Shown here: positions 1-59,237 of the stretch, in pieces
How the letters are laid out: each line of letters begins with the position of its first letter
Position numbering within the stretch: the stretch's first letter is position 1
Made by a program: the position numbers and the translations under genes
Notes under the pieces: model-generated
What the model saw: only the letters and a program-made list of their open reading frames with translations
What the model was told of the DNA's origin: nothing
Database searches by the model: none
Source of the DNA: Candidatus Magnetomicrobium cryptolimnococcus
GTDB taxonomy: Bacteria; Nitrospirota; Thermodesulfovibrionia; Thermodesulfovibrionales; Magnetobacteriaceae
Reading direction: 5' to 3'
Length of the DNA stretch: 59,237 nt
Assembly: GCA_018606805.1 (NCBI GenBank)
Contig: JAGYWI010000019.1
Location: forward strand, 1 to 59,237

Positions 1-92
1 TGTGGACAAGATTGGACGCATACGCCTGTAATTCAATAGTAAACATTTAATATGTAGTAAAAGATAATAGGAATGACTAAAGATATTACAAT

Positions 93-237
93 CCAAAAGT
101 TTTAGGAAGTGCGGGGGCGCACTCCCGTAAGGTGCGGGGGCGCACTCCCGTAAGGTGCGTAGGCGCAAGGGAGGTGTGCCTACACACCCTCCCGTAATGG
201 GTGCGGGGGAATAACAGGGAGGTGCGCTGCCGCACAC
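93..237. repeat. Intergenic palindromic repeat block
   Basis: GC-rich block in an AT-rich gap. It holds two near-identical tandem 23-nt units (GTGCGGGGGCGCACTCCCGTAA type, about 114-156), followed by an imperfect inverted repeat at 174-237 around a loop with GTAATGGGTG and ATAACAGGGAG. The same loop occurs at 30836-30896 between different arms. No protein signal is seen here. The first 92 bases of the window hold nothing recognisable. Confidence 0.7.
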
Positions 238-395
238 TTTTTGCCAAAAAAGGGTTTCCCCCCACTCCTCTATCTTTTTTTCTTCTACCTTTTTCCCCCG
301 CTCCTCTTTTTCCTTAACTTAATGGCATTGGGGCAGAGTCCTTCCCTCTTTTTTTCTATCTTTTTCAAGGTCTCTTTTTCTTTTTTTCTTTATGG

Positions 396-401
396 TATAA
401 T
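396..401 (+). promoter_or_regulatory. Candidate -10 box before the DUF4390-ntrY-ntrX genes
   Basis: A perfect TATAAT lies 20 nt upstream of the first ATG of the DUF4390 gene. The upstream 17-18 nt are a T-rich tract without a clear -35 box, so only the -10 part is supported. It also indicates that the open frame running back through the repeat to position 241 is not translated. Confidence 0.4.
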
Positions 402-420
402 GATAAACCTATTTGGAGCT

Positions 421-1005
421 ATGATGTATAAGAGGATTGTAAAAAACGTATTAGCTTACCTTAAGGTCTTGGTGTTTATCACTCTATTATATTTCCCACT
501 TGTTAGCTCAGCATCAGCAGCGGAAATAGAGGGACCTATACTGTCATTTAAGGACAGCATATTAGAAGTGAGTTTTTCTCTTGCCCTTGATGCCAACCAG
601 ATACAACTGATAAAGATGGGAATAGAGAAGGAGTACATTTTCTATGTTGATCTTTTTAGGAAATGGGGGATTTGGCCGGATGAATTTATAGCTGGCTATA
701 AGATTATAAGAAGAATAAAGGTTAATCCAGTTAAGGGACAGTTTATGGTAATTTCTGATACTGAAAAGGTTGTGCTTGAGAAACGGTTTATGTCGTTTGA
801 CTCGATGATAGATTGGGCTTTGACCGTCCGTGGGATGCGCTTTTCTATGAAGAGGTTGCCGGCTGATGGAAGGTATTTTATTAGGGTAAAGGTGGAGTCT
901 ATAAAACAAAAACCGCCTGAAATGTTGGGGTATTTTTTCTTTTTTATGGCGCAAAATGAGTTGAATTTGAAGGTTGATTCTTTAACGTTCTATCCTGAAA
1001 AGTAA
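421..1005 (+). CDS. DUF4390 family exported protein
   Basis: About 194 residues. It begins with a short basic stretch and a hydrophobic signal or anchor segment (residues about 8-30, ending SSASAAE), then a beta-rich domain. That fits the DUF4390 family, which is commonly found directly upstream of NtrY-type kinases; the function of the family is unknown. The frame is open back to 241, but that part translates a C/T-rich repeat and lies upstream of the TATAAT at 396. I therefore place the start at 421, or at 424, which is better spaced from the GGAG at 415-418. The stop is 4 nt before the kinase start, so the two are surely cotranscribed. It probably acts outside the cytoplasmic membrane next to the sensor. 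The family call is from pattern recognition only. Confidence 0.7.
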   Translation: MMYKRIVKNVLAYLKVLVFITLLYFPLVSSASAAEIEGPILSFKDSILEVSFSLALDANQIQLIKMGIEKEYIFYVDLFRKWGIWPDEFIAGYKIIRRIKVNPVKGQFMVISDTEKVVLEKRFMSFDSMIDWALTVRGMRFSMKRLPADGRYFIRVKVESIKQKPPEMLGYFFFFMAQNELNLKVDSLTFYPEK

Positions 1006-1009
1006 AGTA

Positions 1010-3034
1010 ATGAAAAAACTGAAGCGCTTTTTTGTTTTTCTGACCGTTATAAGTGCCTTACTCTTTCTGTTTATGTTTGAGTATGCGCTTTTTATTAAGG
1101 ACAATTTTTCACCTAAATTAGTAATTTTATTAGCATTTAACGGTACTTTATTGATTTTAATTATAGTAATTTTTTTTGCAATAAAAAATTTAGCACGGTT
1201 ATATCATGAAAATAGAAAAAAGGTTATCGGTTACCGGTTTAAGACCAAATTAGTAACCATATTTGTAGCTGTAACGTTTTTGCCATCGGCTATGCTCTTT
1301 ATTGTTTCAAGCGGTATAGTTACAAACTATATTGATAAGTGGTTTGAGCCCCTGTTAACAAAGCCGCTCAAAGACGCGCTGATGCTTGGTAAAAATGTAT
1401 ATGATTTAATAAAGGCAAACACACTTGAAGATGCTGAAAAAATCAATCAAGGCATTCCAATTCCTGCAAAATACTCTATACGGCGCGTAGATAGGGCTGA
1501 GCGAGAAACCTCTGAAAGTCTAAGGACAGCCTTCGGTGGTGAAAAAACCGTAGAGCTTGTAACGAGAAATGGTAGGGACTTTGTTGTAGCCTTCATTCCC
1601 TTATATGAAAAAGACGAAATTTACGAAGTGATGCTTGTTGAAACAGTAGTGCCTATTGAAATTACTAATGGCGTGGGAAACATCAATAAGGCTTACAACG
1701 AGTACATTAATTTAGGTGAGTTCAAGCTACCATTTAAGGCAAACTATCTTATAATGCTTGGGGCATTAACGTTTTTTACAATGGCACTTGCCCTGTGGAT
1801 TGCCTTGGAAATATCTAAAAGTATTACCATACCTATAGAAAGCCTTGTAGGGGCAACAAAAGAGGTAGCAAAGGGTAACCTTAATGTTATGGTACAATAT
1901 GAAAGAAAAGACGAAATAGGGCTTTTAATTAATTCATTTAATGCCATGGTTGTTAAGATAAAAGATACGGAAAGCTCCCTACAAAAGGCATATAAGGAAT
2001 CCGACAGGAGACGTCTTCTTCTTGAAAACATAATAGCAAATATTAACTCCGGTATAATATATTTAGATAATAATATGTGTTTGTTAACAATAAATGAGGC
2101 GGCCTGCGATATGTTAAAAACTAGGGCTAAGGACGTTATCAATAAGCACTACAAAGAACTTACTAAAACAATAAACTCCCCACAACTGACTAACTTCATA
2201 AAAGACATAAATCTATATTCTTTCTGGAGTAAAGAAGAACAATTAAAAATATCACTTGAAGGTAAAAGTATGGTAATACGCCTATTTGTTATTTTGCTAA
2301 AAGACGGATTTAATAAACCTATTGGCATGCTGGTTGTTTTTGACGATGTTACGGATATGATACTAGCCGAAAAGGCGCTTGTTTGGCAAGAAGTAGCAAA
2401 GAGGATAACCCATGAGATTAAGAATCCGCTGACACCTATAAAACTGTCAGCCCAAAGGCTTCTAAAAAAATGGCAGATGAACGATAAAAACTTCGATATT
2501 ATTATTGAAAAGGCAACTAATACGATAGTAAGAGAGGTGGATGGATTAAAGCGTCTTGTGGATGAGTTTTCAAAATTAGGGAAAATGCCTGACATTCAAC
2601 CTAAGATGTCCAATTTGAAACACCTTATAAATGAAGTTATAGAGCTATACTCAGAGTATGACAAAATAGCAATATCTATCAACTACAGCACATTTATTGA
2701 AGATATTATAATAGATGCTGATCATATCAAGCGTGTGCTTATCAATATAATAGATAACGCAATTCAGGCAATAGAGGAAAATGGTAAAATACAAATAGTT
2801 GTGAAAGAGTGGGGTAATAATAGGGTACTTATAGAGATTATGGATAACGGTAGAGGCATAAGGGTTGAGGACAAAGAAAGACTATTTCAACCCTACTTTT
2901 CAAGAAATAAAAACGGTACAGGCCTTGGGCTTGCTATAGCCCATAGGATAATCAGAGAGCATAAGGGGACAATAACTGTGAGTGACAATAAACCAAAAGG
3001 GGCAGTTTTTTCAATAGAGCTGCCTTGTTTTTAA
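1010..3034 (+). CDS. ntrY: NtrY-like membrane sensor histidine kinase
   Basis: Kinase of 674 residues that would autophosphorylate and pass phosphate to the NtrX-like regulator encoded next. The N-terminus has two or three membrane helices (about 8-60 and 78-100), an extracytoplasmic loop, and another helix near 245-268. Then come HAMP (about 268-320), PAS (about 335-440), HisKA with the phospho-acceptor His near residue 468 (RITHEIKNPLTPIKLS), and an HATPase domain with N box (NIIDNAIQAI), G1 (DNGRGI) and G2 (GTGLGLAIAHRI). All catalytic motifs are intact, and size and order match NtrY (usually 650-760 residues). Signal unknown. In other bacteria NtrYX acts in nitrogen control or redox/envelope sensing, and nothing in this sequence decides between these. 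Confidence 0.9.
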   Translation: MKKLKRFFVFLTVISALLFLFMFEYALFIKDNFSPKLVILLAFNGTLLILIIVIFFAIKNLARLYHENRKKVIGYRFKTKLVTIFVAVTFLPSAMLFIVSSGIVTNYIDKWFEPLLTKPLKDALMLGKNVYDLIKANTLEDAEKINQGIPIPAKYSIRRVDRAERETSESLRTAFGGEKTVELVTRNGRDFVVAFIPLYEKDEIYEVMLVETVVPIEITNGVGNINKAYNEYINLGEFKLPFKANYLIMLGALTFFTMALALWIALEISKSITIPIESLVGATKEVAKGNLNVMVQYERKDEIGLLINSFNAMVVKIKDTESSLQKAYKESDRRRLLLENIIANINSGIIYLDNNMCLLTINEAACDMLKTRAKDVINKHYKELTKTINSPQLTNFIKDINLYSFWSKEEQLKISLEGKSMVIRLFVILLKDGFNKPIGMLVVFDDVTDMILAEKALVWQEVAKRITHEIKNPLTPIKLSAQRLLKKWQMNDKNFDIIIEKATNTIVREVDGLKRLVDEFSKLGKMPDIQPKMSNLKHLINEVIELYSEYDKIAISINYSTFIEDIIIDADHIKRVLINIIDNAIQAIEENGKIQIVVKEWGNNRVLIEIMDNGRGIRVEDKERLFQPYFSRNKNGTGLGLAIAHRIIREHKGTITVSDNKPKGAVFSIELPCF

Positions 3035-3049
3035 TAGGGGTTGAATTTT

Positions 3050-4396
3050 ATGCACGAGATGAAAACGGTTATGATTATTGATGATGAGAAAGGTATAAGG
3101 GAAACCCTATCGGAAATACTCGAAGATGAGGATTTTAACGTAATAACATTCAGCGATGGGGAATCTGCCCTTGAGGATATGCAAAAAAAAGTGCCAGACC
3201 TTATCTTTTTGGATTTATGGTTACCCGGCATGGATGGTCTTGAAGTGCTTAATGAAATAAGAAAACTAAACCAGGTAGTACCTGTGATAATAATATCCGG
3301 GCATGGCAAAATAGAACAAGCCGTAAAAGCCACTAAGATGGGCGCATACGATTTCCTTGAAAAACCATTATCACTTGAACGTGTTATCTTAACAGCTCAA
3401 AACGCTATAGAAAAAAAAGAACTGCAAATGCAAAACGAACTTCTAAAGACAAATTTAACCCAAAAATACGCCATTGTTGGTAGTTCACGTGCTATTGTTG
3501 ATTTAAGAAAAAATATTGAAATAGCTGCCAAAAGTAACGCACGGGTGCTAATACTTGGCGAAAGCGGTGTTGGTAAGGAAATGGTTGCAAGAAACCTACA
3601 CTTGCTAAGTAATCGTGTAAATAAGCAGTTTGTTGAGCTAAATTGTGCGGCAATTCCTGAAGAGTTAATAGAAAGTGAACTCTTTGGCCATGAAAAAGGG
3701 TCTTTTACAGGGGCTTTTGAAAAGAAAAAGGGTAAGTTTGAGTTAGCCAACGAAGGCACCTTGTTTTTAGACGAAATAGGGGATATGTCCCTGATAACCC
3801 AAGCTAAGGTTTTAAGGGTTATAGAAACTCAGGAGTTTCAGCGAGTAGGTGGCAGTAAGAACATTAAGGTTGATGTACGCATGGTGTCAGCTACCAATAA
3901 AGACCTTGCTAAGGAAGTAAAGGATGGCAAATTTCGCGAGGACTTGTATTTTCGATTAAATGTTATTCCGGTTGTTGTTCCACCACTTAGGGAAAGGAGT
4001 GAGGATATTGAGCAATTAGTGCGCCATTTTATGGACATATTCGCTGCTGAGTACAGTAAACCGCCAAAGGTTTTTGATGCCGAGGCACTTAAGATACTGA
4101 AAAATTACGATTGGCCGGGTAACGTTCGGGAGCTTAAAAATACACTTGAACGTATTTTTGTTATGGTTGAGTCTAAAGCAGTTACAGTAAAGGATATTTT
4201 ACTTGGTGAGACAACTACATCAGATTATTTTTCATATTCTACACTAAAAGAGGCTAGGGATAGTTTTGAAAAGGACTATATCGTTAAAAAACTGATTGAG
4301 TTTAAGTGGAACGTCTCAAAGACAGCCGAGGCCCTACAAATAGAAAGAAGTAATCTTCACAGAAAAATCAAAAGCTATGGAATCGAAGAACCTTAG
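3050..4396 (+). CDS. ntrX: NtrX-like sigma54-dependent response regulator
   Basis: Regulator of 448 residues, partner of the kinase 15 nt upstream. Receiver domain at about 1-120 with the phosphorylatable Asp near residue 55 (FLDLWLPGMDG). The central AAA+ domain has Walker A GESGVGKE, the sigma54 contact loop GSFTGA and Walker B TLFLDEIGDM. A C-terminal Fis-type helix-turn-helix (WNVSKTAEALQIERSNLHRK) would bind enhancer DNA. I prefer the ATG at 3050 to the TTG at 3041 because AGGGG at 3036-3040 is correctly spaced only for the former. It would activate sigma54 promoters; no sigma54 promoter was recognised in the window, so targets are unknown. NtrX and related regulators (for example AtoC/ZraR types) share this architecture; the NtrX name rests mainly on the NtrY neighbour. 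Confidence 0.9.
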   Translation: MHEMKTVMIIDDEKGIRETLSEILEDEDFNVITFSDGESALEDMQKKVPDLIFLDLWLPGMDGLEVLNEIRKLNQVVPVIIISGHGKIEQAVKATKMGAYDFLEKPLSLERVILTAQNAIEKKELQMQNELLKTNLTQKYAIVGSSRAIVDLRKNIEIAAKSNARVLILGESGVGKEMVARNLHLLSNRVNKQFVELNCAAIPEELIESELFGHEKGSFTGAFEKKKGKFELANEGTLFLDEIGDMSLITQAKVLRVIETQEFQRVGGSKNIKVDVRMVSATNKDLAKEVKDGKFREDLYFRLNVIPVVVPPLRERSEDIEQLVRHFMDIFAAEYSKPPKVFDAEALKILKNYDWPGNVRELKNTLERIFVMVESKAVTVKDILLGETTTSDYFSYSTLKEARDSFEKDYIVKKLIEFKWNVSKTAEALQIERSNLHRKIKSYGIEEP

Positions 4397-4446
4397 AGGG
4401 AAACTAAAAATAAAAAAACAGTCTTGACAAAGGGGTCCACCTTAAA

Positions 4447-5226
4447 ATGTCCACAATAACAGAAAGAATATGTAATCTTGAAGAATTAGTAACAGATTTT
4501 ATAAAACAAACCAATAGTGCTATTCAGGAGCTTGTGAACTGTCATAAACAAAGAGAGATTGAATTGCAAAAGTTCAAGGACAATATTGAAGCTGAAAATA
4601 AAACATTTAAAAATAATGTGGAGGCTATACTTAGAAATTTTACTGAAAAGGCTGAAAATATACATCAACAAAACCCTATAAAACCTCAAAAACTTCCAGA
4701 GGTTCAAAAGCAAACAAGGCTTACATTGCAACAATCAGAAGAAGAAATAAAAGCCTACAAAGAGGAGTTGCGACTGGAAAATATAGAAACAAACCGTCAG
4801 TTGTGGAAAGCCTCCGATAAACTTGGTGATGTAATTGAAGACATTATATCTATATACATTTCATGGATTATTGAAAAAGAGTTTGGTGTGCAGTATGTAC
4901 TTATTAAGACGAGATTGCAAAGACAATTCGAGGTGTATGAAACTGAGTTTGATTTATGTGCCTTTGCCGCTGGTTATGTTTTCCTTAATAGTACAACAAA
5001 TATACTTAGAAACAGCAATGTGGATAGATTTATAAAAGACATAGAACTGTTCCGAATTATATATCCTGAGCATAAAGATAAACCACTTATTGGCATACTA
5101 GCTGCCTTGTACGTTAATGAAAGCGTGCTTATTTATGCAGAAAACAATGGCTTTATGGTACTTTCGGTTGGAGATAAAATATTGGAAGTTATAAACACTG
5201 AAGGGTTTAAACCAAAGGTTTGGTAA
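4447..5226 (+). CDS. Coiled-coil protein with nuclease-fold-like C-terminal domain (first copy)
   Basis: 259 residues. The first about 125 residues are charged heptad-like helix (ITERICNLEELVTDFIKQT and similar). The last about 130 form an alpha/beta domain resembling the DUF3782/PD-(D/E)XK group that often follows such coiled coils. The segment after EFDL, where active members carry an E-x-K motif, reads VFLNSTTN, so the catalytic pair appears absent. It is about 50-60% similar over the C-terminal half to the next gene, a tandem duplication. An AAGGGG ribosome binding site lies 11 nt before the ATG. It sits 50 nt after ntrX on the same strand and may be cotranscribed. Function unknown; a structural or DNA-binding role is as likely as a nuclease. 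Confidence 0.65.
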   Translation: MSTITERICNLEELVTDFIKQTNSAIQELVNCHKQREIELQKFKDNIEAENKTFKNNVEAILRNFTEKAENIHQQNPIKPQKLPEVQKQTRLTLQQSEEEIKAYKEELRLENIETNRQLWKASDKLGDVIEDIISIYISWIIEKEFGVQYVLIKTRLQRQFEVYETEFDLCAFAAGYVFLNSTTNILRNSNVDRFIKDIELFRIIYPEHKDKPLIGILAALYVNESVLIYAENNGFMVLSVGDKILEVINTEGFKPKVW

Positions 5227-5300
5227 CAATTACCACAATAAAATGTTTTTTTTTGTTAAAATACTATTAATTGTGAAGTGGGTAAATAAGGGGGAGGGTA

Positions 5301-6194
5301 ATGTCTATAATATTAGAAGAAAGGGTTTATAATCTTGAGCATATATTGGCAGATTTTATTAAAAACACTGAGGATATGCACCAAAAAACCCAAATGGAGA
5401 TTCAAAATCTTGTGCAGTTTCAAAAGCAAACAGAAGTTACTTTGAAGGAACTTGCAGAGGCTCAGAAGCAAACAAAGGCTGTTTTGGAGGAGCTTTCATC
5501 GTCTCATAGGGAGCTTTCAGCGTCTCATAGGGAGCTTTCATCGTCTCATAGGGAGCTTTTAGTGTCTCAGAAGCAAACAACGGCTGTTTTGGAGGAGCTT
5601 GCAGCGTCTCATAGGGAGCTTTTAGCGTCTCAGAAGCAAACAGAAGCTGCTTTGCAACGGTTTGAAAAAAAATTGGAAACTCACGAAAAGAAAATAGAAG
5701 CTCACGAAGAAAAAATGGAGGCTTACAGAGAAGAATCGCGGAAGGAAAACAAGGCAATCAACCTCAGTTGGGGAAAAATTACTAATAAGCTTGGCACTAT
5801 GGTTGAAGACATGGTACTTCCAAGCATTCCACGGATTATTAGAGACGAGTTTGGGATACAACGCATTAAGATTAAAACTAGATTACAAAAACAATTTGAC
5901 GTATATAATAAGGAATTTGACTTATGTGCCTTTGCCGATGATTGTGTTTTTATTAATAGCACAAAAAGTACGCTTAGAAAAAATACTGTAGATGATTTTA
6001 TAAATGACATAGATATGTTTAGGATAATATATCCTGAGTATAAAGATAAAGCGATTATTGGCATAATAGCTGCCCTGTATACCAGTAAAACCCTTGTTGA
6101 ATATGCTGAGGAAAAGGGCTTTATGGTACTTTCTGTTGGAAGCAATATCTTAGAGGTTATAAACACTAAAGGATTTAAGCCAAAGGTTTGGTAG
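5301..6194 (+). CDS. Coiled-coil protein with nuclease-fold-like C-terminal domain (second copy, repeat-expanded)
   Basis: 297 residues, paralogue of the gene just upstream. Residues about 1-155 are a long coiled coil with perfect heptads of the type [SA]-[SA]-S-H-R-E-L, encoded by 21-bp DNA repeats, and larger QKQTxAVLEELAASHREL units. The C-terminal domain (about 160-297) aligns throughout with the neighbour, including KTRLQ[KR]QF, EFDLCAFA and the shared end EVINT[EK]GFKPKVW. As in the neighbour, the position of the catalytic E-x-K reads FINSTKS, suggesting the same loss of activity before or soon after duplication. A strong GGGGAGG ribosome binding site precedes the ATG. Multimerisation through the coiled coil is likely. 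Role unknown. Confidence 0.65.
   Translation: MSIILEERVYNLEHILADFIKNTEDMHQKTQMEIQNLVQFQKQTEVTLKELAEAQKQTKAVLEELSSSHRELSASHRELSSSHRELLVSQKQTTAVLEELAASHRELLASQKQTEAALQRFEKKLETHEKKIEAHEEKMEAYREESRKENKAINLSWGKITNKLGTMVEDMVLPSIPRIIRDEFGIQRIKIKTRLQKQFDVYNKEFDLCAFADDCVFINSTKSTLRKNTVDDFINDIDMFRIIYPEYKDKAIIGIIAALYTSKTLVEYAEEKGFMVLSVGSNILEVINTKGFKPKVW
5458..5655 (+). repeat. In-frame 21-bp and longer tandem repeats in a coiled-coil gene
   Basis: Three near-perfect 21-bp units around TCTCATAGGGAGCTTT (about 5500-5562) sit inside a longer duplicated unit that starts with TCTCAGAAGCAAACA (three copies, about 5460, 5565 and 5628). All units are multiples of three, so the reading frame is kept and only coiled-coil length changes. 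Confidence 0.85.
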
Positions 6195-6344
6195 GAAGTG
6201 TTATTAGAAAAGGATGGTTGTCCTACCAGGTGTTGGTATTAAGTACCTGAGCATAATTATTCTCATACTGTACCAAAATAAAAATGGTTTGCAAAAAATA
6301 ATAGCTGTATTTTTTGTTATACCTCATGAAAATAGTGTTTTTGG

Positions 6345-6460
6345 GGTTCAAGGTTGTGTAGGCACACTTTACGGGAGTGCGCCCCCGCACCTGCCTGTGC
6401 GCATACACATCTTTGGCGGGAGTATGAGGGCAGCGCCCTCATTCTGTATTTGTTTCCTTT
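6345..6460. repeat. Intergenic palindromic repeat block
   Basis: Contains GTGTAGGCACACTTTACGGGAGTGCGCC, a TGTGCGCATACACA imperfect palindrome, CTTTGGCGGGAG and GAGGGCAGCGCCCTC (palindrome near 6426-6440). Read on the minus strand it is the same scaffold as 13404-13450 and 36581-36625: a GAGGGC...GCCCTC palindrome, then CTCCCGCCAA, then a copy-specific palindrome. It lies between the converging coiled-coil and cobA/hemD genes and may terminate both. Confidence 0.65.
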
Positions 6461-6477
6461 CCTTCAGTAGAGTGTTT

Positions 6478-8043
6478 TTAACTTTGGGGCTCATTATGCT
6501 CCTTATTACTATCACACCAATTTATAATAGCATTCACCATATCTTCAATAGTAGCCCGTTTAGGCATTATATCAACAGTAAGCCCAGTGCTTTCGATTGC
6601 CTTTTTCGTAACATGTCCGATTGCTGCTATTTTTGTATTACTTAAAAGCCTTAACACATCTCCGCCTATACTTATTTGCAGATTTTTAAAAGTAGCAGCA
6701 CTTGTAAAGGTTATTATAGTGATTTTTCCTTCTTTTATGTATCTTTCAATGCGCTTGCTGTGAAACTCCGGGTTTACGCTTCTATAGGCTTGAGGCGTAT
6801 CTATGTACCCACCAAGTTGTTGTACCATAGATGGGAAAACTTCCCTTGCCACATCTGCTCGTGGTAATAAAAAACGCATTCCCTGTATATTACCTGTTGT
6901 GCTAAAGCCATCTTTTGAAGTAAGGAGCTCTGAAAGCCCCTCGGCGCTGAAATCCTCCGGTACAAGGTCTACCTTTATCCCATAAGACTTAACAGCCTTT
7001 GCTGTTTTTATACCAATTGCACATACCTTTATGCCTTTTAAATCTCTTATATCGCCATTTCTTTCAATTATACGATTAAATAAAAATTTCATGCCATTAG
7101 CACTTGTAATAACTAGCCAATCATATGTACTTACATTATCTATACACCTGTCAAGTTCTTCATAACTTTCTGGCGGTAGTGGCTCAATCGTTGGATATTC
7201 AAAAATCTCAGCACCTAGCCGTTCAAGCCTTTCATACTCTTGTATATACCGCCGTGTTATAACAATACGTTGGCCAAATAGCGGCTTTTTTTCACACCAA
7301 TTAAGCTCCTCCCTTAACTTTACCACATCGCCCAACACCATAACAGCCGGCGGCGTTATGTTATGCTCCTTCATCAAATCGGTAATATTACCAAGCGTAC
7401 CTACAATCGTTTCTTGCTCACTCCTTGTACCCCATCTTATAACGGCAGTTGGGGTTTGGGCAGGTTTACCGTTTTGAATAAGTTTAGTTATAATGGTTTC
7501 CATATTTTTAACTGCCATTAAAAAAACCAGTGTGTCAAATCCCTTTGCAATGCCTTCCCAATTTATCGTGCTATCTATTTTAGTTTCATCCTCATTACCT
7601 GTTATAACGGCAAAGGATGATGACACCTTTCTGTGGGTTAAAGGTATGCCAGCATAAGCTGGTACAGATATTGCGGAGGTAACACCAGGGACTATTTCAA
7701 AGTCAATACCGTTTTGGTGGAGTATTTGCGCCTCCTCACCACCGCGGCCAAAGACAAAGGGGTCCCCTCCTTTTAATCTGCAAACGGTTTTACCTTCAAG
7801 GGCATTTTTAACTAATGCCGTATTTATTTCATCTTGGGTCATGGCATGATGCCCACCACGTTTGCCAGCGTATATGGTTTCAGCCTCTTCATTTATAAAA
7901 TTTAATATCTGAGGATTTACATGATAATCGTAGACAACCACCTGTGCCTGTTGAAGACAACGAAGCCCCTTTAGCGTTAAAAGGCCAATATCGCCAGGAC
8001 CTGCGCCAACTAAATAAACTTTACCCTTTTTTGTAGAATTCAT
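6478..8043 (-). CDS. cobA/hemD: Uroporphyrinogen-III C-methyltransferase / uroporphyrinogen-III synthase fusion
   Basis: 521 residues from the ATG at 8043. The N-terminal half is an SAM-dependent tetrapyrrole methylase (VYLVGAGPGDIGLLTLKG near the start, RLKGGDPFVFGRGGEE, PGVTSAISVPAYAGIPLTHR). It makes precorrin-2 for siroheme, cobalamin or heme d1. The C-terminal half (about 265-521, from RIVITRR) is a HemD-type synthase that closes hydroxymethylbilane to uroporphyrinogen III. The frame extends upstream to 8124, but that part lies inside hemC. The ATG at 8043 has a GGAG 9-12 nt before it and overlaps the hemC stop by 23 nt. Fused CobA-HemD proteins are common in Firmicutes and Nitrospirota-like genomes. 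Third gene of a serS-hemC-cobA/hemD operon. Confidence 0.93.
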   Translation of the reverse strand: MNSTKKGKVYLVGAGPGDIGLLTLKGLRCLQQAQVVVYDYHVNPQILNFINEEAETIYAGKRGGHHAMTQDEINTALVKNALEGKTVCRLKGGDPFVFGRGGEEAQILHQNGIDFEIVPGVTSAISVPAYAGIPLTHRKVSSSFAVITGNEDETKIDSTINWEGIAKGFDTLVFLMAVKNMETIITKLIQNGKPAQTPTAVIRWGTRSEQETIVGTLGNITDLMKEHNITPPAVMVLGDVVKLREELNWCEKKPLFGQRIVITRRYIQEYERLERLGAEIFEYPTIEPLPPESYEELDRCIDNVSTYDWLVITSANGMKFLFNRIIERNGDIRDLKGIKVCAIGIKTAKAVKSYGIKVDLVPEDFSAEGLSELLTSKDGFSTTGNIQGMRFLLPRADVAREVFPSMVQQLGGYIDTPQAYRSVNPEFHSKRIERYIKEGKITIITFTSAATFKNLQISIGGDVLRLLSNTKIAAIGHVTKKAIESTGLTVDIMPKRATIEDMVNAIINWCDSNKEHNEPQS

Positions 8044-8965
8044 CAAGTATTGCTCCTGCCCCTTCTTGTAATATTTCCTCAGCAAGCTCTTTGCCAGAGA
8101 TTTGCGGATTTTGTGGATTACCAATCTTTTGTCTTCTAATTATCCTACTCCCTGTAACAGTGCCGACCAATCCCTCTATCATAAGCAGTCCATCACCATC
8201 CATAAATGCGTATGCACCTATTGGCACTTGACAGCCCCCTTCAAGCCGCTCTAAAAACCCACGCTCTGCTGCTACACAGGTGAAGCTTTGCATATCGTTT
8301 AAAGATGACACTATACCATTTACATAATCATCATTAGTCCTTGTTTCTATGCCGATAGCCCCCTGTCCAACGGCTGGGAGCATTGTATCATAGCCTATTA
8401 TAGCCGAAATACTCTCTTCAAGTCCAAGACGCTTAAGTCCTGCAACTGCCAAAATGACGGCATCGTAGCTGCCCTCTTTGGCTTTTTTAAGTCGCGTGTC
8501 AAGATTACCACGTAGGGTTTCAACCTTAAAGTCTGGTCTTTTATTTATAAGCTGGCACTGCCTCCTTAGGCTACTTGTCCCAATCTTAATGCCCTGCGGT
8601 AGGCTCTCTATTGAATCTGCCTTGATTTTACTATTTAACACTAGTGCATCATGGGCATCCTCCCGTTTACATATGGCACAAAGTGAAAGTCCCTCTGGAA
8701 ACACTACAGGCACGTCCTTCATACTATGTACAGCCAAATCACATTGGTTTGACAAAAGAGCTTCTTCAATCTCTTTAACAAATAAACCCTTGCCGCCTAT
8801 TTTGGAAAGTGCCACGTCTGTTATTTTATCACCCGTTGTTTTTATTATGTTAAGCCCTACGTTAAGTCCTGGATAGCATTTGATTAGCTCATTCCTAACC
8901 CAATTTGCCTGCCAAAGGGCAAGCTTACTACCCCTTGTTCCTATGGTTAAAGTTTTCATTGCCAT
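8021..8965 (-). CDS. hemC: Hydroxymethylbilane synthase (porphobilinogen deaminase)
   Basis: 314 residues, normal length. It joins four porphobilinogens into hydroxymethylbilane, the substrate of the HemD domain encoded next. Motifs: IGTRGSKLALWQANW at the N-terminus, HSMKDVP, GTSSLRRQCQL, LRGNLDTRLKK, and LEGGCQVPIGAYA carrying the Cys that attaches the dipyrromethane cofactor. The start is the ATG at 8965 or the second ATG at 8959. The stop of serS lies 2 nt upstream, so the two are translationally close. Placing hemC behind serS is unusual, but the operon logic with cobA/hemD is clear. Confidence 0.96.
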   Translation of the reverse strand: MAMKTLTIGTRGSKLALWQANWVRNELIKCYPGLNVGLNIIKTTGDKITDVALSKIGGKGLFVKEIEEALLSNQCDLAVHSMKDVPVVFPEGLSLCAICKREDAHDALVLNSKIKADSIESLPQGIKIGTSSLRRQCQLINKRPDFKVETLRGNLDTRLKKAKEGSYDAVILAVAGLKRLGLEESISAIIGYDTMLPAVGQGAIGIETRTNDDYVNGIVSSLNDMQSFTCVAAERGFLERLEGGCQVPIGAYAFMDGDGLLMIEGLVGTVTGSRIIRRQKIGNPQNPQISGKELAEEILQEGAGAILDEFYKKG

Positions 8966-8966
8966 A

Positions 8967-10253
<1,287 letters not shown>

Positions 10254-10345
10254 TTAACTCAATTTAAGGGGAAAACTCGGAGAAAGACAAAAATGAGGAG
10301 CCTCTTAAAGACTCCCCATCTTGCCTAAAAACCTTTCCATTATTA

Positions 10346-10663
10346 TTACATTTTATCTTTTGGTGTTTCAGCAGGTTTAGCAGTAGCTGTCGGTGAAGGG
10401 GCAGGGGCTTCTTCATCTTCCATTTGTACATTAGGATTTTCACCAGTAGAGCCTTCCTCGACGCCGCCACCTTCTTCCATAACATCTGGTATAACATCTG
10501 GGTTTTCAATCATCATTTCCTCATTATTTTGAGGCTGCCCTTCTTCTTGTGGCATAACACCTTCTTTTGTCTCTTCTGCTGCATATGTGAAGTCCACGTT
10601 CGTACTAACAAGCACGCTTAAAAACAGTACAAGCAACAAATAAGTAACTGCTTTCTTCATCAT
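10346..10663 (-). CDS. Small secreted acidic low-complexity protein
   Basis: 105 residues. A clear signal peptide (MMKKAVTYLLLVLFLSVLVS, cleavage probably after TYAA) is followed by about 75 residues made almost only of E, P, G, N, Q, M and A, ending in a P/A/T/K tail. No folded domain is visible. The DNA does not look like a shadow of another gene, and an AAGGAAAAC stretch precedes the ATG. It is likely exported to the periplasm or surface; function unknown. It could be a lineage-specific protein. Confidence that it is coding is moderate. Confidence 0.55.
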   Translation of the reverse strand: MMKKAVTYLLLVLFLSVLVSTNVDFTYAAEETKEGVMPQEEGQPQNNEEMMIENPDVIPDVMEEGGGVEEGSTGENPNVQMEDEEAPAPSPTATAKPAETPKDKM

Positions 10664-10844
10664 TGTTTTCCTTAGAATTAATCAATAATTTTCTCTCGTA
10701 AAACGAGGATTATTAATGATAGCATAAGTCATATATTTTTTTTTGAATTTTTATGAGTGTGTTATATTTTACAATAACTTATTTATAGAAGGAAATAGGA
10801 GAGCGGGGGAAAACACTTTTCCTAAAACGTTTGGCCTGCTACCT

Positions 10845-10925
10845 GTTTAGTTATTCATCTTATCTTGTACTACATTATTTGGTAATAGTGCAGCCACTTT
10901 GTCTCGTCATGAGTAATAACTAAAC
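10845..10925. other. Inverted repeat upstream of hppA
   Basis: GTTTAGTTATT at 10845-10855 pairs perfectly with AATAACTAAAC at 10915-10925, and a small ATTA/TAAT stem lies between them. It sits in the 497-nt gap between the divergent small-protein gene and hppA, next to a GCGGGGGAAAACACTTTTCCT repeat fragment (10802-10823). It may be a structured RNA or a decayed element; no known riboswitch class was recognised. Confidence 0.35.
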
Positions 10926-10999
10926 AATATTATTGTCATCAATCATAAAAATGATTTCCACAAGAAAGTTTTCTCTTTATTTAAGGGCATTCTAAATGC

Positions 11000-11005
11000 T
11001 ATAAT
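11000..11005 (+). promoter_or_regulatory. Candidate extended -10 promoter of hppA
   Basis: ATGCTATAAT gives a perfect TATAAT with an upstream TG, an extended -10. There is no good -35. It lies about 155 nt before the hppA ATG, leaving a long leader that contains the repeat and palindrome annotated next. Confidence 0.4.
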
Positions 11006-11046
11006 TATGCGGTTTTAAAAAAGTTAGTTTTTTCTTAAGCTATAAA

Positions 11047-11116
11047 GATGCTCAACGTTTTGATGCTCAACGTTTTATTGTTATCTATAACAGGCACTTT
11101 ACCTGGTTAACCAGGT
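11047..11116. promoter_or_regulatory. 15-bp direct repeat and 16-bp palindrome in the hppA leader
   Basis: GATGCTCAACGTTTT occurs twice back to back (11047-11061 and 11062-11076). ACCTGGTT joined to its exact reverse complement AACCAGGT forms a perfect palindrome at 11101-11116, 45 nt before the start codon. Both lie downstream of the likely promoter, so an operator or an RNA-level control site is possible. Confidence 0.4.
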
Positions 11117-11160
11117 TTTATAGGCAGTAAAAATTAGGAAACCAAAGGAGAATTAAGAGA

Positions 11161-13311
11161 ATGGGTGAGGTTTTTCTGCTTTTGCTGATAATTCTTATCA
11201 GCGGTGGTGGTCTGTACGCTGCATACAGGTTTGCCAAATGGGTTGCAAGTAATGGCACTGGCACGCCTGAGATGCAAAACATCTCTAATGCTATAAGAGA
11301 GGGCGCAAACGCTTTTTTAAAGAGGCAAAATACCACTATAGGAGTTTTGGCCTTTATTTTAGCGTTTGTACTTTTTGTTGGTTATGGCATTATAAGGAAA
11401 CATATGCCGTCAGACCCCATATCATCAAATATAGCGTTAGGGTTTTGGATAACCTTTTCGTTCGTTTTGGGTGCCATATGCTCGCTAACGGCAGGCTATA
11501 TAGGTATGTGGGTTAGTATCAGAAGTAATATTCGTACGGCAGCAGCGGCAATAAACAGCGTAAACGATGCGCTACGTGTAGCGCTTCGTGGCGGTGCTGT
11601 GTCCGGTTTGATGGTTGTTTCTATGAGCTTGATAGGGGTTTGCGGCCTTTATGTGCTTGTGAAGATTTTTACGGATGTTCCATCAACACGCATACCATTT
11701 CTTATAGTAGGTTATGGGTTTGGGGCCTCTTTTGTGGCATTGTTTGCACAGCTTGGTGGTGGTATTTATACAAAAGCTGCTGACGTAGGTGCTGACTTAG
11801 TTGGAAAGGTTGAAGCTGGCATACCGGAAGATGACCCAAGAAATCCGGCCGTTATAGCAGATTTGGTCGGTGATAATGTCGGCGACTGCGCAGGCCGTGG
11901 TGCTGACCTATTTGAATCCACTGCTGCTGAAAACATTGGTGCTATGATACTTGCAGCAGTTATGGCGGAAAAGGTGCCAAATGCCTCACCCGGATGGGTT
12001 TTAGGGGTTATGCTGTTTCCTATGCTTGTCAGGGCTTTTGGTATTATCGCCTCTATTATCGGTGTTTACTATGTAAAGGTAAAAGACAATGAGGAGCCTA
12101 TGCACGCCCTCAACTATGGTTACTATATAACAGTTGGAATAACTATTATAGGGCTTTTTATTGCATGCCTTTGGTTATTTTATCATGAAAGTGCCCCCTC
12201 TGGCTGGTTCTATTTCTTTGGCTGTGGTGTCATTGGAGTTTTAACATCGGTAGCTTTTTTATATATTACAGAATACTATACAGATTACAGATATAGACCT
12301 GTGAGATCAATAACAGAAGCAAGTCAAACCGGGCCGGCAACAAACGTAATAGCAGGTGTTGCCGTAGGTCTTGAATCCACAGCATTGTCGGCTATTGCCA
12401 TATCTATAGCCATCTTATTTGCTTACCACCTTGGTAAAAATTCAGGTTTCCCAGATGCTGGTGTTTTAGGAACGGCAGTGGCAACAATGGGAATGCTTGG
12501 ACCTGCCGCTTATGTGCTTGCAATGGATACATTTGGACCTATTTCTGATAACGCTGGTGGTATTATTGAAATGACCGAGCACTCTGAAGAGGTTAGACAA
12601 CGGACAGATAAACTTGATGCTGCTGGTAACACCACAAAGGCGCTAACAAAAGGTTATGCTATTGGTTCTGCTGCCTTAGCAGCATTTTTGCTATTTAGCG
12701 CATTTATTGATGAAGTAAAAAACTACGGACACAAAATATCAAGTATTGATATATCTGTGCCGGAGATATTTATCAGTGGGCTTATTGGTGCAACCCTTGT
12801 ATTTCTGTTTTCATCCCTTGCAATACGGGCTGTCGGAAGAGCTGCTTTTTACGTAATACAAGACGTACGCAATCAGTTTAGAGAAAAACCCGGCATTCTT
12901 GAACATAAAGAAAAACCGGACTACGGCAGATGTGTTGATATAGTTACAAGAGGAGCTCTCAAGGAAATGATATTGCCCGGATTAGTTGCAACAGTAACAC
13001 CTGTAGCCGTTGGGTTAATATTCAAGTACTATGACTTAGGTCCGGAGTCGGTTGCCTCGCTTTTGATGGTTGGAACCATTGTTGGTATATTGATGGCCAC
13101 GTTTTTTAATAACTCCGGTGGCGCTTGGGATAATGCTAAAAAGTATGTTGAAACAGGCTATATGGGTGGCAAAGGAACTCCAACCCATAAGGCTGCTGTT
13201 GTTGGAGATACCGTCGGTGATCCATTCAAAGATACCGCAGGACCATCACTTCACGTGTTAATAAAGCTGCTTTCTACTGTAACACTGGTATTAGCACCAT
13301 TATTTATATAA
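11161..13311 (+). CDS. hppA: Membrane-bound K+-independent H+-translocating pyrophosphatase
   Basis: 716 residues with about 15-16 membrane helices. Couples hydrolysis of pyrophosphate to proton export across the cytoplasmic membrane. The PPi-binding motifs are intact: DVGADLVGKVEAGIPEDDPR, DLVGDNVGDCAGRGADLFES and, near the C-terminus, GGAWDNAKKYVE with GDTVGDPFKDTAGPS. The family's K+ switch reads GNTTKALTKG (Lys493, Thr496), the form known for K+-independent enzymes. These are proton pumps; Na+ pumps use Ala at that Lys position. Standalone gene, ATG preceded by AAAGGAG. Normal length with no defects. Often linked to energy saving or stress in anaerobes. Confidence 0.95.
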   Translation: MGEVFLLLLIILISGGGLYAAYRFAKWVASNGTGTPEMQNISNAIREGANAFLKRQNTTIGVLAFILAFVLFVGYGIIRKHMPSDPISSNIALGFWITFSFVLGAICSLTAGYIGMWVSIRSNIRTAAAAINSVNDALRVALRGGAVSGLMVVSMSLIGVCGLYVLVKIFTDVPSTRIPFLIVGYGFGASFVALFAQLGGGIYTKAADVGADLVGKVEAGIPEDDPRNPAVIADLVGDNVGDCAGRGADLFESTAAENIGAMILAAVMAEKVPNASPGWVLGVMLFPMLVRAFGIIASIIGVYYVKVKDNEEPMHALNYGYYITVGITIIGLFIACLWLFYHESAPSGWFYFFGCGVIGVLTSVAFLYITEYYTDYRYRPVRSITEASQTGPATNVIAGVAVGLESTALSAIAISIAILFAYHLGKNSGFPDAGVLGTAVATMGMLGPAAYVLAMDTFGPISDNAGGIIEMTEHSEEVRQRTDKLDAAGNTTKALTKGYAIGSAALAAFLLFSAFIDEVKNYGHKISSIDISVPEIFISGLIGATLVFLFSSLAIRAVGRAAFYVIQDVRNQFREKPGILEHKEKPDYGRCVDIVTRGALKEMILPGLVATVTPVAVGLIFKYYDLGPESVASLLMVGTIVGILMATFFNNSGGAWDNAKKYVETGYMGGKGTPTHKAAVVGDTVGDPFKDTAGPSLHVLIKLLSTVTLVLAPLFI

Positions 13312-13328
13312 AGATAAAATGATGTAGT

Positions 13329-13360
13329 GGGGGAAACACATTGTGAACAAGGGTTTCCCC
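13329..13360 (+). terminator. Hairpin after hppA
   Basis: GGGGGAAAC and GGTTTCCCC form a stem of about 9 bp, followed by a T-rich stretch (CTCTTTTTGTCTTT). It sits 18 nt after the hppA stop. Confidence 0.5.
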
Positions 13361-13399
13361 TCTGCTCTTTTTGTCTTTAGCTAAAAAGAAAAAGACTAA

Positions 13400-13455
13400 A
13401 GAATGAGGGCGCTGCCCTCAAACTCCCGCCAAAGGGACGCGTCCCTTTGGAATCC
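13400..13455. repeat. Palindrome repeat with perfect 22-bp palindrome
   Basis: GAATGAGGGCGCTGCCCTCA, then ACTCCCGCCAA, then a perfect 22-bp palindrome at 13429-13450 (CCAAAGGGACG plus its reverse complement). The first two parts recur at 6410-6445 (minus sense) and 36581-36607, but the palindrome that follows is different in each place. Confidence 0.7.
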
Positions 13456-13519
13456 CCTATCTGGACATCCATACTTTACTCATTATTTTTTTGCAAACCT
13501 AATTTATTTGAGTATATAA

Positions 13520-14188
13520 TTATAAAATGCTTTTTATAATATAATCTACATCTAATAGGTTATTAACAACAAGATCAGCAGCTGTTTTAGAAAGCTCTGC
13601 CGTTGTATAAGGGCCGGTAGCTACAGCAATAGCCATTGCTCCATATAGTTTAGAGCAGCATACATCTCTGGGTGTATCTCCTATTACAACACAGTCAGCG
13701 TATAAAAAATCTAATGCGTAATTTTCATTAAATTTATTACATGCAATAGGTAGCAATTTATTTCTATCGTCATTATCACAGCCAAAAGCTCCTGTTAGAA
13801 AATGGTTGTAGATGCCATAGGCAGTTAATTTAATTTTGGCGCCATATTCAATATTTCCTGTTAATAGGCCTATGTGATGGCTCTTTGATAATTCCTCTAT
13901 AAGTTCTAATACCCCCGGTTTTAAGCGTCCGTCATGAATGTGTATTTCTTGTTTTAAATGTGCTATATACTTTTCAAGGAGGATTGATATGTTCTCACAA
14001 TTAGGATTTATTTGATGCACCCGGAGGGCTTCTTTTATAATTTGTGGGTCAGTTTTACCAGCTAAGCTCATACCGTGAAAGGCATCTTCTACAGAAAACG
14101 TATCAAAAAAAGCCTTATTTAAGCTAGTAATACCGGCCCCTCCTGTGTCAACCAACGTACCATCAATATCAAATAATATAAGTTTCAT
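13520..14188 (-). CDS. HAD-superfamily hydrolase, Gph/phosphatase-like
   Basis: 222 residues. Motif I LFDIDGTLVDTGG with the nucleophile Asp, motif II LLTGN, a cap domain in between, and motif IV VVIGDTPRDVCCS. Probable small-molecule phosphatase similar in size to phosphoglycolate phosphatase; the true substrate cannot be read from the sequence. Last of three closely spaced minus-strand genes (7 nt after DUF2233, which follows the HD protein by 10 nt). Confidence 0.85.
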   Translation of the reverse strand: MKLILFDIDGTLVDTGGAGITSLNKAFFDTFSVEDAFHGMSLAGKTDPQIIKEALRVHQINPNCENISILLEKYIAHLKQEIHIHDGRLKPGVLELIEELSKSHHIGLLTGNIEYGAKIKLTAYGIYNHFLTGAFGCDNDDRNKLLPIACNKFNENYALDFLYADCVVIGDTPRDVCCSKLYGAMAIAVATGPYTTAELSKTAADLVVNNLLDVDYIIKSIL

Positions 14189-14195
14189 TTTTCTC

Positions 14196-15026
14196 TCACT
14201 TAATATTTGTTTTTCTAACGATGCCTATTACATTAGGTATTGGCCATGGCTCGGTCTGTATATAAAAACTGGCACCGTTGCCACTTAGCTCTATTTCCCT
14301 TGCGCCATTATCCACGTATAGGGATGTTTCTTTGCCCCCCTCCAAATACATTGCGTTTTTTATAGAAAGCGGTAGTTCAAGGAGTACGTTTATAAAGTCA
14401 TAAACGGTAAAGGCAGTAGCAGTAAATATAATAAGCACATTACCCTGATTATCAGTGGCAAGGGCTGCCATACTCCAAGCATTTGCTTGTTTTTTCCAAA
14501 CATTTTCGCCTTTACAATTGATAAGTCTTAGGTTTTGTACAAATGTTTTGTATTTATGCTTTAAAGTGGCAAAATCTTGACAATCGAGGTCTATTATTTG
14601 TGTATCCGGAACATCGTCGCTTAGATGATTAAAGGCAAATACAGCTTTATAGTTTTTAGCAATTCTCGGATTATTTACATGTTTATAATTTTTCATAAAA
14701 CCAACGTTCGTTTTTTTATCTTCCTGATACATACCGGCATTTACTGTAGCAACCAGCTTATATTTTTTTGCCCACTGTTTGGCTGTAAGTGGTTGTTCGT
14801 TGAGCTCTGATGATGTTAACAGCCGAAAAGAAAAATACTGTGGATTGATTTTTAACACTGTTACTTTTGCTGCCCCGCCAAGATAAATCGCCTTTGGTAT
14901 GTCAAAATTCTGTAGGTATAATCCTTCCTCAAGCTTTTCCCATTTACTGTTATCTCCATAAATATAACAACCCTTTAACAGTACAATAAATATTATAAAA
15001 CAACTAATAATGACCTTTCGTAACAT
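14196..15026 (-). CDS. Phosphodiester glycosidase family (DUF2233/NAGPA) exported protein
   Basis: 276 residues. The N-terminal hydrophobic segment ends in VLLKGC, compatible with a lipoprotein signal. The body matches the DUF2233/NAGPA pattern: VNAGMYQEDKKTNVGFMKN, AFNH, LRLINCKG, WSMAALATDNQGN, then NAMYLEGGKETSLYVDNG near the C-terminus. NAGPA-domain proteins act on phosphodiester-linked sugars; whether this one does so in the envelope is inferred. Middle gene of the HD-DUF2233-HAD group, 7-10 nt from each neighbour. Confidence 0.8.
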   Translation of the reverse strand: MLRKVIISCFIIFIVLLKGCYIYGDNSKWEKLEEGLYLQNFDIPKAIYLGGAAKVTVLKINPQYFSFRLLTSSELNEQPLTAKQWAKKYKLVATVNAGMYQEDKKTNVGFMKNYKHVNNPRIAKNYKAVFAFNHLSDDVPDTQIIDLDCQDFATLKHKYKTFVQNLRLINCKGENVWKKQANAWSMAALATDNQGNVLIIFTATAFTVYDFINVLLELPLSIKNAMYLEGGKETSLYVDNGAREIELSGNGASFYIQTEPWPIPNVIGIVRKTNIK

Positions 15027-15036
15027 ATGAGATTTT

Positions 15037-15819
15037 TTATTTTAACATAACCGCTGTGTACGTATTTAGAAAATCTCTTAACTCCAGAATCCTATTGTCT
15101 TGTGGAAGAATTGAAAGCGTATGAGCTATAAGTTGCCTTTCAAATAGCAACTGAAAGCTTGCCTTATAGTGCAGATCATATATCCACGAAAGACGCAACA
15201 GGTGATAATCGTTGACAGTAATGACACGATTAAGTGGCACAACCTGTTTATCCATTATAATGGTTATGATTTCTGGATTATATTGCGATGATTCAGGCAG
15301 CCCCAAAAGTGCGGCACTTGCCCGTTGTTTTTGTGGTATTTCCACCTGTTTTAGAAAAACACTCCATATGTCAAGTTTATCGGCATCGCGTACAAGGCGC
15401 AAAAACCGTTCCTCTACCTTACCAAGCCCATCTGGTACTTTAAAAACATTATGGTATTTTACCGTAAAAAGCACAACATCCTGAACATTTTTATCAAGCC
15501 CCATTAAGGTATTGTATTTAAGTAAAATCTCGCTACCTAAAAGCCCATGGTTTACTGATATACTGTCTTTAAATGTCTTATATCGTGAATATTGGGCAAA
15601 CCTCCCAACATCATGCAACAGTCCACAAATCCCTGCAAGTACGGTCTCTTCAGCGGAAAACCCTTCAGCCATTGCAATAGAGACAGCATTTTTATAAACT
15701 TCCTCCGTATGCTCCTTTTTTAATACGTAGTTTTTTCTATCATCATCATCAGATGCATCAAATGTATTGTAATAGTCCTCAAACCAACCCTTTAGTCCTT
15801 CTAAGTATTCCGTATTCAT
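15037..15819 (-). CDS. HD-domain phosphohydrolase
   Basis: 260 residues. The HD signature is clear: H in KEHTEEVYKNA, then GLLHDVGRFAQYSRY (the HD pair), VNHGLLGSEIL and a later D in RLVRDADKLDIW. Such metal-dependent proteins usually hydrolyse phosphate from nucleotides or similar molecules; the substrate is unknown. No HD-GYP motif is present, so a c-di-GMP role is not indicated. First gene of a group with DUF2233 and the HAD enzyme. The cytochrome b fragment starts 34 nt upstream on the same strand. Confidence 0.82.
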   Translation of the reverse strand: MNTEYLEGLKGWFEDYYNTFDASDDDDRKNYVLKKEHTEEVYKNAVSIAMAEGFSAEETVLAGICGLLHDVGRFAQYSRYKTFKDSISVNHGLLGSEILLKYNTLMGLDKNVQDVVLFTVKYHNVFKVPDGLGKVEERFLRLVRDADKLDIWSVFLKQVEIPQKQRASAALLGLPESSQYNPEIITIIMDKQVVPLNRVITVNDYHLLRLSWIYDLHYKASFQLLFERQLIAHTLSILPQDNRILELRDFLNTYTAVMLK

Positions 15820-15853
15820 ACCGTCTTCCTAAATAAATAATAAAATAACACAT

Positions 15854-16225
15854 TTAAATGTCAAGTGCAGATAATATATTAAAAACAACAAACGAAAGCA
15901 CAAGAACCACCATAGATATGTAAGCTTTAAGCCTCCCACGTTTACCTTTATCAATAAAAGGTATCATCGCAAGCATCAAGATAAAACCCACTGGCATAAC
16001 TACAGCCCCAATAACAGCACTACTACCCGGAAAATACTTTAATATTTCAAAAAGCCATAGAAAGTACCACTCCGGCTTTGGTTGAAACACTGCTTGCAAA
16101 TTAATTTGCCTACCCAACTCTATTGGCTTAAGAAATGATAGCAAGAGTGTGATGTCTAATACAATGAAAATCACAACCACTATTTCAAACAAATAGTGTG
16201 GATAAAAACTCTTTTCTTCTTCCAT
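15854..16225 (-). CDS. Cytochrome b C-terminal domain protein (subunit IV-like)
   Basis: 123 residues with three membrane helices (about 11-31, 68-88 and 100-120). Carries the quinol-site motif PEWY (residues 51-54, in QPKPEWYFLWLFEILKYFP) of the C-terminal half of cytochrome b or of PetD. The usual partners, a heme-binding N-terminal cytochrome b half and a Rieske protein, are not in the window. It is either a split subunit acting in trans in a quinol-oxidising complex or an orphan. Normal PetD is about 160 residues, so it is short by one helix. Nothing suggests pseudogenisation. Confidence 0.8.
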   Translation of the reverse strand: MEEEKSFYPHYLFEIVVVIFIVLDITLLLSFLKPIELGRQINLQAVFQPKPEWYFLWLFEILKYFPGSSAVIGAVVMPVGFILMLAMIPFIDKGKRGRLKAYISMVVLVLSFVVFNILSALDI

Positions 16226-16354
16226 AAACGTATACCACCTGATAATTTATAACCACTTGTAAATTATATACTAAAACAATTTAGGTTTGCAAACCATAAA
16301 TGCTATTTTTCAATTGTGATACAGTCTGAATGACAAAAGGGGGATGCCGTAGCT

Positions 16355-16376
16355 TATCAAATCGAAATGCGCTATA
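16355..16376 (-). repeat. 22-bp dispersed motif (copy 1 of 3)
   Basis: On the minus strand TATAGCGCATTTCGATTTGA(TA). Copies are at 26825-26847 (one base different) and 42098-42119, all between genes. Function unknown. Confidence 0.6.
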
Positions 16377-16386
16377 TTATTGAGGG

Positions 16387-16650
16387 TTACCAGCGTTTTT
16401 TCTTGCCGGATAATAATCTTATAACAAGCTCCAGCAGCTTCATCTTTGATATATCTATAAGCACAGGCAGGGTATGTCTTAAGTAATTTATATCGCGCAT
16501 CTGTTTATTTGCAAAAAAAGTTATTACTGCCTTTGGAGAAGCAAGAAATAGTACGGCTGATTTGACTAAATCACCCAAAAATAAAAATATGAATATGGCC
16601 ATTGCGGAGATTTTATATTTTATTTGTTTTCTAAGATTCATCATTCCCAT
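16387..16650 (-). CDS. Small hydrophobic protein of unknown function
   Basis: 87 residues with a hydrophobic segment at about 14-45 and a basic tail ending SGKKKRW. The start may be at 16650, or at either ATG two or three codons later. No family recognised. It lies downstream of the BACON/DUF5648 gene on the same strand with a possible terminator between. Likely a membrane protein if translated. Confidence 0.45.
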   Translation of the reverse strand: MGMMNLRKQIKYKISAMAIFIFLFLGDLVKSAVLFLASPKAVITFFANKQMRDINYLRHTLPVLIDISKMKLLELVIRLLSGKKKRW

Positions 16651-16684
16651 CTATTGATAGATATTTACGGTGCTATATATTTAC

Positions 16685-16714
16685 GGACGACAAAGGTGAT
16701 TTCCTTTGCCGTCC
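16685..16714. terminator. Stem-loop after the BACON/DUF5648 gene
   Basis: GGACGACAAAGG and CCTTTGCCGTCC form a 12-bp stem with one mismatch, just after the stop of the minus-strand gene at 16722. A TATTTT run follows only on the plus strand, so intrinsic termination of the minus-strand transcript is not certain. Confidence 0.45.
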
Positions 16715-16721
16715 TATTTTA

Positions 16722-18065
16722 CTAATCATCTGTCTCTGTCGGAAATACATAAAAACTGATGCCTTCATAATCGTACAGTTCCATGTCATCTACCAAAATC
16801 TTTTCCTTGTCTGAAATTGTATAGAAATGTGAATCCGTATCTTTTTTGTAGAATCTATATAATGCTACTACATTACTAGCAGGAAATTTAAAGCCATAAA
16901 ATGCAACCCCTTCATATTTGTACTTTCCACCGGGCGTATTATAAAGTGTTAAAGCCTCATCTTCTAAAATAGTAAACACATGGGTCTTACTTTGAGTATT
17001 AAGAAACCTGTAAACTGGACTTGTATTAGTTAAATCATCATTTAAAGCAAAAAAAGCAAACCCTTCATACTGAAAACCCGGATCGTTTTGTATAAGATTA
17101 TCACGTTCCGACTCATAAGCTGTATAGAAATGTGCTGTAGTTTTAAAATTATAAAACCTGTACACCGCCGTTGTATGTTTTATCCCATATTGTGTAATAG
17201 TAAAATTACTCCCTGCTATTGATAAGGTAGCCTCACGTGAATCATAATTAAGGTTTTCCCCTACCTTATAAACAACCTTGCCTGAACCGATACCTGTTTG
17301 TCCGGACTCTATCGAAAGCCAATTAGCACTTGAAGTGCTATCAATGCTTGCTGCCCAAAAACAATTATCCTCAGTTGCTACCTCTACAAAACTGTCCCCA
17401 CCACTTGAATCAAAAAGCGCCGAGCTAAGCATTAACTGATACGTGCAGGCCTCCTCTTTTGGAGACTGTACTATTAAAAAGGGTTTTTCACCAAGGAAAA
17501 TCACCCCAACTCTCCTTTGCGCTGTTTGATTTTCCATAACCGTGTATGTAATCTTACCAGTTTCAGTGCCTGAACTTTTTGTATCTATTGTAATCCAATT
17601 ATCATTTGTAGCTGCCTCCCAACTACACCCACCTTCCGTATAAGCCGAAATAGTACCACTGCCGCCTTCACCACCGAAACTTTCATTGATTGGCCAAATA
17701 CGATATATGCACAGATTATTTGTCTGATTTACACTAAAACTCACCGGCGCAGCACTCGTTACGTTTGCAGCACTTATACTAATAATTCCATTCCTACTTG
17801 CTAACGAAGTAGTTTCATCTACCTTAAAACTGATTGTGCCAAAACCAACACCAGAGGTGTTATATTTAATCGTTAACCAGTTTGCAGCACTCGACGCTTG
17901 CCATGCACACAAGTCATTGCTTGCTGATATAGAAAATATTCCCTCGCCACCAATGTCTTCAAAACTATCAGAGCTGTGAGATAATGTGAATCTACAAGCA
18001 GAATCAGCACTTGCTGTAGATACTTGTAAAAATAATATAAATATAATAAAAACCTTCTTTAACAT
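16722..18065 (-). CDS. Exported protein with three BACON and three DUF5648 repeats
   Basis: About 447 residues from the ATG at 18065, which has AAGGAG 9 nt upstream and gives a clean signal peptide (MLKKVFIIFILFLQVSTASA). The longer frame to 18122 is not needed. Three BACON-like beta-sandwich repeats follow, each with a Cys near the start and a W-x-(A/T)-(A/S)...NW(L/I)(S/T)I pattern (about 22-110, 112-200, 203-295). Then come three DUF5648 repeats of the type YRFYN...HFYT...(E)...YEG(F/I/V)(A/S)F (about 300-447). BACON modules are usually carbohydrate- or mucin-binding, and DUF5648 modules occur in secreted surface proteins. A surface adhesion or glycan-binding role is inferred. No catalytic domain seen. 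Confidence 0.82.
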   Translation of the reverse strand: MLKKVFIIFILFLQVSTASADSACRFTLSHSSDSFEDIGGEGIFSISASNDLCAWQASSAANWLTIKYNTSGVGFGTISFKVDETTSLASRNGIISISAANVTSAAPVSFSVNQTNNLCIYRIWPINESFGGEGGSGTISAYTEGGCSWEAATNDNWITIDTKSSGTETGKITYTVMENQTAQRRVGVIFLGEKPFLIVQSPKEEACTYQLMLSSALFDSSGGDSFVEVATEDNCFWAASIDSTSSANWLSIESGQTGIGSGKVVYKVGENLNYDSREATLSIAGSNFTITQYGIKHTTAVYRFYNFKTTAHFYTAYESERDNLIQNDPGFQYEGFAFFALNDDLTNTSPVYRFLNTQSKTHVFTILEDEALTLYNTPGGKYKYEGVAFYGFKFPASNVVALYRFYKKDTDSHFYTISDKEKILVDDMELYDYEGISFYVFPTETDD

Positions 18066-18151
18066 CTTAATACTCCTTACATAAATATTTTCTATTAAAA
18101 ACTGAAGATATTTTAAAACCAAAAATATAGAAAAAGCAACTTTTTTAAAAA

Positions 18152-18288
18152 GATAGAAGAGCGGGGGAAAACCCTTTTAACCAGAAGAAAAAAGAAAAAA
18201 GTATAGAAGAGCGGGGGAAAACCCTTTTCGAGAAAAAGGGTTCTTCCCCCGCACCCCTTACGGGAGTGCGCCTCCGCACTTCCTAAAA
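18152..18288. repeat. Repeat block with perfect GCGGGGG hairpin
   Basis: AGATAGAAGAGCGGGGGAAAACCCTTTT occurs twice (about 18151 and 18202). The second copy forms a stem at 18211-18252: GCGGGGGAAAACCCTTTT pairs with AAAAAGGGTTCTTCCCCCGC. The same 42-nt hairpin is found unchanged at 53316-53357. It is followed by TACGGGAGTGCGCCTCCGCACTTCC. Confidence 0.75.
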
Positions 18289-18488
18289 CTTTTGTCCTGA
18301 CAATAAGTGCTAGATGTTGGACATTATGGCAGAATGACACGTTTATTTCCCAAAGCTTGTGCAGGCATAACGAGTAAATCGCCGACGGGCAAGAGTCTCC
18401 CCTATAAAAAAACGGGGATACTCTTGCCCGTCGGCGATTTGGCGCTAAAAGGGGGAGGAAAAATATCTCCCCCTTAAAACCCCCTCTC
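18289..18488. repeat. 200-nt hairpin element, copy 1
   Basis: Left part (18289-18375, from CTTTTGTCCTGACAATAAG to CAGGCATAACGAGT) is nearly identical to the reverse strand of 36770-36855. Then follows a long hairpin (18376-18440) whose base AAATCGCCGA/TCGGCGATTT is shared, but whose inner arms (CGGGCAAGAGT...) are unlike copy 2 and pair perfectly with themselves. Next come GGCGC and a second conserved small hairpin (18451-18473, GGGGGAG/CTCCCCC). No reading frame of any length fits, and no transposase is nearby. Confidence 0.85.
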
Positions 18489-19003
18489 TGACTCTTTTGG
18501 AGCTAGCGCAGAGTCCTTCCACCTTTCTTCTATCTTTTCTTTTTTTCTTTTATTTTTTCTTTCTTTTTGCTATGTTTTTTTTATTCTAATAATATCCTAA
18601 TAGTATATTTAATACAATCAAAAGCTGTATATCCCGCAGGTTTAATTTTTATTTATTTATTTATTTATTTCTTTACAAAAAAACTTGTATTTTAATTTTT
18701 TTTATTGTATTATATTTCATACGGTGGAATATACCACTGAAGTCCTTCCGACAAGTTTAATTGAATTTTATTGTATAGACACTTTTAGAAAAATTTAATA
18801 GATATATAGTGGGTGTTTATAGTGTTTTTACTACATCGTTTTTTTTAGTTCCTTAACGTCTAAAATTATAGTCTTTTCAAAGCGTTGTGATGTTATTGTT
18901 TTTTAGGAGTGATGTTTTTGTTTGTTTGATGTATCCATACTATTAGTTAGCTGTACTCAGAAAACCGAGGGCGGGTAGTCCTTGGAAAAATTAGGAGGTT
19001 TGT
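18489..19003 (+). other. Gene-free AT-rich region before the seven-gene operon
   Basis: Contains GCAGAGTCCTTCC followed by a C/T-rich tract (about 18507-18565, also seen at 331-365), an ATTT/TTTA tandem stretch (about 18650-18670), GTGG-AATATA-CCAC (about 18724-18738), and a long leader to the AGGAGG at about 18992. Candidate promoter elements such as TTGTAT and TATTAT (about 18685-18715) are weak. No small gene or known RNA family was recognised. Confidence 0.4.
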
Positions 19004-19591
19004 ATGTCTAAGGGTAAAATATGTTGTTTAACAGAGTCGCATTTTGATGAAACGGAGTTTCGTGTATTTAATGAGTTTTGGCCTAAGAATGATTATGAGT
19101 TTGAGTATTTGTCCTACCTTTGGAATCAGCCGTCAATTACTTTTAAGGGGAATGATTACACTTCTGACTGTACGGTTACACAGTGTGTAACTAAGGTGGA
19201 GCCTACTGATTATAAGGCTATATTGATGATTGGTGGATATGCTATGGACCGTTTACGGTATGAGGAGCATCCGAAGGAGGGGCAGTTAAACAATTCGCCG
19301 GCTGTGCAGTTTTTAAGAAAGGCTGTTAAGGCTATGGATGAAGGCAAGCTCAAGATTGGTACTATTTGTCATAGCTTATGGTTATTTTGTGCTTATCCGC
19401 CGTTAATAAAGGGGCGCAAGGTAACGTGTGCTCATAACATTATGTATGATGTTATGAATGCTGGTGGCATTGTTGTTTATGATGGGGAGCAGAATAAGGA
19501 TATTGTTATTGATGGGAATTTAATTACGGGCAGGCATCCGGGGGTTGTTGATCAGTTTGTAGAGGTATTTATAAAAGAGTTAGAAAAATAA
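19004..19591 (+). CDS. DJ-1/PfpI family protein
   Basis: 195 residues, single domain of normal length. The nucleophile-elbow Cys (about Cys122) is present in IGTICHSLWLF, with His next to it, and an acidic residue lies in the N-terminal half as in the family. Members act as glyoxalase/deglycase-type, amidotransferase or chaperone proteins; which applies here cannot be told. First gene of the operon; TTAGGAGG ribosome binding site. Next gene 29 nt downstream. Base use here is visibly G/T-rich on the coding strand compared with surrounding A-rich genes. Confidence 0.85.
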   Translation: MSKGKICCLTESHFDETEFRVFNEFWPKNDYEFEYLSYLWNQPSITFKGNDYTSDCTVTQCVTKVEPTDYKAILMIGGYAMDRLRYEEHPKEGQLNNSPAVQFLRKAVKAMDEGKLKIGTICHSLWLFCAYPPLIKGRKVTCAHNIMYDVMNAGGIVVYDGEQNKDIVIDGNLITGRHPGVVDQFVEVFIKELEK

Positions 19592-19620
19592 GACTATCAA
19601 GCAAGGAGAATTATACTGAA

Positions 19621-20190
19621 ATGAAACAGAGGGTTAATTATTATAAAGACTTATCGGCAGATTATTCGAAGCCCGGTCTAGTATCTGATGATATGAAGGC
19701 AAAGCTTATAGATTTAGCTATTAAGATAGTTGGTATGAAAGAGCTGGTGTTGCCGGTAGTAGATAGCTCGTATACGCTTGAGCAAATAGAAAAGGAAAAC
19801 AAGGAATGGTGGCCTACTCATTGTGAAGCCTTGAGGCAGGGTAGGGGGGATATTCTTACTGGTGAGTATCGGGATGATTTAGTATATTTTTGTCAAGATG
19901 GGCCGTATTATGGTATAAGTGAGCAGAAGGAAAGGGAAAAGCACTGGTGGGCTTTAATAGCGCAGCCGGGGGTTACTATGACGTGGCCTATCGTTATGTT
20001 TTGGGGGGAGTTTGTACATTTTGAGTGGGCGTGTATGGATAACGAGACCAACGAGACTATAGCTAAGGGTAGTGTTTGTTGGGTACGTAAAGGGCACAGG
20101 GGGGCGTGTTATTTTAAAAGTGAGCAGTTGACTTTCTACCGTGATGTCTTTGCCTCTAGTGAGTTGTTGGATAAATTGGCTAAGGTATAA
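19621..20190 (+). CDS. SnoaL/NTF2-like domain protein
   Basis: 189 residues. The central part (YFCQDGPYYGISEQKEREKHWW, then MFWGEFVHFEWACMDNETNE and SVCWVRKGHRGACYFKSEQLTFYRD) has the strand pattern and W/F/H-rich pocket of the SnoaL-like/NTF2 cone fold. Such proteins bind or isomerise small hydrophobic or polyketide-like molecules. ATG has AAGGAG about 15 nt upstream. It ends 31 nt before the EthD gene, suggesting both act on the same compound. Specific function unknown. Confidence 0.65.
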   Translation: MKQRVNYYKDLSADYSKPGLVSDDMKAKLIDLAIKIVGMKELVLPVVDSSYTLEQIEKENKEWWPTHCEALRQGRGDILTGEYRDDLVYFCQDGPYYGISEQKEREKHWWALIAQPGVTMTWPIVMFWGEFVHFEWACMDNETNETIAKGSVCWVRKGHRGACYFKSEQLTFYRDVFASSELLDKLAKV

Positions 20191-20221
20191 TAAAGTTAAA
20201 AAAGGAGTGGAAATAATTATT

Positions 20222-21172
20222 ATGGTAGGACGACACTATATAGCAAGACAACAGGATTATTCACAAAGGGATAAGGATGGTTTAGTTGCCTTTTATGTTC
20301 CGCTTTGGAAGAGAAACGGGATAACCCTTGAGCAGTATGATGAGTATTGGAAAAACGTACATGGGCCGGTGTGTTCACGGCTGCCGGGACAGTTTCAGTA
20401 TTGGCAGTGGCATGTGGCACATAATGATGGGGGGATGTGGCCTGGTATAGAGGGGGTTTCTACCAGTTGTACTGAGGATGAGCAGTTTGAAGGGATAGCT
20501 GAGCTTACTTTTAAAAGTGAAGAGGACAGGAACATCTGGTTTAAAGCTGCTGCTATTTTGATGGATGATGAGCATAATATCTTTAGAAAGGCTATTGGCT
20601 ATAATTCAGCCCCTGGGAACTCTAAGACCTTTGCTGATGCTATAAGAAATGGTGCTCCAAATGGTACGACAGCGCCTTTAGTTAAGTATCATGTGCTGCT
20701 TAGAAAGAATCGTTCAGCCAGTGTGGCAGATTTCCGTAAATTCATGTTTGAGGAGTTTGCCCCTGCGATGATGGCTTGTCGCTTTGTGTTGAAACTGCGT
20801 GTGCATCTTTTTGAAGAAATTGATAATTCAAGACCTGATGCCCCCGGTGTTAGTCATAACGAGCCGGAGGAAAACCAGTACCATGGGGCTTTTGAGATAG
20901 CTTTTCTAAATGGGCTTGATTATGCGGGTCTTTTTTACTGTGATGAATATTTCAATGCTGTTAAGAACTTGGGCAAGTACGTAAGGCAAATGCACCCATT
21001 TAGGGAAAGAACTGGTCATGCCTTTGTGTATGATGGGCGGATGACGCTTGCTGGATTAAGAGGGGCTAGGGTTGCCGAGATGATAACGGAGATAGGGGCT
21101 ATGAATCAGCTCTCGATACCGGTAATAAACCTAATGCTTAGAGGGGAGCTTGGTATTGAGGATGGTAAATAG
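20222..21172 (+). CDS. Two-domain EthD / dimeric alpha-beta barrel protein
   Basis: 317 residues from the ATG at 20222. The open frame begins at 20141, inside the previous gene, and AAAGGAG at about 20201 serves the later start. The N-terminal domain has the EthD pattern (FYVPLWKRNGITLEQYDEYW, then NVHGPVCSRLPGQFQYWQWH). A second, more diverged half (YHVLLRKNRSASVADFRKFM, EEFAPAMMACRF, FHE-like charged segments to about 280) looks like a repeat of the same fold. A tandem ferredoxin-like barrel in one chain would replace the usual homodimer. Family members bind small hydrophobic or heme-like ligands. Role inferred from its SnoaL-like and pirin neighbours only. Confidence 0.65.
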   Translation: MVGRHYIARQQDYSQRDKDGLVAFYVPLWKRNGITLEQYDEYWKNVHGPVCSRLPGQFQYWQWHVAHNDGGMWPGIEGVSTSCTEDEQFEGIAELTFKSEEDRNIWFKAAAILMDDEHNIFRKAIGYNSAPGNSKTFADAIRNGAPNGTTAPLVKYHVLLRKNRSASVADFRKFMFEEFAPAMMACRFVLKLRVHLFEEIDNSRPDAPGVSHNEPEENQYHGAFEIAFLNGLDYAGLFYCDEYFNAVKNLGKYVRQMHPFRERTGHAFVYDGRMTLAGLRGARVAEMITEIGAMNQLSIPVINLMLRGELGIEDGK

Positions 21173-21201
21173 GAAAACGCTTTTTGTAAGGAGATATACA
21201 G

Positions 21202-21585
21202 GTGTCTAATATATCATTAAAAGAAAATGCTGTGCTTGGTGATGAAGAGCTTCAGAAGGCGTTAAAGACGATAAATGAGCGCTGGGGGGATTTAACAACG
21301 AGGGTCGCCGGTGAGGTATGGGGTTTACCCTTAATAGATCAAAAGACGAAGGCGCTCATAACGGTTGCCATAGATGTGGTTAACAATAACGAAACCGGGC
21401 CGGGTTCACCGTTTGAGGCTCATGTGGATATGGCATTAAAGCAGGGCTCTACTATTGCTGAAATGGAAGAGCTGTTAGTCTTTTTGTGTGTTTATGCTGG
21501 TTTTAATAAAGTAGCTGGGGCTTTTGGTGCCCTTAATGGTATTAAAGAAAAGGGCAAGACATTTTTAGGCACGAATGTGCAGTAA
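21202..21585 (+). CDS. Carboxymuconolactone decarboxylase-like (CMD) protein
   Basis: 127 residues starting with GTG, with AAGGAG 8 nt upstream. Helical CMD fold: WGDLTTRVAGEVWGLPLIDQKTKALITVAIDVV, then FEAHVDMALKQGSTIAEMEELLVFLCVYAGFNKVAGAFGAL. The AhpD-type C-x-x-C redox pair is absent, so a peroxidase/disulfide role is unlikely and a decarboxylase or isomerase-like role more plausible. Fourth gene of the operon, 29 nt after the EthD gene. Confidence 0.8.
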   Translation: MSNISLKENAVLGDEELQKALKTINERWGDLTTRVAGEVWGLPLIDQKTKALITVAIDVVNNNETGPGSPFEAHVDMALKQGSTIAEMEELLVFLCVYAGFNKVAGAFGALNGIKEKGKTFLGTNVQ

Positions 21586-21631
21586 TTTTAATTGTATGAA
21601 ATACTGCCTTTACAATTAGGAGGTATGTAAA

Positions 21632-22336
21632 GTGGCTATTGAAATAAGAAATGGTAGTGAACGCGGTTATGCTAATTACGGCTGGCTTGAGACGTATCAC
21701 AGTTTTTCATTTAGTACGTATTACGATCCAAATCATATGCAGTTTGGACCGCTGCGGGTTTTAAACGAAGATTTCGTTAAACCGGGGACTGGTTTTGGCA
21801 CGCATCCGCACCAGGATATGGAGGTTGTTTCCTATGTCTTGGCTGGTGGTTTAGCTCATAAAGATTCAACAGGCGGGGAATCTGTTGTTCCAGCTGGTGA
21901 GGTGCAGAGAATGAGTGCAGGTACTGGTATAGCTCATTCCGAGTACAACGCAAGCGATAGGGATATGGTGCATTTCCTGCAAGTATGGTTTATCCCTGAC
22001 AAGAAGGGGTATAAGCCCGGTTATGAGCAAAGGAATATCTCTGATTTTGATAGAAATAAGCTTGTGGCAGCGGTGTCTAATCGTGATGACCTTGGCGCTC
22101 TTAAAATCAATCAGGATGTTGTATTTTACGTATGTGATCTGGATAGTGGCAACAGCGTAGATGCTACAATAGAGGGGAAGCGTTTAGGGTATCTACATAA
22201 TGCTATGTTTGGAAAGCTGAAGGTTAACGATATTTTGTTGGAGCCGGGTGATGGCTTAAGGATTACAGGACGGGAAGTGCTTAAAATCACTGCTGTTACA
22301 GATAGCCGCTTTGTACTTTTTGATATGGGACAGTAA
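21632..22336 (+). CDS. Pirin family protein (bicupin)
   Basis: 234 residues, GTG start with AGGAGG about 9 nt upstream. N-terminal cupin with the metal ligands in GFGTHPHQDMEVVSYVL and the later His/Glu of GTGIAHSEYNAS, plus a second, plainer cupin half. Size and motifs match the YhhW/quercetinase-type pirins, Fe- or Mn/Ni-binding dioxygenase-like proteins. In this operon it may oxidise the same ligand as its EthD and SnoaL neighbours; that is inference. 43 nt to the debranching enzyme. Confidence 0.88.
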   Translation: MAIEIRNGSERGYANYGWLETYHSFSFSTYYDPNHMQFGPLRVLNEDFVKPGTGFGTHPHQDMEVVSYVLAGGLAHKDSTGGESVVPAGEVQRMSAGTGIAHSEYNASDRDMVHFLQVWFIPDKKGYKPGYEQRNISDFDRNKLVAAVSNRDDLGALKINQDVVFYVCDLDSGNSVDATIEGKRLGYLHNAMFGKLKVNDILLEPGDGLRITGREVLKITAVTDSRFVLFDMGQ

Positions 22337-22378
22337 ATTAAGGATATGAATAAATACAAAAAGCACGGAGGTATTTGA

Positions 22379-24463
22379 ATGGGTGTTCAATATGAGATTG
22401 AACGTGGGAGGGCTCATCCGTTAGGGGCCAAACCGGATAAGGGGGGTGTTAATTTTGCTATATTTTCCCGCCATGCCTCGTCCGTTGAGTTACTGCTCTT
22501 TGATGAACATGACGATCCTGAGCCGGTACAAATCATCAAATTAGATGAAAAACGGAATAAAACGTTTTTTATCTGGCATATTTATGTAAAAAACCTAAAG
22601 CCCGGTATGCACTATGCCTACCGCATGGATGGCGATAGAGATGTACATAATGGCCACAGATATAATTCTAACAAAATGCTCTTGGACCCTTACGCTCTTG
22701 GTAATACTGATAATCTTTGGGTTAGAGGGGATGCTGTTGGTGATAAGGATAATCTGAAAACCTCGATGCGCAGCGTTATTATAGATATAGCTGGCTACGA
22801 TTGGGAAGGTGATGCGCCACTGAAGCGCCCAATGAGTGAAACTATTGTCTATGAGATGCACGTTGGCGGTTTTACGCGTCATAAGTCCTCTGGCGTTAAG
22901 TATCCGGGTACTTTTACCGGTGTTGCAGAAAAAGTGCCTTATTTGAAAAATTTGGGGGTTACTGCTGTAGAGCTTCTTCCGATTATGCAGTATGATGACA
23001 AGGAAGTACTAAGGATAAGTCCAAGTGGTAAACCGCTAAATAATTATTGGGGTTATAGTACCATAAGCTTCTTTGCGCCGCATCCGGCTTATTGTGTAGC
23101 CCCTGAAGAAGGTCAACATATAAAGGAATTCCGCGATATGGTTAAGGCTCTTCATAAGGCCGGCATTGAGGTTATCTTGGATGTGGTCTTTAACCATACG
23201 GATGAAGGTAATCATATGGGACCTGTTATTAACTTCAAAGGGATTGACAATAACATATACTATTACCTTGTTCAAAACGATAAGCAATATTATATGGACT
23301 ATACCGGTTGTGGTAATACCTTTAACTGTAATCATCCGGTGGTTACTAAGTTTATAGTAGAGTGCTTGGAGTTTTGGGTTCAGGAAATGCACGTTGACGG
23401 TTTCCGCTTTGATGAAGGCTCTATTTTGTCAAGGGATATGAGTGGTGCGCCAACGCCCTATGCGCCGGTGCTTTGGCAAATCGAGTTATCTGAGGCTCTT
23501 TCGGATACAAAGCTGATAGCTGAGGCATGGGATGCCGGTGGGTTATATCAGATAGGTTATTTCCCCGGTTATAAGTGGGCTGAGTGGAATGGTAAATATA
23601 GGGATGACATACGGCGTTTTGTAAAGGGCGACCCCGGTATTATTGGGGCGGCTGCTGATAGGATAGCTGGTAGCTCTGCTCTATATCAGAGCTCTGGGCA
23701 TCTTCCTATAAACAGTATAAACTTTATTGTGTGCCATGATGGTTTTACGTTATATGATCTTGTCTCCTATAACGAAAAACACAACTGGGAAAATGGCGAA
23801 AACAATAATGACGGTATTAACGACAATCTTAGCTGGAACTGTGGTGCTGAGGGTGAAACCGATGATGCCAACATCAATAAGCTAAGAGAAAGGCAGATAA
23901 AGAATTTTACAGCCATACAGTTTGTATCCCAGGGTGTGCCTATGATAGTAGCAGGGGATGAAATCAAAAGGACTCAAAAGGGCAGCAATAACGCCTATTG
24001 TCAAAATAATGACGTTAACTGGTTTGACTGGACACTGGTTAGTAAAAACAAGGATACGCTCAGATTCTTTTCTAAAATGATTGATTTTAGGAAGCGACAT
24101 CCTGTTATACATCGTCCGCGGTTTTTTGATGGTTCGGTCAATGAAAGGGGTATTAAAGATATTGATTGGCATGGCGTTTTACTGTGTGCCCCGGATTGGA
24201 ACGACCCACAAGCCCGTGTTCTATCCTTAACCCTTGGCGGCTTTGGCGATGAGCCGGATATGCACGTAATGTTAAATATGTTTTGGGAAACCCTTGACTT
24301 TGAGATACCAAAGGTACAGGGGATTCAATGGTATAGAGTGGTTGATACTTCCAAATCCTCGCCGGATGATATTGCAGAGGTAGGCACTGAGGTGCACATA
24401 ACCGGTGATAAGTATTTGGTTGAGGGCAGAAGTGTTGTTATATTAATTTCTAAAAAAATATAA
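22379..24463 (+). CDS. glgX: Glycogen debranching enzyme, GlgX/isoamylase type
   Basis: 694 residues. N-terminal CBM48 (about 1-120, GANPDKGGVNFAIFS-like start), then the GH13 barrel: DVVFNHTDEG, nucleophile Asp near 345 in VDGFRFDEGS, acid Glu near 382 in LIAEAWDAGG, and FIVCHDGFTLYDLVSYNEKHN with the third acid. Cleaves alpha-1,6 branches of glycogen or limit dextrin in the cytoplasm. Length matches GlgX. ACGGAGG ribosome binding site. The downstream AGE-STAS gene begins 20 nt later. No glycogen synthase or phosphorylase lies in the window, so substrate flow is unclear. Confidence 0.92.
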   Translation: MGVQYEIERGRAHPLGAKPDKGGVNFAIFSRHASSVELLLFDEHDDPEPVQIIKLDEKRNKTFFIWHIYVKNLKPGMHYAYRMDGDRDVHNGHRYNSNKMLLDPYALGNTDNLWVRGDAVGDKDNLKTSMRSVIIDIAGYDWEGDAPLKRPMSETIVYEMHVGGFTRHKSSGVKYPGTFTGVAEKVPYLKNLGVTAVELLPIMQYDDKEVLRISPSGKPLNNYWGYSTISFFAPHPAYCVAPEEGQHIKEFRDMVKALHKAGIEVILDVVFNHTDEGNHMGPVINFKGIDNNIYYYLVQNDKQYYMDYTGCGNTFNCNHPVVTKFIVECLEFWVQEMHVDGFRFDEGSILSRDMSGAPTPYAPVLWQIELSEALSDTKLIAEAWDAGGLYQIGYFPGYKWAEWNGKYRDDIRRFVKGDPGIIGAAADRIAGSSALYQSSGHLPINSINFIVCHDGFTLYDLVSYNEKHNWENGENNNDGINDNLSWNCGAEGETDDANINKLRERQIKNFTAIQFVSQGVPMIVAGDEIKRTQKGSNNAYCQNNDVNWFDWTLVSKNKDTLRFFSKMIDFRKRHPVIHRPRFFDGSVNERGIKDIDWHGVLLCAPDWNDPQARVLSLTLGGFGDEPDMHVMLNMFWETLDFEIPKVQGIQWYRVVDTSKSSPDDIAEVGTEVHITGDKYLVEGRSVVILISKKI

Positions 24464-24483
24464 GCACAAGGAGGGTTATAACA

Positions 24484-26706
24484 GTGCCACAGATGAGCTT
24501 TGAATTTACGGATACGATAGCAGGGTATGTTACTAATTTTGATTTTAGCACCAATGTTTTTACTATGAAAACCAGTGATAATAGGGAGTTTCAGATTAAG
24601 ATTGCTGCAAATACCTACGCTGAGCTAACTAGAAATCTCGGAGAATCATTTATTGACTGTACCGGGCAGATGAAGGATATGCTGGCACCGGGCAGATTTT
24701 TATTTGTCTATGGGGTGTTCTATCCAGAGGCTAATAAACCATTTGAGGCAGAACACATTATCTTTGCCGGTCGCAGTGAAAGCGAGTATGTCTTTGAGAA
24801 AAAAGACTGGTGGATTAAACAGATACAGCAACTGGGGAATTTTTATCTGAAGGCTCAGTTTGAAGGTGAGGATATAGATTACGTAAATTATCGGACAATG
24901 TTAGACCTATACGGGCATAAGGTAGATTCCTCAAGACAGGAAACTGATACGATTTCACGTCTGGTTTACGGTTTTGCATCAGCATATAATTTAACAGGTG
25001 ATGATCGCTTTCTTGAAGCAGCCGAAAAGGGTACAGCGTACCTACGCAACCATTTCCGGGCTGTTGATGATGGCGAAAATATATGTTACTGGTACCATGC
25101 TATTGATTTTAGCGATAAAGGCGGCCGCAGAATCCTTGGGTCAAACATGCCAGATATACCGGGCATGAGACGTGGCTCTCTAAAGACTGTACGTGAGCGT
25201 AAGCTCTTTGCCTCGGAGTTTGGTGATGATTACGAGGCACTGCCAGCTTATGAGCAGATTTACGCCCTTGCCGGCCCCACTCAGACCTACCGCGTCAACG
25301 GCGACCCTACTATCCGTAAGGACATTGACCGGACATTAAACTTCTTTGACCGCTACTATAAGGACCACGTAAAGGGCGGCTACTACTCACACCTAGACCC
25401 AGTAACCTTTAGCGGCACAAGTGAGTCCCTCGGTCGTAACCGTGCTAGAAAAAATTGGAACTCCGTTGGCGACCATGCCCCGGCCTATTTAATAAATCTG
25501 TACCTTGCAACAGGTGAAAAGGCTCATCTTGATATGCTTACCGATACAGCAGATACAATAGCAGACCATTTCCCGGACTATAATGACAGTGCATTTGTTC
25601 AGGAAAAGTTCCACGAGGACTGGACAAAGGACCAGACATGGGGCTGGCAGCAAAATCGCGGTGTGGTTGGTCATAACTTAAAAATAGCATGGAATCTTAT
25701 GAGAATTTACCATGCCAAACAGGATGAAAAATATGTAGCCTTAGCTAAGAAGATAGCTGAGTTAATGCCAGAGCACGGTATGGACCGCCAGCGTGGTGGG
25801 TGCTACGATGTTGTGGATCGTACTCTTGGTGAGGGTGAGAAGGTACACAGATTTGCTTGGCATGATAGAAAGGCTTGGTGGCAGCAGGAACAGGGCATAC
25901 TTGCATATTTGATACTGCATGGGTCATTAAAAAATGCCGATTATTTGAAGTTTGCTCGTGAGATGTCCGCTTTTTATAATGCTTGGTTTTTAGACCACGA
26001 CTCAGGCGCTGTTTACTTTAATGTACTATCAAGCGGTATTCCTTACCTACTTGGTACAGAACGTATGAAGGGTAGCCATTCAATGAGCGGTTATCACTCA
26101 TTTGAGCTTTGTTTCCTTGCAGCAGTATATACAAACCTTATGATTACCAAACAGCCAATGGACTTTTACTTTAAGCCGTATCCAAATGGCTTTAAAGATA
26201 ACGTACTGCGTGTTGCGCCGGATATATTACCTGCTGGTAGTATCAAGATTGAGTCCGTAACGATTAACGGCGAGTCTTACTCTAACTTTGATGCAGCAGG
26301 TTTGACCGTAAAACTTCCGGATACCAACGAAAGAGTTACCGTAAAGGTTACTATAGCACCAACGAGCGGTGTTGAGCATGTAAACATAAGTGCTGATATG
26401 GATGGCGATGTGGCAAAGATTGTACTGGCTGGAGAGCTTGATGCCCGCGCAATAGCCCCGCTTCGCAAGGCTCTTGATAACGTGATGCAGGCAAAGAGAG
26501 TTGTTATCGTTATGAATGATCTGAAGTACATGGCTTCTGAAGGTGCAAGGGCACTTATCTTTGCCAAACAGAAGATGAAAATTGAAGAGGATGTCTTTAT
26601 TGTTGGTGCTAGTGGCCAGCCAAAGGAGCTGCTTGAAAAAGACGAGTTTACAGAAGAAGTAACTATGTCGTCAAGTTATGAGGCTGCAAAAGAAGGTAGA
26701 GCTTAA
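24484..26706 (+). CDS. AGE (N-acylglucosamine 2-epimerase) family protein fused to a STAS domain
   Basis: 740 residues, GTG start with AAGGAGG 10 nt upstream. Residues about 1-95 form a beta-rich segment (OB-like, ligand unknown). The alpha6/alpha6 barrel spans about 100-620, with family features GDHAPAYLINLY (His near 331), KAWWQQEQGILAYL (about 464-478) and GYHSFELCFLAAVY (His near 537), the two His regions expected for epimerase catalysis. Residues about 630-740 are a STAS domain (VAKIVLAGELDARAIAPLRKAL, VIVMNDLKYMASEGARALIFAKQ), as in anti-sigma factor antagonists, with Ser in the phosphorylation-type position. AGE proteins epimerise or isomerise sugars. The fusion suggests that sugar turnover and a partner-switch regulator are physically joined. 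Last gene of the operon. Confidence 0.75.
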   Translation: MPQMSFEFTDTIAGYVTNFDFSTNVFTMKTSDNREFQIKIAANTYAELTRNLGESFIDCTGQMKDMLAPGRFLFVYGVFYPEANKPFEAEHIIFAGRSESEYVFEKKDWWIKQIQQLGNFYLKAQFEGEDIDYVNYRTMLDLYGHKVDSSRQETDTISRLVYGFASAYNLTGDDRFLEAAEKGTAYLRNHFRAVDDGENICYWYHAIDFSDKGGRRILGSNMPDIPGMRRGSLKTVRERKLFASEFGDDYEALPAYEQIYALAGPTQTYRVNGDPTIRKDIDRTLNFFDRYYKDHVKGGYYSHLDPVTFSGTSESLGRNRARKNWNSVGDHAPAYLINLYLATGEKAHLDMLTDTADTIADHFPDYNDSAFVQEKFHEDWTKDQTWGWQQNRGVVGHNLKIAWNLMRIYHAKQDEKYVALAKKIAELMPEHGMDRQRGGCYDVVDRTLGEGEKVHRFAWHDRKAWWQQEQGILAYLILHGSLKNADYLKFAREMSAFYNAWFLDHDSGAVYFNVLSSGIPYLLGTERMKGSHSMSGYHSFELCFLAAVYTNLMITKQPMDFYFKPYPNGFKDNVLRVAPDILPAGSIKIESVTINGESYSNFDAAGLTVKLPDTNERVTVKVTIAPTSGVEHVNISADMDGDVAKIVLAGELDARAIAPLRKALDNVMQAKRVVIVMNDLKYMASEGARALIFAKQKMKIEEDVFIVGASGQPKELLEKDEFTEEVTMSSSYEAAKEGRA

Positions 26707-26740
26707 CAACTAAAAGATAAAGAAAAAAAGAAGAAGAGCT

Positions 26741-26782
26741 GTGGGGGACAACAGAGAGGTGCATCTCCTATTGTCCCCCCAC
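26741..26782 (+). terminator. Terminator-like hairpin after the seven-gene operon
   Basis: GTGGGGGACAA pairs with TTGTCCCCCCAC around a 19-nt loop, followed by a weak T-rich stretch (CTCCTTATCTTTT). It lies 34 nt after the AGE-STAS stop. Confidence 0.6.
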
Positions 26783-26824
26783 TCCTTATCTTTTACTACA
26801 TTTCTAATGCAACCTTCCTTAACT

Positions 26825-26847
26825 TATAGCGCATTTCTATTTGATAA
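26825..26847 (+). repeat. 22-bp dispersed motif (copy 2 of 3)
   Basis: TATAGCGCATTTCTATTTGA(TA), one base different from the copies at 16355-16376 (minus) and 42098-42119. Confidence 0.6.
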
Positions 26848-26944
26848 GAACACAAAATGACATTGATGTGTTTGCCCTTGCTGCCATTATGAATATTGTA
26901 CATGATTTTTATTTAATTATATGTTATAATCATTTTTACATTTT

Positions 26945-27991
26945 ATGATTAAGCTATATTTAATAATATTTGTAATGTTGATAGCCCTCTTTGCTTTGCA
27001 TCCGGCAGTAGCTTATGACTTGGAAAATGTTACTATTGATATTGCTGCGCCATTTGGTATACATGAGGAAAGATACGCTCAGATTTACAGTAAATTAATA
27101 GAAAATGGTGTTAACCCAAAGCGCGTTAAAGAGATATTTACATCTGCAAAGGCAAAGCAAAGGGACTTAACACCTGTTAAAATGATGGCTACAAGAAGTA
27201 AAGTAAAGGTATTTAATAGTGCTGAAAAAAGAGCGACAGATGCTGCTGTAGAAAACATACCAGCCATCGTTAAACATCTTGCTCGTTATAAGGCGTATTA
27301 CAATGTTGTTGAAAAACGCTACGGTGTAAACCGTGAAGTTATAGCTGCTATTTTGATGAAGGAAACGAGTCTCGGGAATTTCACTAACTGGAAACATGAT
27401 GCCTTTGTTGTGCTTAATTCGATGGTAAGCTTTTTTGAAATGCCAGAAGAAGATGCCACTCAACGGCAAATAGCACGCACTAAACGACTACTAGGTTATG
27501 CTGAGGATAATTTAGTTGGGCTCATACTTTTTTGTGAAAAATATTCTATTGATATATTAGCTGAAAACATACCATCAAGTTATGCAGGTGCTGTTGGTAT
27601 ACCGCAGTTTGCCCCTATGTGGTTAAGCTATACCATAAGCGTTGAAAAAGGGGTACCGAATTTAAATAAAATGCCTGATGCTATAATGTCAACTGCTAAT
27701 ATATTAAAAAACCAATACGGATGGCCGGGGCTACTTGACTATAATAAAATAAACAATATAGATTCTGTTATCTCAGATTGGTATGATTTTAATATGCTTA
27801 AAGATGTTAGCTTTTCGGTAAGTACGCATCTGGATGGCTTTCCTTTGAAACGCTATGATGAAGAACATCCAGAAATTCCAAATGTTAAATACATTGGGGA
27901 CTACGCACGCATTTTGATGAATTATAACTTTTCCTCCAACTATGCACTCGGTATTTTGCAGATTGCCTATCATACTCATCTGAATTACTAA
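26945..27991 (+). CDS. MltB-family lytic murein transglycosylase
   Basis: 348 residues, signal peptide MIKLYLIIFVMLIALFALHP. Catalytic Glu near residue 140 in AAILMKETSLGNF (family E-T/S-x-x-G), then the SLT_2 pattern YAGAVGIPQFAPMW and ANILKNQYGWPG. Cleaves peptidoglycan between MurNAc and GlcNAc to leave 1,6-anhydroMurNAc in the periplasm. Divergent in the ends compared with E. coli MltB (361 residues). Followed 65 nt later by an MltD-like gene of the same strand; the two could be remodelling partners. Confidence 0.85.
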   Translation: MIKLYLIIFVMLIALFALHPAVAYDLENVTIDIAAPFGIHEERYAQIYSKLIENGVNPKRVKEIFTSAKAKQRDLTPVKMMATRSKVKVFNSAEKRATDAAVENIPAIVKHLARYKAYYNVVEKRYGVNREVIAAILMKETSLGNFTNWKHDAFVVLNSMVSFFEMPEEDATQRQIARTKRLLGYAEDNLVGLILFCEKYSIDILAENIPSSYAGAVGIPQFAPMWLSYTISVEKGVPNLNKMPDAIMSTANILKNQYGWPGLLDYNKINNIDSVISDWYDFNMLKDVSFSVSTHLDGFPLKRYDEEHPEIPNVKYIGDYARILMNYNFSSNYALGILQIAYHTHLNY

Positions 27992-28056
27992 TCCTAATAG
28001 TGCTTTGTTACGATAAATTAATAACCGTTGTTTTAAATACAAATTAGGAGAACAGC

Positions 28057-29295
28057 ATGAAAAACACAAAAAACTTTAACTTTACAGTTGTCAAGATGGC
28101 TTTACTGGTAATTTCTTTTACACTAATATTAGGTACCTATACTACCTCAGAAAGTGCTCAACCAGTACCGGCTAATGTGCTTAGACTAACCGAACCACTA
28201 ACCATACCGTGCTCTAAGGGAATTAGAACACAGGTGGACTTTTGGATAGATATATTTGCAAAATATAATTCCTATGAGTCCGTTATCCATGATAACCGCT
28301 ACCTTGACATAGTCTTTTCAGTAGTTGATGCCAAAGAACTTGGTGCCAATACTACAGAACTTGAAAAGGAGGCAGTTGAAAGCGAAATAGAAAAATACAA
28401 GGTAATACTGGACTCACTACAAAAGAAAACCAATAGTGGTCAAGCTAATTTCACAAAGGAAGAAAAACAGGTTTATAAGTTATATGAAACAGTGTCCGGG
28501 AATAATAAATTTATAGAGGCTAAGGAAAGAATACGCTCCCAAAGAGGCCAAAGAGACCGTTTTAGAGAAGCCCTTTCACGTTGTACGCTGTATATGAAGG
28601 ATATGGAAAAAATATTCAAGGAAAACGGTCTGCCTGTTGAGATAACGCGCTTGCCTTTCTTGGAATCTTTATTCAATATCTCAGCAGTTTCCTCGGCTGG
28701 TGCTTCAGGTCTTTGGCAGTTTACTAAGTCAACTGGTAAAATCTACATGACAATAGATGAATATATTGACGAGAGGTTTGACCCTATAAAATCTACAAAG
28801 GCAGCTGCAAGATTTATAAAAAGTAACTACAACTCTCTTGACTCATGGGCTTTAGCACTAACGGCATATAACCACGGCACAGCCGGTATGAAAAATGCTA
28901 TTGCACAAACCGGTACAACTGATATTAAGTACATAATTGATAATTATAAAGGGAAAGGCTTTGGCTTTGCATCAAGGAATTTTTATGCTGAGTTTATGGC
29001 TGTCCTTGAAATTTCACACAATTATCAATATTTCTTTGATGATATTATTTTTCAACGCCCACAGCCCTATGACACTATATACATAAAAAGCCCAGTTAAG
29101 CTGGATGCGTTTACAAAAAGCTGCTCGGCTGACTTTGGGCAAATTGTAGAACTAAATCCAGCGCTAACCGAGGCTGTGCTAAACTCTGAGCTGGCCCTGC
29201 CTGTAGGCTTTGAACTGAAAGTGCCGGCAGGAACTGCTAAAACTGCTGCAAGTACTTGTATGGCTTATATCGAAGGTAAAGAGAAAATAAGATAA
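28057..29295 (+). CDS. MltD-like lytic transglycosylase
   Basis: 412 residues with an N-terminal hydrophobic signal or anchor (about 10-30). A helical domain is followed by the SLT_1 domain: catalytic Glu203 in LPFLESLFN, ASGLWQFTKSTGKIYM, DERFDPIKSTKAAARFIKSN, LALTAYNHGTAGMK. The C-terminal about 50 residues (IVELNPALTEAVL...LPVGFELKVP) look like a degenerate LysM peptidoglycan-binding module. AGGAGAAC ribosome binding site 10 nt before the ATG. Murein-cleaving role by motif. Confidence 0.88.
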   Translation: MKNTKNFNFTVVKMALLVISFTLILGTYTTSESAQPVPANVLRLTEPLTIPCSKGIRTQVDFWIDIFAKYNSYESVIHDNRYLDIVFSVVDAKELGANTTELEKEAVESEIEKYKVILDSLQKKTNSGQANFTKEEKQVYKLYETVSGNNKFIEAKERIRSQRGQRDRFREALSRCTLYMKDMEKIFKENGLPVEITRLPFLESLFNISAVSSAGASGLWQFTKSTGKIYMTIDEYIDERFDPIKSTKAAARFIKSNYNSLDSWALALTAYNHGTAGMKNAIAQTGTTDIKYIIDNYKGKGFGFASRNFYAEFMAVLEISHNYQYFFDDIIFQRPQPYDTIYIKSPVKLDAFTKSCSADFGQIVELNPALTEAVLNSELALPVGFELKVPAGTAKTAASTCMAYIEGKEKIR

Positions 29296-29335
29296 GGCGT
29301 AAGAGTTTTTTAACCCATACGTTGAGCATAAGAGA

Positions 29336-29371
29336 CGAGGCAATCCCTCTTGATAGGGAATGCTTCGTTTT
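29336..29371 (+). terminator. Terminator after the MltD-like gene
   Basis: CGAGGCAATCCCT pairs with AGGGAATGCTTCG (two mismatches) around CTTGAT, followed by TTTT. A TATAAT starts at 29374, so the next gene has its own promoter straight after. Confidence 0.6.
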
Positions 29372-29373
29372 GG

Positions 29374-29379
29374 TATAAT
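29374..29379 (+). promoter_or_regulatory. Candidate -10 box before the glycosyltransferase leader frame
   Basis: Perfect TATAAT directly after the terminator hairpin and about 35 nt before the start of the 16-codon leader frame. A -35 box would fall within the hairpin and is not clear. Confidence 0.45.
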
Positions 29380-29413
29380 AATTGTACGTATACATATAAA
29401 AAAGGTGGATATA

Positions 29414-29464
29414 ATGAAGTTATTAGGGATGCCCGTTTTTATAAATAAGAAAAAACTTATATGA
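29414..29464 (+). CDS. 16-codon leader frame ending on the glycosyltransferase start
   Basis: ATG at 29414 has AAAGGTGG 7-14 nt upstream and encodes MKLLGMPVFINKKKLI. Its TGA overlaps the glycosyltransferase ATG as ATGA. The downstream gene has no ribosome binding site of its own, so translation may be coupled. It may alternatively be a remnant of a longer start; no conservation data are available. Confidence 0.4.
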   Translation: MKLLGMPVFINKKKLI

Positions 29465-30351
29465 CGTTTTCGATTATTATTCCAACGTATAATAGAAAAG
29501 AGCAGCTAATAGAGTGTTTGAATTCTATAAAAGAGATAGATTACCCAAGAGAGCTTTTTGAGGTAATAGTCGTAGATGATGGTGGTGTTATTTATCTGGA
29601 TAACATAGTACACCAATGCAAAGAATATATTAATATAACATTAATAAAGGAAGCTAACTGCGGCCCAGCTAAGGCACGTAACACCGGGGTTTTTGCTGCC
29701 TCCGGTAAATATGTAGTTTTCCTTGACGATGACTGCATAGTGCCTCCTTCTTGGTTAAAATTGATAGATGCACACTATAAAAAATATCCGAATTCTGTTT
29801 TAGGCGGACGCACCGTTAACGTGCATACCAATAATGTGTACTCAACGGCGTCTCAAACGATAGTAGATTTTGTTTATAATTACAACATTAAACATAATAA
29901 CAAGGCGTTATTTTTTGCAAGTAATAATTTATCCGTACCAATAAGTGCCTGTTATGCTATTGGATGTTTTAATGCCTCCTTCAACATAGCCTCAGAAGAT
30001 AGAGAAATATGCCGTAGATTGCTAGCACATGGTTATACATTAATGTATGTCCCAGAGGTCATCGTATATCATGGACATTTTTTGACATTTAGGAGTTTTA
30101 TATACCAACATTATAACTATGGCAGGGGGGTTTATAAATATCATAACGACTTGTTTAATAGAGTTAACCTATTAGTTAGTGTAAAACAAAAGGGGTTTTA
30201 TTTTTACTTAATGTCCTACTCATTTAAGCTATTTCCTGTGAAAAAGGCAGTAATTGTAAGCATCTTGACTATGGTTGCACAGTTAGCCTCACTTGGTGGA
30301 TTCTTTTACGAAGTAAAAAAAGAAATCTGGAAAGCCCTATGGCATATGTAG
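29461..30351 (+). CDS. Family 2 glycosyltransferase
   Basis: 296 residues. GT-A fold: FSIIIPTYNRKEQLIECLNS, VIVVDDGG, NCGPAKARNTGV, and the metal/nucleotide DxD-type FLDDDCIVPPSW, followed by the GT2 acceptor part with ASEDREICRRLLAHGYTLMYVP. The hydrophobic C-terminal segment (about 255-285) could associate with membrane. Transfers a sugar from an NDP-sugar to an unknown acceptor, probably an envelope polysaccharide. Standalone, preceded by a short leader frame. Confidence 0.85.
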   Translation: MTFSIIIPTYNRKEQLIECLNSIKEIDYPRELFEVIVVDDGGVIYLDNIVHQCKEYINITLIKEANCGPAKARNTGVFAASGKYVVFLDDDCIVPPSWLKLIDAHYKKYPNSVLGGRTVNVHTNNVYSTASQTIVDFVYNYNIKHNNKALFFASNNLSVPISACYAIGCFNASFNIASEDREICRRLLAHGYTLMYVPEVIVYHGHFLTFRSFIYQHYNYGRGVYKYHNDLFNRVNLLVSVKQKGFYFYLMSYSFKLFPVKKAVIVSILTMVAQLASLGGFFYEVKKEIWKALWHM

Positions 30352-30423
30352 TTGAATCAGTGCTTGTGCTTGGTAGCAAACGACTATACTTATAGTAATG
30401 CCTTTGGTACTTGAGTTGCGTAC

Positions 30424-30676
30424 ATGTTAATGGCACAAAGGCCGAATGTCCTTATAGTAGATGATAAACCAGCTAATCTTTTAGGCTTACTGCTATTTTA
30501 GAAGACCTATCATCACGGCAGGTTCCGGTAAAGAGGCATTATTGCTCCTTTTAAAGCATGATTTTGCCTTAGTGCTTTTAGATGTATTTATGCCTGAGAT
30601 GGATGGTTTTGAGGTAGGGCAATTTATGAAACGGTATGAAAAGACCAGATATGTCCCAATTATTTTTCTTTATATA
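30424..30676 (+). pseudogene. Broken CheY-like receiver gene
   Basis: Reading from ATG 30424 gives MLMAQRPNVLIVDDKPANLL and a stop after LLLF. Shifting one base, the protein continues from about 30509: IITAGSGKEALLLLLKHDFA, LVLLDVFMPEMDGFEVGQFM, YEKTRYVPIIF. Then the receiver ends before the Lys strand and the frame runs into AT-rich DNA. So one frameshift and a 3' truncation have removed the function. The phospho-Asp (LLDVFMP) is still recognisable. The downstream output domain was not found. Confidence 0.75.
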
Positions 30677-30817
30677 GTTTGTACATAACTTTTGTATTTT
30701 AAAATTATCTTTTAACTTTTCCCCTATTTTTTGAACTGTAATACTTTTTGTTTTATTACTCCTTTTGCGACACAGCCTCAATGACAAATTTGTTATCTAA
30801 CACTATCTATTCAGGAC

Positions 30818-30925
30818 TACCAAAAGTTTTAGGAAGTGCATAGGCGCACTCCCGTAATGGGTGGGGAGGAGATAACAGGGGAGTGCGCCTACGCACCTTT
30901 TGCCTAAAAGGGTTTCCGCCCGCTC
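30818..30925. repeat. Repeat block with 18-bp stem, conserved loop
   Basis: CAAAAGTTTTAGGAAGTGC precedes an 18-bp stem with one mismatch: GTGCATAGGCGCACTCCC at 30836-30853 and GGGAGTGCGCCTACGCAC at 30879-30896. The loop has GTAATGGGTGGGG and GATAACAGG, as in 174-237. It ends in CCTAAAAGGGTTTCCGCCCGCTCC. It lies between the broken receiver and rnhA. Confidence 0.75.
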
Positions 30926-30982
30926 CTCTATCTTTTTTCTTTTTCTTTTTCCTTTTATCTTATGCTAAGATAAAAAACGAGA

Positions 30983-31480
30983 ATGTACACATTACCAGAA
31001 GTAGCAATATATTCGGATGGGGCTTGTTTTAAAAATCCAGGTCCTGGTGGCTATGGAGTTGTCCTTATATCAGACAAGGGCAAACGTAAGGAGCTATCGG
31101 GGGGATTTCGCCATACAACAAATAACAGAATGGAAATACTTTCTGCAATTATGGGGCTACGGACTCTTAAAGTTAAGTGTAGGGTTACAGTATACACGGA
31201 TTCACGGCTTTTGGTTGATTCTATAATGAAGGGTTGGGCTAAGCGGTGGCGAAAAAATAACTGGATGCGCAATAAGGATGAAAAGGCTCTTAATGCTGAC
31301 TTATGGGAAGAGATGCTTACCCTTATAGACAAACATGAAGTTACATTTAAATGGATAAAAGGGCATGCTGGTCATGTTGAAAATGAGCACTGTGATAAAC
31401 TATCAAAAGAAGCAGCGAGAGGAAAAAAATTACCGATAGACACTGGATATGAAAATGGAAATAATCACATGCCACACTAA
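30983..31480 (+). CDS. rnhA: Ribonuclease HI
   Basis: 165 residues. Cleaves the RNA strand of RNA-DNA hybrids. The four acidic catalytic positions are visible: AIYSDGACFKNPGPGGYG, NNRMEILSAIMGL, VYTDSRLLVDS, and the late D in ENEHCDKLSKEAARG preceded by WIKGHAGH. Normal RNase HI length (about 150) plus a short tail. Its last 32 nt overlap the start of the DHH/CCA gene, suggesting coupled translation. Confidence 0.95.
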   Translation: MYTLPEVAIYSDGACFKNPGPGGYGVVLISDKGKRKELSGGFRHTTNNRMEILSAIMGLRTLKVKCRVTVYTDSRLLVDSIMKGWAKRWRKNNWMRNKDEKALNADLWEEMLTLIDKHEVTFKWIKGHAGHVENEHCDKLSKEAARGKKLPIDTGYENGNNHMPH

Positions 31481-34100
31481 TGCAGACTTTGATTGCCTAT
31501 CGTCAATGGTGGGGATTTCTAAGATATTTAAAACAGCCAAGCTAGTTTTCCCGGGCTCTCAGGAAAAACAGGTGAGGGATTTTTTACGTGCCTTTCCGAT
31601 GGACATTGTTAAGCTAAAAGACATTGAGCTTTTAGATATAACGAAGCTTATTGTAGTGGACACAAATGATCCACAGCGTATAGGAATTTTTAAAGATATA
31701 GTCAATAACCGCAGCGTACAAGTGTTCGTCTATGACCATCACCCAAAGAGTAAAAATGGCATAAAGGCAGCGGTGGAGGTTATTGACGAAGTTGGCGCTG
31801 CTACTACACTAATTGTGGAGCTAATACGGGAAAGGAATATAAGTCTAACACCATTTGAAGCAACTCTTCTTTGTATTGGCATATATGAAGAAACTGGTTC
31901 TATGAAATTTCCGACAACAACGGAGAGGGATTTAGTTGCAGCCTCTTACCTATTAAGAAAAGGGGCTGATCTCAATGTTGTTTCCACATACATACAGCCG
32001 GAGTTAAGCAAAGAGGGGTTAGCGCTTTTAAATGACTTAGTGTCGTCTCTAACTGAGGTATTCATACATAGTGTTTGGATAAAGATTGCTATGGTGTACA
32101 GGGAAAAGTTTAATGGCGAGATAGCTTACTTTGCCCACTACATTATGGACATGGAGGACATTGATGCACTTGTGCTTATATTAAATATAGGTGGTAAGGT
32201 ATTTCTTGTAGGCAGGAGTCGGACATCATCGCTAAATATAGCTAAGCTAATGGAGAGATTTACTGGAGGTGGACACGAAAAGGCAGCAGCAGCTTCAATA
32301 AAGGAAATGCCTCTTGACATTGTTAAAGAAAATGTTATTAAAGCCTTACAGGAGCTAATCCAGCCTATACGCACAGCCAAGGACATAATGACAAGTCCGG
32401 TTATCACGATTGCGTGGGACAATAGTATTAAAGAGGCTGAAAAACTACTCACTAAATATGAAATAAATGTGTTACCTGTCATTAAAAATAATGAGTATAT
32501 GGGGTTGATTTCCCGAGAAATAGTGGAAAAGGCACTGTTTCATGGCTTTAAATTAAACAAGGTTATGGAATTTACAACAACAGACGCCTATACAGCCTTG
32601 TGGGACACACCGATACGGACAATAGAAAAGGACATGATAGAAAATAATCAGCGTTTTGTCGCAATTATTGACAATAAAATGCCCATTGGTGCAATCACAC
32701 GGACAGACCTTCTAAGAAACCTTTATGAAGACTATATTAAAAAAAGCAGACTAGACATACCAACAGCCTATAAACAAAGCCATGACAGAAACATTGGCGC
32801 ACTGCTTAGGGAGCGCCTACCGGCTTATGCGCTAAATCTGCTTATAACAGCAGGGGCGGCTGCCGATGAACTATCCATGCAGGCTTACTTAGTGGGGGGC
32901 TCCGTTAGGGATATACTAAGAGGGCAGCTCACATTAGATATTGACATTGTAGTAGAAGGCGACGGGATAAAGCTTGCGAAATACTTAAGCAATATCTTAG
33001 GCGGTAAGATGAAGACCCACGAACGATTTCAAACAGCAAAGATTATGGATATTCCAATACCGGGGAATAATCACAATAAAACCATGCACATTGATGTCGC
33101 AACGGCAAGAACTGAGTACTACGAAAGGCCGGCAGAGCTGCCAAGGGTTGAAACATCTTCTATAAAGAAAGACCTTTACAGACGGGATTTCACAATAAAT
33201 GCCTTAGCTGCCAAACTAAACAAAAACGGTTTTGGCCATCTTATAGATTTTTTTGGTGGCCAGCGAGATTTAAAAGATGGCATTATCCGTGTTATGCACA
33301 ATTTAAGTTTTATAGAGGACCCGACGAGGGCTTTTCGAGCTGTACGCTTTGGTGAGCGTTTTTCATTTAAGCTAAGTAAGCACACAGAAAACCTTATAAT
33401 ATCAGCACTTAAATTAGACCTATTTGATAAGCTCTCAGGAGCTAGATTATTCGATGAACTAACACTCATATTTTATGAGCATGAGCCGGAAAAAATCATA
33501 AAAAGACTCTCACGCTATGGCCTTTTATCAGTAATTCACCCTAAACTCAGTTACTCGCCAAGACTTGACTGGTTAATGAAAAACGTACGGGACACCCTTT
33601 CTTGGTATAATTTGCTCTTTCTTGGAAAAACTATTAAAAAAGAAAATGTTTATTTAATGGCGTTACTTGATTTTTTGAATGAAAACGACAGGGCAAGTGC
33701 CCTTGACAGGCTATTGGTACCTGAGAGTTTTAAATTTGAGATAATGTCAAACACATTACATGCAAGGCAGGCAAATAATACTTTAGAGTACTCGAAAAAC
33801 GATGCAGCCATTATCTATAAAACCTTGAGGGGCATTAAAATAGAGGCACTTTTATTTCTTATGTCTATTTGTAACGACGAAGATAAGAAAAAGCCCATAT
33901 CAAAATACCTGATAGAGCATAGAAACATTAAACCAATGCTTACCGGTAAAGAGCTTATTGCTATGGGCATTAAGCCGGGACCTATATATTCACAAATCTT
34001 TGAAAACATACTCTACGAGAAACTACGCGGCAATATCAACACCAAAAGCGACGAAATAGAGTACGTTAAAACCCACTACTCAGCCTTATTATTAATATAG
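31449..34100 (+). CDS. DHH-CBS-CCA tRNA nucleotidyltransferase (A-adding/polynucleotide adenylyltransferase type)
   Basis: 883 residues, start 31449 or the Met two codons later. N-terminal DHH/DHHA1 phosphoesterase (TCHTNADFDCLSSM, VVDTND, VYDHHPKS, FTGGGHEKAAAAS), then two CBS repeats (about 310-430, KDIMTSPVITIAW), then a class II nucleotidyltransferase from about 470 (YLVGGSVRDILRGQ, TLDIDIVVEGDG, RRDFTINALA) and PolyA_pol RNA-binding helices. Such three-part proteins occur in deep-branching bacteria and extend or repair tRNA 3' CCA ends. Here all three parts look intact. The 3' end overlaps the convergent yidC by 25 nt, and the start lies within rnhA. Confidence 0.9.
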   Translation: MKMEIITCHTNADFDCLSSMVGISKIFKTAKLVFPGSQEKQVRDFLRAFPMDIVKLKDIELLDITKLIVVDTNDPQRIGIFKDIVNNRSVQVFVYDHHPKSKNGIKAAVEVIDEVGAATTLIVELIRERNISLTPFEATLLCIGIYEETGSMKFPTTTERDLVAASYLLRKGADLNVVSTYIQPELSKEGLALLNDLVSSLTEVFIHSVWIKIAMVYREKFNGEIAYFAHYIMDMEDIDALVLILNIGGKVFLVGRSRTSSLNIAKLMERFTGGGHEKAAAASIKEMPLDIVKENVIKALQELIQPIRTAKDIMTSPVITIAWDNSIKEAEKLLTKYEINVLPVIKNNEYMGLISREIVEKALFHGFKLNKVMEFTTTDAYTALWDTPIRTIEKDMIENNQRFVAIIDNKMPIGAITRTDLLRNLYEDYIKKSRLDIPTAYKQSHDRNIGALLRERLPAYALNLLITAGAAADELSMQAYLVGGSVRDILRGQLTLDIDIVVEGDGIKLAKYLSNILGGKMKTHERFQTAKIMDIPIPGNNHNKTMHIDVATARTEYYERPAELPRVETSSIKKDLYRRDFTINALAAKLNKNGFGHLIDFFGGQRDLKDGIIRVMHNLSFIEDPTRAFRAVRFGERFSFKLSKHTENLIISALKLDLFDKLSGARLFDELTLIFYEHEPEKIIKRLSRYGLLSVIHPKLSYSPRLDWLMKNVRDTLSWYNLLFLGKTIKKENVYLMALLDFLNENDRASALDRLLVPESFKFEIMSNTLHARQANNTLEYSKNDAAIIYKTLRGIKIEALLFLMSICNDEDKKKPISKYLIEHRNIKPMLTGKELIAMGIKPGPIYSQIFENILYEKLRGNINTKSDEIEYVKTHYSALLLI

Positions 34101-35656
34101 TACTGCTGCGATATACTTAACACATTGCTAACCAACCAGTAAATAACTAATCCGGACGGGAAGCTAAGAAACATAAAGGTGAATATTATAGGCATAAGAT
34201 TCATTATCTTGGCTTGCATCGGGTCCATTGTCGTTGGCGTCATCTTCTGCTGAATAAACATGGAAGCTCCCATAATAATTGGCAACACATAATAAGGGTC
34301 CTTCATAGAAAGGTCTTTTATCCAAAACATCCATGGAGCTCCCCTTAGCTCTATAGCAATAAACAATACTTTATAAAGGGCAAAAAATACCGGAATCTGT
34401 ATTAAAATCGGAAGACACCCACCCATAGGATTTACTTTATGTTTTCTGTAAAGCTCCATAGTCTCTTTCTGCATTTTCTGCGGGTCTTTTTTATACCGCT
34501 CACGTAGCTCATCCATTAATGGCTTTAACTTCTGGAGTTTTTTCATAGACCGTTGCCCTTTATTAACAAGGGGGATAAACGGCACTCTAACAAGTATAGT
34601 TAGCGCTATAATGGACCAACCGTAATTCTTGATAAAACCATCTAAATACAATAAAATCCAAAAAATCGGCCACGCCACAATAGAGAAAAACCCAAAGTCT
34701 ATAACATCTACCAACGAAGGAGATATTAACTTCAGGTCATCATATTTCTTAGGTCCTGCATAAATAATAAAATTATTAACTGCACGATTTGTCCTAAGAG
34801 CTACAAGCACATCCCCATCTTTTTTCCATGCTATAGCCTCATCATCATTGGAAGTTGGCAGTATTGCAGCACAAAAATACTTATCTTCTTGAGCAACCCA
34901 CTTTATATTTTGCATATATGTCTTTACATCGTTAATGTCATCATTATCTTGAAAGTCAACCCTATCGGCTTCCTGTAAAATAACACTACCTACATGTGTA
35001 CCTACACCCTCAGTACCAAATATACCAAAATCACTACCAGTTGTTATATAATACTCCCGAAGCCCTGTAGTATCATCCTTTAAATCAATCCTTCTGCTAT
35101 TACCACTAAACTTATACGTCCGTCGGATGCTAACACCATTTTGTTCAAAGGTAAAAACCAGCTCAGCTGTATCGTTGTCTTTTAAAGTAATACTCTCAGC
35201 TGTCGTCTTAAAATCATATTTAGCAAAGACAAAGTCTCTGCTATCCCCCATAGCCAGAGCCGGCACCTTAGAACCAGCCCTAAGAAGGCTAATACCTTTG
35301 CCATTTTCATCTGTATAGTTTTTTAGCTCAAAGGAATCTGGTACCGCTCCCCTCGTTGTAAAAGTGGCTTTATAAAGAGGTGTTTCAATGGTAATAAACC
35401 TTGCAGAAGTAGCGTGCTCCGGTGGCGCTAATTCGTTTACCTTGTCAGTAGGTTCAGCAGATGTAGTAGGCGTTTCAATCTGCCGATTTGTTACTTCAGT
35501 TGCGTTTTGAGAAGCTCCATTACTTTTAAGCGTAACCCCTTCTTGCCCCTGCCCTTGAGATTCAAGCGTTACTATCTTTGGAGATAAAACAAAATATTGC
35601 CACGTAATCAATATTACAAACGACAATGCCACAGCTATAAAAGCTCTTTTTTCCAT
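34076..35656 (-). CDS. yidC: YidC/Oxa1 membrane protein insertase
   Basis: 526 residues. N-terminal membrane anchor (about 6-23), a periplasmic beta-domain (about 80-330) typical of Gram-negative YidC, then the conserved insertase core (NYGWSIIALTILVRVPFIPL, KGQRSMKKLQKLKPLMDELR, NPMGGCLPILIQIPVFFALY) with five helices in total. Inserts membrane proteins together with or independent of SecYEG. Last gene of the rpmH-rnpA-yidD-yidC operon, 57 nt after yidD. Its stop codon overlaps that of the convergent CCA gene. Confidence 0.96.
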   Translation of the reverse strand: MEKRAFIAVALSFVILITWQYFVLSPKIVTLESQGQGQEGVTLKSNGASQNATEVTNRQIETPTTSAEPTDKVNELAPPEHATSARFITIETPLYKATFTTRGAVPDSFELKNYTDENGKGISLLRAGSKVPALAMGDSRDFVFAKYDFKTTAESITLKDNDTAELVFTFEQNGVSIRRTYKFSGNSRRIDLKDDTTGLREYYITTGSDFGIFGTEGVGTHVGSVILQEADRVDFQDNDDINDVKTYMQNIKWVAQEDKYFCAAILPTSNDDEAIAWKKDGDVLVALRTNRAVNNFIIYAGPKKYDDLKLISPSLVDVIDFGFFSIVAWPIFWILLYLDGFIKNYGWSIIALTILVRVPFIPLVNKGQRSMKKLQKLKPLMDELRERYKKDPQKMQKETMELYRKHKVNPMGGCLPILIQIPVFFALYKVLFIAIELRGAPWMFWIKDLSMKDPYYVLPIIMGASMFIQQKMTPTTMDPMQAKIMNLMPIIFTFMFLSFPSGLVIYWLVSNVLSISQQYYINNKAE

Positions 35657-35713
35657 AATATAGTTAATTCATCCTTAAAATTTAATCTTTAAAATTTAAT
35701 CTTTAATTTAGCA

Positions 35714-35923
35714 TTAATCAACAGGATCATATCCTCCCGCTGAAAACGGCTGACAACGCGCCACCCTTTTCACAGTTAAATAAAATCCCTTAAAAACACC
35801 TTTCTTTGAAAAAGCCTCAATGGCATACTCAGAACAAGTAGGAGTAAACCTGCAACTTTGCGGAAACAACGGAGATATGAAATATCTATACGTTTTAATC
35901 AATTGAATAAAAACATGTCTCAT
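35714..35923 (-). CDS. yidD: Membrane protein insertion efficiency factor YidD
   Basis: 69 residues, full YidD pattern: [35 protein letters not shown], then [17 protein letters not shown]. The three conserved Cys are present. The start overlaps the rnpA end by 4 nt. Normal position before yidC. Confidence 0.95.
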
Positions 35924-36303
35924 TTATTCTTTTGTCTATACTCTTTACCGGCTAAGTAATTTAAGAAAAACCCCATATCTTTGTATATATCCGAAAAAGA
36001 GGCTGTCTTAGCACCAACTTTAGCAGCAACAACAACATCAAAAGTCTCCTTCAACACAATGCTCTCTTCACTAAAAAACATCTCCTGTACCAAAATACGA
36101 AAGGACTCTCTTACCGTTCGTTTTACTTTATTTCGGATAACCGCTCCACCAACCTTCTTACTAACGGAAAGACCCAACCTAAAAACACCTAAACGATTCG
36201 CTTTATAAAAAACAACGAACGACCTTAAACTAAAACGCCTTCCCGTTTTATAAAGGTTGTCAAACTCATAATTCTTCTTTAAACGGTCAACCTTTTCCGC
36301 CCT
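35920..36303 (-). CDS. rnpA: Ribonuclease P protein component, no ordinary start codon
   Basis: The RnpA fold is complete: [19 protein letters not shown] at the N-terminus (36285-36229), [20 protein letters not shown] with the RNR-type motif, and a normal C-terminus. It binds the catalytic RNase P RNA to process tRNA 5' ends. The in-frame TAA at 36304-36306 is the upstream limit. Between it and the conserved RLKK there is no ATG, GTG or TTG; the first ordinary start (TTG at 36177) would delete about 40 essential residues. Either a non-canonical start is used, overlapping the rpmH end (about 36282-36303), or the sequence has an error there. Coordinates mark the whole open frame. Follows rpmH and overlaps yidD. 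Confidence 0.8.
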
Positions 36304-36419
36304 TTAGCCCTTCTATTTTTGATCACTCGACTGCCACCTTTAGTGCTCATTCTTTTAAGAAAGCCGTGTTTTCTCTTCCTTCTTCTATTGTGTGGATGAT
36401 ATGTCGTATAAGTTCCCAT
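36279..36419 (-). CDS. rpmH: Ribosomal protein bL34
   Basis: 46 residues: [20 protein letters not shown], then a middle and end [20 protein letters not shown] and LTV. All hallmarks of L34 (basic, HGF, RRxKGRxRLTV ending). The N-terminus is a little different from the common MKRTYQP start. GAGGG lies upstream of the ATG. First gene of the rpmH-rnpA-yidD-yidC operon, the usual bacterial order. Its last about 25 nt overlap the rnpA open frame. Confidence 0.93.
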
Positions 36420-36453
36420 TAATATTCCCTCTACTATAAATTTTAGAAGAAAT

Positions 36454-36483
36454 AATATAACTCGTTATAATATATCATGTCAA
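36454..36483 (-). promoter_or_regulatory. sigma70-type promoter of the rpmH operon
   Basis: On the minus strand TTGACA (36478-36483), an 18-nt spacer, then TATATT (36454-36459), with about 30 nt to the rpmH ATG. The best -35/-10 match found in the window. Confidence 0.65.
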
Positions 36484-36569
36484 GTAAAAAAAGAAAAAAA
36501 TACAGGGCAAGCTCATCTATACCCAAACAAATTAGGTTTGCAAGGCATTATTAAAAATAATAAGGAAAC

Positions 36570-36655
36570 AAATACACAGTGAGGGCGCTGCCCTCACTCT
36601 CGCCAACGGTGCGGAGGCGCACCAGGGGGTGATAGTCTCTGCGTGGCTTCAAAGT
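36570..36655. repeat. Palindrome repeat block beside hairpin element
   Basis: GTGAGGGCGCTGCCCTCACT (36579-36598 region), CTCTCGCCAA, then GGTGCGGAGGCGCACC, a copy-specific palindrome. Same scaffold as 13400-13450 and 6410-6445. Confidence 0.65.
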
Positions 36656-36855
36656 AGAGAGGGGGTTTTAAAGGGGGAGATATTTTTACTCCCCCTTTTT
36701 GCGCCAAATCGGCGAATGGAAAGCCAACCCCCATTTTTTTGGGGGGGTTGGCTTTCCATTCGCCGATTTACTCGTTATGCCTGCACAAGCTTTAGGAAAA
36801 AAAGTGTCATTCTGCCACAGTGTACAACATTTAGCACTTATTGTCAGGACAAAAG
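36656..36855. repeat. 200-nt hairpin element, copy 2
   Basis: Inverted relative to copy 1 (18289-18488). Holds a small GGGGGAG/CTCCCCC hairpin (36673-36695), GCGCC, then a hairpin at 36706-36769 with a 27-bp perfect stem (AAATCGGCGA base, inner arm ATGGAAAGCCAACCCCC) around a T-run loop. The flank ACTCGTTATGCCTGCACAAGC to GTCAGGACAAAAG matches copy 1 with about seven differences in about 90 nt. The arm itself is unrelated to copy 1, yet fully self-complementary. No gene seen. Confidence 0.85.
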
Positions 36856-36923
36856 GGTTTTTCCCCCGCTTTTCTAATCCTTTTTCTTTTATTTTTGCTC
36901 TTACTTAATTTGAATAGTTATAA

Positions 36924-37757
36924 TTACCACTGCAGTTTTCCATTTAAAAGTTTATCATACAAGTTTTTTGTAATAAATGACCGTTCATGTATTTCGTCAT
37001 CATAGTACTTAGTATTTAACTCATAGGTACGTAGACATTTGCGTGGGTCAAGTCCTTTAGTACTTACAGCAAAAGCCCACCAGTTACCCGGATAGGTGGA
37101 TATTGGTGTTGTGTATAGGTCTACAAGTGGAAAGACTTCTCGAAACTTTCCCTGCATTTCAACAACTATATCCAAGTGGTGGTGTAGAGATTCTGTATGG
37201 GTTACAAACATACCGTTATCATTTAGACTGGTTTTTACATTAGTAAAAAATTCCTTTGAAAAAAGTGAGCGTGCTATGCCGATAATATCAGTAGAATCAA
37301 CAATGATGGCATCCATATTTTGTGCATTTTTAACAAAATCGGCACCATCCATAATCTTAATATCAACACGTGGGTCATCTAACGCTGCGGCTGTTATCGG
37401 TAAAAACTCCTTTGACACATTGACGACAGCCTCATCTATTTCAACCAAGAATACCTTTTCAATAGACTTATACTTTAAAACCTCTCTCACCACTCCGCCG
37501 TCGCCACCGCCAATAACAGCCACTTTTTTAGGATTTGGCTGGGCACTTAATACCACGTGGGTTAGCATCTCGTGGTAAAAAAACTCGTCCCTTTCTGTAA
37601 CTTGCACGACGCTATCCAGAAGGAGCATTTTACCAAAAAACTTGTTCTCAATTACTGCTATATCCTGAAACTTGCTCTTACCTCTATAGAGGACCTTTTC
37701 AACGCCATAAACATACTGTATGGGCGTATAAGGCTCTGCCTCATGAAAATAAATCAT
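36924..37757 (-). CDS. speE: Spermidine synthase-type aminopropyltransferase
   Basis: 277 residues. Transfers aminopropyl from decarboxylated SAM to a polyamine. The N-terminal strand domain precedes the methyltransferase-like core (KVAVIGGGDGGVVREVLKY, VEIDEAVVNVSKEFL, DARVDIKIMDGADF-type acidic loop, IIVDSTDIIG). The usual substrate Asp pair is present in the core. Directly after an ODC-type decarboxylase (13-nt gap), forming a two-gene polyamine operon. No SAM decarboxylase is nearby. Confidence 0.93.
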   Translation of the reverse strand: MIYFHEAEPYTPIQYVYGVEKVLYRGKSKFQDIAVIENKFFGKMLLLDSVVQVTERDEFFYHEMLTHVVLSAQPNPKKVAVIGGGDGGVVREVLKYKSIEKVFLVEIDEAVVNVSKEFLPITAAALDDPRVDIKIMDGADFVKNAQNMDAIIVDSTDIIGIARSLFSKEFFTNVKTSLNDNGMFVTHTESLHHHLDIVVEMQGKFREVFPLVDLYTTPISTYPGNWWAFAVSTKGLDPRKCLRTYELNTKYYDDEIHERSFITKNLYDKLLNGKLQW

Positions 37758-37770
37758 TCAATTGCCTCCT

Positions 37771-38934
37771 TCATATGATGTAAATATTTGGAATCATACA
37801 GCCATTAAATTCCGACGCATAGGAAACCGTGTAAGCGCCACTTGACAGGATTAGCACCATATCGCCAATTTGTGGTTCACGCAGCAGTATGTTTTTATCT
37901 ATAACGTCAAAACTATCACAACTAGGACCTGCGATAACCCAGCTTTTCTCTTCACCTATGCCATCGTGCGTTTCGCTTACAAAACAGTATTTAATACCGC
38001 CAACACTTTCCATAAGACCGTTAAACACACCAACATCAATATAAAGCCAGTCCTCGTATCCACGGCGCGCCTTACCAGTTACAGAAGTAGCAAAAATCCC
38101 GGCCTCACCAACCATGACTCGGCCAGGCTCTATATGTACAATCGTGCCTTGAGGAAATCGCTCTTTTATTAATGTATTAATATTTGTCTCGATTTTTTGT
38201 ATTGTCAACACATCCCTCGTGTACCTCACAGGGTAGCCACCGCCGATATTGATTATTTTTAAGTTGATACCTGCCATTTTTGCAGCTTCCCACAGTATTT
38301 TAGTTTTATCAAGGGCTATGTTCCAGTTGTAAAGGTTATTGCACTGTGAGCCTACATGAAAAGTGATACCAACAGGCACAAGACCTTTTGATAGAGCTGC
38401 TTGCATAAGTATAATGGCATCTTCAATTTCAACGCCAAATTTCTTACTAAGTGGCCATTCACTGCCTTCATTTGGCACTGAAAGTCTTAAATAGACAAAA
38501 GAGCCGGGGGCGTATCGGGCAAGTTTATCTATTTCTGCTATGGAATCAAAGGCATAGTACCGTAGACCGTATTCGTATGCGCTTTTTAGAAAGGTTATTG
38601 TCTTTACTGGATTACTGGAGATAATCTTGTCTGGATTAACATTTAACTCTCTTAATACACGCAGCTCACCTTCTGAGGAAATCTCAAAACCAACGCTAAG
38701 TGTATCCAGAAGATGTAAGATGTCTTTTGCTGGATTGGCTTTAACAGCATAAAAGACACTACTGTCTTGAATATCCTTACCGATAGTGAGGGCATTTTTT
38801 TTAATTAACTCACTATCTATAATTAGACAGGGGGTTTGTATATCGCCTTTGTCTATAAAATTTAGTGTTTTAAAAAAAGTTGACTTATTAACTATACCAG
38901 CTATTTTATGGTCTATTTTAAATCTCTTAATCAT
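37771..38934 (-). CDS. PLP-dependent ornithine/lysine decarboxylase (fold III)
   Basis: 387 residues. The PLP Lys is in SSVFYAVKANPAKDILHLL. HVGSQCNNLYN, INIGGGYPVRYTRDV, the HIEPGR loop, and AGPSCDSFDVIDKN (the Cys/Asp site with the essential catalytic Cys) all fit eukaryotic-type ODC. Makes putrescine (or cadaverine) for the next gene, speE. The start is the first Met. The common alternatives, diaminopimelate and carboxynorspermidine decarboxylases, share the fold; GPSCDSFD favours ODC/LDC. Confidence 0.88.
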   Translation of the reverse strand: MIKRFKIDHKIAGIVNKSTFFKTLNFIDKGDIQTPCLIIDSELIKKNALTIGKDIQDSSVFYAVKANPAKDILHLLDTLSVGFEISSEGELRVLRELNVNPDKIISSNPVKTITFLKSAYEYGLRYYAFDSIAEIDKLARYAPGSFVYLRLSVPNEGSEWPLSKKFGVEIEDAIILMQAALSKGLVPVGITFHVGSQCNNLYNWNIALDKTKILWEAAKMAGINLKIINIGGGYPVRYTRDVLTIQKIETNINTLIKERFPQGTIVHIEPGRVMVGEAGIFATSVTGKARRGYEDWLYIDVGVFNGLMESVGGIKYCFVSETHDGIGEEKSWVIAGPSCDSFDVIDKNILLREPQIGDMVLILSSGAYTVSYASEFNGCMIPNIYII

Positions 38935-39165
38935 TTGGAATATATTATAATATTTTCCCTACTGGTGCAACAATTATTTTTGTAAACAGCAATTTAACTC
39001 ATTCCATGTCTTTACCGATACTTTATATGTAGTAAAAAAATGTTATTATATATTAATGGGGGGTTGGATATTATAGATTAATAAAAGATGTTGATTGGCT
39101 GTTTGATATTGGGTAACTTTATTTAGAACTGAAACGGTAAATAGTTTTAGAGGTGGATTTATATT

Positions 39166-39813
39166 ATGAAGAGTAAAGGCAATAAGGGTAAAAATGGTAA
39201 ATTAAGAGGCCTAAAATTTACGCTTATCCTGATAGTTGCTCTTGGTTTGTATTTTTCTATTAGCAGTGCTGATTATAATTTTCTTAATAAACTCAATGAA
39301 ACGGGTGATTACATAACGGCAATTAAACGTTTTATGAAACATAAGACGAATGAAACATCATTGCCCGGAAAGGTTATAAAGGTAATGGATGGCGATACGG
39401 TTGTTATATTTTCACATTTTTCGACAAAACCATTTAAGTGTAGACTGTATGGCATTGATTCCCCAGAGGTCGGGAAAAACAGGGTTATTGGGCAAAAATA
39501 TGCTAACATGGCATATGAAGAGCTCAAAGGCATGCTCTTAAGCTATGATGTATCGGTTACGTTGACTGGTGAAAAGACGTACGACAGACAGGTGTGTATA
39601 CTTAAAAAAGGAAATATGGATGTCAACCTTGAGATGATAAAAAGAGGTTATGCTTGGGCCTATGTGCATTACTTGGATGAGCCTTATAAGAGTATCTATA
39701 TTGGTGCACAGGATAAAGCCAAAAGCGAAAAACTAGGCATTTGGAGTTTATCGTCTCCAGAGGCACCGTGGGACTTTAGAAAAAGGCTTCATGACACTAC
39801 AAGTAAGGGATAG
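39166..39813 (+). CDS. Membrane-anchored thermonuclease-like (SNc) nuclease
   Basis: 215 residues. N-terminal basic segment and hydrophobic helix (about 17-35), then an SNc domain (about 62-205): GKVIKVMDGDTVVIF, CRLYGIDSPEV, EKTYDRQVC, GYAWAYVHYL. The Arg/Glu/Arg-type catalytic positions of staphylococcal nuclease are recognisable (R in CRLYG, E in GEKTYDR, R in YDRQV). Ca2+-dependent nuclease, probably outside the cytoplasm. AGAGGTGG ribosome binding site. Standalone. Confidence 0.85.
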   Translation: MKSKGNKGKNGKLRGLKFTLILIVALGLYFSISSADYNFLNKLNETGDYITAIKRFMKHKTNETSLPGKVIKVMDGDTVVIFSHFSTKPFKCRLYGIDSPEVGKNRVIGQKYANMAYEELKGMLLSYDVSVTLTGEKTYDRQVCILKKGNMDVNLEMIKRGYAWAYVHYLDEPYKSIYIGAQDKAKSEKLGIWSLSSPEAPWDFRKRLHDTTSKG

Positions 39814-39874
39814 TGTGAAGTAGTAGGGGAGTTTACTCCTAAAAGAGTGTAAGGGTTTATTTAGAAGTAATAAA

Positions 39875-39940
39875 AGACGTTGGAAAACCAATATAGACAA
39901 AAAAGGGAGGGGTGCCCTGTCTAAATTGGTTTCCAAGTCT
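39875..39940 (+). terminator. Hairpin after the nuclease gene
   Basis: AGACGTTGGAAAACCAATATAGACA pairs imperfectly with TGTCTAAATTGGTTTCCAAGTCT around a 20-nt loop, followed by TTTATT. Likely terminator or attenuating structure before the small lipoprotein gene. Confidence 0.5.
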
Positions 39941-40018
39941 TTATTGACAGATATGCTGTAAAAAATCTATTATAGAATAAGGAGTTTTATAGGAAATAAT
40001 AACAATCGGAGGTTATAT

Positions 40019-40207
40019 ATGATGTTAAAGTTGTTTATTGGCGTACTTATATTGTTATGTGCAGGGTGTGTTGTCGTTCCACCACCAGGTGGACCACCGT
40101 ATCCAGCACCACCGCATCCGTGGTTTATCATTGAACATACCCCTGAAAACGGTACAATTGAAACTGTTAAGAGTAGTAGTTACGGTTATATAGAGACAAC
40201 TAACTAA
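40019..40207 (+). CDS. Small putative lipoprotein
   Basis: 62 residues (or one fewer from the second ATG). Lipobox LLCAGC at about 12-17, then a VVVPPPGGPPYPAPPHP proline-rich stretch and a short polar tail. CGGAGG is well placed before the ATG. Probably attached to the membrane surface. No family recognised; short length keeps confidence moderate. Confidence 0.65.
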   Translation: MMLKLFIGVLILLCAGCVVVPPPGGPPYPAPPHPWFIIEHTPENGTIETVKSSSYGYIETTN

Positions 40208-40245
40208 AGAATTTCTTTGAACTTCTATTTTATAAAAATGCTCTT

Positions 40246-40890
40246 ATGAAGGTGTTACTCATTGAGGATGATGGTATACTAAGGGAAAGCCTAAAGGACT
40301 ATCTTGAAGGAAGTAAGATAGCGTGTCATAGTCCTACGGATGAACGTGATTATGTGGATTTTTTGGCTACAAATAGTTATGATGCCATAATAATAGACTT
40401 AATGTTAAGATTCATAAAAGGGGAAGATATTTTACAAAAAATAAGAAAAGAAGGACTAACTACTCCTATTTTGATTTTAACAGCTAAAAACGCAATCGAG
40501 GATAAAGACGTGTGCTTTACGTTAGGGGCAGATGACTATCTGGTAAAACCGTTTGAGCCACGGGAATTACTCTTAAGACTAAAGGCGCTGTCAAAAAGAC
40601 ATGGGCAAACACTCATAAAAATAGGCAACGTTATTGCAGATATTGAAGGACAAACACTATATCGGGACAATGTGGAGGTTAGTATTTCAAAAAGGGCATG
40701 GAGTCTGCTTTATCTAATGATTTTAAATAGAGGAAAAGTAGTTACAACTGAAACTATTATGTCGTATGTGTGGGGTGATAGCCCTGTAGGAGATGAGATT
40801 ATAAGAACATACATAAAGATATTACGTAAAATTTTACCAAAGGATACAATCACAACATTTAAAGGCAGAGGGTATAAGCTTACTATTTGA
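40246..40890 (+). CDS. OmpR/PhoB-type response regulator, orphan
   Basis: 214 residues. Receiver with acidic pocket LIEDDG, phospho-Asp in AIIIDLMLRF, Thr in LILTAK, Lys in DYLVKPF. C-terminal winged helix from about 128 (ISKRAWSLLYLMILNRGKVV, IIRTYIKILRKILP, GRGYKLTI). Binds DNA when phosphorylated. There is no sensor kinase beside it. The start has no ribosome binding site, and a tiny ATG CTC TTA TGA frame (40238-40249) ends on its ATG. Target genes unknown. Confidence 0.9.
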   Translation: MKVLLIEDDGILRESLKDYLEGSKIACHSPTDERDYVDFLATNSYDAIIIDLMLRFIKGEDILQKIRKEGLTTPILILTAKNAIEDKDVCFTLGADDYLVKPFEPRELLLRLKALSKRHGQTLIKIGNVIADIEGQTLYRDNVEVSISKRAWSLLYLMILNRGKVVTTETIMSYVWGDSPVGDEIIRTYIKILRKILPKDTITTFKGRGYKLTI

Positions 40891-40932
40891 GCTATTAAAC
40901 AAATTATATTTTTAAGGATTGATAAAAAAACA

Positions 40933-41952
40933 ATGGACTTCCTACAAAAAATAAAGGCTAAAAGAGATATTAATTTTGTAGTGCTTGCAGGAACATATAA
41001 TAATCCGAAGCGGTTTATACAAAACTCAAATATAAAAGCCCTCGTGCCTTACAATGGAAAACCTATGATAATACCGGTTATTGAAGCAATAATGCCCTAT
41101 GCTCAGAAAATAGTTGTTTGCGGCAATGCACGGTTATTAGAAGAAGGAATCGTCAAACATATTAAAAAAAACGCTGATAAAATTGTTTTTGTTGATGAAA
41201 CAGCTGATTTATATAAAAAACTTATAGCAAAAGACATTGGCTTTCTAAGATCAATCAGAGGTATACGTAAAACAGTTCAAGGCGATATGAACGATGCGTT
41301 GAATATCATTACAAACGCTATAAACGCCTCCATAATGTTAAATAGCGTTAATGATTTTTTCTTTGTACTAGGTTGCGATATTCCCGATATTAATGAACAA
41401 CTCATGGCGACACTACTTGATGACTTTTCCTTCTGTCTTGAAAACGATATAAAACTCAAAGGAAAACCAAGCAGCTTTTATATTTCTTTGGGTAATATCG
41501 TCTTTGAAAATTACTATAATTTAAAAAAACGTAAAAGACCACCATTAGTATTAAATCAAAACTTACAAGTAAGAATCGGAAATATCCATCTACTAAACCT
41601 TGCAAACATATTAAAAACAGCTAATATTAAAAAGATATTTCATGCTATAAATAAGAGAAAACTAAAGGATCACCCATTTAAATCATTCTTATTCTCATTG
41701 AAAATATTTACGCTGAAAGATTATATTGAAGTTTGTAAATTATTATTTAATATACAAAAATACTACAATAATAATTACTTTCTGAAACCATTTAGTTATT
41801 TTAAAATAGAAGAAAAAAAGGTTCTGGCGGTTTTATCTAATTTCTTTGGGTTTGAGATACAGTTTGTACATACCGTCGGCTCAGACGATATAGATACTGA
41901 TGAGGAATATTACGCAAAATTACAATCAAAAACAATAGGCTCTTCCGACTAA
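40933..41952 (+). CDS. Nucleotidyltransferase-like (MobA/NTP-transferase) protein
   Basis: 339 residues. The N-terminal half has a nucleotidyltransferase pattern (FVVLAGTYNNPKRF, NIKALVPYNGKPMIIPVIEA, then FFFVLGCDIPDINEQLMATL, where D precedes the metal site). The C-terminal about 130 residues, rich in K, N and F, have no recognised partner. Could transfer an NMP to a sugar or cofactor. Substrate unknown. Located 42 nt after the orphan response regulator, so it may be under the same transcript. Confidence 0.65.
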   Translation: MDFLQKIKAKRDINFVVLAGTYNNPKRFIQNSNIKALVPYNGKPMIIPVIEAIMPYAQKIVVCGNARLLEEGIVKHIKKNADKIVFVDETADLYKKLIAKDIGFLRSIRGIRKTVQGDMNDALNIITNAINASIMLNSVNDFFFVLGCDIPDINEQLMATLLDDFSFCLENDIKLKGKPSSFYISLGNIVFENYYNLKKRKRPPLVLNQNLQVRIGNIHLLNLANILKTANIKKIFHAINKRKLKDHPFKSFLFSLKIFTLKDYIEVCKLLFNIQKYYNNNYFLKPFSYFKIEEKKVLAVLSNFFGFEIQFVHTVGSDDIDTDEEYYAKLQSKTIGSSD

Positions 41953-42097
41953 AACTACTGCACGAATAAACCCCATATTTATCCATTCTGACTTATATTT
42001 TGTACATTATTCCTCCCTTCCATCCTCTAAGTGTTTATTTCGAGAAATCTCAGTTAACGGATGTTGGCTAAAATTTTGTATGAATTTTAAAATAATA

Positions 42098-42119
42098 TAT
42101 AGCGCATTTCGATTTGATA
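42098..42119 (+). repeat. 22-bp dispersed motif (copy 3 of 3)
   Basis: TATAGCGCATTTCGATTTGA(TA), identical to the minus-strand copy at 16355-16376. It sits in the 311-nt gap 41953-42263, followed by AGGTTCGCCCCTAC (42168-42181), which recurs inverted at 53513-53526. Confidence 0.6.
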
Positions 42120-42198
42120 GGTAACAAAAATTAAGGGCGAAGATGCGAAGGCGCACCTCCCTCACATAGGTTCGCCCCTACAAAAATACAGGCATCAT

Positions 42199-42232
42199 AG
42201 GGGCAGACCTTTCGAGTGTCTGCCCCTTTTTT
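42199..42232. terminator. Rho-independent terminator
   Basis: GGGGCAGAC pairs exactly with GTCTGCCCC around CTTTCGAGT and is followed by TTTTTTTC on the plus strand. Well formed for a plus-strand transcript from 40933; it also lies just after the nrnA stop on the minus strand. Confidence 0.75.
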
Positions 42233-42263
42233 TCTTTTTCTTTTTCTTTTTTTTCTTTATTTT

Positions 42264-43226
42264 TTATACTTTATCTTGCAACAGGGAAACAAGTTTTGCT
42301 TTTGCTTGAACTATATTTCCTTTATAAGTAAAGCCGGCAGCGTTTCTATGGCCTCCGCCTCCAAAGTCTGCTGCTACGTATGCCACGTTTTTATTACCTT
42401 TTGAACGGAGGCTTACTTTCCATGAGTCTTTTTCCCTTTCTCTGTAGAAGGCTGATATATTTATACCGTTTACCATAAGCGGCAAGTTGACGAGGTTTTC
42501 TGTATCGTCGCGATTGGCGCCGGTTTTTTCAAACATATTAAGGGTTACCACAGAAATTGCGACACAGTTATGGATTTCCATAGTATTTAGCATTTCCCGC
42601 ATAAGCAGAAATTTGGGTTCATTCCAGTTATTATAAAGTTTATCGGTAACATAGGCTGGTTCAGCGCCTGCCTTCATGAGTTCAGTGCCGATTGCCATAG
42701 CTTCGTGTGTAGTGTTAGAGTAGCGGAAGGTGCCGGTATCAACACAGATGCCGGTATATAGATTAATGGCCATATCGTGGGTAATTGCAACGTCGAGGGT
42801 TTTAATCAGCCGATAGATGAGTATAGCGGTAGCGGATGCTGTTGGGTCTATCCATCGTATGTCCCCATAGTTGCTTTGTGTTAGGTGGTGGTCAATGACA
42901 ATCGTTTTATAAAAAGAAATGCCATCAAGCCCTGTTCTTTCGGCGTTATTAACGTCTACAAGTATTTGTGTTGAGTCATCCATTTTACCTGTATGTCGGT
43001 CTATAATTTCATCGCCTTTAACTCTTATGCTACCTGGTAGAAACATAAGAGATTCTGGAACTTTATGTTTATTATAAACAACAGCCTTTTTCCCAAGTTT
43101 TTCGAGGGCTTCGCACAGTGCCAGCCCGGAGCCTAGGGTATCACCATCAGGATATAGATGGGTTACTATCACGAAATTATCATTGTCCATCAAGTATGTT
43201 AATAATTTATGTGGAGGCAGATTCAA
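42264..43226 (-). CDS. nrnA: Bifunctional oligoribonuclease / PAP phosphatase NrnA-like (DHH)
   Basis: 320 residues. DHH domain: VTHLYPDGDTLGSGLALCEA, ILVDVNNAERTG, IVIDHHLTQSNYG. DHHA1 end: GGGGHRNAAGFTYKG. Degrades short RNA and pApA or converts PAP to AMP. Normal length. Last gene of ylxR-infB-DUF503-rbfA-nrnA, 2 nt after rbfA, a common gene order. Confidence 0.92.
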   Translation of the reverse strand: MNLPPHKLLTYLMDNDNFVIVTHLYPDGDTLGSGLALCEALEKLGKKAVVYNKHKVPESLMFLPGSIRVKGDEIIDRHTGKMDDSTQILVDVNNAERTGLDGISFYKTIVIDHHLTQSNYGDIRWIDPTASATAILIYRLIKTLDVAITHDMAINLYTGICVDTGTFRYSNTTHEAMAIGTELMKAGAEPAYVTDKLYNNWNEPKFLLMREMLNTMEIHNCVAISVVTLNMFEKTGANRDDTENLVNLPLMVNGINISAFYREREKDSWKVSLRSKGNKNVAYVAADFGGGGHRNAAGFTYKGNIVQAKAKLVSLLQDKV

Positions 43227-43228
43227 AA

Positions 43229-43573
43229 CTATTCTCCTTTCGTCTGTTTAATCAAAGATTCTATCCTATTAGCATAATCTATAGAGTGGTCCTCGAAAAA
43301 CTCTAGTTCTGGCATATGCTTTAATCGTACAATTGATGATAGTTCACGTTTTATAAAGCCTCGCGCACTGTTTAATATCTTTAACACTACCTCGCTGTCT
43401 TTTTTTTTCAAAACGCTAACATACACCTTTGCAAGTTTAAGGTCTTCCGTTATTTCAGTATCTGTTATAGTTATAAACCCAAGGCGCGGGTCTTTTAGTT
43501 TGTGTAGTATAATATCAGTTACCTCTTCTCGGATGAGGTCTTTCACCCTTTTGGAACGTTTATAGGGATGCAT
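43229..43573 (-). CDS. rbfA: Ribosome-binding factor A
   Basis: 114 residues. KH-like fold with LREEVTDIILHKLKDPRLGF-type start and DLKLAKVYVSVL, LKHMPELEFFEDHSIDYANR. Needed for maturation of 16S rRNA in the 30S subunit. One-base overlap with the DUF503 gene and 2 nt from nrnA. Confidence 0.95.
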   Translation of the reverse strand: MHPYKRSKRVKDLIREEVTDIILHKLKDPRLGFITITDTEITEDLKLAKVYVSVLKKKDSEVVLKILNSARGFIKRELSSIVRLKHMPELEFFEDHSIDYANRIESLIKQTKGE

Positions 43574-43851
43574 TACAGTATCTCCATTTTATAATTAAGT
43601 AGTTCTAATAGCGGTTCTCGTTCTACCATGTTTTTAACATTATCAAGAGTACTGTTTAGCAGCTGCTTATCGTTGGACACTGTTACGGCGTAAAGGGTTA
43701 CTCGCTGCCACAGATCGCTACCTTCTTCAGCTATGGCTACGTTAAATTTTTTCTTAAGCCTATCCTTAAGAGACTTAAGCACATAGCGTTTAGACTTTAA
43801 CGAGCCAGCCTCCGGTATATGCAGATCAAGCATGAGTAAACCTATAACCAT
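43573..43851 (-). CDS. DUF503 / YlxP-like protein
   Basis: 92 residues: MVIGLLMLDLHIPEAGSLKS, KRYVLKSLKDRLKKKFNVAI. Standard DUF503 pattern and position between infB and rbfA. Likely an RNA-related accessory of translation or ribosome maturation; not characterised. Confidence 0.9.
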   Translation of the reverse strand: MVIGLLMLDLHIPEAGSLKSKRYVLKSLKDRLKKKFNVAIAEEGSDLWQRVTLYAVTVSNDKQLLNSTLDNVKNMVEREPLLELLNYKMEIL

Positions 43852-43881
43852 AGCGTAATGTACACCTTTTTAAGCAAAGTT

Positions 43882-46764
43882 TCACAGTTTAGAAGCTATT
43901 TTTTCTATCTTATAATTTTCTAAAATATCTCCAATTTTAATATCATTGTAATTTTCCAGCATAATGCCACACTCATAACCGGTATTAACTTCTTTAACGT
44001 CATCTTTTACCCTTTTAAGAGAGTTAATCTTGCCATCATGTACAACAATATTATCCCGAATAACTCTAATGCCTTCACTTGCCCTTTGAATTACGCCATC
44101 TGTTACCATGCAGCCTGCAATAGTACCAAGACGTGATATAACAAAAAGCTGTCTCACTTCGGCAGTACCAAGGATAGTTTCTTTTATGGTAGGCTCAAGC
44201 ATACCCTCAAGGGCTTTCTTTATATCGTCAATGGCGTCATATATGACGTTATAGAATCTAACATCAACGCCTTCTCGTTCAGCCAGTCGTTGGGCTTTAA
44301 CATCGGCTCTTACGTTAAAACCGAGTATTATGGCATTAGAAGCAGACGCTAGCATAACGTCCGACTCGTTAATCCCACCGATGGCAGTATGTATAACTCT
44401 AACCTTTACCTCTTCGTGTTTAATGCCATCCATAGAACCCTTAACAGCCTCAACTGAGCCTTGAACGTCTCCCTTAACAATTATATTAAGTTCCTTGATT
44501 TCCTGTTCCTTTATCTTTGCATAGACGTCATCAAGGTTAAGTTTTCTACCAACAACGGCCTTTGAAGCAGTAACCTTAGAAAGCCTAGTTATGGCGATTT
44601 GCCGTGCCCTTTTTTCATCATCAACGACGGTTAATAGTTCACCGGCATTTGGTACGTCCGAAAAACCGAGTACTTCAACAGGAGTTGCAGGTCCGGCAGA
44701 TATAATTTTATTGCCATCATCATCACTAAGGGCACGCACGCGTCCGTAGTTAAGGCCAGCTATAAACACATCGCCAATATTGAGTGTTCCGTTTTGTATA
44801 AGCACGGTAGCAATAGCGCCGCGGTTTTTATCCATCTTGGATTCGATAATAATTCCACGAGCGGCCGTATCCGGGTTGGCCCTAAGGTCCATAAGTTCTG
44901 CTTGCAGGATAATCATTTCAAGGAGTTCTTCTATGCCAATACGTTTTTTAGCAGAAACTTCTACAAAGATATTCTTACCGCCCCAGTCCTCTGGCACTAC
45001 CCCGTGTTCTGCCAGCTCATTTTTAACTCGTGCAACGTCAGCACCGCTTTTATCTATTTTATTAATGGCTACAACTATAGCAACATTTGCCGCCATAGCA
45101 TGGCTAATAGCCTCAAGTGTTTGGGGCATCACGCCATCATCAGCAGCTATTACAAGCACAACTATATCTGTAACCTTAGCTCCTCTAGCCCTCATGGATG
45201 TAAACGCTTCATGGCCGGGTGTATCAAGGAAGACTATTTCTTTACCTTTTAATTTAATTTTATATGCACCAATATGTTGTGTAATGCCACCAGCCTCTTT
45301 TTCCTGCACCTTTGTAGAACGTATAGCATCTAACAATGATGTTTTACCGTGGTCAACGTGTCCCATTATTGTAATAACAGGAGGTCTTGACTTTAAGTGT
45401 CCTTCAACAACATCGGCTTCCTCAACCTCAAAATCCTCAACGGTAGCCAGCTCTATCTTAGTACCAAAACTATCAGCCACCAGTATAGCGGCATCCATAT
45501 CAACCGGCTGGTTAATGGAAACCATAGAGCCAAGCTCCATAAATTTTTTAATAACCTCCGGTAGTTTCTGTCCGATAGTTTTAGCAAACTCATTAACGGT
45601 AGTACCTTCTTGCACCTTGATAACCTTTCGTCTAGGCGCAGTTGGCAAAATAACTTTAGTTGCAACAGTCGGGGATCCCTTTTGTTGCATCTTATTTTTA
45701 GTGGATTTTTTAGTATAGCGCGTATCAAAGACCTTTTTAGGTTCCACCTTTCTTATAGACTGAAATGCTCGCTGCATACCAAGTTTGGGTTTCAGCTTGT
45801 CCACTTTATCAATTTCCACTTTTCGTTTAAAGCGGTCTAATATGGCAATGTCCTCATCAGCATAAGTGGGGATTTCCTTCGGTGTTGTTTCAACTAAGGC
45901 AACAGAGGGAAGTGGCCGTACGGGTCGCTCCTTATGGGCGGTGTGTGGTCTTTGCTGTGCTGTCTGTGGCTGTTGGGCTACCCTTTTTCTTGAATCGTCT
46001 TTGTTATATGACGGTTGTTCACGCCGTGCGGTACTATTGTGTTGGTCACGCGAAACCGGCCTGTGCTGGTCTTTTTGGTATGGATGGTCTCTGTGCGGCG
46101 GTCTTTGTCCTTTATTGTTTGAAGTGTAATGGTCTCTCTGTGGCCGATTTTGTTGAGTACCTTGTGGTCGATTTTGTTGAGTACCTTGCGGTCGGTTTTG
46201 CAAGTTACCTTGTGGTCGGTTTTGTTGAGTACCTTGCGGCCGGTTTTGCGGGTTATATTGTGGCCGATTTTGAGAGTTATTTTGAGAGTTATATTGTGGT
46301 CGGTTTTGTTGAGTACCTTGCGGCCGATTTTGAGAGTTATATTGTGGTCGGTTTTGAGAGTTATATTGCGGCCGGTTTTGAGAGTTATATTGCGGTCGGT
46401 TTTGCGGAGTATATTGTTGTTTTTTAGAATCTTGATTATCCCTTGGTTGATACTGCTGTTGTCCTTTATAACCGTGCTGTGTTTTACCATCAGAGGGTCT
46501 GTCTTTATTATCAAAACTGCTGGCCGGAGTTGTAACCTGTGCCTTTTCCTGCACATTGTCAGGGGTATCCCTAACAACATCCACTTTTTTAATAGTTTTT
46601 TTCTTTTCAGAAAGAAAGGTCTCCACCTTAGACGCTAAATCAGGTGATAGCCCTGAGGCAGGTCTCTTTCCCTCTATACCCATATCATGAAGTGCATCCA
46701 GTATAGATTTACTGGAAATATTCAACTTCTTAGCAAACTCATATATCCTTATTTCCGCCATCAA
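43882..46764 (-). CDS. infB: Translation initiation factor IF-2
   Basis: 960 residues. N-terminal IF2_N (about 1-52). A disordered linker (about 60-310) has 11 NRPQxxxQ octapeptides at about 122-213, followed by basic stretches. A second IF2_N-like part spans about 385-455. The GTPase begins at GHVDHGKTSLL (about 466) with DTPGHEAF and NKIDK, followed by the beta-barrels and the fMet-tRNA-binding C-terminal domain. Delivers initiator tRNA to the 30S. Linker length is variable in the family, but this Q/N/P octapeptide array is uncommon. Overlaps ylxR by 4 nt. Confidence 0.96.
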   Translation of the reverse strand: MMAEIRIYEFAKKLNISSKSILDALHDMGIEGKRPASGLSPDLASKVETFLSEKKKTIKKVDVVRDTPDNVQEKAQVTTPASSFDNKDRPSDGKTQHGYKGQQQYQPRDNQDSKKQQYTPQNRPQYNSQNRPQYNSQNRPQYNSQNRPQGTQQNRPQYNSQNNSQNRPQYNPQNRPQGTQQNRPQGNLQNRPQGTQQNRPQGTQQNRPQRDHYTSNNKGQRPPHRDHPYQKDQHRPVSRDQHNSTARREQPSYNKDDSRKRVAQQPQTAQQRPHTAHKERPVRPLPSVALVETTPKEIPTYADEDIAILDRFKRKVEIDKVDKLKPKLGMQRAFQSIRKVEPKKVFDTRYTKKSTKNKMQQKGSPTVATKVILPTAPRRKVIKVQEGTTVNEFAKTIGQKLPEVIKKFMELGSMVSINQPVDMDAAILVADSFGTKIELATVEDFEVEEADVVEGHLKSRPPVITIMGHVDHGKTSLLDAIRSTKVQEKEAGGITQHIGAYKIKLKGKEIVFLDTPGHEAFTSMRARGAKVTDIVVLVIAADDGVMPQTLEAISHAMAANVAIVVAINKIDKSGADVARVKNELAEHGVVPEDWGGKNIFVEVSAKKRIGIEELLEMIILQAELMDLRANPDTAARGIIIESKMDKNRGAIATVLIQNGTLNIGDVFIAGLNYGRVRALSDDDGNKIISAGPATPVEVLGFSDVPNAGELLTVVDDEKRARQIAITRLSKVTASKAVVGRKLNLDDVYAKIKEQEIKELNIIVKGDVQGSVEAVKGSMDGIKHEEVKVRVIHTAIGGINESDVMLASASNAIILGFNVRADVKAQRLAEREGVDVRFYNVIYDAIDDIKKALEGMLEPTIKETILGTAEVRQLFVISRLGTIAGCMVTDGVIQRASEGIRVIRDNIVVHDGKINSLKRVKDDVKEVNTGYECGIMLENYNDIKIGDILENYKIEKIASKL
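46126..46401 (-). repeat. In-frame 24-bp repeat array in infB
   Basis: Eleven units, mostly 24 bp, encoding NRPQ plus YNSQ, GTQQ, YNPQ or GNLQ. Nearly identical at the DNA level, which suggests recent expansion. One unit is extended by 12 bp (NNSQ). Confidence 0.85.
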
Positions 46765-47021
46765 ACAACGCCCCCAAAGGTTAATAACTCTTTTAATTCA
46801 TCTATATCTATAGTTCTATTCTTAAATACTCTTTTCAAGCTCCTATCCTTTAAACACTTTTCCAAACACCCTCTGCCTTGACAAATATAATACCCTCTAC
46901 CATTCATCCTTTTTTTCCTGTCATAAAAAACTTTCCCGTTTAGTTCAACAAACCTAAAAAGCTCAGACTTACTCTTCTTCGTCCTACATGTTATGCAGGT
47001 TCTTTCTGGCTCTTGCATCAT
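46761..47021 (-). CDS. ylxR: YlxR-family (DUF448) RNA-binding protein
   Basis: 86 residues. PERTCITCRTKKSKSELFRF, GRGYYICQGRGCLEKCLK. Conserved R-x-C-x-x-C and GRGYY...C motifs of DUF448. Probable nucleoid/RNA-binding regulator, usually between nusA and infB. Here nusA is not upstream: a divergent rpmB follows. Overlaps the infB start by 4 nt. Confidence 0.93.
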   Translation of the reverse strand: MMQEPERTCITCRTKKSKSELFRFVELNGKVFYDRKKRMNGRGYYICQGRGCLEKCLKDRSLKRVFKNRTIDIDELKELLTFGGVV

Positions 47022-47140
47022 TTACTATAAAATGTTATCATATTTATTCTTTTTTTTGCAAATCTATTGTGTGTTTTGTTATCTTAATAAGTGATTTTTT
47101 TAGTTTTCAATGAAAAAAAATTTTTAGGAGGTTATATAAA

Positions 47141-47329
47141 ATGGCAAGTTGTCATGTCTGTGGCAAGAGGAAAACATCAGGTAATAATGTTAGCCATGCT
47201 AACAATAAGACAAAGAGGTGGTTTCACCCAAATCTGCAAACTATAAGGGCTATAACTGACAAAGGACCAAGAAAGGTCTCCGTCTGTACAAGGTGCTTAC
47301 GCTCAGGAAAGATAGAAAAGGCTATATAA
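47141..47329 (+). CDS. rpmB: Ribosomal protein bL28
   Basis: 62 residues with [44 protein letters not shown]. Zinc-binding C-x-x-C pairs are retained. AGGAGG about 10 nt before the ATG. Divergent from ylxR-infB. Confidence 0.96.
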
Positions 47330-47333
47330 AATC

Positions 47334-47375
47334 ATGCTTAAATGCCAAAAGGCTATTAAATATTATTTTATATGA
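47334..47375 (+). CDS. 13-codon leader frame ending on the DciA-like start
   Basis: ATG at 47334 encodes MLKCQKAIKYYFI and ends in an ATGA overlap with the next gene. It begins 4 nt after the rpmB stop and has no clear ribosome binding site, so only re-initiation after rpmB would explain it. May be fortuitous. Confidence 0.25.
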   Translation: MLKCQKAIKYYFI

Positions 47376-47845
47376 AAAAAATCTTTCCGTTAGTTGAGGA
47401 CTTTGCAAAAGAGTGCGGTTTTGAGGAAAGCCTCATGCTTGGAAAAATACAGTGTTTGTGGGAGGAGCTTTTTCCCCCGCCTATTTGTTTATATGCAAAG
47501 CCGGTTTTTTATAAAAACGGCACTCTTTTAGTCAACGTAAGTTCCAATCTGTGGTTAACTGAGTTGCACTATCAATCAGCTAAGATGACTGCAAAACTGC
47601 AAAAACGTTTTTATTTAAAACAAATTAAGTTTAAAGCAGGTGAGGTTCTTCAAAACAACACTATATATAACAAAAAACCTACTAATACATGTATTAATCC
47701 AGTTCAGAGTGCTCAGTTCGTTGAAGAAACAAAGGCATTTATTGCACGCATTAGCAATACTGTAGAAGACAACGACCTAAAGCAAGCACTTATCAAAGCA
47801 ATGGAAAGAACCCTTTTATATGAATATACAAATACCATAAAATAA
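47372..47845 (+). CDS. DUF721 / DciA-like protein
   Basis: 157 residues. WEELFPPPICLYAKPVFYKN, TLLVNVSSNLWLTELHYQSA, KQIKFKAGEV match the DUF721 (DciA) fold that helps load the replicative helicase in many bacteria. A C-terminal extension rich in polar residues follows. The ATG lacks a ribosome binding site. Role in replication is inferred from the family. Confidence 0.72.
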   Translation: MKKIFPLVEDFAKECGFEESLMLGKIQCLWEELFPPPICLYAKPVFYKNGTLLVNVSSNLWLTELHYQSAKMTAKLQKRFYLKQIKFKAGEVLQNNTIYNKKPTNTCINPVQSAQFVEETKAFIARISNTVEDNDLKQALIKAMERTLLYEYTNTIK

Positions 47846-48037
47846 GGCTATAAACAAACGGTTAGTTCAATAAAGATAGAAAATATCTAAGTAAGAAAAA
47901 ATTCACTGGATTATTTTATTGTGATTTGTTATTATTTATATAATTATTCATTAAAGCAAATTTAAACAAACAAAAGTGAAATATTATTCTTCAATGTTAG
48001 TTTTTTATTATAGTACTGATTTCGGAGCTTAGATAAA

Positions 48038-48121
48038 ATGTGTATGATTGATATGGATAGCTATAAGAGGAACTTGTTTAGCTACTTCAATAATAAAACA
48101 ACCTTTAATTCTAAAGATTAA
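48038..48121 (+). CDS. 27-codon leader frame overlapping the CNNM gene start
   Basis: ATG at 48038 with GGAG about 10 nt upstream, encoding MCMIDMDSYKRNLFSYF and ten more residues; its TAA shares a base with the ATG at 48121 (TAATG). The downstream CNNM gene lacks its own ribosome binding site. Possible translational coupling. Gap 47846-48037 otherwise shows nothing. Confidence 0.35.
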   Translation: MCMIDMDSYKRNLFSYFNNKTTFNSKD

Positions 48122-49488
48122 TGTCAGTTGAATTTATAGTAATCTTTCTGTTTATACTACTCAATGGTTTTTTTGCAGGTGCCGAGATAGCCGTTGTAAC
48201 GGCAAGGACATCAAAGATTGAAGCATTGGCAAAAGAAGGCAGTAAGAGTGCAAAGAAACTGTTAAAGCTGAAAAATAATGCTGATAGGTTTCTAGCAACT
48301 GTGCAGATAGGTGTAACAATAGCCGGAGCCGGGGCGTCAGCCATTGGAGGTGCTGCGGCTATTGAAAAATTGGAGCCTTTAATTCGCACGTTGCCGATAC
48401 CTTACATTTCTGAGTATATATCTGCATATAGTGGTGCAATAGCACTTGCGATAGTGGTAGTGTTTCTATCATATATATCCTTAATATTTGGTGAGCTTGT
48501 GCCTAAAACAATAGCCTTAGCAGCACCGGAAAGAATCGCCATGGCAATAGCAGGACCTATCTTGTCTTTTTCGAAAGTAAGTTCCATTTTAGTAAGTCTA
48601 CTAACATGTACAACCAATTTTATATTAAAGCCATTCGGGCAAACCACCTTTACAAATAGTTCACTAATAACTCAAGAGGAAATCAAGCTCCTTGTGAAGG
48701 AGGGTAAGGAAAATGGTATCTTTGAAGAAACGGAACAGAAACTTATTCATAGCGTTTTTGAATTTACAGACATTGCCGTCAAAGACGTCATGGTACCGTT
48801 AGGTCAAGCAACAACCATTTCACTTGAAGTCCCATTTGAGCAAGTACTTTGGTTAATATCCGAAGAACAGTACTCACGTTATCCGGTTTACCATAAAGAT
48901 AAAAATAATATAAAAGGCGTATTGTACGCTAAAGATATATTTAACCTAATGGCAAAAAATAAGGAAGTAAACATACGGAAACTACTAAAAGCACCGTTTT
49001 ACGTGCCTGATACTATGAAGATAAGCCACCTTCTTAAGGAAATGCAAAAAAAACACATGCACATGGCTTTTGCCGTAGATGAGCACGGAATGATTACCGG
49101 GATTTGCACGATAGAGGACCTTATAGAAGAGATAGTTGGCGAAATCAGAGACGAACACGATGTGGAAAGACCTGTTATTGATATTGGAAACAGTACATAT
49201 ATAGTGTATGCCTCCATACACCTGCGGGATTTAAAAGAAGATTATAATATAGAGCTACCGGAGTCGGAATTATACGATACACTGGCAGGGTTTATCGTTA
49301 CAACGCTGCAAAAAATACCCGATGGCGGTGAGGTTATAGAGGTTAAGAATTTACGCATAGCAGTCCTTGAGATGGTGCATAAGAGGGTTTCTAAGGTTAA
49401 AGTTACAGTGCTTGAACGAAGCTCCGAAGAAGAACACGAAAATCTAGCCACAAACAAAGATGACTATAGTTATGATGATGACGAATAG
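48121..49488 (+). CDS. CNNM/CorB-type transporter with CBS pair (hemolysin family)
   Basis: 455 residues. DUF21 membrane domain with four helices (about 1-185, including GAGASAIGGAAAIE and IFGELVPKTIALAAPERI), a CBS pair (about 205-330, KDVMVP, YPVYHKDKNNIKGVLYAKD), and a C-terminal CorC/HlyC domain (GEIRDEHDVE, LPESELYDTLAGFIVTTL). Probable Mg2+ or other divalent cation transport. No signal of lysis function; the hemolysin name is historical. Confidence 0.9.
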   Translation: MSVEFIVIFLFILLNGFFAGAEIAVVTARTSKIEALAKEGSKSAKKLLKLKNNADRFLATVQIGVTIAGAGASAIGGAAAIEKLEPLIRTLPIPYISEYISAYSGAIALAIVVVFLSYISLIFGELVPKTIALAAPERIAMAIAGPILSFSKVSSILVSLLTCTTNFILKPFGQTTFTNSSLITQEEIKLLVKEGKENGIFEETEQKLIHSVFEFTDIAVKDVMVPLGQATTISLEVPFEQVLWLISEEQYSRYPVYHKDKNNIKGVLYAKDIFNLMAKNKEVNIRKLLKAPFYVPDTMKISHLLKEMQKKHMHMAFAVDEHGMITGICTIEDLIEEIVGEIRDEHDVERPVIDIGNSTYIVYASIHLRDLKEDYNIELPESELYDTLAGFIVTTLQKIPDGGEVIEVKNLRIAVLEMVHKRVSKVKVTVLERSSEEEHENLATNKDDYSYDDDE

Positions 49489-49581
49489 TAAAGCATGATA
49501 AATGCAACCGCAACTTTTAATGGGTAATGAGATTTTATCTTATTTTGTAATTAAAAAAGCATGAAGGATAAATTTTAAAAT

Positions 49582-50955
49582 ATGGGAGAATTTAAAAATA
49601 ATAGTCTTTTGAAACTTTTAATTTTATCTATACCATTGGTTATGATATTTTTGTTATCTGCTTGTGTAACAACTGGGCTTGAAACTGGCCAATTGCAACC
49701 GTATTCCTTATCTGGTACAGAGGTGCAGGAGCACGTTTTAAATAACGGTCTTAAGGTACTAATGATAGAAGATCACAAAAGCCCTGTAGCCACATTTCAA
49801 ATATGGTACAAAGTTGGCTCAAGAAGAGAATCTGCCGGCAAAACCGGTCTAAGCCACTACCTTGAGCATGCTATGTTTAAAGGAACACCTAAGTATAGTT
49901 CTAAGGAATTTTCAAAGATTATACAACAAAACGGTGGCATTGATAATGCCTTTACAACAAAAGACTATACAATGTACTACCAAACGCTAATTTCTGATCG
50001 CATAGGCCTTTCAATAGATATGGAGTCTGACAGAATGACAAATCTATTACTTTCACCAAAAGAGGTAAGCGCTGAAAAAAATGTCATTATGGAAGAAAGA
50101 CGCCTACGATATGAAGATGACCCGCAAAGCCTATTATTTGAAAAGGTAACGGCAGAGGCCATAACAGTGCATCCATACGGTACACCCGTTATCGGATGGA
50201 TGAAGGACATTCAGTCCATAGAAAGAGACGATCTGTTTAATTACTATAAGACCTTCTATTCACCTGAAAACGCCTTTATAGTAGTAGCAGGTGATATTGA
50301 CCCACAAACTACAATTGCAAACATAAAACAGTACTTTGAAAAGATACCAAAGGTGGAAGTCCCACAGGCATCAATACCACAACAACCAAAACAAACTGCT
50401 TACAAAGAATTTACTCTAAAAAAACAAGCAGAACTACCATTTATACTAATAGCCTATCAAGCACCGTCCATACCCGATAAGGATAGCTATGCCCTTGAGA
50501 TATTAACAGCAATCTTTTCAGGCAAAAGCGGCAGGCTATACCAAAGTCTAGTTAAAGACAAGGAACTAGCCCTTGACTCCTTTGCTTACTATAATGGGTT
50601 TTACAAGGACCCATACTTATACTATTTTGGCGCAACAGTCAAGCCCGGTAAAGACACCCAAGCACTAAAGGCAGCCTTATTTGCTGAAATAGACGCCATT
50701 AAATCTTCACCACCTACTGAAAGAGAGCTTCAAAAGGCAAAAAATAAGATAACATCTGACTTTATAATGGGACTTGATTCCACGTTTTTTCAAGGACAAG
50801 TGCTTGGCATGTTTGAAATCATCGGGGATTGGAAGATGAAAGATACCTATATTGAAGAAATCAATAACGTTACGGTTGCAGATGTCTTACTGGTAGCTGA
50901 TAAGTACTTTTCAAAGGATAGTAGCACCGTTGGTATACTTATTCCTACATACTAA
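49582..50955 (+). CDS. M16 family zinc metalloprotease, lipoprotein
   Basis: 457 residues. Lipobox LLSAC (about 24-28). M16 active motif HYLEH in GLSHYLEHAMFKGT, with a downstream Glu in EERRLRYEDDP. Two-domain M16 architecture. Probably an envelope peptidase acting with the next gene, 17 nt downstream, which looks like its noncatalytic partner. Normal length. Confidence 0.92.
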   Translation: MGEFKNNSLLKLLILSIPLVMIFLLSACVTTGLETGQLQPYSLSGTEVQEHVLNNGLKVLMIEDHKSPVATFQIWYKVGSRRESAGKTGLSHYLEHAMFKGTPKYSSKEFSKIIQQNGGIDNAFTTKDYTMYYQTLISDRIGLSIDMESDRMTNLLLSPKEVSAEKNVIMEERRLRYEDDPQSLLFEKVTAEAITVHPYGTPVIGWMKDIQSIERDDLFNYYKTFYSPENAFIVVAGDIDPQTTIANIKQYFEKIPKVEVPQASIPQQPKQTAYKEFTLKKQAELPFILIAYQAPSIPDKDSYALEILTAIFSGKSGRLYQSLVKDKELALDSFAYYNGFYKDPYLYYFGATVKPGKDTQALKAALFAEIDAIKSSPPTERELQKAKNKITSDFIMGLDSTFFQGQVLGMFEIIGDWKMKDTYIEEINNVTVADVLLVADKYFSKDSSTVGILIPTY

Positions 50956-50972
50956 AGGAGAGCTTTTTAATC

Positions 50973-52358
50973 ATGTTTAAATATAAAAATATCTGTCGAG
51001 GTTTTAACTATATGGATACTAATAGATTTAAAAAATGTTTATTTATACTGCTTTTTGTAATAGCCATGATAGCACCGCTGGAAAGTGCTTATTCAATAGA
51101 AGTCAAGAGGGAAACTCTTGAAAACGGACTGGTAGCACTCCATCTTCAAAGACATAACTTACCAATAGTTAAGATTTCGCTGCTAATAAAGACCTCATCT
51201 TTAGACGATCCAAAGGACTTAGCTGGCCTTAGTTATATGACAGCCCAGATGCTCCTTGAAGGCACCACTACGATGACATCCAAACAGATAAGTGAGGAAA
51301 TCGAGTTTATGGGGGCTAGTCTTGAATCAACATCAAACGTAGACTATACGGTAGTATCGCTTTCTATATTAAAAAAGGATATAGAGGCAGGTTTTAAGAT
51401 TTTTGCAGATGTATTGCTAAACCCTATATTTTCAGAAGAAGAGCTACGGCACAATAAGGACGTGGTTAAAGGCTCACTTAAACAGGAAGAGGAATCCCCT
51501 GGCTTTGTAGCAAATAAGGCATTTATAAAGGCAGTATACGCCGACCATGCCTATGGCCGTCTGCCAATGGGAAGTGATGAGACTATTGATAAAATAACAC
51601 GAAATGACCTTATAGATTTCCACAGCAAACACTACGTACCCGGACAAAGCATCTTGGTATGTGTTGGTGATATTACATATGAAGAGCTTAAAGAACTTAC
51701 AGCCAAATACATGGGGCAGTGGCAAAACAAACCCGTACAAACCAACAATAGCGATAACGTGTACAACACTAAACCCAACAAAGTTATAAATATAAATCGT
51801 GAAATAACCCAAGCAAACATAGTGGTTGGGGCAAAGGGTATCAAACGTTCAGAGCCGGACTACTATGCCGTAAGCGTTATGAATTACATACTTGGCGGTG
51901 GTGGCTTTGCTTCAAGGCTTATGGAGGAAATCAGGGACAATAAAGGCTTTGCCTACGACGTACACAGCGCATTTGAAACCTATAAATACGGTGGACATTT
52001 GGAAGTTGTAGTGCAAACTAAAAACGAATACTCTAACACTGTCATTAACGATATATTGCAAGAATTTGACCGTATGAAAAAAGACATGATAAGCGATGAT
52101 GAACTAAAAAACGCTAAGGCGTATTTGACAGGCAGTTTCCCAAGAAGAATAGATACTATGGACAAAATAGCAGTGTTTTTAGCGCTAAGCGAGTTCTACG
52201 GATTGGGCATGGATTACGACAAAAAATACCAGCAATACATAAATGCTGTAACAAAAGAAGACATCTTAAGGGTTGCACAGAAATATCTGCCATCTGCAAA
52301 TGAATACGTAATGGTAATAGTTGGCAATCAAAAGATGATTAAAAATAAAAAAAGATAA
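50973..52358 (+). CDS. M16 family protein, apparently noncatalytic partner
   Basis: 461 residues. Hydrophobic signal (about 23-45). The position of HxxEH reads GLSYMTAQMLLEGTT, so zinc ligands are missing. The C-terminal M16_C domain is intact (GGGGFASRLMEEIRDNKGFAYDV). Typical subunit A/B pair in which one half supplies catalysis and the other the clamp. AAAGGAGAG ribosome binding site. 4 nt before panC. Confidence 0.9.
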   Translation: MFKYKNICRGFNYMDTNRFKKCLFILLFVIAMIAPLESAYSIEVKRETLENGLVALHLQRHNLPIVKISLLIKTSSLDDPKDLAGLSYMTAQMLLEGTTTMTSKQISEEIEFMGASLESTSNVDYTVVSLSILKKDIEAGFKIFADVLLNPIFSEEELRHNKDVVKGSLKQEEESPGFVANKAFIKAVYADHAYGRLPMGSDETIDKITRNDLIDFHSKHYVPGQSILVCVGDITYEELKELTAKYMGQWQNKPVQTNNSDNVYNTKPNKVININREITQANIVVGAKGIKRSEPDYYAVSVMNYILGGGGFASRLMEEIRDNKGFAYDVHSAFETYKYGGHLEVVVQTKNEYSNTVINDILQEFDRMKKDMISDDELKNAKAYLTGSFPRRIDTMDKIAVFLALSEFYGLGMDYDKKYQQYINAVTKEDILRVAQKYLPSANEYVMVIVGNQKMIKNKKR

Positions 52359-52362
52359 CAAT

Positions 52363-53214
52363 ATGGAAATAATTACCCAACCGCCTCTAATGCAAAGGCG
52401 TACAAGCGCACTTAATAGAAGAGGCATAGGCTTTGTCCCAACCATGGGGGCACTCCATGATGGCCACTTGAGTCTTATCAAAAAAGCCAGAGACGAAAAC
52501 CAACTGGTAGTTGTGAGCATATTCGTAAACCCAACACAATTTGCCCAAGGTGAGGATTTCGATAAATACCCAAAAGACTGCGAAAAAGATAAAGAGCTAC
52601 TGGAAGCAAACCAAGTGGATATATTATTTATGCCTGAAGCTGCTCAAATATATAAACCAGGACACAACACAGTTGTTACCGTTACAGGGCTGTCAGATAA
52701 ACTGTGCGGCTTTTATAGGCCTGGACATTTTCAGGGGGTTGCAACCATAGTGCTGAAATTGTTAAACATAGTATGTCCCGAAAAGGCATACTTTGGCCAA
52801 AAAGACTATCAACAAGCGCTCATCATAAAACGCATGGTAGAAGATTTAAACTTAAATGTGGATATAGTTGTCTGCCCCACTGTACGTGAGACAGATGGTC
52901 TTGCACTCAGTTCAAGAAATAGGTATCTTTCAACAGAAGAAAGAAAAGACGCTAGCTTAATATATAAAGCTATGATAGCAGCTGAAAGGGAAAAAAACCT
53001 TGTAGATGTACCTAAGGTGTTAAGGCAAGTATTGAGTACAACAAAACATATAACGGAAATCCAATATGCCTCAGTATATGACCCATTAACTTTGGAGGAT
53101 ATAACGCATCTGTCTTATGAATATGAGGGGAAAGAGGTGTTAATGGCAGTAGCCGTTAAGCTTGGTCAAACAAGGCTTATAGATAATAAAAAAAGAATTA
53201 AAAATGAAAAATAA
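52363..53214 (+). CDS. panC: Pantothenate synthetase
   Basis: 283 residues. Joins pantoate and beta-alanine with ATP, for coenzyme A. FVPTMGALHDGHLSLIKKA, VVSIFVNPTQFAQGEDFDKYP, FGQKDYQQ, ALSSRNRYLS all intact. The last codons run into an AT-rich tandem repeat (53195 onward). Four nt after the M16 partner and without a clear ribosome binding site, so coupled to it. Confidence 0.96.
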   Translation: MEIITQPPLMQRRTSALNRRGIGFVPTMGALHDGHLSLIKKARDENQLVVVSIFVNPTQFAQGEDFDKYPKDCEKDKELLEANQVDILFMPEAAQIYKPGHNTVVTVTGLSDKLCGFYRPGHFQGVATIVLKLLNIVCPEKAYFGQKDYQQALIIKRMVEDLNLNVDIVVCPTVRETDGLALSSRNRYLSTEERKDASLIYKAMIAAEREKNLVDVPKVLRQVLSTTKHITEIQYASVYDPLTLEDITHLSYEYEGKEVLMAVAVKLGQTRLIDNKKRIKNEK

Positions 53215-53310
53215 AGAATAAAGAATAAAGAATAAAGAATAAAGAATGAAAAATAAAGAATAAAGAATGAAAAATAAAGAATAAAGAATGAAAAATAAAG
53301 AATAAAGATA
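53201..53310 (+). repeat. AT-rich tandem repeat at the panC stop
   Basis: 7-bp AATAAAG units and at least four 21-bp units (AATGAAAAATAAAGAATAAAG) begin at the last codons of panC and run about 100 nt past its stop. Looks like slippage expansion. Confidence 0.8.
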
Positions 53311-53315
53311 GAGGA

Positions 53316-53357
53316 GCGGGGGAAAACCCTTTTCGAGAAAAAGGGTTCTTCCCCCGC
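53316..53357. repeat. GCGGGGG hairpin, identical to 18211-18252
   Basis: Stem-loop GCGGGGGAAAACCCTTTT with AAAAAGGGTTCTTCCCCCGC, exact copy of the hairpin at 18211-18252. Possibly a terminator between the panC and rimI genes; no T-run follows immediately. The rest of 53358-53579 has a GTAGGGGCGAACCT motif (53513-53526) and GGTAA/TTACC, no gene. Confidence 0.7.
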
Positions 53358-53579
53358 ACCCCTTTTCCTAAAACTTTTAACCTGTAAGCTATGTATAACC
53401 CCTTAGTATTAGTAGTTCGGCGAACAAGCTTTTTCTTATTGTTTTTTTTTACAAACTACTAAATCACAAGGAACATATGGTAATCTCACGGGGTTACCAC
53501 TACATATCATTTGTAGGGGCGAACCTAGGGGCAAGCCCTTGTTTTGTTTGTAACGGTCATTCGACCCAGTAAGGTGCGC

Positions 53580-54044
53580 CTACACACTCATTTTTTTGTG
53601 TGAGTTCATTACAAAAATCATTATTAAAGCATCTTCAATAGGGTTAGTATAGTAGTTTTTCCTTAATGAAATTGTGGAAAAACCAACTTCCTTATATAAA
53701 TTAAACGCAACCGTGTTAGACTTTCTCACTTCAATAAACAATTTTGCAACTTTTTTAGCATAAAATTCATCTATTTCATTATTTAAAAGTACCTTACCTA
53801 TTCCTTTTTGTTGAAATTCTGGACGTACTGCCATATTGTATATATCCCCGGTATCAAGGCTATATAGTCCTGTAATGTAACCAACGATAGTGCTTTCAAG
53901 TTCTGCTACCTTGCACACTGAGTAAGAATTTTCTATTAATATTGCATATGATTCAATGGACCAGCAGTTTTTTAGACATAAGGATTCAATATATAAGACT
54001 CCGCTTAGGTCATTATGTACCATTGGCCTAATTTTTAATAGCAT
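53580..54044 (-). CDS. rimI: RimI-type N-acetyltransferase
   Basis: 154 residues. GNAT fold with acetyl-CoA motif RPEFQQKGIGKVLLN, after an N-terminal EDLCFPNSW-like segment (ESLCLKNCWS), and a C-terminal RKSNTVAFNLYKEVGFS. Acetylates the alanine N-terminus of ribosomal protein S18 in E. coli; related enzymes vary. Overlaps tsaB by 17 nt, the usual pairing. Confidence 0.9.
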   Translation of the reverse strand: MLLKIRPMVHNDLSGVLYIESLCLKNCWSIESYAILIENSYSVCKVAELESTIVGYITGLYSLDTGDIYNMAVRPEFQQKGIGKVLLNNEIDEFYAKKVAKLFIEVRKSNTVAFNLYKEVGFSTISLRKNYYTNPIEDALIMIFVMNSHKKMSV

Positions 54045-54747
54045 TGGCCACTTTTACTTCAGCTTGCGACTTTTTTAAATATAATGGGCTTAGTAACTGC
54101 GGCTCTTTCACGAATTCGCCATTTGTTGCCTTCTTTAATCCAAGAAGCGACAGTGTTGAAGGACATATCCCTATTTTATCATATTCAGCTATATAGCCAC
54201 TATTACCCAGCATTGTCTTTATTTTATCCATATAGAAAACAGCGCCAGTACCTGTAAAAATAGTCTTGCCTGATACGTAAGTATTCAAAAATTCATCTAT
54301 ATTAATAACAATAGGTTTAACTCTTACCATAAAATCGTTATCCTGCCAGATGTAAACCGCTGCATATACCTCTTGCCTGCCAGCATCAATAATTGTGCAC
54401 ACTGGATACCTAGCATAAGGAAAATTCCAAGCAAGGGCATCAAATGTGTTAACACCTACTATAGGTTTACCGGTTGCAAAGGCAAACCCCTTAACTGTGC
54501 AAAGGCCAACTCTAAGGCCAGTAAATGAGCCAGGCCCCATCACTACACAAAACGCATCTACTGCTAAAAACAGATAATCTGTTGCCTTTAAAAGATAATC
54601 AACATGTGCAACCAGTGTTTCAGAATGGGTACGTCTTTTAATTTTATTACCTAGTTGAAACTCAAGCTGCCCTAAAACCCCTGACATTCCAGAAATCAGC
54701 GAAACACTTCCGCTAATCCCTGATGTATCTATCGAAAGAACCAACAT
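54028..54747 (-). CDS. tsaB: tRNA threonylcarbamoyladenosine biosynthesis protein TsaB
   Basis: 239 residues. ILAIDTS-type start (MLVLSIDTSGISGSVSLIS), VVMGPGSFTGLRVGLCTVKG, the actin-like fold. Binds TsaD and is needed for t6A37 in tRNA. Followed by rimI in the same transcript. Normal length. Confidence 0.92.
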   Translation of the reverse strand: MLVLSIDTSGISGSVSLISGMSGVLGQLEFQLGNKIKRRTHSETLVAHVDYLLKATDYLFLAVDAFCVVMGPGSFTGLRVGLCTVKGFAFATGKPIVGVNTFDALAWNFPYARYPVCTIIDAGRQEVYAAVYIWQDNDFMVRVKPIVINIDEFLNTYVSGKTIFTGTGAVFYMDKIKTMLGNSGYIAEYDKIGICPSTLSLLGLKKATNGEFVKEPQLLSPLYLKKSQAEVKVANAIKN

Positions 54748-54904
54748 TTGGTGTTTACATTATACCAAGCAATATGTAAAGAAAATTATTGCAAAACAAG
54801 TTTTTTAGTTTGGTATACAAAAAACTACCTTCTCCTTTCGTAATTATGTTTGTTTATAAATAATTAAAAATATTGTAACACTATAGTTAAAAATAAAAAA
54901 AGCC

Positions 54905-55573
54905 TTATTTTCTTTTAAGTAATACATACGTAGCCCCAGCCCCACCATCTACTTGTCTGGCTGTTACAAAAGCCACAATGTACTTTCTGCATATGCCGGT
55001 AAGCCACTCTTGCAAGGCATCTTTAATTAGCGGTCCACGAGGTGAACGCAAACCACGCCCGTGTATAATTTTAACACATCGAATACCGCGCATTGTACAA
55101 TCTTTTAGATATAACCTTGTAAATTCTTTGGCATTAGCAACAGAAAAACCATGTAAATCCAAATAATCCTGTATGGCAAAACCTCCACCGTGCAGTTTTT
55201 CTATTATAGATAACCCCAAATACACACTAACAGTAGGATTATACCAGTAAATATATTCTTGCGTATTTCTAAGGTCAATTCTTTCCTTCCCCTTTACTAT
55301 AAGTTCTAAGGTGCGGAGGGCGTCATCATCGGACCTTGTGTTTTGGTAAATAGGTTGTAGTTTTTTTTGATTAAAGGGGATTTCTCTGTATTCTTTAATC
55401 TCCCTGACGTGTTCCATAGCCTCTTGAAAACACAACGCATCATCATCCGTACTATTATTTAAGGATTTTGGACAGCTAAAGCCCTTTGGTTGTAATCCAG
55501 AAGCTGCAATTTCACGACGCCTTGCAATTGTCTTTAGCTCTTCAAATGGCTTATATGATAAAGATTCAGACAT
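54905..55573 (-). CDS. Smr-domain protein
   Basis: 222 residues. N-terminal about 120 residues are charged and of low conservation. C-terminal Smr domain (about 140-222): DLHGFSVANAKEFTRLYLKD, CVKIIHGRGLRSPRGPLIKD. Smr domains are DNA/RNA nickases in MutS2-type proteins; this free-standing form has no MutS core. Lies 39 nt after the radical SAM gene on the same strand. Confidence 0.88.
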   Translation of the reverse strand: MSESLSYKPFEELKTIARRREIAASGLQPKGFSCPKSLNNSTDDDALCFQEAMEHVREIKEYREIPFNQKKLQPIYQNTRSDDDALRTLELIVKGKERIDLRNTQEYIYWYNPTVSVYLGLSIIEKLHGGGFAIQDYLDLHGFSVANAKEFTRLYLKDCTMRGIRCVKIIHGRGLRSPRGPLIKDALQEWLTGICRKYIVAFVTARQVDGGAGATYVLLKRK

Positions 55574-55612
55574 AACACATCTTCACCTCCTTAAAGATGT
55601 AATATACATTGA

Positions 55613-56554
55613 TTATAGCATTTTTTCAGAGGATATAGAAATAAGCTTTGGTAAACCTATGTTTTTTGCCCAAAATGCGATAGCGCCATCGTTTAGTTTA
55701 TACAGATTTGATAACTCAATACAACACCCCATATCGCACAGCGAACAATCCTCTGTTTCTACGTGCCTAACAAGGCAGCCCTGTATCTTTTTGCCATCAC
55801 TTGTTACAGTTGTCAATAGCCATGGATACAGGTGCCCCTTATCAGAGCCAATACCTTTTAAAAAAGAATAAGAATTTAATACCTTTTGAGGATACTTTTT
55901 CTTTAATAGCAGGAGTCTTTTGCCAACTTCTTGGCGCTCTTCGTTATTAAGCGTGTTATGTTTTATATTCGAATATGGATAGATAAAATTAAACATTAAG
56001 CCATATACTTTATCATGTAAAAAGTTACATAGTGCCTCAATGTCCCGTTCGTTTTCTTTTGATATGGAAGTAAGTGTTATCAGTTTTTTATCAGTATTAG
56101 CAGCCAAAGTGTTAACTACCTTAGCGAAGGTTCCCCTGCCACGTATACTATCGTGTGTTTGAGCCATAGCATCAATAGAAACCCAAAATACATCCGGCAA
56201 AAGCCCATTTATATCCCTTGTGCCATTGGTAATGATAATACAGTAAACCCCCCTATCCTTGATATATTCTACAATGTCATGAAGGTTATCATAAAGTGTG
56301 GGTTCTCCTCCTTCAATGGCAATAACGGTAACTCCAGATGCAATTAGCTCATCAATAATGTTTTTCCAGCTGTTAAGGCTAAGGTCTTTCATTTGATGGT
56401 TTTTGTGCCATGGACAATGTGTACATTGCAGATTACACCTCTGGGTTATCTTTATTGATGCGCCTATTGGTGAGCAATCTCCAAAGAGCCTCCATTTCAA
56501 TAGCCGATAGTAATAATATGGAGCTGTTTTTTTAAGTTTTATTAGATTGTGCAT
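55613..56554 (-). CDS. Radical SAM protein with C-terminal Cys cluster
   Basis: 313 residues. 4Fe-4S site C-x3-C-x2-C at Cys40, Cys44 and Cys47 (CNLQCTHC), then GGEPTLYDNL (the SAM-binding GGE motif) and the usual barrel signs. A C-terminal cluster GCLVRHVETEDCSLCDMGCC suggests extra Fe-S ligands, SPASM-like. Substrate unknown; might modify a peptide or small molecule. No precursor peptide gene was recognised beside it. Smr gene follows. Confidence 0.87.
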   Translation of the reverse strand: MHNLIKLKKTAPYYYYRLLKWRLFGDCSPIGASIKITQRCNLQCTHCPWHKNHQMKDLSLNSWKNIIDELIASGVTVIAIEGGEPTLYDNLHDIVEYIKDRGVYCIIITNGTRDINGLLPDVFWVSIDAMAQTHDSIRGRGTFAKVVNTLAANTDKKLITLTSISKENERDIEALCNFLHDKVYGLMFNFIYPYSNIKHNTLNNEERQEVGKRLLLLKKKYPQKVLNSYSFLKGIGSDKGHLYPWLLTTVTSDGKKIQGCLVRHVETEDCSLCDMGCCIELSNLYKLNDGAIAFWAKNIGLPKLISISSEKML

Positions 56555-56708
56555 TTCTTTTATTTAAATATCTAACCATTTTGTGATAAAATGAGTTTTA
56601 ATATCTTCTATACCAATATTAATAAATCACGTTGTATTATATAATATAATGGAACTATAATTAAAGTTCGCAATAAAAATTTTATTTTGTAAAAGGTTTG
56701 AGGCAATA

Positions 56709-57371
56709 GTGTCGGTAATAGATGAAGAGCTAAGAGCACTTAAAGAAAGTATTTTGAAAATGGCCTCTTTAGTGGAGGTTTCCATAAGAGATGCTATAAA
56801 GGCGCTTATGGACAGTAATAATGAGCTTGCAGATAAGATTATTAAAAACGATCATATGATTAACATGTACGATGTCAAAATAGATGAAGATTGCGTTAGG
56901 TTAATTGCTAAACGGCAGCCAGTTGGCTGGGATTTACGCTTTATAACAACAGCTATGAAAATCATTACCGACCTTGAGCGAATAGGCGATTATGCTGTAA
57001 ATATATCGGAAAGGGCAATGGAGATAAATATTGGGCTTATGCCGTATTTGTCTTTAGCAGATATTCCGAGGATGAAACAAATAGCGCAAACTATGGTTAA
57101 AAACGCTATAGATTCTTTTGTAAAAGAAGATAAAAGCCTTGCTTGGGATGTCATAAATAAAGATGACGAGGTGGATGATATAAACACCCTTATAATTGAT
57201 GGACTTATAGCACAGATGAAGGCATCGTCTGAGACTATTGTTACAGCCACTAAATTGATTAACGTATCAAGAAACATAGAGCGTATAGCAGACCACGCCA
57301 CAAATATTGCGGAAATGGTTATCTATATGATAGAAGGTAAGATGATACGCCACATGCATGATGCCGGTTAA
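56709..57371 (+). CDS. phoU: PhoU-like phosphate-uptake regulator
   Basis: 220 residues, GTG start (TGAGGC 6 nt upstream). Two PhoU helical repeats: ALMDSNNELADKIIKNDHMI, DEDCVRLIAKRQPVGWDLRF, IGDYAVNISERA, then a second half ending RNIERIADHATNIAEMVIYM. Usually a brake on Pst uptake and PhoR signalling. No pst or phoBR genes are in the window. Normal length. Confidence 0.93.
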   Translation: MSVIDEELRALKESILKMASLVEVSIRDAIKALMDSNNELADKIIKNDHMINMYDVKIDEDCVRLIAKRQPVGWDLRFITTAMKIITDLERIGDYAVNISERAMEINIGLMPYLSLADIPRMKQIAQTMVKNAIDSFVKEDKSLAWDVINKDDEVDDINTLIIDGLIAQMKASSETIVTATKLINVSRNIERIADHATNIAEMVIYMIEGKMIRHMHDAG

Positions 57372-57429
57372 GTAACGGAAAGTACTTATACTAAATGGCT
57401 ACCTTGCCTCCTTATATATTTTTAGCTTC

Positions 57430-57816
57430 TTAACTCACATTATAAAAAATAAAATCAGCAGTTTTCTTGATTTTCTGTGCTAAAGCATAACTTTTATGCG
57501 CTATTGTCTTTTCGATATTCGCATTAATATGATAATCAGCCTTAACTCTATCGTTTTTTAAAGCATAGAGTTGGTTGCCTAATCTTTGAATTGCACTATT
57601 TCTATCGTCTCTTAACTTCTTTATAAAAGCTGAATGACTAATAATCTCTATTTCATTAAGACTCATAAAGTCACAATACCCTCTTTGCACATAATGATAA
57701 ACTCCATAATATGCTCGATTAATAGCTGTTCTCAATCTTACTTCCTCAAGTTCATCACTCTTATTCGTATTCAACATCTCTTCCGCAAACATAAGATAGT
57801 ATATAGGCTCTATCAC
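57430..57816 (-). CDS. HEPN-domain RNase toxin-like protein
   Basis: 128 residues, all-helical. HEPN hallmark R-x6-H at Arg34 and His41 (NRAYYGVYHYVQ). Such proteins cut RNA or act as toxins in two-gene modules. Second gene of a pair overlapping the upstream partner by 4 nt. The usual MNT nucleotidyltransferase partner is not the neighbour. Toxin activity inferred from the motif and pair layout. Confidence 0.75.
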   Translation of the reverse strand: MIEPIYYLMFAEEMLNTNKSDELEEVRLRTAINRAYYGVYHYVQRGYCDFMSLNEIEIISHSAFIKKLRDDRNSAIQRLGNQLYALKNDRVKADYHINANIEKTIAHKSYALAQKIKKTADFIFYNVS

Positions 57817-58145
57817 GACAACACCTCTAAATAAAAAGATATTTCCTTAGTATACTGGTGGTCAACTTCTTCATAAAATTTCTCCAATAACTTATCATAC
57901 GAATCAATAAGTTGTTCCATATCAACATTATCTTCTACCTTCAGTATAATAGAAATATTGAGCGATTTATACACTGGATTTTCAGGATCAATGTACAACT
58001 CTTCTTTAACATCAGCATCAGGAAAAAAAACACTTATCATTAGTTTTGCTTCTTCAATGGCTTTTCCCAAAGAAAATCTATGAATAAATTCTTCTTTGTT
58101 TGTTATAGATACTTCTATAGTAGTATTAGGATAATTTTTAGTCAC
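57813..58145 (-). CDS. Putative antitoxin partner of the HEPN protein
   Basis: 110 residues, predominantly alpha/beta, acidic. NTTIEVSITNKEEFIHRFSL, DADVKEELYIDPENPVY, LNISIILKVEDNVDMEQL. No nucleotidyltransferase GSxxxG motif or other known antitoxin motif. ATGA overlap with the HEPN gene argues for coupled expression and for a toxin-antitoxin role. Family not recognised. Confidence 0.5.
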   Translation of the reverse strand: MTKNYPNTTIEVSITNKEEFIHRFSLGKAIEEAKLMISVFFPDADVKEELYIDPENPVYKSLNISIILKVEDNVDMEQLIDSYDKLLEKFYEEVDHQYTKEISFYLEVLS

Positions 58146-58240
58146 ACATTCTCCACATCCATAATGTTTTTTCTATTTTTAATTATATATAACAATAATT
58201 ATAAAAATAAACAAAATAATTATAATACTAAAATTAGCTA

Positions 58241-59237
58241 TCAAATACTATCTTTTATAATTTCAATAAAACTGTCTATCTTAAATGGCTTCAAAATCCA
58301 AGCTTTAGCTCCTACGCTATAAGCTTCCTCTTTTCTCTTCTCATCATTTTCAGTGGTAAGTATTACAATTGGAATTAATTTATAAGCATAGGTTTTCTTT
58401 AATTCTCTTATAAACGCAATACCATCCATACGCGGCATATTCGCTTCACTAACAATTAAATCCACTTTGCTTTCTGATAACTTTGCAAGCGCATCTATTC
58501 CATCTGAAGCCTCAATCACGTTATACCCGCTACTTCTAAGGGATGTAGCCACAAACCCTCGCACCGAAGCAACATCTTCAACTATCATTATAGACGGTTT
58601 AGTAGCCATTTCCTCTTGTTTAAGACTTCTTGAATTTTTTAATGCTATAAGTTCTTGTTCAAGTATTTCAAGTCGCTTGAGGCTTTCATATTTTTCAGCC
58701 CTTAGCACTTCTATTTCAGCTTTCATAGTTTCTATCAATGTTTCAACAGGCACATTTTCCGCTTCTGGCTCAGCTGCTTCTTCACTTGCAACAGCCTCTT
58801 CACTGCTTACCGCAGCTTCTTCCTCTGCTACAACCGGTTCAGCTGTTTCTTCTAATAAAGCCTCTTCTGCTTTTTCTGGCTCAGCTGCTTCTTCACTTGC
58901 AACAGCCTCTTCACTGCTTACCGCAGCTTCTTCCTCTGCTACAACCGGTTCAGCTGTTTCTTCTAATAAAGCCTCTTCTGCTTTTTCTGGCTCAGCTGCT
59001 TCTTCACTTGCAACAGCCTCTTCACTGCTTACCGCAGCCTCTTCCTCTGCTACAACCGGTTCAGCTGTTTCTTCTAATAAAGCCTCTTCTGCTTTTTCTG
59101 GCTCAGCTGCTTCTTCACTTGCAACAGCCTCTTCACTGCTTACCGCAGCCTCTTCCTCTGCTACAACCGGTTCAGCTGTTTCTTCTAATAAAGCCTCTTC
59201 TGCTTTTTCTGGCTCAGCTGCTTCTTCACTTGCAACA
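58241..59237 (-). CDS. Partial CheY-like receiver protein with long acidic repeat N-terminus
   Basis: The frame is open to the right edge, so the N-terminus is outside the window. From 58753 inward: a coiled coil (TLIETMKAEIEVLRAEKYES) then a receiver ending in DSI. Acidic pocket IVEDV and Lys (ILKPFK) are present, but the phospho-Asp position reads LIVSEANMPRMDG (Glu codon at 58445-58447). Upstream, from about 58767 to the edge, at least four exact or near-exact 37-residue repeats rich in A and E (111 bp each). The GTG at 58753 is not needed as a start, since the frame continues. Signalling adaptor; output domain not seen. Confidence 0.78.
   Translation of the reverse strand, partial: VASEEAAEPEKAEEALLEETAEPVVAEEEAAVSSEEAVASEEAAEPEKAEEALLEETAEPVVAEEEAAVSSEEAVASEEAAEPEKAEEALLEETAEPVVAEEEAAVSSEEAVASEEAAEPEKAEEALLEETAEPVVAEEEAAVSSEEAVASEEAAEPEAENVPVETLIETMKAEIEVLRAEKYESLKRLEILEQELIALKNSRSLKQEEMATKPSIMIVEDVASVRGFVATSLRSSGYNVIEASDGIDALAKLSESKVDLIVSEANMPRMDGIAFIRELKKTYAYKLIPIVILTTENDEKRKEEAYSVGAKAWILKPFKIDSFIEIIKDSI
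58767..59237 (-). repeat. 111-bp tandem repeat array (37-residue acidic units)
   Basis: Unit boundaries at 58767, 58878, 58989, 59100 and 59211 are spaced exactly 111 bp. They encode A/E/V-rich repeats including EEALLEETAEPVVAEEEAA. The array continues past the window edge; copies differ at only a few bases. Confidence 0.9.

Follow-up and report, generated by a model that had tools for sequence, protein, structure and literature searches.

MITEs, as characterized in PMC2229807, are small, AT-rich and strongly folding, with inverted ends and TA termini, and are dispersed between genes. REP superfamilies are defined by a GTAG or CGTC tag (PMC3733652); in the account given there, the GTAG and CGTC repeats are short hairpins that combine the constant tag with heterogeneous stems and loops, occur in several phyla and are often paired. 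BOX of Streptococcus pneumoniae is a modular repeat whose ends flank a varying number of internal modules in tandem (PMC3049150), and the CIR repeats of α-proteobacteria, as outlined in PMC2229807, are intergenic and consist of two inverted-repeat arms and a linker. In the study of PMC8794818, template switching corrects stems and occasionally inverts loops, leaving hairpins with simultaneous compensatory changes and inverted loops.

The repeat analysed here resembles these kinds in some of its parts. It is real: a MITE-like element with exchangeable hairpins and a two-hairpin core that is found in distant bacteria.

Copies in the window and build of the element

Within the window, the whole stretch of 59,237 nucleotides that was analysed, a pattern search located GAGGGCGCTGCCCTC on the plus strand at 13405-13419 and 36581-36595 and on the minus strand at 6426-6440, and nowhere else at up to three mismatches (0.37 expected by chance; 0 of 100 shuffles as high). 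Each site is adjoined by CTCYCGCCAA, at 13423, 36597 and, on the minus strand, 6413. The full spans of this constant scaffold are 6413-6440 (minus), 13405-13432 (plus) and 36581-36606 (plus), with a different hairpin beside each. The earlier note had described a constant scaffold at three sites of the window, which is borne out, its coordinates having been off by 1 to 4 bases.

The reported site is copy 2 (13385-13516, plus strand), which is truncated at its 5′ end and retains an intact right terminal repeat; its positions 13385-13434 align with 6411-6460 as an inverted pair. Pattern searches place its hairpin H1 (GAGGGC GCT GCCCTC) at 13405-13419 and the constant linker CTCCCGCCAA at 13423-13432, both on the plus strand. 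Hairpin H2, at 13429-13450 (plus strand, with the same coordinates on both strands), is indeed the perfect 22-bp palindrome that had been claimed, since CCAAAGGGACGCGTCCCTTTGG reads alike on both strands; its initial four bases, CCAA, double as the end of the 'constant' scaffold. An end-sequence search located the right terminal inverted repeat at 13491-13516, where the minus strand reads TATACTCAAATAAATTAGGTTTGCAA.

Copy 3 (36518-36629, plus strand, right limit approximate) has an intact left terminal inverted repeat, TATACCCAAACAAATTAGGTTTGCAA, at 36518-36543 (plus strand, end-sequence search), is without the right half and directly precedes the other repeat family of the window. Its scaffold, found by pattern search at 36581-36606 (plus strand), combines H1 and CTCTCGCCAA and has a shorter spacer, and a module search placed the hairpin GGTGCG GAGG CGCACC (GGTGCGGAGGCGCACC) at 36608-36623 (plus strand). 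Copy 1 (6269-6460, minus strand, limits approximate) carries the right-end repeat TGTACCAAAATAAAAATGGTTTGCAA at 6269-6294 and is truncated at the 5′ end; its positions 6420-6459 align with 36562-36601 of copy 3. Its scaffold GAGGGCGCTGCCCTCATACTCCCGCCAA (6413-6440, pattern search), a weak palindrome TGTGTATGCGCACA read from the sequence at 6396-6409 and a further hairpin module GTGCGGGGGCGCAC (6377-6390, module search) all lie on the minus strand. One terminal end is absent from each window copy, copies 1 and 2 keeping the right end and copy 3 the left. The palindromes following the scaffold had been said to differ, and CCAAAGGGACGCGTCCCTTTGG, GGTGCGGAGGCGCACC and TGTGTATGCGCACA do so, but TGTGTATGCGCACA counts as a weak hairpin because its perfect stem is only 4 bp.

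The genome of origin (3.585 Mb, 91 contigs) contains 79 sites of the GAGGGCGCTGCCCTC hairpin at up to one mismatch, one of which (C21:71394, locus L080) has, from its sequence, the look of a tRNA gene rather than of an element. The scaffold GAGGGCNNTGCCCTCNNNCTCYCGCCAA has 76 sites at up to three mismatches, and its reversed-pattern control has 0. Acceptance of copies by either element-like upstream sequence or the scaffold gave 91 copies (73 with both, 16 with the upstream sequence only and two with the scaffold only), of which 79 lie between ORFs, eight overlap a stop-to-stop ORF of 100 aa or longer and four lie at an edge. The neighbouring genes are tandem in 51 cases, divergent in 17 and convergent in 11, with 27 same and 24 opposite orientations.

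The scaffold forms the middle of a small dispersed element with inverted ends TATACC...GGTATA. Pairing of end sequences among the end matches listed and 32 extra stretches gave 33 pieces of 101-238 bp bounded by these ends, on which account we describe the element as MITE-like. The pieces follow the layout TATACC(C/A)AAACAAATTAGGTTTGCAA ... H1 ... modules ... TTGCAAACC...GGTATA; TA stands at both start and end in 30 of the 33, and the flanks are unrelated. Target duplication beyond TA was not detected, repeats of 3 or more being present in two of the 33 pieces against 1.87 in shuffles. Two nearly identical elements were seen at L042:1356-1591 and L044:1356-1591, and L044 has at its flanks a direct repeat of 10 nt, GCTTAACGGT, no other of the 33 pieces having a long one.

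Left halves come in two kinds, as do right halves, and halves have been exchanged between subtypes in L036 and L056. H1 is the only hairpin in L016 and L207, and a 101-bp version that keeps both inverted ends but lacks any GC-rich hairpin (L223:1272-1372) is perhaps the bare carrier. No end pairs longer than 238 bp and shorter than 2600 bp, such as a parent transposon might show, occurred among the end matches listed (100 of 149) and the 32 extra stretches, and a non-exhaustive search for a mobilizing enzyme found no transposase with matching ends.

Hairpin modules and adjacent structure

The linker CTCYCGCC is present in 74 of the 91 copies. In these, the longest perfect stem in the 45 nt past the linker averages 6.4 bp, compared with 4.2 in shuffles. 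Self-complementarity of the adjacent sequence above random, the check proposed in the earlier note, came out positive with exceptions: stem length differs from shuffles at p ≤ 0.05 in 40 of the 74 copies (p ≤ 0.01 in 14) and DNA folding energy at p ≤ 0.05 in 33 of the 74, compared with two of the 17 copies that lack the linker. Enrichment is thus real without being universal. Unstructured neighbours, which had been named as the finding that would count against the idea, do occur beside the scaffold in L011, L049, L070 and L074; the hairpin enrichment still holds, and these four look, from their sequences, like copies cut off just past the scaffold.

The palindromes of this genome amount to a small set of modules (GGGACNNGTCCC, GGTGYGNNGGCRCACC in either orientation and AAGGGGNNNNNCCCCTT), which are inserted, tandemly repeated or absent depending on the copy. 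The GGGACNNGTCCC hairpin directly follows CCAAA in 25 tabulated copies, 22 of them with perfect arms around six different central dinucleotides and three imperfect. Other copies have, between CCAAA and GGGAC, a 21-nt unit consisting of GGTGYGNNGGCRCACC plus TCCCT (L022 compared with L015); reversed, this unit precedes CTTGAACCCC, singly or in tandem (L082, L068, L088 and L018), with three tandem units in L082. At 283 sites in the genome (control 0), the unit is far more frequent than the scaffold with its 76. The module hairpin gave 15 matches in the window against 0.21 expected (0 of 100 shuffles), most of them in the other repeat family (109-235, 18266 and 30836-30896), and the two families therefore share modules. 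Of the common variable-palindrome logic postulated across families, what stands is the presence of the same hairpin module on both, which goes beyond a similarity of design. The design of a constant scaffold with a variable palindrome is real and extends to other bacteria, but the palindrome is not freely variable in this genome.

Several further features of the window were recorded. A 21-nt tandem array of AT-rich, AATAAAGA-type units (53204-53308) lies directly before a copy of the other hairpin repeat family, and nearly identical 111-bp tandem repeats run from 58652 to the contig end at 59237. The 24-nt repeats at 46099-46434 are inside the repetitive N-terminal part of a 960-aa minus-strand ORF (43882-46764) that matches translation initiation factor IF-2. 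Two adjoining ORFs at 4447-6194, neither with a Pfam match, have in common a 300-nt stretch at 76% and contain 21-nt repeats, and a single 883-aa ORF (31449-34100) combines DHH/DHHA1, CBS and poly(A) polymerase head domains.

Distribution and paired change of the arms

Among 60 genomes drawn as relatives, the genome of origin included, matches were found only in that genome and in G005, from another genus of the same family; among 198 genomes drawn from the phylum, a stricter pattern matched only the genome of origin. The exact scaffold was present in 68 stretches from 84,980 species genomes, where we estimate a chance expectation of a few hundredths (about 22.5 specified bases, 257 Gb). Assigned by accession prefix, these stretches belong to 24 assemblies: 19 carry Clostridia-type labels (Oscillospiraceae, Ruminococcus, Clostridia, Eubacteriales, Anaerotignum and similar names), the Alphaproteobacteria contribute three (two Hyphomicrobiaceae MAGs and Rhodovarius crocodyli strain CCP-6), and the remaining two are a Lentisphaerae MAG and a bacterium without further label. 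Contamination of MAGs is a possible source of single contigs. A phage or plasmid origin was considered and rejected: there was no phage match, one 29-nt match on a Gluconacetobacter plasmid and one exact match in viral contigs. Hairpins of this type may be common in α-proteobacteria.

The surroundings of the core differ genome by genome; the linkers and the two-hairpin layout recur in Clostridia, Alphaproteobacteria, the Lentisphaerae MAG and the genome of origin, and the palindrome between the linkers varies yet mostly pairs. A scaffold-anchored perfect stem of at least 5 bp is present in 59 of 70 scaffold copies elsewhere (shuffles: 8%), the 5′ arms being of 27 different kinds; of the 11 copies without such a stem, seven belong to a single family, CAMHJC, whose stem is interrupted. 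In a separate count of 71 copies, which keeps near-duplicates, the pair just outside H1, which the search pattern leaves free, is complementary in all 71 (TA 40, CG 30, AT 1), and the next pair out is complementary in 60, with four pair types and no G-T. G005 has 84 sites of a shorter unit of about 60 nt (H1, CTCCCGC, H2, GAACCCAT), some copies of which face an inverted partner. H2 in 32 of its copies reads GGGA/TCCC in 24 and GGGT/ACCC in six, one being unpaired and one without a match. Two-hairpin units facing in pairs inside ends like AAAGGCATCTACAT / ATGTAGATGCCTTT were also observed in G005 (L294 and L292).

Paired change is evident in the genome of origin. Among 102 distinct module copies sharing the stem GTGnGnnGGCnCAC, CG occupies the free position pair in 56, TA in 41 and TG in five, so that it is complementary in 97, compared with 52 expected under independence; the free pair of H3 (CAAGGGGnnnnnCCCCTTG) is CG in 16 and TA in four, complementary in 20 of 20. 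Imperfect module copies exist, for example GATGCG...CGCAC in ten. Inverted loops are rare here (H3 CTACG in four compared with CGTAG in one; H1 AGC in one of 50).

A clearer record comes from G220, a Ruminococcus-labelled MAG with 37 sites of a longer, five-hairpin element. Thirty of the 37 sites were retrieved, a shorter locus (L262) was left out of the alignment and two loci without hairpin H3 (L246 and L261) stand outside it; the decayed L264 is among the 27 aligned rows and was dropped from the count of 26 copies. Over the five hairpins of the 27 copies, 99.2% of 1444 cells are paired, and both sides have changed in 15 of 54 pairs. Double-changed cells number 76, one-sided cells ten and unpaired cells 11, with at most seven double changes in shifted-partner controls; cell counts are not independent events because the copies are related. 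Seven of the ten one-sided cells fall at the outermost pair of H5, leaving three in the 53 other pairs. H3 alone accounts for 53 double changes, 0 one-sided and four unpaired cells, and its lower stem shows 18 arm combinations among 26 copies, perfectly complementary in 24. The mean minority fraction is 0.045 in linkers and highest, 0.314, in loops. When one G220 locus was compared with 39 relatives in search of empty sites, the element was beside the matching gene in none, but synteny on the other side was lost.

Two further ideas were discarded. Random loop inversion as a general source of variation was rejected because inverted loops are rare and because the reverse complements of the G220 H4 loops do not turn up about as often as the loops themselves. 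A possible pairing of the H2 loop with the H4 loop in G220 was set aside, as the association fits descent.

Origin of the element and relation to known repeats

These observations lead us to propose that the site is probably a truncated copy of a non-autonomous dispersed element of MITE grade, modular and spread in trans, with its arms kept complementary by template switching and a constraint on the linkers. The element measures about 160-240 bp and has AT-rich inverted ends, TATACC...GGTTTGCAA and TTGCAAACC...GGTATA; inside them GC-rich hairpin modules form a chain, with the constant linkers CTCCCGCC, GGAATCCCG and TTGAACCCC between them. A transposase acting in trans on the ends would most likely have spread it into intergenic sites. 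Modules are gained, lost and tandemly repeated, as the copies attest, and both arms of a hairpin change together with one-sided states rare, as is seen in the genome of origin and better in G220. Template switching between the arms during replication would be the likely means by which a mutation of one arm is copied into the other, and the linker constraint may act beside it. Dispersal with inverted ends, a modular interior and paired change are properties of the copies themselves. The scarcity of one-sided states fits template switching, because pairing is restored in one step; loops can be inverted in the process as well (PMC8794818), and a few such loops do occur here, although their rarity weighs on the other side. 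The constant linkers imply some constraint that template switching leaves unexplained: on its own it does not account for them, nor for the constancy of most stems beside the variable H3 stem of G220.

Selection for pairing on both strands, as for instance in a two-way terminator, likewise fits the scarcity of one-sided states and the lack of G-T intermediates, and the data do not separate this from template switching. We nevertheless regard it as rather unlikely that the repeat is a structured RNA or bidirectional terminator whose hairpins are kept paired by selection at the transcript level. The strong covariation in G220 and the AAAA and TTTT around its H3, arranged as in a two-way intrinsic terminator, are what such a function would give, and a function on both strands would forbid G-U intermediates too; against this, H1, H2, H4 and H5 have no T-run, the neighbouring genes of the genome of origin show no convergent preference, and three one-sided cells in 53 G220 pairs would be unusual under one-strand RNA selection. 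Rfam at its gathering threshold returned 0 matches in the window and in nine loci, so that no known Rfam RNA family was recognized there. Movement as single-stranded hairpins by a Y1 (RAYT or TnpA-REP) transposase, the mode of REP elements, would suit the hairpin units, the dispersed intergenic copies and the inverted pairs of G005, a genome with five PF01797 matches. This origin is improbable, given that the genome of origin has only one sub-cutoff PF01797 (Y1) match and that six of 13 scaffold-bearing genomes searched have none (G216, G219, G221, G222, G223 and G228). Furthermore, none of 74 copies has GTAG or CGTC, on either strand, in the 8 nt preceding H1, tags appear in the linker once each (CGTC and CTAC), and a related piece accompanies only two of 30 Y1 loci scanned, both in G005 with its 84 sites (L188 and L197). 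Membership in the RAYT/REP group was rejected, both tags and transposase being missing.

A dedicated system that rewrites palindromes to generate diversity, which the earlier note implied, is very unlikely. The 18 arm combinations in 26 G220 copies on a constant scaffold and the 27 arms among the cross-genome copies would be in keeping with one, but the genome of origin draws on only a handful of modules, neither a companion enzyme nor a template was found and ordinary mutation plus arm copying suffices. GC-rich palindromes could also look alike through composition, their motifs being short and of low diversity; the pattern controls of 0, the 0 of 100 shuffles and conserved flanks of tens of bases make chance a negligible explanation.

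Returning to the modular element, a broader reading is conceivable, if doubtful: the two-hairpin module, with constant linkers CTCCCGCC before and GGAAnCCC after the second hairpin, might represent a superfamily of palindromic repeats spanning several phyla, the third after the GTAG and CGTC REPs, passed between bacteria and embedded in different local elements, with palindromes continually rewritten as complementary units by arm copying. If this were true, the repeats would constitute a readable record of template switching in wild genomes. Confirmation would establish a superfamily of dispersed palindromes that tag-based REP classification would miss, and would make testable the old question of whether perfect hairpins are kept by selection or by arm templating arm. 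A search of the open-licence literature found neither the scaffold sequences nor a description of the family, which does not prove their absence from print.

The component parts resemble known kinds, and the combination, together with the tag-free cross-phylum core, appears to be new. What separates the element from MITEs is that no target duplication beyond TA and, among the end pairs covered, no parent transposon were found, and that GC-rich hairpins which can be exchanged make up its interior as a chain. REPs differ in their tag, which is absent here, where the constant parts are the CTCCCGCC and GGAAnCCC linkers and each unit has at least two hairpins. The modules here are hairpins of 21 nt found on a second scaffold as well, which sets the element apart from BOX by description. 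GAATC after H2 in many copies recalls the CIR repeats; as these are described in PMC2229807, GANTC lies at the loop, whereas here it lies at the stem foot and the GGAACCC copies are without it, and a role involving GANTC methylation would be suggested by resemblance only. Finally, the simultaneous compensatory changes attributed to template switching in PMC8794818 concern, in the account given there, RNA genes, whereas those described here are carried by a dispersed multi-copy repeat.

Follow-up and report, generated by a model that had tools for sequence, protein, structure and literature searches.

How can a hairpin stay almost perfectly paired while the sequence of its arms changes from copy to copy? 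The question is raised by two 200-nt copies of a repeat in the window (the whole 59,237-nt stretch analysed here), one at 18289-18488 on the plus strand and one at 36656-36855 on the minus strand. Both exist and pair as the first-pass annotation had described. The first copy forms 21 + 5 = 26 pairs (AAATCGCCGACGGGCAAGAGT, 21 bp paired, one mismatch, then 5 bp), the second forms 27 pairs, and the stem base AAATCG[C/G]CGA is compensated between them. Overall, the two are 85% identical, far above chance; in a direct comparison of the inner 17 nt, 9/17 positions were identical. The inner arms had been taken to be unrelated, and they seem so because just two copies were compared. Across 25 copies the arms are homologous and form two related classes joined by intermediates.

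The host is an uncultured Nitrospirota bacterium with magnetotactic species among its relatives. IF-2 encoded in the window matched Nitrospirota best, and Candidatus Magnetobacterium casense and related MAGs were among its top hits; an initial assignment to the spirochaetes was rejected on this ground. In the 3.59 Mb host genome (91 contigs), the 200-nt unit is present 25 times in near-complete form, spread over many contigs and both orientations. An end core, GGGGGAAAACCCTTTT, gave 177 + 188 = 365 matches with at most 2 mismatches, compared with 0-1 for the reversed pattern, and the conserved inner end TTCCTAAAACTTTT occurs in 128 exact genomic copies (control 0-1). Many copies in related genomes, found with the flank, had been named as support. 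Copies were found in the host and in none of the family or phylum relatives searched: the 200-nt unit had no match in 18 other genomes of the host's family, where the end core was at background level only, and a full-length copy had no match in 395 other genomes of the phylum, in a coarser screen that scored two candidates per genome and could miss distant relatives. The exact flank 20-mer was absent from the genome contig collection. We rejected a viral origin, since the sole exact flank match in viral contigs (L031) was that 20-mer alone, a chance hit.

Alignment of the copies revealed that the 200-nt unit, a real feature in its own right, is the inner part of a larger and commoner element with a second hairpin that varies in the same way. 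Complete copies are non-coding, span ~450-760 nt and end in inverted repeats that each fold into a hairpin. The fullest copies (L003, L004, L012, L013, L014 and L016) all have inverted ends that carry the GGGGGAAAACCCTTTT core together with TTCCTAAAACTTTT, and their parts follow one order. A terminal hairpin and the conserved left part come first, then hairpin 1 and the small GGGGGAG/CTCCCCC hairpin; a CTGGTGCGCTTGCGCACCAG palindrome separates these from hairpin 2, and an inverted terminal hairpin closes the element. A/G-rich tracts of variable length lie outside the ends. Direct repeats of 8-10 nt flank 5/9 complete copies and are longer than those of mispaired flanks (permutation p=0.005); these repeats are AT-rich and lie at distances made uneven by the polypurine tracts, and they suggest target-site duplications. 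Full copies have terminal inverted repeats, and the family is short, non-coding and present in many dispersed intergenic copies. On these features we assign it to a new MITE-like repeat family, a known kind of element, so the earlier statement that the repeat is not a MITE is not supported for the element in which the 200-nt unit sits.

In the window, the 18289 copy is truncated and lacks hairpin 2 and the right end found in full copies. Reading along the plus strand, an extra, outer GGGGGAAAACCCTTTT core (18163-18178, a pattern match) precedes the main end by ~50 nt; tandem partial ends were seen in several other copies too. The left terminal hairpin, GCGGGGGAAAACCCTTTT-CGAGA-AAAGGGTTCTTCCCCCGC, occupies 18211-18252 and was identified from its sequence, the 365 matches to its core and the co-variation of its arms among 48 copies. 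It is followed by TTCCTAAAACTTTT (18280-18293) and, from the alignment of 25 copies, by the conserved left flank of hairpin 1, GTCCTGACAATAAGTGC...GCATAACGAGT (18289-18375). The class-1 5' arm of hairpin 1, CGCCGACGGGCAAGAGTCTCCCC (18376-18402), pairs with the 3' arm (18414-18440) with one mismatch, C opposite T. Alignment and folds place the small conserved hairpin AAGGGGGAG...CTCCCCCTT at 18449-18475, and comparison with the fullest copies named above places the conserved right part CTCTTTTGGAGCTAGCGCAGAG at 18489-18516. The second copy (L009, minus strand) is also truncated and lies between a spermidine synthase gene and an L34-like ORF; its hairpin 1, at 36706-36769, pairs over 27 bp with class-2 arms. 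The window has three further ends of the same family: a terminal hairpin with TTCCTAAAACTTTT and without hairpin 1 at 53316-53378 on the plus strand, and element ends at 30822-30938 and 95-280 on the minus strand. Elsewhere in the genome, the left end is often repeated in tandem as 2-3 partial copies at spacings of 40-57 nt (L012, L001, L003, L021 and others), which look as if ends had been repeatedly duplicated or re-targeted.

Hairpin 1 varies between copies far more than within them. In the alignment of 25 copies, the two arm classes (...GACGGGCAAGAGTATC... and ...GAATGGAAAGACAACC...) are joined by intermediates, and arm divergence was 1.7% within a copy and ~20% between copies; flank divergence between copies was 14% on the left and 25% on the right. 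Within-copy identity was directly observed: over the first 24 alignment columns the two arms were identical in 17/25 copies, compared with a mean of 2.7 and a maximum of 10 when arms were randomly re-paired in 20,000 permutations. In a comparison of 16 similarly long copies, both sides had changed in 40 cells and a single side in 1. Two arm-length changes, a G deletion and extra bases near the loop, were matched on both arms. Parsimony counts on the flank tree agreed in direction, although they are inflated by its poor resolution; short, mosaic flanks leave the trees built from them with weak support. The terminal hairpins behaved alike, with identical outer arms in 30/48 against 9.8 expected and a maximum of 19 by permutation.

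Hairpin 2 carries the most weight. We oriented 30 copies by their flanks and found that the two arms, W and K, normally differ at three sites, with TATGG/TATTGG at one, AATGG/AAGCG at another, and GCCGTAWAAG opposed to GACCTCAAAG or a GCCTTAAG-like sequence at the last. In its ancestral state, hairpin 2 probably formed an imperfect palindrome whose arms could be told apart; 18/30 copies are imperfect. In the other 12/30, the same inner block is present on both arms. Four copies have the W type on both arms (L082, L083, L094 and L111), six have the K type (L092, L096, L097, L098, L108 and L109), and two share a hybrid (L101 and L106); AATGG is on both arms in L097 and AAGCG on both arms in L111. 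The homogenised stretches include multi-base blocks of unequal length. Permutation gave 2.2 such copies on average and at most 9 in 20,000 trials. Copying of one arm onto the other had been proposed in the first-pass annotation, and hairpin 2 bears this out in both directions. Homogenised copies are scattered among non-homogenised ones on the flank tree; the events were therefore repeated and bidirectional. Recombination between copies does not place inverted arm sequence on the opposite arm, whereas copying from arm to arm does.

Quasipalindrome correction is expected to turn an imperfect repeat into a better-paired one in which both arms have the sequence of one, and this is what we found at hairpin 2. 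We read the 12 copies as the footprint of quasipalindrome template switching and as the most direct evidence for it; hairpin 2 showed no inversion of its loop, which template switching sometimes leaves behind. Quasipalindrome correction through template switching is established in E. coli (PMC7202029), quasipalindrome-associated template-switch mutation also occurs in yeast (PMC3820800), and template switching has been proposed to create and maintain hairpins in evolution, with footprints in RNA hairpins (PMC8794818). In those systems, as here, imperfect inverted repeats are perfected, multi-base and length changes included. The earlier evidence came from reporters and from rRNA and miRNA genes, whereas here ~100 hairpins (25 + 30 + 48) of one family lie in a single wild genome and the polymerase step is one that we infer.

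We therefore propose, with a probability of roughly three in four, that the hairpins of this MITE-like element are kept near-perfect in each copy while drifting between copies by arm-to-arm copying, most likely through quasipalindrome template switching. A mutation on one arm would be copied to the other: during DNA replication, the nascent strand would fold back on its own hairpin arm, the folded arm would serve briefly as a template, and the strand would then switch back, resulting in quasipalindrome correction. Template switching explains the copying of blocks, the length changes, both directions and the lack of intermediates, and we infer that the copying was replicative template switching rather than other fold-back repair. 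Arm copying is read here from copies within a single genome, with single events neither dated nor polarised on orthologous loci. The behaviour of the arms is a known process in an unusually rich natural sample, and the many hairpins of the family are parallel natural replicates from which one could measure how often quasipalindrome correction occurs in a wild bacterium, in which direction it runs and how long its tracts are.

It is unlikely, though worth stating, that arm copying is unusually frequent in the host lineage or is carried out by a dedicated fold-back repair activity, giving covariation without an RNA function. If so, the family would be a natural negative control for RNA structure inferred from covariation.

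Covariation of paired bases is usually taken to prove functional RNA structure, and hairpin 1 covaries strongly: in the 16 copies of similar length, 12/27 pairs covary, and all five covariation measures exceeded all 500 shuffles and the slid controls. Transcription could then place the hairpins in an RNA such as a 3' UTR or a small RNA, where selection on structure would keep them paired through ordinary compensatory mutation. Read-through transcription is plausible, given that the nearest upstream open frame points toward the element in 18/25 copies (p=0.043). However, one-sided intermediates are nearly absent, arm variation is about equal to flank variation, and hairpin 2 is imperfect in most copies, with multi-base blocks of unequal length among the stretches that were homogenised. 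By a by-eye tally, the compensated column-level changes in hairpin 1 comprise ~14 transversions and 2 transitions, unlike the flanks (71 transversions and 91 transitions; Fisher p=0.001). In hairpins 1 and 2, G-U mismatches did not significantly exceed A-C mismatches (17 versus 10, p=0.25, in a count that omits one loop-closing column common to 19 copies). Nor did we find a promoter- or terminator-like site in the 18289 copy or, with Rfam covariance models run over the window, a known RNA family (0 matches above the gathering threshold). Taken together, we consider maintenance by RNA selection quite unlikely as the explanation and would allow it as a minor factor; judging from the hairpin sequences, an RNA function is not needed for their perfection.

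The first-pass annotation had held that arms differing by single compensatory changes would point to ordinary covariation. Such changes do link the arm classes, but their make-up (mainly transversions, both-arm indels and hardly any G-U intermediates) is closer to what arm copying would give than to RNA covariation built up step by step. None of the explanations that we considered, template switching included, predicts that transversions in hairpin 1 should exceed the flank rate. The strong covariation of ~100 hairpins of one family in one genome points to a mutation process at the DNA level, because there is no G-U excess, indels are matched, and blocks from one arm are found on both arms in both directions. 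The family is a caution for RNA-structure searches.

Arms could instead have been homogenised at transposition, by fold-back copying or hairpin repair of an intermediate, rather than during chromosome replication. The ends of the element are hairpins and copies differ more from one another than do the two arms of one copy, which speaks for this reading. An element-wide event should fix all hairpins together, however, and 6/13 elements combine a perfect hairpin 1 with an imperfect hairpin 2. These mixed states inside one element argue for local copying and leave homogenisation at transposition improbable. Finally, a dedicated process that keeps the scaffold fixed and puts in or exchanges entire arms, by new-arm insertion or RNA-templated copying, is hardly credible: in the two-copy comparison the arm classes share few inner positions and looked like full replacement, but intermediates with one or a few compensated changes, matched on both arms, connect the classes, and an unsystematic look found no reverse transcriptase or other enzyme linked to the copies.

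The element was probably once moved by a transposase acting in trans. We saw no transposase gene between facing ends ~450-760 nt apart and, among the Y1, DDE_Tnp_1 and DDE_3 families, found none linked to these ends. DDE_Tnp_1 gave partial matches in the host genome. A PF01797 profile search for a Y1 (RAYT) transposase gave one match in the host genome, at 20.7 bits and so below the cut-off of 23, and we rejected a REP/RAYT system on that ground. The genome has one IS630-type DDE_3 ORF, on a small contig (L175, ~180-1176), followed by TTTTGCAAACCTGATTTATTTTGGTATA; this visible end sequence is unlike the element ends, which argues against mobilisation by the IS630-type transposase. An autonomous copy bounded by the terminal inverted repeats was likewise not recovered: facing-end intervals of 0.9-4.5 kb carry ordinary genes as far as read, with no transposase seen. 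By eye, the L062 interval holds a tRNA-Arg and unrelated gene segments and the L063 interval a glycosyltransferase-like segment; either bracketed segment could be a composite mobile unit, or its two ends could belong to independent copies that face each other by chance. The L066 interval holds three unnamed ORFs. CRISPR was rejected, as the copies occur singly, lie dispersed and have either orientation.

ERIC, BOX, Correia/NEMIS and RUP are short, non-coding repeats dispersed between genes, with inverted-repeat ends, mosaic modules and folding potential. The present family resembles them, including ERIC/RU-1, in all these respects; it differs in its unusually many internal hairpins and in its ends, which form hairpins and are bordered on the outside by polypurine tracts of variable length; no partner transposase was found, and the other genomes searched gave no sequence match. 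RU-1 (PMC2759123) is counted here among the bacterial MITEs and modular intergenic repeats. REP/BIME and REPIN with RAYT (Y1) (PMC2817692, PMC3116915) are also high-copy extragenic palindromes in mosaic arrangement, but the host elements are much longer, have inverted-repeat ends and come with no Y1 transposase over the cut-off.

Other hairpin modules (AGCGCATTTCGATTTAATAGG... and GTAGGGGCGAACCTATGTGTTCGCCC...) are nested within the same ends genome-wide (for example L065, L067, L072 and L079), and several MITE-like families appear to have been inserted into one another. The window has a further repeat pair, 13468-13516 and 36518-36566, whose ends are near-identical to the sequence that follows the IS630-type ORF; one of the two adjoins the 36656 copy, and the pair probably represents remnants or MITEs of the IS630-type IS. 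A 111-nt direct tandem repeat with units 99-100% identical occupies 58652-59237, partly inside a minus-strand open frame, and reaches the contig end. Tandem repeats with a 24-nt period lie at 46099-46434, in the N-terminal part of the IF-2 gene.
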